Shown piece after piece: positions 1 through 27,978 of a stretch of 27,978 nucleotides of DNA (positions within the stretch are counted from its first letter, which is position 1; each line of letters starts with the position of its first letter). The notes under the pieces are model-generated. The model was not told where the DNA came from and ran no database searches. It saw nothing but the letters and a program-made list of their open reading frames with translations. The translations under genes and the position numbers were made by a program. The stretch is from a virus. The DNA lies in the IMG/VR virus record IMGVR_UViG_3300022745_000127, positions 1 through 27,978 of that record; one strand, written 5' to 3'.

Positions 1-2
1 AA

Positions 3-215
3 GTCGGCGGCAGCCACTACAAAGACCGGGCTATCCAGCCTTGGGATTACATCATCGCTAATGACCTTGGCTTCCTGGAGGCCAACGTCGTCAAGTATGT
101 GACCCGCTACAAGGCTAAAAACGGCATTAAAGACCTGGAAAAGGCGCGGCATTACCTGGACAAGCTGATTGAGGTTGAGACGGCCAGGCTTGAATCCTCG
201 TGGGCTGAGAAATGA
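3..215 (+). CDS. DUF3310-like phage protein, 5' partial
   Basis: The reading frame is open from the window edge and ends in TGA at 213-215, giving 70 C-terminal residues. They include GGSHYKDRAIQPWDYI, then a helix with VVKYVTRYK, then GIKDLEKARHYLDKLIE. This is the pattern of the DUF3310 (nucleotide kinase-like) family common in phage early regions: Gly-Gly-x-His-Tyr near the start, Gln-Pro-Trp/Ile, then a Lys-Tyr-x-x-Arg-Tyr helix and a Lys-Asp-Leu-x-Lys-Ala motif. The biochemical role of the family is not settled. Its stop overlaps the next start (ATGA at 212-215), so the two genes are translationally coupled. The true start lies outside the window. The family call rests on motif recognition, not on a search. 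Confidence 0.8.
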   Translation, partial: VGGSHYKDRAIQPWDYIIANDLGFLEANVVKYVTRYKAKNGIKDLEKARHYLDKLIEVETARLESSWAEK

Positions 216-682
216 GAAAACGCACCGTCCGCCGGGTCTATCAACTGGTTGACCCGATAGCCCATGCAAAATACCAGGCGTCATTACTGACAGACGCGGA
301 AAAGGTCACGCAGATGACCCCGATACAGGTCGCAGTCGATAGGTTATCCCGAGGAGACTGGAACCTGCACGAGTGCTGGCAACCGCTGTTTGAGTGCTTG
401 AACCGGATTGAAAGCCTGATGAAGCTCAACCGGGTGATGGACGCTGAGTGGCTCAAGGGATGCCAAGATATGTTCGTTGGATGCCTGGAGCGCAAGACCA
501 CGGCATTTCGTGCGGAGGAGCTGGCAAAGATCAGGGAGATAACGGCGATCTATTGGGACTTGCTCGGGGAGGTGACGCATAGGCAGTTTCAACTTGCTTG
601 TGAACATACGAATGCGAATGTCCAGAGAATCCAGCATCAAAAAAAAGGATTAAAAAGGGTTGCGGGCTGTGTGATTGAGTGA
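212..682 (+). CDS. Conserved phage protein of unknown function (156 aa)
   Basis: ATG at 212 overlaps the preceding stop by ATGA. The product begins with a basic stretch (MRKRTVRRVYQLVDPIAHA) and is predicted mostly helical. It resembles a widespread small-protein family of proteobacterial phages that starts MRKR...YxLVNPIxHAI and sits just before the terminase or at the end of the replication region; no function is established for that family. The C-terminal ~25 residues are polar and basic (HQKKGLKRVAG). The -35 element of the following promoter lies inside its last codons, and the -10 element begins just after the TGA at 680-682. Probably the last gene of a rightward early operon. Confidence 0.75.
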   Translation: MRKRTVRRVYQLVDPIAHAKYQASLLTDAEKVTQMTPIQVAVDRLSRGDWNLHECWQPLFECLNRIESLMKLNRVMDAEWLKGCQDMFVGCLERKTTAFRAEELAKIREITAIYWDLLGEVTHRQFQLACEHTNANVQRIQHQKKGLKRVAGCVIE

Positions 683-689
683 ATATAAT
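660..689 (+). promoter_or_regulatory. Sigma70-type promoter for the structured RNA unit
   Basis: A perfect TATAAT is at 684-689 and TTGCGG at 660-665, with an 18-bp spacer. TTG of the -35 consensus is kept and the last three bases are poor. The start point expected about 7 nt downstream is near 696, exactly where the structured segment begins. No open reading frame with a ribosome binding site follows, which fits a promoter for a non-coding RNA or a leader. Confidence 0.55.
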
Positions 690-695
690 GGTGCC

Positions 696-803
696 GTCTA
701 TGTTCACGGCATCAAGACAAACAGAGGCCTCTAGCTTCTGCTTTTGCCCTTTAGTGGGGAATGTGCCGTGAACACATAAAAGCAGAGACTAGAGGTCTTT
801 TTG
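696..803 (+). ncRNA. Candidate phage structured small RNA
   Basis: The unit lies between a TATAAT promoter and a T-tract terminator and holds no plausible ORF. Two inverted repeats interleave. An 11-bp perfect one pairs 701-711 with 764-774. An 18-bp one pairs 728-745 with 778-795, with one C/A mismatch and one G-U pair, and can extend outward to 723 and 800. Because they interleave they either form a pseudoknot or are mutually exclusive, as in an attenuator. Only 3 nt (775-777) separate the two 3' arms, which makes simultaneous full pairing tight. A short TGCCGT at 692-697 can also pair with 705-711 if transcription starts upstream. I do not recognise a named RNA family. It could be a trans-acting sRNA, an attenuated leader for terS, or a packaging-site element. 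Confidence 0.5.
723..802 (+). terminator. Intrinsic terminator with long loop
   Basis: The stem 728-745/778-795 is nearly perfect and extends through 723-727/796-800 with two G-U pairs. The T run at 798-802 follows at once. The loop (746-777) is unusually long for a terminator and carries the 3' arm of the upstream repeat. It would end both the small RNA and read-through from the early genes at 1-682. Confidence 0.5.
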
Positions 804-957
804 CTTTCTGATCGCGTGCGGTACGTCGGTGGCGCAAATCAGGATACCCCGTTACACGAGCAAGCCAAAGCGGGGGAGGTGGGACAAGAGTAGAGCCTGG
901 TGGTTGAAATAAGTCTGCTCATCGCGATGTGACGACATGGCTCCGGAGAGCATCGTT

Positions 958-1000
958 AAAGCGGGTCGATTGCTGTTTTGTTACGGTTAGGACTCGCTTT
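958..1000 (+). other. Stem-loop upstream of terS
   Basis: AAAGCGGGTC at 958-967 pairs with GACTCGCTTT at 991-1000, ten pairs with one G-U, around a 23-nt loop. No T-tract follows, so it is not a standard terminator. It may be part of the terS leader or of a terminase recognition site. Confidence 0.35.
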
Positions 1001-1050
1001 GCTCAAACATTCACCAGAGAGCATATATATTCTTCTTAATACATAATAGG

Positions 1051-1060
1051 TATAATAGGA
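1051..1060 (+). promoter_or_regulatory. terS start region: TATAAT and AGGA
   Basis: TATAAT (1051-1056) is followed directly by AGGA (1057-1060) and the terS ATG at 1063. AGGA is a short-spaced Shine-Dalgarno match. TATAAT would be a perfect -10, but no good -35 is visible 16-18 bp upstream, and transcription from it would give a nearly leaderless mRNA. The near-repeat ATAATAGG occurs twice (1043-1050 and 1052-1059). Confidence 0.3.
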
Positions 1061-1062
1061 AT

Positions 1063-1443
1063 ATGACCAAGCTATCAGTCAAACAAGAAACATTTGCCCG
1101 TCAATATGTGATGAACGGTGGCAATGCAACGCAAGCTGCAATATCTGCCGGGTACAGTGAAAAAACGGCGGGTCAGATCGGAAATGAAAACTTAAAAAAA
1201 GTTGAGATCGTTGAAGCGATCAAAAACCTATCTGCACCAAAGAGCGCCCATGAGCTTGACACCATTGAAGGACGCCGAGCAAGGCTGCAAGCTATCGCAG
1301 ATCGCGCTGAACGACAGGGCGATGAACTCAAGGCCCTAGATCAGCTCTCGAAAATGTGCGGCGATTACATCGAGCGTAAACACATCACTGGCAACGTGCA
1401 AATTAACTTTCAGGCCTATGTGCCCAAAAAGGGGAGTAAATGA
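1063..1443 (+). CDS. terS: Terminase small subunit (Terminase_2 type)
   Basis: The 126-residue product starts MTKLSVKQETFARQYVMNGGNATQAAISAGYSEKTA in outline. This is the N-terminal helix-turn-helix of the Terminase_2 small-subunit family: Leu-Thr/Ser-x-Lys-Gln-x-x-Phe-x-x-x-Tyr, then Gly-Asn-Ala-Thr-Gln-Ala-Ala-x-x-Ala-Gly-Tyr-Ser. It recognises phage DNA and hands it to TerL. Residues ~60-105 form the helical oligomerisation region, and the C-terminal end (GNVQINFQAYVPKKGSK) is probably the TerL-contacting tail. It lies immediately upstream of a coupled small gene and terL. ATG 1063 has AGGA upstream, and the stop overlaps the next ATG (ATGA at 1440). Confidence 0.9.
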   Translation: MTKLSVKQETFARQYVMNGGNATQAAISAGYSEKTAGQIGNENLKKVEIVEAIKNLSAPKSAHELDTIEGRRARLQAIADRAERQGDELKALDQLSKMCGDYIERKHITGNVQINFQAYVPKKGSK

Positions 1444-1670
1444 GCCCAGTTGACCCAGCTAAGATAGATCAAGGGCGTGTGTCACTTTATCGGGCCCTGA
1501 TGAAGGTCAAGAAACACTACGGCCTAAACCCCATGGAGCTGGTCTATGCGCACCATGAGGCGCTAAAGGACATTGGGGACTATTCCGACAGGCTGTGGTT
1601 GCAGTTTGTCGCCGAGTCTTTTAAAGAGGTGATGTTGCGTGACGAATCCCAAGTCCTGGTCGCCCACTGA
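1440..1670 (+). CDS. Small protein of unknown function between terS and terL
   Basis: A 76-residue, probably helical protein (QGRVSLYRALMKVKKHYG, then HHEALKDIGDYSDRLW). Its ATG overlaps the terS stop by ATGA and its 3' end overlaps the terL start by 32 nt, so all three are probably translated as a coupled unit. No catalytic motif or membrane segment is visible. Position suggests a packaging accessory or an assembly factor. I do not recognise the family. Confidence 0.65.
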   Translation: MSPVDPAKIDQGRVSLYRALMKVKKHYGLNPMELVYAHHEALKDIGDYSDRLWLQFVAESFKEVMLRDESQVLVAH

Positions 1671-3408
1671 AAAGCAGGAATACTTCCTGGCTGCCGTTGA
1701 GGATGAGGTGCTATTTGGCGGCGCGGCAGGGGGTGGGAAAGCCCTTGACCTTGCCACACCAATAGCCACTCCAGACGGCTGGCGCACTATGGCTGATTTA
1801 CAGCCTGGTGATGATGTGTTTGACGAGCATGGCCAACCTTGTAAGGTGCTGGCTATCTCTGAGATCATGTACGACCGCCCATGCTACGAGCTGACGTTTA
1901 GCGATGGGTCTCAGATCGTCGCTGATGCTGAACACCTTTGGGTCACTCTCGAAGGCAACATTCAACACGTTCGCACAACGCAGCAGCTTAGCAACGCGCT
2001 GATATGGGGTGAGGCGCTTACCTTGCCAAACTCCCCTGGCTTAGAAACCTTGCGCGGCGTGGTGGGTGACGTAACCATCACAGCGGTAGTGCGGTGCGAA
2101 TCCCGCCCGGTGAAGTGCATTAAAGTCTCGTCGAAGTCTCATCTTTACCTGGCAGGCACCACATATCTGCCCACGCACAACAGTGACGCCCTAATCATGG
2201 ACGTCCTTGGCCTCGGCGAAGAAGAACCATCCATCTCAATCCCCCGGTTTCGCGGCTTGCTTATTCGTAAGACCTTTCCCCAGCTTCGGGAAATCATTGA
2301 CAGAACCCGAATCATCTATCCCCTGATTGACCCAGGGGCGACCTATCGGGAGGCTGACAAGGAATGGCTCTTTACGTCGGGCGCGAAAATCATCTTTGGT
2401 TTCTGCGAACGAGATCCTGACGTACTTCAATACCAGGGCGCTGAATTTCAGTGGATAGGCATCGATGAGCTTGGCCACTTCGCAACCCCGTACGTTTACG
2501 ACTACCTAACCTCCCGCCTGCGCTCACCTGACAAACGGCTATCCGCAAAGATGCGAGCGTCATGCAACCCAGGCCCGAAATGGATAATGGAGAAGTTCGG
2601 GATTAAAAAAGACGGTGCCGATAGCATGGTCACGCTCAACGTCAACGGGCGATTCATTCACCGCCGCTTCATAAGCTCCAAGCTGTCAGACAATAACCAC
2701 CTTGACGGCACTGGCTACCTGGAACGGCTGATGATGCTGCCTGATGTTGAGAGACAGCAACTGTTAGAAGGCCGATGGGACGTATACAACGTGCCGGGTG
2801 CTATCTATAAAGACCAGATTGACGAATCACGCTCCAATGGCCGCATACGACCTTTGCCATACGACCCGATGTTGCGTGTTCATGCAATTTGGGACCTCGG
2901 CTGGAATGATAAAACGTCGATCATCCTGGTTCAAAAAGGTGCGAGTGACGTTCGCATCATTGATTACATCGAAGAATCTCATAAGACCCTGGACTACTAT
3001 TCCACTCTGTTAAGAGAGCGGAAATGGAACTGGGGTGAAATGTGGCTACCTCACGACGGCGAAACCCGCAACCTACAGACAGGGCGATCAGCAAAAGAGG
3101 TGCTTGATTCTCAGGGGTGGAATGTTAGAATCACGCCCAAGCTGGACATTGAAAGCGGCATAAGAGCGGCTCGAATGATGTTTGGACAGGTATATTTTGA
3201 CGCTGACAAGGCTGACGTGCTGGTTGACCACTTGTACAACTATCGCCGGGCCATCAACGCGCAAACAGGGGAGGCAACAGCCCCGGTGCATGATAATCAT
3301 TCCCACGCTGCTGACGCATTTAGATATCTCGGAGTCTGCGTGGGCAGTCTTACCAATTCAGAGTGGAGCAAAGGAACTCTGAATTACGCCAACATGAATT
3401 ACGCCTAA
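1639..3408 (+). CDS. terL: Terminase large subunit containing an intein
   Basis: The precursor is 589 residues; after removal of the 147-residue intein the mature protein is 442, a usual TerL length. The ATPase Walker A, GGAAGGGK followed by Ser, is split by the intein between Lys34 and Ser182. Walker B is FQWIGIDELGHF near residues 272-283. The C-terminal RNase H-like nuclease shows HAIWDLGWND (Asp419), MWLPHDGET, and DNHSHAADAF (Asp559). It drives ATP-dependent packaging through the portal and cuts the concatemer. The start is GTG at 1639, with AAAGAGGT at 1623-1630 as ribosome binding site; there is no in-frame ATG before Walker A. Splicing is required for activity because the ATP-binding loop is interrupted. 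Confidence 0.93.
   Translation: MTNPKSWSPTEKQEYFLAAVEDEVLFGGAAGGGKALDLATPIATPDGWRTMADLQPGDDVFDEHGQPCKVLAISEIMYDRPCYELTFSDGSQIVADAEHLWVTLEGNIQHVRTTQQLSNALIWGEALTLPNSPGLETLRGVVGDVTITAVVRCESRPVKCIKVSSKSHLYLAGTTYLPTHNSDALIMDVLGLGEEEPSISIPRFRGLLIRKTFPQLREIIDRTRIIYPLIDPGATYREADKEWLFTSGAKIIFGFCERDPDVLQYQGAEFQWIGIDELGHFATPYVYDYLTSRLRSPDKRLSAKMRASCNPGPKWIMEKFGIKKDGADSMVTLNVNGRFIHRRFISSKLSDNNHLDGTGYLERLMMLPDVERQQLLEGRWDVYNVPGAIYKDQIDESRSNGRIRPLPYDPMLRVHAIWDLGWNDKTSIILVQKGASDVRIIDYIEESHKTLDYYSTLLRERKWNWGEMWLPHDGETRNLQTGRSAKEVLDSQGWNVRITPKLDIESGIRAARMMFGQVYFDADKADVLVDHLYNYRRAINAQTGEATAPVHDNHSHAADAFRYLGVCVGSLTNSEWSKGTLNYANMNYA
1741..2181 (+). other. Mini-intein, class 3 type, in TerL Walker A loop
   Basis: Residues 35-181 of the TerL ORF form a Hint domain: block A ATPIATPDGWRTMADLQPGD, block B DGSQIVADAEHLW, block F RPVKCIKVSSKSHLYLAG, and C-terminal PTHN followed by Ser+1. 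The first intein residue is Ala, not the Cys or Ser of class 1. The triplet that defines class 3 is present in intein numbering: Trp67 two residues after the block B His65, Cys126 at the block F position 4, and Thr145 before His146-Asn147. In class 3 inteins the block F Cys is the first nucleophile. At 147 residues there is no room for a homing endonuclease, so it is probably immobile now. The boundaries are set by restoring GGGK-S. Confidence 0.9.
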
Positions 3409-3410
3409 CT

Positions 3411-5918
3411 ATGCAAAAAATGACAGACGACGAGCTTAAAGCTCTTGTAGATGCGGAAGTCTCGCAGAGCTTGGGCTATGTCGGCCGACTGTCTGAGCAG
3501 CGTAGAACGGCGCTGGAATACTATTTGGTTCGTCCAAGTGGCAAACTAGCCCCCCCCGAGGTTGACGGGCGCTCATCCGTTGTATCCCCTGATGTGGCAA
3601 ACGCGATTGAGTGGGCGATGCCTTCGCTGATGCGCATCTTTACATCGGGTGAGGACATTGCCCGATTCAGCCCACGCAAACCCGGTGACGAGCAAAAAGC
3701 ACAGCAGGCCACCGAATATGCCAACTGGCTACTCTGGTCACAGAATGAGGGCTATCGCATCGTTTACTGGTGGCTCAAGGATGCTTTGCTGTCAAAGAAC
3801 GGGTATGTAAAGGTTTACTCTGAGGAAAAGAAGGAAGTAACCCGCGAAGAATACGTCGGCCAGACAATGGAGCAGATCACAGCGATCATGCAGCCGGCGA
3901 ACGACGAGGAGGAAATCGAGGTCGAATCTCAGGATTCTGACGTTGATGAGACCTACACCCAGCAGTTACCACAAATGCAGCAGCAGTTTCAAGCTGCTCA
4001 ACAGCAATACGCTCAAGCCCAACAAATGGGCAACCAACAGGCGATGCAACAGATCGGGCAAATGCTCGCTCAAATGCAGCACGCCATTGACAACCCTCCC
4101 CTGGTGTACTCGATCACGATCAAGCGCACCAAGAAGGTCATGAAGACGATCGTTGACAACGTGCCGCCCGAAGAGATCCTGGTGTCGCGTCGGTCAAAGA
4201 CCATTGAGGACACTCCATTTATTGCCCAGCGTGTCAGGAAACGAATCGGCGACCTGGTGGCGATGGGCTACAGCAAGGATGAATGTCTCTCGCTCACCGA
4301 TGACAATAACTGGGCGCAATACAACTCTGAGGCCATCATGCGCCGGGTTTACGACGACGAGGCGGCTACTCAATACGAGGACGGCGGCAATAACGACCCG
4401 ATGAGCCGCTATGTCTGGCTGATTGACGCCTATGTGCAGGTTGATTACGACGGCGACGGCATCCTGGAATGGCGCAGGATCTTAAAGGCAGGCTCAACCA
4501 TCCTGGAAAACGAGATCGTTGACGGCCATCCCTTTGCCGATCTATCCCCGATCTTGATGCCTCACCGTCATTTCGGCCTCTCGCTGGCTGACATAACGGT
4601 CGATTTTCAAACGATCAAGACCCAGTTACTCAGGCAGTATCTTGACGCTTTGTACCTGGGCAACAACCCCCGCCATGAGGTTGTAGAGGGTCAGGTCAAT
4701 CTTGACGACATGCTGACCGCTCGTCCAGGTGGCTTAGTCCGGGTCAAGGCTCCGGGCATGATTAACTCCTTGCAGACCCAGGACATTAGCCAATCTGCAA
4801 TTGGTGGGTTGGAGTATTTCAGTAAGCTCACTGATGAACGAACGGGCATAACCAAATACAACCAAGGGCTTGATTCCGACACCCTGAACCAGACTGCTAC
4901 AGGCATTGACCTGATCCAGCAGTCGGCCATGCAACGGCTTGAACTCATGGCTCGGACAATGGCTGAGACAGGGTTCCGGCGACTGTTCAAACTGCTCCTG
5001 AAAGAATCCGTCACTTACCAAAACCGCTCGCAGACGATCAATATCCAAGGTAACTGGGTTGAGATTGACCCGCGTGAATGGCGCAACGGGTTTGACCTGA
5101 CGATTGATTGCGGCATTGGAACTGGTAACCGGGATGCCCAGGCAAAGCAGTTAATGAACATTCTCCAACTGCAAACCAACCTAATGCAAATGGGCATCGC
5201 GACACCGCAGAACATCTACTACACGGCCAGCAAAATCCCCCAGGCTCTGGGTCACAAAGATTCAGATCAGTTTTTTACTGATCCACAGAAGGGCATGGCC
5301 CCACCTCCGCAGAACCCCGAGATGATGAAAATGCAAGGGCAAATGCAGATCGAGCAGGCCAAGGGTCAAATGACCATGCAGATCGAGAGCATGAAGCTCC
5401 AACAATCTGCCCAGCTTGAACAGGCTAAAACGCAATATCAAATGCAAGCCGACCAGGCAGGGCGTGAACATGAGGCACAATTGGAGCACTTCAAAGCCCA
5501 GATGCAGAGCGAGGTTGATCGGAACCGCCAACAGGTCGAGGCCGAGCAAAAGCAAATGCAGCTTGAGCAAGAAGCACAATTGAGGGCGCTGGAGGCTCAA
5601 TACAAAGACCAACAGCATCAACGTGACCAAGAATTTGAACGGTGGAAGGCACAATTAGATAATGAAACACGTGTACTCGTGGCTCAGATTGGCGCGGCAA
5701 GTAAAGCGGCTGCTACAAGTGAGGCTCCTGCTCTGGAAAACGCAGAGACAGATCTCGAAACGCCAGAGGCTGAACAAGCCGAAAAGGTCGACACTGGCGC
5801 AATGGTGGCACAGGCTCTGCAAGCATCGCTCGATGGGTTTACACGGGCAATTGAGCAAATGAGCCGACCAAAGACAATCATTCGCGGCCCTGATGGCCGG
5901 GTAACGGGGGTTCAATGA
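3411..5918 (+). CDS. Portal protein (P22-like podovirus portal)
   Basis: An ~836-residue protein directly after terL. It forms the dodecameric ring at the packaging vertex. Portal-like features: EWAMPSLMRIFTSGED near the start; WLIDAYVQVDYDGDGILEW and a following SPILMPHRHFGLSLADI; QTIKTQLLRQYLDALYLGNNPR (long helix); NQTATGIDLIQQSAMQRLELMARTMAE; and GIGTGNRDAQ. A Gln-rich insert occupies residues ~180-228. The C-terminal ~150 residues (about 632-780) are Gln/Met/Glu-rich coiled coil, resembling the barrel extension of P22-like portals. Start choice is uncertain: ATG 3411, ATG 3420 (MTDDELK) or an upstream GTG 3363 are possible and none has a strong Shine-Dalgarno. ATG 3411 follows the terL stop by 2 nt. 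The stop overlaps the next ATG. Confidence 0.88.
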   Translation: MQKMTDDELKALVDAEVSQSLGYVGRLSEQRRTALEYYLVRPSGKLAPPEVDGRSSVVSPDVANAIEWAMPSLMRIFTSGEDIARFSPRKPGDEQKAQQATEYANWLLWSQNEGYRIVYWWLKDALLSKNGYVKVYSEEKKEVTREEYVGQTMEQITAIMQPANDEEEIEVESQDSDVDETYTQQLPQMQQQFQAAQQQYAQAQQMGNQQAMQQIGQMLAQMQHAIDNPPLVYSITIKRTKKVMKTIVDNVPPEEILVSRRSKTIEDTPFIAQRVRKRIGDLVAMGYSKDECLSLTDDNNWAQYNSEAIMRRVYDDEAATQYEDGGNNDPMSRYVWLIDAYVQVDYDGDGILEWRRILKAGSTILENEIVDGHPFADLSPILMPHRHFGLSLADITVDFQTIKTQLLRQYLDALYLGNNPRHEVVEGQVNLDDMLTARPGGLVRVKAPGMINSLQTQDISQSAIGGLEYFSKLTDERTGITKYNQGLDSDTLNQTATGIDLIQQSAMQRLELMARTMAETGFRRLFKLLLKESVTYQNRSQTINIQGNWVEIDPREWRNGFDLTIDCGIGTGNRDAQAKQLMNILQLQTNLMQMGIATPQNIYYTASKIPQALGHKDSDQFFTDPQKGMAPPPQNPEMMKMQGQMQIEQAKGQMTMQIESMKLQQSAQLEQAKTQYQMQADQAGREHEAQLEHFKAQMQSEVDRNRQQVEAEQKQMQLEQEAQLRALEAQYKDQQHQRDQEFERWKAQLDNETRVLVAQIGAASKAAATSEAPALENAETDLETPEAEQAEKVDTGAMVAQALQASLDGFTRAIEQMSRPKTIIRGPDGRVTGVQ

Positions 5919-6073
5919 ATTTGAATGGACAAGTGGGTGAAGTTAAATTCACCCTAGAGATAACCCGCAAGGAAACGGGCAAGGTTGAGACAGTCGAAAT
6001 GGTCGGCTTTCTTGACGAAGATCAACTAAAGGCGCTCCAGGCGCAGGAGACGGAAAATGGCAGTAACGCATAG
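5915..6073 (+). CDS. Small acidic protein, 52 aa
   Basis: ATG 5915 overlaps the portal stop by ATGA, and the frame runs to TAG at 6071-6073, overlapping the next gene by 17 nt. The product contains GEVKFTLEITRKETGKVETV and then FLDEDQLKALQAQETENGSNA, a beta-hairpin-like start and a helical end. Coupling at both ends and codon use like its neighbours support a real gene, although it is very short. Function unknown; the setting is virion structure. Confidence 0.6.
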   Translation: MNLNGQVGEVKFTLEITRKETGKVETVEMVGFLDEDQLKALQAQETENGSNA

Positions 6074-6443
6074 CACAGCCGCACGAAACGCGGCAACTGA
6101 CGCTGTAACCGCGCTGATTGGCGCATCGGGTCGGCTTAAGTTTCACATCACTGGCTCAACGGTGGCTGCTCCGTCAACGGTAGTGGCTAACCTGGCGCTG
6201 AGTGCAACAGCCTTTGGTGCATCGGCATCGGGCACAGCCACAGCCAACGCGATCACATCGGACACTAACGCGGCAGGCGGTACGGTGGCCTTTGCGTCAT
6301 TGCAGACATCGGGCGGCACTGCGGTTATCCATTGTGCGGTGGCTGCGAGTGCGTCTGACATCAACATGACCAACGGCTTGACGGTGACTGCCGGCGATAC
6401 TGTAGCTTGTTCCGGGCTGTCTTACACCGCTCTTAGCGCCTAA
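6057..6443 (+). CDS. Ala/Thr/Ser-rich putative virion protein, 128 aa
   Basis: ATG 6057 has a strong AGGAGA Shine-Dalgarno about 10 nt upstream, inside the preceding small gene. The sequence is a low-complexity, beta-rich, Ala/Thr/Ser/Gly protein with no charged clusters (STVVANLALSATAFGASASG and similar), typical of phage decoration or fibre-associated proteins. No transmembrane helix or signal peptide is apparent. It is followed without a gap by a related-looking small beta protein (stop/start TAATG at 6441-6445). I do not recognise a specific family. Confidence 0.65.
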   Translation: MAVTHSTAARNAATDAVTALIGASGRLKFHITGSTVAAPSTVVANLALSATAFGASASGTATANAITSDTNAAGGTVAFASLQTSGGTAVIHCAVAASASDINMTNGLTVTAGDTVACSGLSYTALSA

Positions 6444-6736
6444 TGGCTAACGGCACTGGCACGGCAACAATAAACTTTGGCTCCTTTCCGGGAGCTAATG
6501 AAGCCAGTGTCGCCGTCACTGGATTGACCACGATCAGCGCGACGTCAAAGGCTGAAGCTTACTTTATGGGCGATGACACAAGCGGCACACACACGGCGGC
6601 AGACCACCGATATGCGCCCTTGTTCATCAACTTGACCTGCGGCACGCCAACGGCTGGCACAGGGTTCACGATTTACGGCCGCTGCCTCAACAAGATGCAA
6701 GGCTCTTTTAACGTCCGATTTGTCTGGAGTGACTGA
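6443..6736 (+). CDS. Small beta-rich putative virion protein, 97 aa
   Basis: The start overlaps the upstream stop (TAATG). Composition and motifs (NGTGTATINFGSFPGANEAS, KAEAYFMGDDTSGTHTAADH, FTIYGRCLNKMQGSFNVRFVWSD) suggest an all-beta sandwich fold. Similar small proteins with GTxTAxxxxGDxTSGxH patterns occur in podovirus structural clusters, with no firm function. It may decorate the capsid or associate with fibres. It is tightly coupled to the next gene (stop/start overlap at 6736). Confidence 0.65.
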   Translation: MANGTGTATINFGSFPGANEASVAVTGLTTISATSKAEAYFMGDDTSGTHTAADHRYAPLFINLTCGTPTAGTGFTIYGRCLNKMQGSFNVRFVWSD

Positions 6737-8232
6737 TGGCATTAGATACCAATATACGCGGCTCAAGCACTGGCAACGGTGCCGAGGTTACGGCTGCAAA
6801 CTACCTTAAAACGATCACGGAAACCAACGTCATTGCCAACCCTGGCAACGTAGGCGCGAATCGTATATTCACTGAGCTTGACGGCGGCTATATCACGGCT
6901 GCACCGATTCTGCTGTCCCCCGAGCTTGACGCAGACTATCGCACCCGCGCAGGCTTGGACACCATGCTTGACGAGGTGATGTTTAACTACACCCTTCAAG
7001 ACACTGGCAAACACCAGGGCGTTACAACCACGATGGTTCCCTCCTGGGCTGCGGGTCAATTCATCCCCAACAGCACATCAATCACGACGACCACCACGGG
7101 CACGTATTTGCAGACCTATGCAACGTTCCCTAACGTGGGGGCTAATACCCTATCTGGCGACGTCACAATGTCATTCAGCGCCCAGCCAAGCGCTAACAAC
7201 TTCGTCGAATTTGGCTTTACGCCCAACATCACATCGGCGACCGCATCCCCGTCTGATGGTGTGTTTTTCAGGTTGTCGAGTGCAGGTTTGCAGGGCGTTT
7301 CGTCCATCAACGGAACCGAAACCAACACAGCCATATTCACGGGCGCTAATAACGTCGGAACGTGGACATACACCAACAGCAAGCGCTATCAGTTCATCAT
7401 TTACATGAGCGCGGTCGATGCTAAGTTCTGGGTCAACGACGGGACGGGCGCTGTCTTGCTCGGCTCCATCGCTTTGCCAACGGGTAACGGACGGATTAAC
7501 CTTGGCGCGGGTGTGCGCTGGTTCATGGGTCAGCGGATAACTGGTGGCGCGGCTGGAACTGCTTTGCAGGCGGCTTTCAACGGCTACTCTGTCCGCCTTG
7601 GGGGGTTAAATTCCACCTCATCCCTTGCACAAACTGGCAACCGTTTGCATGGCTCATATCAGGGTCTTGGCGGCGGCACGATGGGCGGCTTGGCTACTTA
7701 CGCCAACTCAACCAACCCGACAGCGGCAGCGCCATCTAACACGGCACTGACAGCCAACTTGCCCGGTGGCTTGGGCGGTCAGGGTGTGGTAACTGCGGCG
7801 GTTGCGGCGGCGACTGACGGTATCTGGTCGGAATACGGCGTAACCCTTAACACGGTCAACATTCAAGGCCGTCGCCTGGTTGTAACGGGCGTGCGTGTGG
7901 ATGCGATCAACACTGGCGCGGCGGTGGCTACAACGGCGACCACGCTGCAATTCTCTCTGGCCTTTGGTCACACAGCGGTCAGTTTGGCAACAGCCGAAGC
8001 GGCCAACGCCAAAGCACCTCGCCGGATTGCACTAGGGTTTATGAACTGGCCTATCGGTGCAGCTATCGGGGCGGGGCCGGATAAGGGGCCGATTGTGGTT
8101 GATTTCTCAAGCGCGCCTATCTACGTCAACCCCGGCGAACGTATCGCCCTGGTGGGTAAGTTTGTTGCGGGTACGGCCACAGCATCGCAAACGATCACGT
8201 TTACCTACACTCCGATCTATGGTTGGGAATGA
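6736..8232 (+). CDS. Putative virion structural protein, 498 aa
   Basis: Starts MALDTNIRGSSTGNGAEVTAAN. Residues ~20-110 describe a metal-free, Asn/Thr-rich region typical of phage head or fibre proteins. Residues ~130-280 look like a concanavalin-type beta sandwich (NNFVEFGFTPNI, GVFFRLSSAGLQGVSSING, YQFIIYMSAVDAKFWVNDG). Residues ~320-495 form a second beta domain that recurs in phage structural proteins (PAAAPSNTALTANLPGGLGGQ, then RRLVVTGVRVDAIN, then IYVNPGERIALVGKFVAGTAT). No enzymatic motif was seen. It could be a capsid-decorating or fibre-like protein. The overlapping stop/start with its neighbours places it in the late virion operon. Confidence 0.7.
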   Translation: MALDTNIRGSSTGNGAEVTAANYLKTITETNVIANPGNVGANRIFTELDGGYITAAPILLSPELDADYRTRAGLDTMLDEVMFNYTLQDTGKHQGVTTTMVPSWAAGQFIPNSTSITTTTTGTYLQTYATFPNVGANTLSGDVTMSFSAQPSANNFVEFGFTPNITSATASPSDGVFFRLSSAGLQGVSSINGTETNTAIFTGANNVGTWTYTNSKRYQFIIYMSAVDAKFWVNDGTGAVLLGSIALPTGNGRINLGAGVRWFMGQRITGGAAGTALQAAFNGYSVRLGGLNSTSSLAQTGNRLHGSYQGLGGGTMGGLATYANSTNPTAAAPSNTALTANLPGGLGGQGVVTAAVAAATDGIWSEYGVTLNTVNIQGRRLVVTGVRVDAINTGAAVATTATTLQFSLAFGHTAVSLATAEAANAKAPRRIALGFMNWPIGAAIGAGPDKGPIVVDFSSAPIYVNPGERIALVGKFVAGTATASQTITFTYTPIYGWE

Positions 8233-8249
8233 AGCCTAAAGGGTAAAGA

Positions 8250-9278
8250 GTGTCACTATTACTTGCCCTCGTTGGTGGCGGTGGGCCAGTAACCCACAAC
8301 ACTAGCGGCGCACTTACCGGGCAACTGGGAAGCGTCGCTGGTGCTGCGGCGCATCTTGCATTACACAACACCTCGGGCGCTCTCACAGGCTCCGGGGCGG
8401 TCATTGCAGGCACATCAAACCGATTTAGAGCGTTTGGGTCAAGCGGGGCACTCACAGGCCAAGGCTCATCGATTGTCGGCGCTGCATCTCGCTCATCGGG
8501 GGCAGTCACTCACGATACCTCTGGCACACTATCAGGTCAGATCGGCTCGATTGTCGGCAGCGCAAACCGATTCAGGGCGTTTTCTGCGGTAGGTGTTTTA
8601 GTCGGCCCAGGCTCTGCGCTATCAGGGTCGGCAAACAGATTCAGGGCGTTTGGCACATCGGGTGCATTGATTGGCCCCGGCTCACTGGTCAACGGCTCTG
8701 CAAGTCGGTTTAGGGCGTTTGCATCCTCCGGCGCTCTCACGGGCCCAGGCGCAGTTATCAACGGCTCTGCCTCTCGCACAGGCTCTGCGATAACGCACGA
8801 CACCTCGGGTGCTCTGACGGGTCAAGGCTCATCGGTCAGCGGTGCGGCCACTCTGTTTGTCAAACACACGGCAACAGGCGCTCTTACTGGTCAAGGCTCA
8901 AGCGTTGCAGGGTCGGCGTCTCGATCATCGGTAGCAGTAACCCACAACACCACAGGCGCACTCGTTGGCCAAGGCTCAACCCTGGACGGGTCGGCGCAGA
9001 ATGGAAAGCAGATCGGCGGGGGTTATGACGACGAACCTAAACGTAAGCGCTATATCGTCGAAGCTGGCAATGTCGTGCAGGCGTTTGATACGGCAGCGGA
9101 GGCAACGGCTTTCCTGAATAACCTGCCCAGGAAAAAGAAGAAACAGGCGGTCATTAAACCCCAAGTAATACTGCCAGATACTAAAGCGGTACAATACGCC
9201 CAGCAGTTAGCTGACGAAGCGATTGCAAGGGCGAGGGAATTGGACGACGAGGAAGCCATATTGGCCTTATTTACATGA
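8250..9278 (+). CDS. Tandem-repeat putative virion protein, 342 aa
   Basis: The start is GTG 8250 (AAAGAG at 8242-8247 just upstream). Residues ~16-250 are about ten repeats of 23-26 residues with the core SGALTGQGSxVxGSAxR, several followed by RFRAF and several preceded by H[ND]TS. The C-terminal ~90 residues are different: a basic YDDEPKRKRYIVEAGN segment and an EATAFLNNLPRKKKKQAV linker, then a charged helix. Repeats of this kind suggest an elongated beta-solenoid or beta-roll surface protein, with a basic C-terminal anchor domain. Such repeat proteins followed by a YIVEAGNxVxxFDTxxEA-like tail are seen in phage structural clusters. Function not established. Confidence 0.75.
   Translation: MSLLLALVGGGGPVTHNTSGALTGQLGSVAGAAAHLALHNTSGALTGSGAVIAGTSNRFRAFGSSGALTGQGSSIVGAASRSSGAVTHDTSGTLSGQIGSIVGSANRFRAFSAVGVLVGPGSALSGSANRFRAFGTSGALIGPGSLVNGSASRFRAFASSGALTGPGAVINGSASRTGSAITHDTSGALTGQGSSVSGAATLFVKHTATGALTGQGSSVAGSASRSSVAVTHNTTGALVGQGSTLDGSAQNGKQIGGGYDDEPKRKRYIVEAGNVVQAFDTAAEATAFLNNLPRKKKKQAVIKPQVILPDTKAVQYAQQLADEAIARARELDDEEAILALFT
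8295..9000 (+). repeat. Tandem coding repeat, ~70-78 bp units
   Basis: About ten units encode the SGALTGxGSxxxGSAxR core. At the DNA level the units have diverged, but blocks such as GGCTCATCG and the RFRAF-encoding stretch recur (near 8420, 8565, 8635, 8705). The repeat number could vary between relatives by slippage or recombination. Confidence 0.75.
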
Positions 9279-9571
9279 GCGATTTAGAACAAGATGTTAG
9301 GAACGGTTTAGAAGCAGCTCAGATTATTGAATCTCCAATATATCAAGCGGCTTTTAATGCAATTGAAAAGGAGCTTATAAACTCATGGCAGACGACGAGC
9401 GTAAAGCAAGGGGACGACCGCGAAAAGCTGTATCTGATGATACGACTGCTCTCGAGGCTGAGGACGGAACTAGAATCAGTGATGACCTCGGGGCAACTGA
9501 GCCGGAAACGAATCCAGGAGCTACAGGAGCAGGGCCGGTTGTCACATATAACCAATTTCTTGCGCGGCTAG
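9275..9571 (+). CDS. Small helical phage structural-cluster protein, 98 aa
   Basis: ATG 9275 overlaps the preceding stop by ATGA; there is no separate Shine-Dalgarno. The sequence is helical with the pattern ESPIYQAAFNAIEKELINSW, TSVKQGDDREKLYLMIRLL and LRTELESVMTSGQLSRKR. This closely follows a widespread family of short proteins of podovirus and siphovirus head regions: AF...i...yi..W..s...D.e.RE.L...l..L...r..le..l..G. The function is unknown, but the gene usually sits near portal and capsid genes. Its last 187 nt overlap the next gene in another frame. Confidence 0.75.
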   Translation: MSDLEQDVRNGLEAAQIIESPIYQAAFNAIEKELINSWQTTSVKQGDDREKLYLMIRLLSRLRTELESVMTSGQLSRKRIQELQEQGRLSHITNFLRG

Positions 9572-9726
9572 AAGAATGGCTAGCTGATAACCAAATGGGC
9601 AACAGAATTACCCTTGCACATTATCCCGGCAAGGATACAATGCACGAATATGTGACGTGCAGCTTCCCGGTGAAGGATGGTAAACCTGGATTTATCACTT
9701 CAAGCGGCGAGCGAAAAGACATATAA
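9385..9726 (+). CDS. Putative small head-region protein with basic N-terminal motif, 113 aa
   Basis: ATG 9385 is preceded by AAAAGGAGC (9367-9375), a strong Shine-Dalgarno with long spacing. The N-terminal part, ~50 residues, is charged and disordered and carries RGRPRK (residues 9-14), an AT-hook-like motif. The C-terminal part (YNQFLARLEEWLADNQMGN, then HEYVTCSFPVKDGKPGFIT) looks folded. The first 187 nt lie inside the preceding gene in a different frame, so both genes use the same DNA. No alternative start was found downstream that would remove the overlap and keep the folded part intact. Function unknown. Confidence 0.65.
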   Translation: MADDERKARGRPRKAVSDDTTALEAEDGTRISDDLGATEPETNPGATGAGPVVTYNQFLARLEEWLADNQMGNRITLAHYPGKDTMHEYVTCSFPVKDGKPGFITSSGERKDI

Positions 9727-9733
9727 ACCCAGC

Positions 9734-9765
9734 CTAACGGGTTAGATTAGGACGTTGCCCGGGCA
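9734..9765 (+). promoter_or_regulatory. Two small hairpins in scaffold gene leader
   Basis: In the 85-bp gap before the scaffold gene, CTAAC (9734-9738) pairs with GTTAG (9741-9745) and TGCCCGGGCA (9756-9765) is a perfect 10-bp palindrome. A further ACATC/GATGT pair is at 9773-9787. There is no T-tract and no clear promoter. The leader may tune scaffold and capsid expression or stability. Confidence 0.3.
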
Positions 9766-9811
9766 GCGGTGAACATCGTGATGATGTGCATATCCACAAA
9801 ACGGAGTATTC

Positions 9812-10765
9812 ATGGACGAGACTACAGACAATCCGGTTACGGAATCTGATGACGGTGCAGCCGCCTTAATGGCTTTCCTTTCTGGCAACAGTGACGACGA
9901 CGGACGATTGAAACCCGAAGTCGCTGAAAAGATCGAAGAAGAAGATCAAGCGCCGGAAGTAATCGAAGAAGAAGCACCGAAGGAGGAAGAACCTCCAACT
10001 GAGCCGGAATACGAAGTCAAGATCAACGGTGAGACCAAAAAGGTAAAGCAGAGCGAACTAATCGCTGGTTACCAAAAGGGCGAAGACTACACCCAGAAAA
10101 CGGCTCGGCTAGCAGAGGAACGTCGCCAAGTAGAGGCGGTGGCTCAGCAAGCTCAAGCAGAAAGAACCCAGTATCTCCAGAACATACAGTCCATGCAGGC
10201 ACAACTTGCACAGGCGGTACGCTCTGGCGATTTGGCTCCACCAGACCCGGCTCTAATCCAGTCAGACCCGGTGGAATACTTGCAACAGCAACAGCGATAC
10301 AACCAGGCCCGGGAAACGTGGGACAAGTTGCAAGCCGAGCAGGTGCAAGTGGCACAGAGACAGCAGCAGGAGGACGCACAAAGGTATTCGCAGACCCTGG
10401 CAGCACAAAGAGAGCAGCTACTCGCCAAGCTCCCCGAGTGGAAGGACCAGGCAAAGATGCAGACCGAAGTCGCCGAATTGAAGCAGTTTCTTCAGCGCGA
10501 AGGTTATGACCCCAAGGAAGTCGATGGAATCGTCGATGCAAGGGCGGTCACTCTAGCGCGTAAGGCGTGGATGTATGACAAGTTAATGTCTAACAAAACG
10601 TCGGTTGAACAGAAGGTCAAGCAAGCGCCACAAAAGGTTGTCAAGTCTGGCACCCAAGTGGAAAGCAGCAATGGCCCTCGCTTGAATCAGAGCGCAATGC
10701 AGCGCGTGCGTGCATCCGGAGATGTGCGTGATGCGGCTGCGGTTTTACGGTCACTCATGGGCTAA
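9812..10765 (+). CDS. Capsid scaffolding protein
   Basis: A 317-residue protein immediately upstream of the major capsid gene. The N-terminal ~70 residues are very acidic (EKIEEEDQAPEVIEEEAPKE and similar). A short conserved segment follows, YEVKINGETKKVKQSELIAG then YQKGEDYTQKTARLAEER, which is the GxEx-V-x-x-x-EL-x-x-GY-x-x-x-x-DYTxKT motif of phage scaffold or capsid-assembly proteins. Residues ~105-215 are long Gln/Ala-rich coiled coil. The end is basic (RLNQSAMQRVRASGDVRDAAAVLRSLMG), as expected for the capsid-binding helix. It is predicted to guide capsid assembly and exit before maturation. ATG 9812 has ACGGAG about 6 nt upstream. Confidence 0.85.
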   Translation: MDETTDNPVTESDDGAAALMAFLSGNSDDDGRLKPEVAEKIEEEDQAPEVIEEEAPKEEEPPTEPEYEVKINGETKKVKQSELIAGYQKGEDYTQKTARLAEERRQVEAVAQQAQAERTQYLQNIQSMQAQLAQAVRSGDLAPPDPALIQSDPVEYLQQQQRYNQARETWDKLQAEQVQVAQRQQQEDAQRYSQTLAAQREQLLAKLPEWKDQAKMQTEVAELKQFLQREGYDPKEVDGIVDARAVTLARKAWMYDKLMSNKTSVEQKVKQAPQKVVKSGTQVESSNGPRLNQSAMQRVRASGDVRDAAAVLRSLMG

Positions 10766-10783
10766 GCCCAAAGGAGCATTGAT

Positions 10784-11722
10784 ATGGCTATCGTAGCGAA
10801 TACCTACACCTCTTACGACACGATCGGCATCCGGGAGCAACTGGATGACATGATCTACAACATTGCCCCAACTGATACCCCGTTTATGAGCGGTATCAAA
10901 AAAGGCAAAGCCCAAAACATTTATTTTGAATGGCAAACCGATACCCTGGCGGCTGCGGCTAACAACGCCCAGCTTGACGGTGACGACGTTGCATCCTTCA
11001 CGGCAGTCGTTCCTACCACCCGTATCGGTAACCGTACCCAGATCAGCCGCAAGGTGTTCTTGGTTTCGGCTACTGAGCAGGCTATCCTGAAAGCTGGCCG
11101 CAAGGACGAGGTCGCCTATCTGACTGCCTTGAAAATCAAGGAATTGAAGCGCGATCAGGAAACTGCCCTGACCCAAAACACCACGGCCGTCACTGGCACA
11201 ACTGGTGTCGCCCGTCAGACCCGCGGCTTGGAAGGCTGGGTGGCCACCAATAGTTCTTTGGGCGTAGGCGGTGCAAACCCCAACCCCACGACCAACACGG
11301 CCCCAACCGACGGTACTCAGCGTGCGTTCTCTGAAACCATCCTGCGTGCTGGCCTGCTGGCTGCGTTTACCGCTGGTGGCAACCCTGATACCCTCATGGT
11401 CGGCCCTGGCAACCGTCAGGTTGTCTCTACCTTCACGGGTAACGCGACCCGATTCAAGAAGGCCGAGGACAGCACCCTGAACAGCACGATTTCCGTGTAT
11501 ATCAGCGACTTCGGTGAATTGAAGGTTGTCCCCAACCGTTTCCAACGTAACCGCACCGCCTTTGCCTTGCAAATGGACATGTGGGAGCTGATGATGCTGC
11601 GTTCCTACGACACCGTGGAACTGGCGAAAACGGGTGACGCTGACAAGCGCATGATCGTGGTTGAGTACGGTCTCAAAGCCAACCAAGAAGCGGCCTCCGC
11701 TGCCTTGCGCGACCTGACCTAA
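10784..11722 (+). CDS. Major capsid protein (DUF5309/SU10 type)
   Basis: The 312-residue product opens with VANTYTSYDTIGIREQLDD, then IYNIAPTDTPFMSGIKKGKA and NIYFEWQTDTLAAA. This N-terminal pattern (I-x-P-x-x-TPF-x-x-x-I-G/K-K, then EWQ-x-D-x-L) is characteristic of the DUF5309 / SU10 major capsid proteins, an HK97-fold group found in many podoviruses and siphoviruses. Further typical parts are RIGNRTQISRKVFLVSATEQAI and a C-terminal YISDFGELKVVPNRF then DADKRMIVVEYGLKANQEAA. It forms the icosahedral shell with the scaffold upstream. Start ATG 10784 has AAAGGAG at 10770-10776. It is followed by a GC-rich hairpin. Confidence 0.93.
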   Translation: MAIVANTYTSYDTIGIREQLDDMIYNIAPTDTPFMSGIKKGKAQNIYFEWQTDTLAAAANNAQLDGDDVASFTAVVPTTRIGNRTQISRKVFLVSATEQAILKAGRKDEVAYLTALKIKELKRDQETALTQNTTAVTGTTGVARQTRGLEGWVATNSSLGVGGANPNPTTNTAPTDGTQRAFSETILRAGLLAAFTAGGNPDTLMVGPGNRQVVSTFTGNATRFKKAEDSTLNSTISVYISDFGELKVVPNRFQRNRTAFALQMDMWELMMLRSYDTVELAKTGDADKRMIVVEYGLKANQEAASAALRDLT

Positions 11723-11728
11723 TGACCT

Positions 11729-11763
11729 AGGGGGCGGGGGTTAAGTCCTCCTCCCCCCTCTTT
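11729..11763 (+). terminator. GC-rich hairpin after the major capsid gene
   Basis: AGGGGG (11729-11734) pairs with CCCCCT (11754-11759). After one C/C mismatch the stem continues GGGGG (11736-11740) with CCTCCT (11747-11752), including G-U pairs; the loop is TTAAGT plus one base. Only TTT follows at 11761-11763, so it may be a partial terminator or attenuator that makes the capsid gene transcript more abundant or more stable than downstream genes. Confidence 0.5.
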
Positions 11764-11772
11764 GGAGCATAT

Positions 11773-12066
11773 ATGGCTGATGGAATTGGAATAAGCGTAA
11801 CAGGGGCAACCGTAGCCTCCGGCGCTGCAAGTGCAAACGTTGTCATACCTACCCTGCCCGGTGGCATCCCGACCAAGTATTACCGCATCGCCGCATCTCA
11901 GGCTGCTTATGTCAAAGTCGGCCAATCTGGTGTAACTGCGGTCGCTGGTGATATGGTCGTCCAGCCTGGTGACGCTGTAATCGTTCGCGCTGCTGGCCCT
12001 TACGTCGCTGCGCTGCAACAGACGACCGCTGGTGTGGTTCAAATTTCCCCGCTTGACGACGTATGA
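11773..12066 (+). CDS. Small virion protein, 97 aa
   Basis: ATG 11773 has TTGGAGC about 6 nt upstream. The protein is small, neutral and beta-rich: GISVTGATVASGAASANVVI, then YYRIAASQAAYVKVGQSGVT, then GDMVVQPGDAVIVRAAGPYV. The pattern of a beta-sandwich with AYVKxGxxxVTA and QPGDxVIVxA is common among small phage proteins coded just after the capsid gene; it may be a capsid decoration or head-completion protein. It overlaps the next gene by 4 nt. Confidence 0.7.
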   Translation: MADGIGISVTGATVASGAASANVVIPTLPGGIPTKYYRIAASQAAYVKVGQSGVTAVAGDMVVQPGDAVIVRAAGPYVAALQQTTAGVVQISPLDDV

Positions 12067-12407
12067 TGGACTTTGACGACATCCTGGAGCCGGTGATTGA
12101 TTACAACACCGGGCACATTGATACAGGCGTTCAAACCGCCTCGGGGCTGGTTGACGGCAAGATGGTTTTCAACCGTTTTGCGGACGTAGAACCAACGCTC
12201 GATTTGCTCTCCGGGATGCGTCAGATTACAGACGGTAAGGGTAAGGAATTTTGGTGGATTGGTGAGATCCCCAACGTGATTCTTGAAAAGTACCTCAACG
12301 AAAACGGGGTGACTTACCAGGAATTTATGTCCGATAAATCCCACGCTCGGCGCATATTGCAAAACCCGGACTATAGTAAGTTCAGGGTTTTTGAAGGGTC
12401 TTACTGA
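12063..12407 (+). CDS. Conserved head-tail region protein, 114 aa
   Basis: ATG 12063 overlaps the upstream stop (ATGA). The pattern HIDTGVQTASGLVDGKMVFN, then ADVEPTLDLLSGMRQI, then WWIGEIPNVILEKYLNENG, then RRILQNPDYSKFRVFEGSY fits a common phage family of about 110 residues that runs ...QDVEPILD...a.IP..ViekwlxxxG....lk..LNdpdy..fRt..g.Y. Its function is not established. Position between capsid and adaptor suggests head completion. It ends exactly at the start of the adaptor gene. Confidence 0.7.
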   Translation: MMDFDDILEPVIDYNTGHIDTGVQTASGLVDGKMVFNRFADVEPTLDLLSGMRQITDGKGKEFWWIGEIPNVILEKYLNENGVTYQEFMSDKSHARRILQNPDYSKFRVFEGSY

Positions 12408-13021
12408 TGCTCGACACGTACGCCAACCTTTCGCAAAGCATTGCCGATTGGACAAAACGCACCGATTTGACGGCGTTCATCCCCGATTTCATAACCCTTT
12501 TAGAATCCAAGTTTGCGCGAGACCTCCGCATCCGTGCGATGCTGACAACGGCAACCCTTACATCAACGGCAAGCTCTCGGACTCTTGCACTGCCTACAGA
12601 TTGGCTTGAATTTGATTCAGTTGTCCTGGTCGGTCAGCCAAACAGGGTTTTAACCTACGTCACGAACGAGACCCTGGACAACAATTTCCCGGAAAACGCC
12701 ACTTATTCAAAACCCGAGGTTTACACAATCGTGGGTTCGAATATGGAACTAGGCCCCGTTCCTGATGCCGCCTATCAACTCGCGGTCACGTATTACAAGA
12801 AGTTCGATTCAATTCAGACTGCCGGGACTAACTGGCTATTGACCAACCACCCGAGCTTGTATCTGTTTGGAGCGTTGATCGAGGCAAGCGCGTTCGGCTT
12901 CGCTGATGAACGTCTGCCCCTCTGGGTGCAAAGGTTTAATTCCGAGATCGAATCCCTCAAAGTCGCTGACGAGCGTTCTAACTGGTCAGGCTCTGCACTA
13001 CGTGTGCGCGTCGCTGTTTAA
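12407..13021 (+). CDS. Head-tail adaptor protein
   Basis: A 204-residue protein matching the phage adaptor pattern (SU10 adaptor / T7 gp11-like position). It starts LDTYANLSQSIADWTKRTDL then FIPDFITLLESKFARDLRIR, continues with SSRTLALPTDWLEFDSVVL, and ends with a helical LLTNHPSLYLFGALIEASAF and a second helix QRFNSEIESLKVADERSNWSG. The helices near each end pack against the portal ring; the beta part contacts the tail nozzle. The order portal ... capsid ... adaptor ... nozzle is standard for podoviruses. Starts by ATGC overlap at the preceding TGA. Confidence 0.82.
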   Translation: MLDTYANLSQSIADWTKRTDLTAFIPDFITLLESKFARDLRIRAMLTTATLTSTASSRTLALPTDWLEFDSVVLVGQPNRVLTYVTNETLDNNFPENATYSKPEVYTIVGSNMELGPVPDAAYQLAVTYYKKFDSIQTAGTNWLLTNHPSLYLFGALIEASAFGFADERLPLWVQRFNSEIESLKVADERSNWSGSALRVRVAV

Positions 13022-13029
13022 GGTAAACC

Positions 13030-14952
13030 ATGTCCGTTGAAACCGCACCCTATATCAACTCGCTCAATACTGCTCTCCCTGCGTCTAACGACCCAAAGAG
13101 CGAAGGCGACGATCACTTGCGGGTGATTAAATCCGCTGTCAAGGCGACATTCCCCAACATAACGGGCGCGGTGACGGTCACTCAGACTGATCTAAATTAT
13201 GTCTCCGGTGTAACGTCTGCCATACAAACGCAGATTAACAGCAAGGCAAATTCTGCATCCCCGGTGTTTACGGGCAACCCTACTGCCCCTACTGCTTCGG
13301 CCTCTGACAACACCACGACCCTGGCCACTACGGCGATGGTTCAGGCTGCTCTCATCGCCTCTACGGGCATTGGTGGTCAGCTCCCCGGTCAGTCAGGCAA
13401 CGCAAACAAGTTTCTCAAAACCAACGGCTCTGTAGCTAGCTGGTCGGACGATTCCCGCATCAAACTAGCACCCCTCTCTGGTGGCACGCTCACAGACCCG
13501 AACTCACACTACACAATTGCTGCCAACGCTTCGTACACCCTCCCCGACATAACGGGCACGGATTCATTCGGTCTAATCTATCCCTCCAACTCCACGGCAG
13601 TCCCCACAACGGTGACAACCTCTGACGGGTGGTCAGTGGCTACGGGTGCAACGGCTGGTGTGCTTCGGATGACACCTCCCTTGTCCACAGTTACCGCTCA
13701 CGGGATATGGGGTTCGGGTGTCTCGATGACCCCTCCCACGCTTGCATCAATCACGGTTTCTGGCTCAACCGTCATGGGCACAGCCCAGCTAGATACCAAC
13801 CTAGTCGTAGTCATTCATCGGCTTGCTGGTCAGGTTTACGCAGTTGCAATCAACACCCTGACAAACGCGGCAGGCGCTCCGATTGCGATGATGGCCTACA
13901 ACAACGCCACAGGCTTTGGGGTGTGGGCTGATAGCACGACCTCGTTTGTGGTGGCTTGTAACACGGCGGCAGGTAACTCAAGCTTTCAGGCTGGCTCAGT
14001 TTCAGGCACGACGATTTCCCTTGGCACTGCGGTTGCATTGGGGCAGGACGCAATCAACACAATCAAGCTAAACAATGGCTTGTATGTCGCCAACACAAAA
14101 CAGACCACAGGCTTATTCGCCCTCACGGTTTCGGGCACGACCATTACGGCGGGCACTGCGGTTTCGGCTGGCGCGTATGCAGGCGGCTCAACTGGCGCTC
14201 AATACATCGCCCGTTCATCCAACACCGAATTCCTGCTGGCTGTCTTGGCTACGGGTGGCGGCACTAACTCAACCCGCGCCCTATCCGTCTGCATCGGCTC
14301 GGTTTCAGGCACCACGATCACGCTTAATGCTACCTCAGTTGGCACAAACATTGAGGCTAATAACGGATTAAACGTGGTCGCGGCTTACGATGACGGCGTG
14401 TCTTATATCGCTGTCTGTATCAACGGCACAACGGGCACATCGGGCGATTTTTACGGCATCTCGGTATCAGGCACGACTGCCACTCTAGGAACCGTCACAA
14501 CCCGCACAACCGACCTTCCTGCGGTGTATGACAAGTCCCGCTATATCTACAACCCTGCCAAGCCGCTGATTAAATACAACACCACGACGATGCTTTTCGG
14601 GCATAAGTCGATTTACGCTGTAACGATCTCGGGCACAACCCTGACGTTTGGCGCGTTTTATGGTGCGGTGAATCAAACCTTTGTAACCGACTTCACGGGC
14701 ACGAACGTTTACTCGATCAGTGCAACAACATTTGACAAGCTGTCCGTCACGGGCACAACGGTAAGCTCATCCTTCCAGGTGGCTGCTGTGCCTTCAATCA
14801 TCATCTCAGACACGCTCACAGACGCGGCAGTCAACTACGGCGGTACTTGGTACACATGGGCGCTGCCAACCATGCTCACCGCGCTTACGTCGAATAAATG
14901 GCTACGCTCAACAGGCGCAACTAACCTCACCATGTCAGGGCCAATCGCATGA
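13030..14952 (+). CDS. Tail fibre protein with internal repeats
   Basis: A 640-residue protein with ATG 13030 and AAGGTAA upstream. The N-terminal ~120 residues look like a tail-attachment and collar region (LNTALPASNDPKSEGDDHLRVIKSAVKATFPNI, then TDLNYVSGVTSAIQTQINSK and SPVFTGNPTAPT, the classic phage fibre SPxFTGxPxAPTA motif). Residues ~210-600 contain about seven repeats centred on SVSGTTI or TVSGTTI, each followed by TxGTAV-like strands; the arrangement suggests a beta-propeller or beta-prism receptor-binding region. A short C-terminal part (KWLRSTGATNLTMSGPIA) may be a trimerisation tip. It is followed, overlapping by 4 nt, by a DUF4376-like putative chaperone. Confidence 0.82.
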   Translation: MSVETAPYINSLNTALPASNDPKSEGDDHLRVIKSAVKATFPNITGAVTVTQTDLNYVSGVTSAIQTQINSKANSASPVFTGNPTAPTASASDNTTTLATTAMVQAALIASTGIGGQLPGQSGNANKFLKTNGSVASWSDDSRIKLAPLSGGTLTDPNSHYTIAANASYTLPDITGTDSFGLIYPSNSTAVPTTVTTSDGWSVATGATAGVLRMTPPLSTVTAHGIWGSGVSMTPPTLASITVSGSTVMGTAQLDTNLVVVIHRLAGQVYAVAINTLTNAAGAPIAMMAYNNATGFGVWADSTTSFVVACNTAAGNSSFQAGSVSGTTISLGTAVALGQDAINTIKLNNGLYVANTKQTTGLFALTVSGTTITAGTAVSAGAYAGGSTGAQYIARSSNTEFLLAVLATGGGTNSTRALSVCIGSVSGTTITLNATSVGTNIEANNGLNVVAAYDDGVSYIAVCINGTTGTSGDFYGISVSGTTATLGTVTTRTTDLPAVYDKSRYIYNPAKPLIKYNTTTMLFGHKSIYAVTISGTTLTFGAFYGAVNQTFVTDFTGTNVYSISATTFDKLSVTGTTVSSSFQVAAVPSIIISDTLTDAAVNYGGTWYTWALPTMLTALTSNKWLRSTGATNLTMSGPIA

Positions 14953-15233
14953 TCTATCCAGTCGGTTACATTGACCCCCGCGAGATAGCCAAAGCTGCTC
15001 GCACGGATGCAGTCTCCCGGATTACCGTGACAACCTCGGCAGGTCACACGTTTGACGGCGATGAGATATCACAAACCCGCATGGCTCGGGCGATCATTGC
15101 TCTGCAAGCCACCGGGACACCGAATGTTAATTGGGTGCTGGCTGACAACTCCGTAATCCAAGCAACACCAAACGAACTAGCCGAAGCCCTGGCGCTGTCC
15201 GGCGCGGCTCAAGCGGCTATCTGGGTGATTTAA
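14949..15233 (+). CDS. DUF4376-like tail fibre assembly protein
   Basis: A 94-residue protein starting at ATG 14949, overlapping the fibre stop (ATGA). The motifs GHTFDGDEISQTRMARAIIA, then NVNWVLADNSVIQATPNELA, then EALALSGAAQAAIWV match the DUF4376 domain, which occurs at the C-terminus of tail fibre assembly or chaperone proteins: FxGDExSxxRMxxAI, WxxADN, Ex-AL. Its location directly after the fibre gene fits a chaperone or a fibre-tip component. It stands alone here rather than as part of a longer protein. Confidence 0.75.
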   Translation: MIYPVGYIDPREIAKAARTDAVSRITVTTSAGHTFDGDEISQTRMARAIIALQATGTPNVNWVLADNSVIQATPNELAEALALSGAAQAAIWVI

Positions 15234-16762
15234 TGCGCGCAAAAATTGAAAACTGCGGCAGCGGGATAAATAGCGACCTCACGCCTGAGGAAATCGGGCC
15301 GGGGTTTTGGAATATCTCGCAGAATATGCGCTTCGCTGACGGGTACGCAACCCGTTTTCGCGGGATGACGCAGGTTTTCAACACTCCCTCGGTTACTCCA
15401 TATTTCCTCACCCCCTACGCCACAACCACAGCCAGATACTGGATACACGCCGGGACTAATGCGGTCTATGCTGATGACGGCACAACCCGGACAAATATCA
15501 CAGGCACAGCGCCTACAGGGGGCATTGATAACCGTTGGTCAGGTGGTTCGATTAACGGGGTTTTGATTCTTAACAACGGGGTTGACAACCCGACATATTG
15601 GGCAGGAACGGGTACTCTAGCGACTATCCCCGGCTGGACGGCCACCTGGAAAGCGGCAGTTCTCAGGCCATTCAAAAATTACATCGTTGCGTTAAACATA
15701 ACCAAAAGCACGACCAATTACCCCCACATGGTTAAATGGTCAACCACGCTAAACCCTGGCTCGATTACGGCTGCGGGTGATTGGGACGAGACCAACCCAG
15801 CTAAAGATGCGGGTGAACAAGACCTCGCAGAAACCCCTGATTTGCTGGTTGACTGTCTGCCAATGGGTGACCTGAACATCGTTTACAAAGAGCGATCGAT
15901 GTACGCCATGAGCTATGTCGGTGCGCCTTATATCTTCCGTTTCCAAAGGCTCCCAGGTGATGTAGGGATGCTGGCTCCTGGTTGTGGCGTGAACACTCCT
16001 GCGGGTCATGTTGTGCTGGCTGCGGGTGATGTGATCGTGCATAACGGTCAAGGCGCTCAGTCAATTGCAAATGCGGTTATTCGGGATTACATATTCAAAA
16101 ACATCGATTCGACCAATTACAAACGCTCGTTTGTTACCGCGAATCCGCAAAGGAACGAAGTTTGGGTGTGTTTCCCCTATGGCGTATCCTCCACTTGTAA
16201 TACCGCCTGCGTCTGGAATTGGGTCAGCAAAACCTGGTCTATCCGTACTCTGTCAAACGTGACTTATGGGGCGTTCGGGCAATTCAACATCTCGTCCACC
16301 AACACATGGGCGGCAGATACTCAGACCTGGAACTCTGATGCCACCTCATGGAACGAAAACGAATATTCCCCGGCAGAAGCTCGTTTGCTTATGTCTCACT
16401 CCACTCCATTGATTAGCCTGGCTGACACTGGCACAACCGATTTCGGCTCATTGATAAACGCCACACTGGAACGGTCGGGGATGCACATGGACGACCCGTA
16501 TAGTATGAAGGTTTGCCGGGGGATATTCCCGAGAATCGATGGACAAACGGGCGGGACGATCACTGTGGAAATAGGCGGCTCGATGGTGGCTGATGCGCCT
16601 CCTACCTGGTCGGCTCCGGTGACCTTTCGGATTGGGGTCGATCAGAAAATAGATAGCTTTGCGTCGGGTAGGTATCTCTCCGTGAGATTCACCAACGCTG
16701 ATTATTCACCCTGGCGAATCCGATCATTTGATATTGATTATGTTATCAACGGGGCATACTAA
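15233..16762 (+). CDS. Tail nozzle / stabilisation-like protein
   Basis: A 509-residue protein. The N-terminal part has GSGINSDLTPEEIGPGFWNI then NMRFADGYATRFRGM, a pattern of podovirus proteins that begin GxNxDxxPxELPxxxWxxxxNxRFxxGxxxxxxG and form the tail nozzle or P22 gp10-like stabilisation factor. A beta-propeller-like body follows, with blades such as DNRWSGGSINGVLILNNGVD, LVDCLPMGDLNIVYKERSMY and FVTANPQRNEVWVCFPYG, then CVWNWVSKTWSIRTL and a C-terminal beta domain ending YLSVRFTNADYSPWRIRSFD. No enzymatic motif. It closes the portal-adaptor channel. Start ATG 15233 at the overlap TAATG. Family assignment by pattern, not by search. Confidence 0.72.
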   Translation: MRAKIENCGSGINSDLTPEEIGPGFWNISQNMRFADGYATRFRGMTQVFNTPSVTPYFLTPYATTTARYWIHAGTNAVYADDGTTRTNITGTAPTGGIDNRWSGGSINGVLILNNGVDNPTYWAGTGTLATIPGWTATWKAAVLRPFKNYIVALNITKSTTNYPHMVKWSTTLNPGSITAAGDWDETNPAKDAGEQDLAETPDLLVDCLPMGDLNIVYKERSMYAMSYVGAPYIFRFQRLPGDVGMLAPGCGVNTPAGHVVLAAGDVIVHNGQGAQSIANAVIRDYIFKNIDSTNYKRSFVTANPQRNEVWVCFPYGVSSTCNTACVWNWVSKTWSIRTLSNVTYGAFGQFNISSTNTWAADTQTWNSDATSWNENEYSPAEARLLMSHSTPLISLADTGTTDFGSLINATLERSGMHMDDPYSMKVCRGIFPRIDGQTGGTITVEIGGSMVADAPPTWSAPVTFRIGVDQKIDSFASGRYLSVRFTNADYSPWRIRSFDIDYVINGAY

Positions 16763-16998
16763 TGGCGCGATATACACCAGCTCTTGTAAATAATCCCCAA
16801 GTGGATAACGAACTTGGTAAAATCGCGCAAGCCTTGGACACGGCAGACGCGCAGCTCAATTTAGATATGCTGTACGCGCCACCCAAAAAGTTCCGTGAAG
16901 GCACGATTGTTTTAGCCGACGGAACGTCCTGGAGTCCGTCAGGTTTAGGCCGGGGGTTTTACGGTTATTACAGTGGTGCTTGGAATAAATTGGGGTAA
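16762..16998 (+). CDS. Small conserved virion-cluster protein, 78 aa
   Basis: ATG 16762 overlaps the preceding stop (TAATG). The sequence starts MARYTPALVNNPQVDNELGK then IAQALDTADAQLN, and ends with DGTSWSPSGLGRGFYGYYSG then AWNKLG. Small proteins with this YTP-x-x-V-x-N....EL..IA.A....... DGxxWxPxxxGxGxYxYxxGxWxxLG layout are common between nozzle and ejection genes of podoviruses; the last part resembles a phage fibre-tip or chitin-binding-like motif. Function unknown. Confidence 0.7.
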   Translation: MARYTPALVNNPQVDNELGKIAQALDTADAQLNLDMLYAPPKKFREGTIVLADGTSWSPSGLGRGFYGYYSGAWNKLG

Positions 16999-17001
16999 AT
17001 T

Positions 17002-18018
17002 ATGAGTCTAGGTTTTACACCGTTAGATCAAAACACGGTCAACAGCGGCCAACAATGGCTCATGGGTCAAGGTCTCGGCAAGATGGGGCCTAATGGCTTT
17101 CAGTACACCGGGGGTAAAGAAGGCAACCAAGTGACCATGGGCGCGGCCTTGGGCATGGGCTACAACCCCGACCAAATATCACAGATTACCGGGATGCCGG
17201 TTGACCAGATCAACCAATGGTCAGCAGACCCGCACAATCAAATGATGGCGCAAAATCGCTCATGGGCGATGGCGAACGAAGGGCTTTACAACCCGACAAA
17301 CCCGACGACCGTGCAGCAAGTGGCCGATATGAACAAACCCTTTGTGCCCTCTGCGCCTCGGGACATGAGTGGCATGGACTTCACGCCGGGCGCTGGCTTC
17401 CTGAACAAACACCCCGAGGCAGATCCCAACGCCTACCAGAAAAACCCCTACCTGGACGAGATGGCGAAGGGGATTACAAGCCAGATGAACCAGAACTGGA
17501 CGAACAACCTAGACCCGTCCATCCGCTCGGGTGCAATGGCTGCGGGTGGGTTCGGTGGGTCTCGTCAGGGGGTTGTGGAAGCCAACGGGCTAAACGACCT
17601 TAACCGCTCGCTCGGGCAAAACCTGACCAATCTTTACGGGCAGGACTACACCAACTCGATGAACCGTAACCTGCAAAAGTACGGGATGGATCAGTCCTAC
17701 AACCTTGGCCTACGGGCTAACGACCTCGGTTTTGCCGGGCTTGATGCGCAGATTGCCCAAAACAACTTCGGCAATCAATTGGCAGGCGCTAACTTCGGCC
17801 TGAACGCTTACGGCTTGCTGAACCAAAGCAACGCCGGGGCTACTCAGGCAGGTGGTGCGATACAAAACACTCCGCAACAATACTACAACACCAACCTGAA
17901 CAACCTCGGGGCTATCTCTGGGCAGGGTGGGTCTAATAGTATGTCGGGTCAGGGTAACCCCTGGCTCAGTGCCATAGGCGGCGCTCAAATGGGCAGTAAA
18001 TTCAATCTCGGGTTTTAA
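17002..18018 (+). CDS. Putative internal virion (DNA ejection) protein A
   Basis: A 338-residue protein rich in Gly, Asn, Gln and Ala with a middle section typical of podovirus internal proteins: KNPYLDEMAKGITSQMNQNW, then IRSGAMAAGGFGGSRQGVVE, then NGLNDLNRSLGQNLTNLYG and DYTNSMNRNL. The NPYxDxM...IRSxAxxAGxFGGSRxG motif recurs in phage proteins next to ejection genes and lysis genes. It is predicted mostly helical and flexible, with Gly/Asn-rich ends. Immediately followed by a gene whose N-terminal half resembles it. Probably packaged in the capsid and released with the DNA, by analogy of position; direct evidence is lacking. Confidence 0.65.
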   Translation: MSLGFTPLDQNTVNSGQQWLMGQGLGKMGPNGFQYTGGKEGNQVTMGAALGMGYNPDQISQITGMPVDQINQWSADPHNQMMAQNRSWAMANEGLYNPTNPTTVQQVADMNKPFVPSAPRDMSGMDFTPGAGFLNKHPEADPNAYQKNPYLDEMAKGITSQMNQNWTNNLDPSIRSGAMAAGGFGGSRQGVVEANGLNDLNRSLGQNLTNLYGQDYTNSMNRNLQKYGMDQSYNLGLRANDLGFAGLDAQIAQNNFGNQLAGANFGLNAYGLLNQSNAGATQAGGAIQNTPQQYYNTNLNNLGAISGQGGSNSMSGQGNPWLSAIGGAQMGSKFNLGF

Positions 18019-18027
18019 GGGGCGATT

Positions 18028-18711
18028 ATGGACTTAGGAACTGCACTCGGTGGCTTGTTGGGATTTGTAGGCGGCTCCGGCAAAACAACCCAGACCGCTA
18101 ACCGCGACCCTTGGGGGCCGGCACAACCCTATTTGTTGGATGCTCTGAAACAGGGTCAAGCCCTCAATCAGTATTACCAACAAAACCCCTTCAACGCCCA
18201 GCAAAAGGCGGGTTATCAAAACGTCATGTCAGACGCTGATTACCTCCGGCAAAATGTCATGCCTGGCGTGATGCAGTTTGCCAACAACGCGATGGGTGGC
18301 AGTTACTCCCGAAACCCCGTAGGCGTGGGCATGGGGAATGTCAGCTCAAACATCACGCGATCAAGCCCCACAGGTGGCCCGTTCGGTGTCGCTCCTGGTC
18401 AAGCCTTTGGACAAATTGATTGGGCAAAAATCAACCCGTTCACTCAGTCTCAAACGGCTCCAGCGGCTCAGTCCACTCAATTCAATGAGGACGGTGCGCG
18501 GCCTGGGTCATGGGTGACTGCCTCATCCGGCCAACCTAGCGGCGACATTATGGGCACGCTCCAAAAGTCCCTAAACACCCCCCAGGGCGCTTACCTGGCT
18601 TACCTTGCATCGCGTATCGGTTTGCTCGGGAATATGACCCAGCAACCCGCCCCGGTCGAGGATAAATCCTTTCAACCAACTTACTATGAAAACAACGGGG
18701 AGTCTTACTAA
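18028..18711 (+). CDS. Putative internal virion protein B, 227 aa
   Basis: ATG 18028 follows 9 nt after the upstream stop, with GGGGCG upstream. Starts LGTALGGLLGFVGGSGKTT, a short Gly-rich hydrophobic segment, then RDPWGPAQPYLLDALKQGQA, NQYYQQNPFNAQQKAGYQ and DADYLRQNVMPGVMQFANNA. The W-x-PxxPYLxxxLxxAxxxYxxxP pattern is seen in many podovirus proteins that precede the ejection genes, sometimes as the N-terminal half of proteins like gene 17002-18018. The two neighbours could be a split version of one longer protein. The remainder is low complexity. Function inferred only from position. Confidence 0.6.
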   Translation: MDLGTALGGLLGFVGGSGKTTQTANRDPWGPAQPYLLDALKQGQALNQYYQQNPFNAQQKAGYQNVMSDADYLRQNVMPGVMQFANNAMGGSYSRNPVGVGMGNVSSNITRSSPTGGPFGVAPGQAFGQIDWAKINPFTQSQTAPAAQSTQFNEDGARPGSWVTASSGQPSGDIMGTLQKSLNTPQGAYLAYLASRIGLLGNMTQQPAPVEDKSFQPTYYENNGESY

Positions 18712-19976
18712 TGGGCTTGCTTGACGTTCTTAACTCAGACGAAGGCCGAATGGGTTTGGCCTTGCTTGCTGCGGGTGCGCCTCGGCTTGACGGGGCAGGG
18801 TTTGGGCAACGGTTAAATGAGGCTGTGGGGTCGTTTGATCAATACAAGTCCGGGCAGGATGCGGCGTCATTCAAAAAGCTCCAAGCTGATGCACTTCGTC
18901 AAGAGCTGCTAGGCCGTCAAAACGCCGCTACTGAGGCTGCTCGCTTGCGTGGGCTGATGCAAAGCGACATGAGCTATCAGGACATGGTGCGCCAAGGCGT
19001 CCCGGTTGAACAAGTCAAAGCCCTGGCAGAATCCCGCAACTTCGGGCGCGATGAAGTAGCCCGGACGACAGAGATTGAAGGCCCAGGCGGTCAAAAGATC
19101 ATCCAAGGGTTTGACAAGTTCAACAACCCAATCGGCGCAGGCGTGGCCGGATATGTTGCGCCTCAACTGGTCAACCAAGGCGACCGCCAAGCCTTTGTAA
19201 AGCCCTCTGCCGGCCTTTCCTTGCCCGTTGGTATGTCGCCCTCTGAGCGTGACGCATCGGCGCGTGGGTGGGCATCCAATAACCTCGCTGCCCAACGATT
19301 TGCTTTTGAACAGGCTGGCGGGGCTGAGGCTAACAAACCTCAACTCGTTGACGGTCAGTGGATATACAAGCCCTCCGCGCAAAACCCTCAGGGAATGGTT
19401 GTCCCGGTGGCTGGCATTGCTGACAAACCGCTGACAGAATCGCAAGGCGCTGCGGTGATGTTTGGCCAACGTGCTGCCCAGGCTGATGCTATTTTGCGGA
19501 ACCTCGAATCCAAAGGCGAAGGCCAACCGGGCACGATTAAACGCGTCGCCCAGGCAATGACCCCAGGCTTGGGGATGGGGCTTGATGAGTCGGTCGGAAC
19601 CTTGACGAACTTCACGCAAAGCAAGATTCAACAATCGGCCGAGCAGGCGCAAAACAACTTTCTAACCGCGATTCTGCGAAAAGAATCCGGCGCCAGCATT
19701 AGCCCGTCTGAATTTGCAACGGCTCGGAAAATGTACTTCGCCCAACCCGGTGACAGTGCTGCCATACTTGAACAAAAGCAACAGACCCGCGCTGATGCTA
19801 TCTCGGGAATGAAGGCGCAAGCAGGCCAAGGGGCAAAGCACATCGCAGATCAGTCCGGCATCCCTCAATCGGCGGTGTCTCATCTCAAGATGGTGAAAAA
19901 CGACCCAAAGGCTCTCGCAGAGTTTGATCAGGTCTTTGGTGACGGTGCAGCAGCTCGCGTTCTAAGGGGTAAATGA
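18711..19976 (+). CDS. Putative internal virion protein C
   Basis: A 421-residue protein; ATG 18711 overlaps the previous TAA (TAATG). Starts MGLLDVLNSDEGRMGLALLAAGAP then a helical QKLQADALRQELLGRQNAATE-like region. The C-terminal third has NFLTAILRKESGASISPSEF, then ATARKMYFAQPGDSAAILEQ and KQQTRADAISGMKAQAGQ, a recurring pattern (SGAxIxxxEfxxaxxxYFPxxGDsxxvixxKxxxRxxAlxxLxxxAG) of podovirus internal virion proteins. Mainly helical. It probably forms part of the ejected channel or internal core. The stop overlaps the next start (ATGATG). Confidence 0.7.
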   Translation: MGLLDVLNSDEGRMGLALLAAGAPRLDGAGFGQRLNEAVGSFDQYKSGQDAASFKKLQADALRQELLGRQNAATEAARLRGLMQSDMSYQDMVRQGVPVEQVKALAESRNFGRDEVARTTEIEGPGGQKIIQGFDKFNNPIGAGVAGYVAPQLVNQGDRQAFVKPSAGLSLPVGMSPSERDASARGWASNNLAAQRFAFEQAGGAEANKPQLVDGQWIYKPSAQNPQGMVVPVAGIADKPLTESQGAAVMFGQRAAQADAILRNLESKGEGQPGTIKRVAQAMTPGLGMGLDESVGTLTNFTQSKIQQSAEQAQNNFLTAILRKESGASISPSEFATARKMYFAQPGDSAAILEQKQQTRADAISGMKAQAGQGAKHIADQSGIPQSAVSHLKMVKNDPKALAEFDQVFGDGAAARVLRGK

Positions 19977-21667
19977 TGGAAGAAAATCGGTTTGCCAAAT
20001 ACGTAGAAGGAAATCGGTTTGCCCAATACGCACAACCCGAGCAGACCGCATACGAGAAAACCGCGCAGAAGGCCAATGCGTTAGATAACCTGGCGGCGGC
20101 AGTCGGTGGGGCGGCTTATGGAACCTACCTCGGTGGCAAACAGCGGCTCATGCAAGCCCTGGACGTTATCAACCCGCAAGAACAATCACGCGCTGCGGCG
20201 ATGGCTCCCGACATTGAAGAAAACCGCGCTGCGATGGAAGGGCTGCGAAGCACTAAATCAGGCGTAGCGGGTGACATTATCGGTAACATGATGACCACAG
20301 CCCCTCTCATGCTTAACCCGGTGGCGGGAACCATTAAAGGCGCTACGGCGATTGGGGCGGGCTTGGGTGCATTGGCTCCAACAGTCGGTGATGAATCCGT
20401 CGCTCAAAACGCGCTCAAAGGCGCTGCGCTGGGTGCTGGTGGCGCCTGGCTTGGCAACAAGATTGCTGGCGCTCTTGTGGGCAAGCGTGGGCAGCAGGCT
20501 ACCGGGGGGAATGCCACGGCATCATCCACAGGTGGCGCGTCCGAGGCATCCTCTACGGTTAGCGGTGGCGCAAACGTTACCGGGTCGGGTGGTGGGTATA
20601 ACTTCGGGTCGGTGGGTGAGGATACGTCTGCAGGTTTGAGCAGGATGCAGAAGCAACTGATCGAGCGCAACCCTGATTTCAAATTGACCCCTGGTCAAGC
20701 CTCCGGCTCCAAGTCGCTCCAACAGTTAGAAGCCAAGCTGGAAAGCCAGCCCATGACCTCGGGGCAGTTTAACAAGATCAAGGCTGACAACCAGACCCTA
20801 ATCAATCAGCGCGTGGCTGAATCTATCGGCGTTAAGGCTAACACAGTCGATGCTGACGTCCTCAATCAGGCACATGACAAAGTGTCTCGGGTTTACGAAC
20901 TGGTCAAGAAAACGCCTGATCGAACGATTAACCCTGATGATTTTCTAGGCGGTCTGTCCAACATCGAAAAGAACTATGAGGGATTATTGTTCACGGGTGG
21001 CAAGCCATTCAGCGTGATGGATCATCCCTTAACCGCTCGGCTGATGCAATATGCCCAAAACGGGCAGGCGACCGCGGAACAGTTAACCGATCTATCTTCA
21101 AAGCTCGGCAAGGCTGCACGTAATCAAATGACAGGCGCAAGCGGCGACCGCCAATTGGGAATGGCCTTGAATGAGGTTAAAGACCTATCAGACGACCTGA
21201 TCTCTCAAGGTTTGACGGGTCGCACGCAAAAGCTATTCGACCAGGCGCGGGGGAACTATCGCAACCTGATGACCATTGAAAGCCGGGTCGGGATTGTCAA
21301 CCCGTCCACAGGTAACGTCAACGGCTCCACCCTTGCCAATGCTCTCCAGCAAAAGGACAAGGCGGGTTATTTGCTTGGCCGCAACACGTCCCCAATGTAT
21401 GAGGCTGCGCGGCTCTCGCAGGCGTTTAAGCCCATTGTCGGGGATTCTGGAACGGCTACACGGTCAGCTTTGCCAAGCCCAACGGATTTTGTTCTATCTC
21501 TGCCGTTTAACGTGGTAACGAAGGCTTATGCCTCTGCGCCTGCTGTTAACCTAGCTGCAAAGGGTGGGGCGATTTCGCGGAATGGTTTACTGCAAAGCCT
21601 CGATCCGAATATGGTCAAGTATCTGCCCCAGGCTGGCGCGATGGGTCTGCTATCGCTCCCGCAGTAA
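19973..21667 (+). CDS. Putative DNA ejection protein D with hydrophobic segments
   Basis: A 564-residue protein, last of the internal-protein block. It begins with two near repeats of NRFAKYVEG and NRFAQYAQP (residues ~5-21), a common start for phage ejection proteins. Hydrophobic and glycine-rich stretches follow: DNLAAAVGGAAYGTYLGG, then TTAPLMLNPVAGTIKGATAI and GAGLGALAPTVGD, then ALKGAALGAGGAWLGNKIAG, which could insert into the inner membrane. Residues ~220-480 are helical with LTPGQASGSKSLQQLEAKLE and RLMQYAQNGQATAEQLTDL, a pattern of P22-like ejection proteins. Start at ATG 19973 or 19976. The extreme 3' end overlaps a small leftward ORF by 18 nt. Confidence 0.72.
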   Translation: MMEENRFAKYVEGNRFAQYAQPEQTAYEKTAQKANALDNLAAAVGGAAYGTYLGGKQRLMQALDVINPQEQSRAAAMAPDIEENRAAMEGLRSTKSGVAGDIIGNMMTTAPLMLNPVAGTIKGATAIGAGLGALAPTVGDESVAQNALKGAALGAGGAWLGNKIAGALVGKRGQQATGGNATASSTGGASEASSTVSGGANVTGSGGGYNFGSVGEDTSAGLSRMQKQLIERNPDFKLTPGQASGSKSLQQLEAKLESQPMTSGQFNKIKADNQTLINQRVAESIGVKANTVDADVLNQAHDKVSRVYELVKKTPDRTINPDDFLGGLSNIEKNYEGLLFTGGKPFSVMDHPLTARLMQYAQNGQATAEQLTDLSSKLGKAARNQMTGASGDRQLGMALNEVKDLSDDLISQGLTGRTQKLFDQARGNYRNLMTIESRVGIVNPSTGNVNGSTLANALQQKDKAGYLLGRNTSPMYEAARLSQAFKPIVGDSGTATRSALPSPTDFVLSLPFNVVTKAYASAPAVNLAAKGGAISRNGLLQSLDPNMVKYLPQAGAMGLLSLPQ

Positions 21668-21790
21668 GAATGTTTTGAATTTGCCATCGGGTAGCACACG
21701 GTAAACAAAGCCATGCACATAACCAACGAATTTATACAACCCAAAGGCAAACAGGGGTTTTAATAATAATGCGATCATCCAACTTTCCAT
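21650..21790 (-). CDS. Putative small membrane protein, 46 aa, antisense to late genes
   Basis: Reading leftward, ATG at 21790 opens a 46-residue frame ending in TAG at 21650. The product contains one hydrophobic segment (MIALLLKPLFAFGLYKFVGY), then VHGFVYRVLPDGKFKTFLLRER. A hydrophobic helix followed by a (M/L)P(D/E)GxxKxxLLR tail is typical of small phage membrane proteins near lysis genes. This fills most of an otherwise empty 134-bp gap. Against it: no clear Shine-Dalgarno, and the strand is opposite to all neighbours. Could be chance. Confidence 0.45.
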   Translation of the reverse strand: MESWMIALLLKPLFAFGLYKFVGYVHGFVYRVLPDGKFKTFLLRER

Positions 21791-21801
21791 GATGCGATTT
21801 T

Positions 21802-22035
21802 ATGCGACTTCTCAATCTACTCATTAGCCTCGATCAGTTTCTATTCAGCTTGATCACATTAGGCGGCGCTTATCCAGACGAGACAATGAGCAGCGCAGCA
21901 TTTAGAATGGAGCGTGACGGTAAATTCTTCGGGTTTTTCCGTCCAGTGATTGATTTTTTGTTTGTGTTTATTCAAGATGCGCACTGCAAAAAGGCGTACG
22001 AATCTGAAAAAATGAGGTTACAGGCCCCCAAATGA
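21802..22035 (+). CDS. Small conserved phage protein, 77 aa, lysis-proximal
   Basis: ATG 21802 with a weak ribosome binding site. The sequence LLNLLISLDQFLFSLITLGG then AYPDETMSSAAFRMERDGK and FRPVIDFLFVFIQDAHCKKAYESEKMR fits a very common phage small-protein family (LDQxLxxLxTLGxxxPDETLSxxAxRxxxxGKxxxxxFRPxIDxLF....HCxxAYxxE), usually next to lysis or ejection genes. The N-terminal helix is hydrophobic and may associate with the membrane. No function is established. It overlaps the next start by 4 nt. Confidence 0.75.
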   Translation: MRLLNLLISLDQFLFSLITLGGAYPDETMSSAAFRMERDGKFFGFFRPVIDFLFVFIQDAHCKKAYESEKMRLQAPK

Positions 22036-22307
22036 GCACCATATTTGAACTAATCCCCGTAGCGATGGCCTTTGCAGTCGCTATTTTTTCGTCAACGGCT
22101 TACACCAAAGCCCGGCGAATCCACGATAGAACCATGCTGATAATGGCCACCCTGGCGGCGATTATGCTCATCATCGCGCAAACGAGCTGGTATTCAACGT
22201 TGACCGGGGGAGGTTCAGACGACCCCACCTGGGTCAATAATCTCTGGACGCTGTTTAACACGACGGTTATGAGTGCGTTTTTGATTAACGCGATTGGCCG
22301 CAAATGA
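22032..22307 (+). CDS. Small membrane protein, 91 aa
   Basis: ATGA overlap with the previous gene. Three hydrophobic segments: IFELIPVAMAFAVAIFSSTA (residues ~4-23), MLIMATLAAIMLIIAQTSW (~35-53) and LWTLFNTTVMSAFLINAIG (~71-89), separated by a basic loop (TKARRIHDR) and a polar loop (TLTGGGSDDPTW). Placed just before the lysis genes; could be a holin-like or anti-holin-like protein, or a superinfection-exclusion factor. No recognisable family. The stop overlaps the next gene's ATG. Confidence 0.6.
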   Translation: MSTIFELIPVAMAFAVAIFSSTAYTKARRIHDRTMLIMATLAAIMLIIAQTSWYSTLTGGGSDDPTWVNNLWTLFNTTVMSAFLINAIGRK

Positions 22308-22681
22308 TAAAAAATATGCTCCCCCAGGATTCTCGCACCGTCGAGATTGCCTCGGCTTGGGCGATGATGATGATGAGCGTGGGGATAGGGGCGCATATTG
22401 TCATTGTCGATACCCTAATGACCGCCCACAATATCCCGTTTTGGGTTACGTGTTTAGCCCTGATCGGGATGCTTCAATTCTGGTCATTGGTTATCCATCC
22501 CTCTGCCGAGGTTTTGAGGTGTATATTGGCTTGGGTGTCTGGCATATTCTGGATTTGGTTATCGTTTGCTGACGGTAAACCCTCACCCGCTGATTTTTCT
22601 ACATTCACTTTAGGCATTGGAAACCTTTACGGGTTTGTCATCAATATCAATATGCTTCGCCGGGAACCGATATGGAGGTGA
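22304..22681 (+). CDS. Multi-pass membrane protein, 125 aa
   Basis: ATGA overlap at 22304 (a second ATG at 22316 is possible). About four hydrophobic segments: IASAWAMMMMSVGIGAHIVI, then FWVTCLALIGMLQFWSLVI, then CILAWVSGIFWIWLSFADG, and FTLGIGNLYGFVININML. Unusually rich in Met and Trp. A polar loop (GKPSPADFST) separates the last two. Together with the two adjacent genes it makes a run of membrane proteins directly upstream of the endolysin. Function not recognised; a role in lysis timing or host membrane modification is inferred from location only. Confidence 0.6.
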   Translation: MIKNMLPQDSRTVEIASAWAMMMMSVGIGAHIVIVDTLMTAHNIPFWVTCLALIGMLQFWSLVIHPSAEVLRCILAWVSGIFWIWLSFADGKPSPADFSTFTLGIGNLYGFVININMLRREPIWR

Positions 22682-22971
22682 TTGACTTAATCAAACTCCT
22701 GATGGAAAGCGGCTCCACGGGTGTGGCGAGTATCCTGGGTGGCATTGCCGGGTTGTGTGCCATTTTTATCAAATGGAAAAAGGTCGACATTGAGTCAACG
22801 ACCTCGATGAGCAGGCTCCAACAAGACCACTTAAAAAGCCTCATGGGGCAGAATAAGCAACTCGCTGATGACCTCTCAAGCCTGCGCGACAAAATGGCCT
22901 CGACTTATGACCAGATCGACGTACTACGTGCTCGCCCTGGTCGGTGTGATGATTGTCCATTGAAGGTATGA
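22672..22971 (+). CDS. Membrane-anchored coiled-coil protein, 99 aa
   Basis: ATG 22672 overlaps the preceding gene by 10 nt. A single hydrophobic segment (TGVASILGGIAGLCAIFI, residues ~16-33) is followed by basic KWKK, then a ~45-residue coiled coil (SRLQQDHLKSLMGQNKQLAD, DLSSLRDKMAS), and the C-terminus has CDDCPLKV with a Cys-x-x-Cys. The charges around the helix favour the coil being in the cytoplasm, unlike a standard i-spanin. It may be a holin partner or another membrane-tethered phage factor. Coupled to the endolysin gene. Confidence 0.6.
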   Translation: MEVIDLIKLLMESGSTGVASILGGIAGLCAIFIKWKKVDIESTTSMSRLQQDHLKSLMGQNKQLADDLSSLRDKMASTYDQIDVLRARPGRCDDCPLKV

Positions 22972-23423
22972 ACCTCTCCCCCCACTTCACCCTGGAGGAA
23001 TTCTGCGCCAGCGACATTGCCTCTCGCAAGGGGATAAATAACGACCTGCCGATAGAACTCTACGACACGGCCAAACAGACCGCTGAGCTAATGGAGCGCA
23101 TCCGAACCCATCTATCCGTCCACGCTGGCAAACCTTGTCCTATCTATATCTCCAGTGGATACCGCAGTCCCCTGGTCAACAAGGCGGTGGGGTCATTGGA
23201 TACGAGCGACCATCGGAAAGCTATGGCGGTGGATTTCAAATGTCCTGAATTTGGCTCGCCTTTAGAGATTAGCCGGGCGCTTGTGCCTATGGTTGAGCTA
23301 CTCAAGATCGGGCAATTGATACATGAATTTGGCTCCTGGGTGCACGTATCAACCCGGCTACCCGATAAGATGATTAACCGTATTTTGACAATCGACGCTA
23401 ACGGCGTGAAAGTGGGGATTTAA
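22968..23423 (+). CDS. Endolysin, M15A peptidase family
   Basis: A 151-residue protein starting MNLSPHFTLEEFCASDIASR, a standard opening for phage M15A peptidases, which cut the peptide bridges of peptidoglycan. The central SSGYRSPLVNKAVG is followed by SDHRKAMAVDFK: zinc ligands His82 and Asp89, then a probable catalytic Glu120 (LIHEFG) and the third ligand His126 in WVHVS. No signal peptide or membrane anchor, so it needs a holin for export. Start: ATG 22968 overlaps the previous stop (ATGA) and matches the family's start; the longer frame from TTG 22953 would add five unrelated residues. The stop overlaps the holin start. Confidence 0.88.
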   Translation: MNLSPHFTLEEFCASDIASRKGINNDLPIELYDTAKQTAELMERIRTHLSVHAGKPCPIYISSGYRSPLVNKAVGSLDTSDHRKAMAVDFKCPEFGSPLEISRALVPMVELLKIGQLIHEFGSWVHVSTRLPDKMINRILTIDANGVKVGI

Positions 23424-23812
23424 TGACCGACGTTACAGGGATAGGCGCAGTCGCGGATTTGGCGGGGACTGTAATCAATAAGATATGGCCTGATAAAACT
23501 GAGCAAGAAAAGCAACAGCTTGCCGCTGCGGTGATGGTCATTCAGGGGCAGCTTGATATTAACAAAGAGGAAGCGAAAAGCCCGAACTTCTTTGTGTCCG
23601 GCGCTCGCCCGTTCATCATGTGGGTTTGCGGTGCTGGCTGTGCCTGGAACTGGATTGGCTTACCCGTTGGCAAATTCGCCCTTGCGATTGCCGGGATTAG
23701 CCTGGCGATCTCTCCGGCAGACCTATCCGAGATGATGCCCCTATTGTTGGGCATGCTTGGGCTGGGTGGGATGCGGACTATTGAGCGGCTGAATGGGGTT
23801 GCCAGGACTTAA
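23423..23812 (+). CDS. Holin, 3TM type
   Basis: A 129-residue protein coupled to the endolysin (TAATG at 23422-23425). The N-terminal half is amphipathic (INKIWPDKTEQEKQQLAAAV), then the hallmark NFFVSGARPFIMWVCGAG of the Holin_3TM family, a segment LPVGKFALAIAGISLAI, and the C-terminal LSEMMPLLLGMLGLGGMRTI ending in ERLNGVA. Family members carry the pattern SxxRPxxxW....LxPLLxxLLGxGGxRxxEKxxG. It forms inner-membrane lesions that release the endolysin. The last 35 nt overlap a leftward gene. Confidence 0.88.
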   Translation: MTDVTGIGAVADLAGTVINKIWPDKTEQEKQQLAAAVMVIQGQLDINKEEAKSPNFFVSGARPFIMWVCGAGCAWNWIGLPVGKFALAIAGISLAISPADLSEMMPLLLGMLGLGGMRTIERLNGVART

Positions 23813-24044
23813 TCAGAGCATCATGCGCCTCGCTCATGGCTTTGTCTTGCTCTCTTAGCTCCCTCATGTGGGCTTTGATGCGGTCGGTGCTGTAATACCT
23901 GGCTGACTGTCTCAAAGCCTTTTCAAACCACGCATTAGCCCCTTCGCGGCCTTCCTTGGCTTTGATGTTGTAGTTGTAATATAGAAACCTAGCCTCAGCC
24001 TCGATCAAGCTATTCCCCCGATTTACCGCCAAAATGGTTACCAC
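23778..24044 (-). CDS. Unknown helical protein, up to 88 aa
   Basis: Leftward gene facing the holin. The sequence IEAEARFLYYNYNIKAKEGR then EGANAWFEKALRQSARYY and RIKAHMRELREQDKAMSE is helical with strong protein-like composition and resembles a short phage protein pattern (AxFLYYxY..K...GREAANxWFE). Start uncertain: GTG 24044 gives 88 residues, whereas TTG at 24008 has a GGGGGA upstream and begins right at MIEAEARF. I keep the longer form but favour the shorter. It is convergent with the holin and overlaps its 3' end by 35 nt. Confidence 0.6.
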   Translation of the reverse strand: MVTILAVNRGNSLIEAEARFLYYNYNIKAKEGREGANAWFEKALRQSARYYSTDRIKAHMRELREQDKAMSEAHDALIKSWQPHSAAQ

Positions 24045-24095
24045 GAAGGCACGGCTTTACCACTTCGCAAGCCAAAATCATCCGGGGCGGCTTGC

Positions 24096-24275
24096 TTATG
24101 GCATCGGAGGCTTTTTACCAGGCGCAACCCTAGCGGGAAAGTAGCCCTCGTCCCCTTGTTTGGTAAGTTTATCGCTGTTTTGTTTCCGTTTGCCAAGCCT
24201 ACCGAAAATAATCTCCCAATTCGTTTCATAAGCTTTATCATCCCGTTGCTTGCGCGGTGCGCTGCCTTTGCCCAT
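24096..24275 (-). CDS. Small basic protein, 59 aa (in alternative frame)
   Basis: ATG 24275 has GAGGC upstream (cgaggcattga before the start) and the frame runs to TAA at 24096-24098. The product reads MGKGSAPRKQRDDKAYETNW in part, then EIIFGRLGKRKQNS and ends YFPARVAPGKKPPMP. It is basic, with a short central helix. Phage proteins with MG-x-GS...R and NWxxIFG occur in early or middle regions. A longer frame in the same place (24038-24241) is less convincing and is rejected. Its 5' part overlaps the upstream small gene by 38 nt. Function unknown. Confidence 0.6.
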   Translation of the reverse strand: MGKGSAPRKQRDDKAYETNWEIIFGRLGKRKQNSDKLTKQGDEGYFPARVAPGKKPPMP

Positions 24276-24411
24276 TCAATGCCTCGATTGCTAACCTAAC
24301 CCCGTCGGATAAATTACCGCCTCCCAATCGCCTGGCAATAATCGCATGAGCTGCCGTTAGTCGGACGGGGTAAACATCCATCGGCGCGTCTTGTCTTAGT
24401 TTTGACTGCAT
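24238..24411 (-). CDS. Small protein with GGGNLSDGVRLAIEA motif (RHH-like)
   Basis: ATG 24411 opens a 57-residue frame ending in TGA at 24238. It contains YPVRLTAAHAIIARRLGGGN then LSDGVRLAIEALN. The layout, a short strand, a helix, a G-x-GN-[LV]-S-x-G-[IV]-R-x-A turn and a second helix, resembles ribbon-helix-helix-like small phage and bacterial regulators, but no DNA-binding role is proven. It is the first gene of a three-gene leftward cluster and lies a few base pairs from an inverted repeat, so self-regulation is possible. No strong Shine-Dalgarno visible. Confidence 0.58.
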   Translation of the reverse strand: MQSKLRQDAPMDVYPVRLTAAHAIIARRLGGGNLSDGVRLAIEALNGQRQRTAQATG

Positions 24412-24417
24412 CCCATA

Positions 24418-24457
24418 GTATTACACGCGAGTGTTACGCTTTCCGTCATTGTAATAC
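24418..24457. promoter_or_regulatory. Inverted repeats in divergent spacer
   Basis: GTATTAC (24418-24424) and GTAATAC (24451-24457) form a 7-bp inverted repeat. Between them ACAC-gcga-GTGT (24423-24434) is a second small palindrome. This spacer separates leftward gene 24238-24411 from rightward gene 24470-25327, so it must hold the divergent promoters. No clear sigma70 -35/-10 pair is recognised; the repeats are candidate operator half-sites. Confidence 0.35.
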
Positions 24458-24469
24458 GGTAAACGGGCG

Positions 24470-25327
24470 ATGATTGACGCCTGTCAAACTTCAACCGCTG
24501 TCATGGACGTTCCTTTTCCCACTCTCAAGTCTCAACTGGACGAGCACATCGCTGCGAACGAAAAGAAGTTTGCAGAATACGATTCCCTTATTTCCTCTTA
24601 CATGAAAGGTTTACCCATGACTGATGGTTTGAACATTACTAGCGCAGATCCAGCAATGATGATGGCCGCGATGAATAAAGGCGATGGCGGTATGTTGGGC
24701 GGTGGTGGCTTGCTTGGTGGCCTTTTGCTTGGAACACTTCTGAGGGGTGGTAACTTGCTGGGTGGGGGAGATAATGCCCAATCTCAAGCCAATATGTCGA
24801 TCATGGCAGGCTTGGGTGACCTGAAGCAAGCTGTTGCAGTCGGTGGCGCTCAGATGGAAACATCAAACGCCAACCAGACCATTGCCACCATGAGCGCGAT
24901 TAACGCATCAACTGGGGCAACGCAGATCGCAGTGGGTGGGTTAAAAGACCTGGTTAACTCTAACGGCATCGCCATGATGCAAATGTTTAACACGGTCAAC
25001 CAAACTATCTCGGCTGACGGTGACAAAACCCGCGCCCTGATAACCAATCAATACGAAGCCACGCTCAACCGTCAATTGTCGGACGCTAACGCAGCGATTA
25101 TTGAGCTACGCGGTGACCAACGCGCTGCCGCAGCTGCTCGGGCGACTGAGATCACGGTCAATCAAAACGTGAACCAGATGCAGCAACAGCAACAGCAACA
25201 AGTGTTGAACGACCGCATCGGTGCGCTGCTGGCCTCCCATCAAAACATCCAACAAGGGATAGTGAACCTTGGCACGATGACGGGTCAGGCAGGCCAGCAA
25301 ACGGCGGCTAACACGCGCGTATATTGA
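24470..25327 (+). CDS. Gly/Gln-rich putative phage structural protein, up to 285 aa
   Basis: A single rightward gene between two leftward clusters. The N-terminal ~45 residues are a charged helix (KSQLDEHIAANEKKFAEY). ATG 24617 (MTDGLNITSADP) has AAAGG upstream and is a good alternative start that would drop this part. Then comes a Gly/Leu-rich segment, LGGGGLLGGLLLGTLLRGG and LLGGGDNAQ (residues ~75-101), which may be membrane-active. A long Asn/Gln/Ala-rich helical region follows, ending TVNQNVNQMQQQQQQQVLND then RIGALLASHQNIQQG. Similar Gly-rich/coiled-coil phage proteins occur in virion gene sets, function unclear. It ends overlapping a convergent gene by 20 nt. Confidence 0.6.
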   Translation: MIDACQTSTAVMDVPFPTLKSQLDEHIAANEKKFAEYDSLISSYMKGLPMTDGLNITSADPAMMMAAMNKGDGGMLGGGGLLGGLLLGTLLRGGNLLGGGDNAQSQANMSIMAGLGDLKQAVAVGGAQMETSNANQTIATMSAINASTGATQIAVGGLKDLVNSNGIAMMQMFNTVNQTISADGDKTRALITNQYEATLNRQLSDANAAIIELRGDQRAAAAARATEITVNQNVNQMQQQQQQQVLNDRIGALLASHQNIQQGIVNLGTMTGQAGQQTAANTRVY

Positions 25328-25658
25328 CCATGAAGTCGCGCGGCGGAACATAGGTTTCCCGCGCGGCTAACGGTTGTCGCTCTCGGGGTTTGCAAGCATC
25401 GGGCTTTTCGGGTCTTGTGTACTTATGAGGGTCAGGGGCTGCGAGATAATCGCGGCCTTTTTTCGTTATGCCGTACTTTTGAATAAAGGGCGTGCCGTTT
25501 TTTCGGGGCGACACTTCATAACCCTTGATCTCGACAAACCCCATGCGCCTGATGTAATAGACCTGGTTTTCAAGCTGGGGATTGACCTTGAGAACATCAA
25601 TGATGGTCATAGGCCCGTTATCGGCCAGCATTTTTAGATATTGCTTTAGTTTGTTCAT
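25308..25658 (-). CDS. Winged-helix-like small protein, 116 aa
   Basis: Start at ATG 25658 (MNKLKQYLKML); its ATG begins one base after the upstream gene's stop. A longer frame begins upstream but its extra residues look non-coding. The first ~75 residues, MLADNGPMTIIDVLKVNPQL then ENQVYYIRRMGFVEIKGYEV and KYGITKKGRDYLA, look like a winged helix-turn-helix (helix, turn, recognition helix, then a Gly-Arg-xx-Leu wing). The C-terminal ~40 residues are polar and Pro/Arg-rich. Possible regulator of phage or host transcription; end of the leftward early operon. Confidence 0.7.
   Translation of the reverse strand: MNKLKQYLKMLADNGPMTIIDVLKVNPQLENQVYYIRRMGFVEIKGYEVSPRKNGTPFIQKYGITKKGRDYLAAPDPHKYTRPEKPDACKPRERQPLAARETYVPPRDFMVNIRAC
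25337..25365. terminator. GC-rich hairpin at convergent gene ends
   Basis: CGCGCG (25337-25342) pairs with CGCGCG (25360-25365) and, after a 2-nt bulge, GGAA (25345-25348) with TTCC (25356-25359). It lies 10 nt after the stop of the rightward gene and inside the 3' end of the leftward gene. No T-tract on either strand, so termination is uncertain. Confidence 0.3.
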
Positions 25659-25659
25659 T

Positions 25660-26136
25660 TCATTTAATTCCGTGTGCGGCTTCGATTGCCCGGGCAAATG
25701 CAACCAGGCTTATGGGTTCGTCCTTGTCAAATGTATCGCGTATATCTCGGATTTGTAAAACGCTCAATGGCTTTTTTGGTTGTTCATCCTCGAAGCACTC
25801 CATGGCCTCACACACCCCATCGGTTGTAATTCTGCATGGCGCTCGATCGGCTTTTTGCTTGCAGGCGTAGCAGGTATTGGTGAAAGAACTCATTAGTTTG
25901 TCTCCGCATTTCACGCACTTGGGCGGCTCGGCCTTTGGCTTTTCGATCACTTTCCGTGGTAGTGGGCACCATGCAATAACCCATGATGCGTCGGGATGAT
26001 ACTGCCCAATCGTGGCAATGTCGCCCTGGGTGAGTAACAAGACCTTGACGCCCCTGGGGGTATTTTCATCCACGGGTAGCCAATAGTTGTCAGTGGCAAC
26101 CGCTGCGGTCTTGGTTGTGTTGATTGTGTAGTTCAT
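25660..26136 (-). CDS. Zinc-finger-containing early protein with DUF551-like N-terminus, 158 aa
   Basis: The N-terminal ~60 residues (YWLPVDENTPRGVKVLLLTQ, then IATIGQYHPDASWVIAWCPLP) fit the phage DUF551-like pattern W-x-P-...-G-x-x-VLL...G......WxPLP. A zinc-ribbon-like CVKCGDKL...NTCYACK (two CxxC pairs) follows near residues ~74-92. The C-terminal part ends PISLVAFARAIEAAHGIK, a conserved ending (FARAIEAAHGI) shared by unrelated-looking phage early proteins. The modular build suggests a fusion of small early domains. ATGA overlap with thyX upstream. Function unknown. Confidence 0.72.
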   Translation of the reverse strand: MNYTINTTKTAAVATDNYWLPVDENTPRGVKVLLLTQGDIATIGQYHPDASWVIAWCPLPRKVIEKPKAEPPKCVKCGDKLMSSFTNTCYACKQKADRAPCRITTDGVCEAMECFEDEQPKKPLSVLQIRDIRDTFDKDEPISLVAFARAIEAAHGIK

Positions 26137-26825
26137 TTGCCATCGTCCTCCGCGTCATACAGTCCCCAGGTGGCGACTTGTAGGTTATGCACCTGCTCCG
26201 GGAAAAATGCGCCTATGGTCACCGGGGCGACCTGGTAAAGCTCCTTTAGTGCACCCTCGGCGACCAGGCGATGCTCTTTTTGCGTGGCTTTATCGAGACG
26301 GGATTGCAGGTAGTGGATCCAGCTCCTGAACGTACCATTGGCATAAATCCGGGACGGCGTGAGCCCCTCTGGCAACAGTGCTCTGGCTTGCTCTTTGGCA
26401 ATGCCTTTGGCAAGGGCTGCTCTGTACGCTTCGCCGCTGGCGCTGATAACATCGTTCTGAGCTTGCGCCCACCATTCGGCCAAGTCCTTGTCGTCGGTTT
26501 CTAGGCTGTTTTGGCGGTTTTTGGTGTCCTGTAAACGGCACTCGCGCAAGTCCACGGCTGGCAAAACATCGACAGACGAATATCTTTGGCTCAGTTCCTG
26601 AAAAAATAGCGATTTGTGGCGAAGAATCTGCCGCCCAATATCGCGGGTGGTGTTGATCTCAATGCAGGCGTTTGCCATCTCGAAGGGTGAAACGTGACCT
26701 TCGCGCATCATGTACCGCAGCAGGCTATCGATTGCCGGGTTCGCCTGGTTGTCAGGATTGGAAACCCTGGCAATATAGGCTATGGCTTTGTCAGCGTCGG
26801 GCGTGGCCCAGATTAGTTTTATCAT
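26133..26825 (-). CDS. thyX: Flavin-dependent thymidylate synthase ThyX
   Basis: A 230-residue ThyX. It makes dTMP from dUMP with methylene-tetrahydrofolate and FAD/NADPH. The signature RHRx7S appears as RHKSLFFQELS (residues 69-79, Lys replacing the second Arg), followed by QRYS. The upstream GHVSPFEMANACIEINTTR (residues 43-61) and the C-terminal SRIYANGTFRSWIHYLQSRL match the family, as does the length. It supplies dTMP for phage DNA replication, allowing growth where the host's own supply is limiting. Translational coupling at both ends (ATGA at 26825 with the small upstream gene, and ATGA at 26136). Confidence 0.93.
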   Translation of the reverse strand: MIKLIWATPDADKAIAYIARVSNPDNQANPAIDSLLRYMMREGHVSPFEMANACIEINTTRDIGRQILRHKSLFFQELSQRYSSVDVLPAVDLRECRLQDTKNRQNSLETDDKDLAEWWAQAQNDVISASGEAYRAALAKGIAKEQARALLPEGLTPSRIYANGTFRSWIHYLQSRLDKATQKEHRLVAEGALKELYQVAPVTIGAFFPEQVHNLQVATWGLYDAEDDGK

Positions 26826-26998
26826 TTAAGCTCCTTAAAAACGCGCACTTTTCCAGTTTTGGTTACATATACCTGGGTATGCCCCTTTGGGGTGTCGATT
26901 GCAATCACGACCCATCCTTTTTTTTCATCGTACACGCATCGGGTTACCTTTGCTGCGCCAAATTCAAAACCATAGGGTATTTCTGCAAAATGAGTCAT
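26822..26998 (-). CDS. Small protein upstream of thyX, 58 aa
   Basis: ATG 26998 immediately follows the preceding stop and the frame ends in TGA overlapping the thyX ATG (ATGA). The product contains THFAEIPYGFEFGAAKVTRC then VYDEKKGWVVIAIDTPKGH and QVYVTKTGKVRVFKELK, a small all-beta fold. Full-length coupling, no stops and protein-like composition argue that it is real even though it is short. Function unknown; a KxxK-rich C-terminus and beta strands suggest a nucleic-acid or protein binding mini-protein. Confidence 0.65.
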   Translation of the reverse strand: MTHFAEIPYGFEFGAAKVTRCVYDEKKGWVVIAIDTPKGHTQVYVTKTGKVRVFKELK

Positions 26999-27172
26999 TT
27001 ATTTACCTTCTGTATTTGTGATTTGCTCAACCAGCCAATCAAGTTGCTGTGCAATTGCGCCGAAGTGTCCACATTCGGGGATTCGTGCTTTTAATGCTTG
27101 AAGCATTGCAATGTCTCGCGCTTCGCTTAATGCTTTTAGCCATTCTTCGGGAATTGGCTGATTTGTAGTCAT
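26999..27172 (-). CDS. Small helical early protein, 57 aa
   Basis: The preferred start is ATG 27172 (MTTNQPIPEEWLKALSEAR), which overlaps the upstream stop by ATGA; an ATG at 27184 would add four residues and remove the natural coupling. The sequence is helical: ARDIAMLQALKARIPECGHF then AIAQQLDWLVEQITNTEGK. No motif recognised. It ends exactly before the next start. Confidence 0.65.
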   Translation of the reverse strand: MTTNQPIPEEWLKALSEARDIAMLQALKARIPECGHFGAIAQQLDWLVEQITNTEGK

Positions 27173-27351
27173 ACATAGATCCAAGTAGCCGCAGTAACCA
27201 TGCCAACCAAAAACGAAATTTCAAGATATGCGAACCTTGTGCCTGCCCCCCAACTTTGCATGTCCCAATTCCAGAAGATGAGCCCGAAAATTGGATATAC
27301 CACAACGAGCGGCAGAAGCAGTAGAACTGCGAATTTAAGTAGCTTGGTCAT
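27169..27351 (-). CDS. Small membrane protein, 60 aa
   Basis: Two hydrophobic segments, LLKFAVLLLLPLVVVYPIFG (residues ~4-23) and FAYLEISFLVGMVTAATWIY (~40-59), with an Asn/Trp/Asp/Gly loop between. Both ends are coupled (ATGA at 27351 and 27172). Early-operon small membrane proteins of phages often act on the host envelope or exclude superinfecting phages, but nothing specific is shown here. Confidence 0.65.
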   Translation of the reverse strand: MTKLLKFAVLLLLPLVVVYPIFGLIFWNWDMQSWGAGTRFAYLEISFLVGMVTAATWIYV

Positions 27352-27479
27352 ATCGCCCCCGAGATAACAACAACTATCAGGAAAACAGACAGTGCCACGG
27401 TCGCCACGTCGATCAATAGTTGGCTAATGTCTGAGCGGTTGGTTCGCCCTTGGTTGCAGTCTTGATTGCAGCAGGTCAT
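27348..27479 (-). CDS. Very small membrane protein, 43 aa, Cys-rich start
   Basis: ATG 27479 overlaps the upstream stop (ATGA) and the stop overlaps the next ATG, so it is coupled on both sides. It begins MTCCNQDCNQGRTNRSDISQ, with a Cys-Cys and a third Cys at residue 8, then one hydrophobic segment (LLIDVATVALSVFLIVVVIS). Could be a metal-binding or membrane-anchored regulator. The Cys cluster is at the N-terminus before the helix. Confidence 0.6.
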   Translation of the reverse strand: MTCCNQDCNQGRTNRSDISQLLIDVATVALSVFLIVVVISGAI

Positions 27480-27667
27480 TTCCGGGCCTCCAGCATTGCG
27501 TCTGCAACTTTGTAGCAAACCACTGCAATCATCTTTGGGTCCGGTATTGCTCTAGACGTTGCAGACATTACTGATGCAAGCATTTGCGCTGCAAAGTAGT
27601 CTCGCAGGGTCATGCCCTGAAAAGCAGTTCCAAAAGGAAATGCTGGCCCGCCTGTTTCTTTCGTCAT
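27476..27667 (-). CDS. Small early protein of GGxAFP/GMTLRDYFAAQ family, 63 aa
   Basis: The sequence GGPAFPFGTAFQGMTLRDYF then AAQMLASVMS and VVCYKVADAMLEARK matches a very common phage family (GGxAFPxxxxxxxGMTLRDYFAAxAxxxx...A...YxxADAMLxAR). Its function is not known. It is coupled at both ends by ATGA overlaps. Its presence supports the early region of a Gram-negative phage. Confidence 0.8.
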   Translation of the reverse strand: MTKETGGPAFPFGTAFQGMTLRDYFAAQMLASVMSATSRAIPDPKMIAVVCYKVADAMLEARK

Positions 27668-27837
27668 TTTTCCAGCTCCTTAATTAACGCATCCGCATAA
27701 AGCACGGCCTGCGATGTGATCGCCTCAGCCTCGGGAAACGGGTTTTTGTTGATCAGCGCCTGCATTGCCATTGCCGCCAGCATTGCCCTGGTATCGGTTG
27801 CTATAGGTGTCGCCTGATCGGGATTTGATTCGCTCAT
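27664..27837 (-). CDS. Small helical early protein, 57 aa
   Basis: ATG 27837 has GGAG about 9 nt upstream and the frame ends in TGA overlapping the next ATG. It reads SESNPDQATPIATDTRAMLA, then MQALINKNPFPEAEAITSQA and VLYADALIKELEK, a helical protein with YADALIKEL-type ending shared with many phage GMTLRDYF-neighbour proteins. Its 5' 113 nt overlap the 3' end of gene 27725-27925 in another frame. Both have ribosome binding sites, so both are kept. Confidence 0.65.
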   Translation of the reverse strand: MSESNPDQATPIATDTRAMLAAMAMQALINKNPFPEAEAITSQAVLYADALIKELEK

Positions 27838-27925
27838 GGTCTTGGGCTCCGGTTCGTTGGTTATTGAATGGCTCGGGTTTGTAGTAGCCGTCCATTTTGT
27901 TCACGGTGTTGGGTTTTGCTTTCAT
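27725..27925 (-). CDS. Polar small protein, 66 aa
   Basis: ATG 27925 is preceded by AAGGA with 6-nt spacing, the best ribosome binding site in this region. The N-terminal half contains MDGYYKPEPFNNQRTGAQDH then ERIKSRSGDTYS; the rest is Gly/Asn/Gln-rich and disordered, and may be constrained by overlap with the downstream gene. A short peptide with a GAxDHxRIxSR element is seen in small phage early proteins. Function unknown. Confidence 0.55.
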   Translation of the reverse strand: MKAKPNTVNKMDGYYKPEPFNNQRTGAQDHERIKSRSGDTYSNRYQGNAGGNGNAGADQQKPVSRG

Positions 27926-27934
27926 TTTTAATCC

Positions 27935-27976
27935 TTAAACTCTACGCACGGCAACGGCCGGAAGCTCGTAGCTCGT
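27935..27976 (-). CDS. 3' end of a leftward gene, partial
   Basis: Just upstream of the gene starting at 27925, a leftward frame enters from the right edge and ends in TAA at 27935-27937, encoding TSYELPAVAVRRV. A second frame ending in TAA at 27928-27930 (TRATSFRPLPCVEFKD) is equally open. Only one can be the real end of the next gene of the operon; the edge prevents a decision. Confidence 0.25.
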   Translation of the reverse strand, partial: TSYELPAVAVRRV

Positions 27977-27978
27977 GT

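Follow-up and report, generated by a model that had tools for sequence, protein, structure and literature searches.

Tailed phages encode, as judged from comparative sequence analysis, a small structured RNA, here called RNA1, whose family is absent from Rfam 15. We came upon it in a stretch of viral DNA of 27,978 nucleotides (the window; IMG/VR record IMGVR_UViG_3300022745_000127) and found it in six sequence types, which vary in their letters and keep their fold. That RNA1 is a real RNA selected for its shape we consider near certain. We posit, with moderate confidence, that it is a standalone accessory (moron-like) RNA which has two folding states, is exchanged as a cassette, and acts in trans.

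In the window, RNA1 would start at G696 and span ~108 nt of the plus strand (696-803). It is preceded by a putative sigma-70-type promoter (660-689, plus strand) with a weak -35 element, TTGCGG (660-665), an 18-nt spacer, and a perfect -10 hexamer, TATAAT (684-689), that lies 6 nt before the RNA1 5' end (background P 0.0004). The promoter is missing from our promoter scan because its -35 element matches the consensus at only 3 of 6 positions, and the terminator was missed by the terminator scan because its loop is too long. Two inverted repeats interleave: a/a' (701-711/764-774) is a perfect 11-bp repeat, and b/b' (728-745/778-795) contains a single mismatch, C735·A788. The initial annotation had named these promoter hexamers, both repeats, and TTTTT at 798-802, and all of them are present; the b/b' repeat, which it gave as 18 bp with one mismatch, is there but belongs to a longer stem, 723-745/778-800, of 22 pairs plus the mismatch.

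Folded, the plus-strand RNA would begin with a 5' hairpin 1 (696-718), in which GUCU/AGAC and AUG/CAU enclose loop K1 (UUCACGG, 703-709). The 5' arm of the long stem (b, 723-745, carrying C735) and its 3' arm (b', 778-800, carrying A788) then enclose a three-way junction with two inner hairpins: hairpin i (747-759, CCC..GGG) and hairpin c (761-777, AUGUG/CACAU), which presents loop K2 (CCGUGAA, 766-772), the perfect complement of K1. The 11-bp repeat a/a' is this K1:K2 contact together with flanking stem letters. The T run at 798-802 and the conserved TTGCTTTC that follows it (798-808, plus strand) mark the putative end of both the transcript and the exchangeable unit. The minimum free energy (MFE) of 696-803 is -42.5 kcal/mol, whereas shuffled sequences average -26.1 (z -5.1; reached by 0 of 200 shuffles). 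Of 5000 shuffles of the intergenic region, 28 contained an 11-bp exact inverted repeat inside 120 nt, a count that does not require the second, interleaved repeat; among the loci collected at that stage, a scan found an equally strong repeat combination only in the window and its close kin. RNA1 contains no conserved ORF, and the window is devoid of tRNA genes. Just upstream, TGCCGT (element x, 692-697) copies the start of a' and could base-pair with the last letters of a; L040 shows this as well (GGGCT/AGCCC), the other types do not. We dropped element x as a family feature, since it is confined to these two types and most of it precedes the inferred start. Neither do we claim a pairing of TTGCTTTC with b', which is possible in several types and breaks in L146.

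The six types are designated window, L040, L146, L150, L185, and G449, with L151 counted as a near copy of L150 rather than as a separate type. Besides the window and its kin, their sources are uncultivated phages unrelated to it and a single phage contig binned with a bacterial genome. Close kin of the same phage group were gathered by searches with TerS and the upstream ORF. Patterns built on features common to two alleles led to L146, L150, and L151, and a looser pattern to L185; most matches of the pattern scans were rejected because the outer stem was unpaired, as were two metagenome-assembled copies (L152 and L155) that fit the pattern and show no pairing outside it. A covariance model built from these members (R2) then matched contig C30 of G449 (E 1.2e-19 in a search of 399 genomes from the order of G083; a repeat sampling across that order drew mostly the same genomes). 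The contig carries NinB, HNH, TerL, and portal genes and is therefore phage DNA. A 23S signature, which we take to be typical of Betaproteobacteria, is present in G083 and absent from G449's own assembly; the host group, judged from the G083 signature, is probably Burkholderiales. A phylum-wide search of 398 genomes returned L246 (E 5e-4), near acyl-carrier-protein/ketosynthase-like genes; being short and, for that number of genomes, weak, we took it for a chance match. Distant blastn searches gave nothing credible for RNA1 in 50,697 phage records or for a copy of the window RNA1 in a plasmid collection, and ~70 portal relatives (35-39% identity, many of them fragments) had no RNA1 match. Pfam searches with six proteins, mostly RNA1 neighbours, gave no matches. 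That RNA1 belongs to no named family, as first supposed, holds for Rfam 15: searches with RNA1 of the window, L005, L146, L151, and L250 returned sub-threshold hits (mostly miRNA-type hairpins) or none, and at the standard cut-off the window as a whole has no Rfam match. A literature search, with subscription journals mostly outside its coverage, found no description of it.

The case for a selected shape rests on covariation. In all six types a 5' hairpin precedes a stem of 20-23 pairs that closes a three-way junction, from which two hairpins project, and U's come after the stem. Hairpin 1 is built of GUC..GAC enclosing either AUG..CAU or ACG..CGU in five types and of GCG..CGC in L146; hairpin i occurs in 6/6 types as CCC..GGG and variants, its stem letters varying, and hairpin c always carries K2. 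In the long stem, 7 of 21 paired positions are doubly compensated and no internal pair is broken, the sole non-pair being at the outer end of L185; the six types are a small set, in which the window and L040 have common flanks. The loops are more telling. K1 (6-7 nt) and K2 form 40 of 40 Watson-Crick pairs over six types whose loop letters differ: UUCACGG/CCGUGAA, CUAGCC/GGCUAG, CUCGCAA/UUGCGAG, GUUGCAU/AUGCAAC, CUGACA/UGUCAG, and CUCGCAC/GUGCGAG. When K1 and K2 loops are permuted among types, only the true assignment (1 of 720) reaches 40/40. The shape of RNA1 thus matters, because the letters vary freely while the hairpins and the loop contact are kept. Related phages, where base changes breaking both stems without compensation would have told against the structure, show the opposite, compensatory change across six types. 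On the plus strand, G·U alternates with G-C and A-U at stem positions, which argues for a plus-strand RNA over a DNA cruciform. Internally, A·C-type mismatches are limited to the invariant one, set in the motif UAG-C/A-CUA; in G449 the flank UAG/CUA becomes UGG/CCA and the C·A mismatch is kept. The invariant mismatch is a likely binding site.

Among close kin RNA1 is either frozen or replaced. It is identical (108/108) in L042, L041, and L004, whose upstream ORF DNA differs from that of the window by 10-11.5%; at that divergence ~11-12 changes would be expected in RNA1, and the probability of none is ~1e-6 to 1e-5 per pair. This suggests purifying selection in these three kin, and the identity could also reflect recent gene conversion. 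In L040/L005 the flanks are equally close, RNA1 differs so much that its last 23 nt are all that blastn can align, and the RNA folds alike (z -6.4, with compensatory changes in both repeats), as would be expected of an allele exchange within the same flanks. L150 (7965-8134) and L151 (5802-5972) have in common a block of 171 nt, 97.7% identical and bounded on both sides, that ends just after TTGCTTYC, beyond which their DNA is unlike. After the T run, members with unlike downstream DNA have the motif TTGCTTYC in common, and for this reason the RNA1 unit probably extends to ~808. We posit that phages exchange RNA1 as a cassette of ~120-170 bp.

Transcription of such a cassette would start within it and, in most types, stop at a U-run terminator that it also carries. 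A -10-like hexamer lies 6 nt upstream of RNA1 in the window, L040, and G449, 8 nt upstream in L146, and, weakly, 7 nt upstream in L185, with 5/6 matches in L040, L146, and G449, 4/6 in L185, and none in L150/L151. A run of 4-5 U's follows the stem in 5/6 types, the exception being L185 with UUUAUU. The types thus differ in how well they fit the promoter-to-terminator unit proposed in the initial annotation: the -10 element is clear in 4/6 types, weak in L185, and absent from L150/L151, and where the U run is clean it would make, with the stem, a putative terminator. The position upstream of terS, by contrast, is not a property of the family. RNA1 lies between an unassigned ORF and terS in the window, next to NinB and HNH and upstream of packaging genes in G449, after the portal gene in L151, after the portal and two further genes in L150, between primase and NinG in L146, and beside a transcriptional regulator gene in L185. 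Because the neighbouring genes differ from type to type, RNA1 is not a terS leader; a variable gene neighbourhood and cassette exchange are both what a moron-like RNA gene leads one to expect.

The folding of RNA1 appears to change as it is made. Without b', RNA1 of all six types folds differently, with a paired to a' over 9-13 bp and the 5' arm of b folded on itself; the b/b' fold becomes the MFE structure only once 13-20 nt of b' exist (6/6 types), and at full length b/b' is the more stable fold in five types and a/a' in G449, all by MFE folding, which ignores kinetics and pseudoknots. These computations support a two-state switch as a possibility and agree with the earlier suggestion that the first repeat folds first and then yields. 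We posit that during synthesis a would pair with a' (state A) and that, once most of b' has been made, RNA1 would refold to the long stem (state B). RNA polymerase hides roughly a dozen nucleotides, so RNA1 may still be in state A at the time the U run is synthesised. In state B the K1:K2 contact could persist alongside b/b' as a kissing pseudoknot, and the repeats are therefore not fully exclusive; of the two arrangements first envisaged, a pseudoknot or mutually exclusive repeats, the kissing contact fits and strict exclusivity does not, as the a/a' core can coexist with b/b'. Once released, state-B RNA1 would act in trans as a compact particle.

The same two states could serve a cis-acting attenuator, in which state A allows read-through, state B terminates, and a factor that shifts the balance sets the expression of the downstream module or gene. 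State A is the MFE structure until 13-20 nt of b' exist in every type, a noncoding module (module 2) follows every member in the same direction, and late genes follow RNA1 in the window and G449, all as an attenuator would have it. The arrangement in these two also resembles the lambda 6S/PR'-tR' leader, where a promoter, a short RNA, and a terminator lie upstream of late genes. An attenuator, however, normally travels with its gene, whereas the genes downstream of RNA1 are completely different among types, and the downstream modules differ too. Moreover, a lambda-type late leader sits between an antiterminator and the late genes, which is not so for L146, L150, L151, and L185; no Q-like gene was identified beside RNA1 in the window; and a conserved pseudoknot is, to our knowledge, not a feature of the lambda leader. 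We regard attenuation as unlikely, if still a serious contender, and favour action in trans because no downstream gene is conserved among members. A further and more doubtful proposal would build on the standalone RNA: both folds would be selected, and a private, varying loop code, swapped with the cassette, would avoid cross-pairing with the RNA of a co-infecting phage or evade a host factor able to recognise the particle.

RNA1 could also form the 5' part of a longer noncoding transcript that comprises RNA1 and module 2, the U run being a mere linker. In every member RNA1 is followed by a noncoding stretch of ~200-400 nt (partly visible in L150, where the contig ends), TTGCTTYC is conserved after the U run, and L185 lacks a clean U run. 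Module 2A, one of the kinds, is a second structured RNA that is not in Rfam (L250 1611-1866; L004 1158-1413; L150 8126-8290); it lies directly 3' of RNA1 in L004, L150, and G449 and has covariation of its own: between the two sequences compared, 12 of 60 pairs show double compensation and no pair is lost. Against a joint molecule, the kinds of module 2 are unrelated to one another, and model R3 of module 2A matched none of the others. The window type (809-1035, plus strand) adjoins RNA1 and is not part of it: it has no clear fold (z -1.0) and is 97-99% conserved in L042, L041, and L040, where the upstream ORF differs by 10%, and in L004 it is replaced by module 2A, so that L042 and L004 have identical RNA1 with different modules. 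In L146, module 2 contains the Rfam Betaproteobacteria-1 RNA (RF02932), shortly downstream of RNA1 yet separate from it; RNA1 precedes RF02932 in L146 only, and Acidovorax phage AP1 has the L146 module without RNA1. A joint RNA is therefore quite improbable, though with the attenuator it is one of the two chief rivals. In both phages (L146 3485-3362; Acidovorax phage AP1, L233, 4001-4223), the RF02932 region is located between the primase gene and the one after it. Within the window module there is a short imperfect palindrome at 913-936, and the kin contigs L002, L006, L007, and L048 begin in this noncoding stretch, with their ends at window positions 901-930, as if assembly broke there at a strain-variable junction.

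That the standalone RNA acts as a single molecule can be weighed against the known phage RNAs with kissing loops. Perfectly complementary, freely varying loop pairs are a hallmark of packaging RNA (pRNA) (PMC12670572), and ROOL and GOLLD are structured phage or prophage RNAs whose conserved kissing loops mediate assembly (PMC12286853). K1 and K2 have this character, and identical RNA1 molecules could chain head to tail, so that K1:K2 might join RNA1 into dimers or rings. However, stem c, the K1:K2 helix, hairpin 1, and the linker together come to about the length of the 20-23-pair stem in every type, so that the helix lengths fit a contact within one molecule, and these phages have ordinary terminase genes; an intermolecular contact strikes us as improbable. 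Like RNA1, phi29 pRNA (RF00044) is small, encoded by a phage, and built around a three-way junction, with covarying complementary loops, and it lies near packaging genes, as RNA1 does in the window and G449, other members being elsewhere. Yet RNA1 fails the pRNA covariance model; both pRNA loops lie inside the closing helix, whereas the K1 hairpin lies outside the b/b' stem; the loops pair over 2-4 nucleotides in pRNA and 6-7 in RNA1; and phi29 has a gp16-type packaging ATPase where RNA1 phages have TerS and TerL (window) or TerL (G449). ROOL and GOLLD, too, are phage structured RNAs of no known function with complementary loops, but they are several hundred nucleotides long, against ~108-120 nt, fold differently, and gave no covariance-model match. 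RNA1 is filed as a new family because it fails the tests that define pRNA, ROOL, and GOLLD. That it is instead an element acting as DNA (a signal for replication or packaging, a cruciform, or a site bound by protein) is highly improbable, for although inverted repeats lie near terS with the palindrome at 913-936 close by, a cruciform would poorly tolerate the G·U pairs of the stem, and the location is not conserved.

CBASS-activating phage RNA (cabRNA) of staphylococcal phages is, like window RNA1, a structured phage RNA of the terminase region; compared by description only, it differs in its length of ~400 nt and in lying within the terS/terL genes (PMC10686824). With two states and a private loop pairing, the predicted design of RNA1 would be unusual. 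Few phage noncoding RNAs are conserved across unrelated phages well enough for a covariation-tested structure, and many are single sightings. RNA1, beside ROOL, GOLLD, and pRNA, could thus serve to test whether structured RNAs are accessory genes that phages carry and trade and, its loop code being swappable, whether kissing loops act within or between molecules.

The genes that follow RNA1 in the window group have features of their own. The terL frame (window 1639-3408) contains an intein-like insert (1740-2185) that begins just after the Walker A motif GGAAGGGKA and ends in ..YLPTHN-S; PHROG terminase matches flank it on both sides, and Pfam gives the insert no name. Between module 2 and terS lies a hot spot for insertions, of which the window has none. 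L005 has there a gene for 421 amino acids without a known family (1733-2998), and L041 (4660-5272) has the start of that gene and, in addition, an HNH-like endonuclease.
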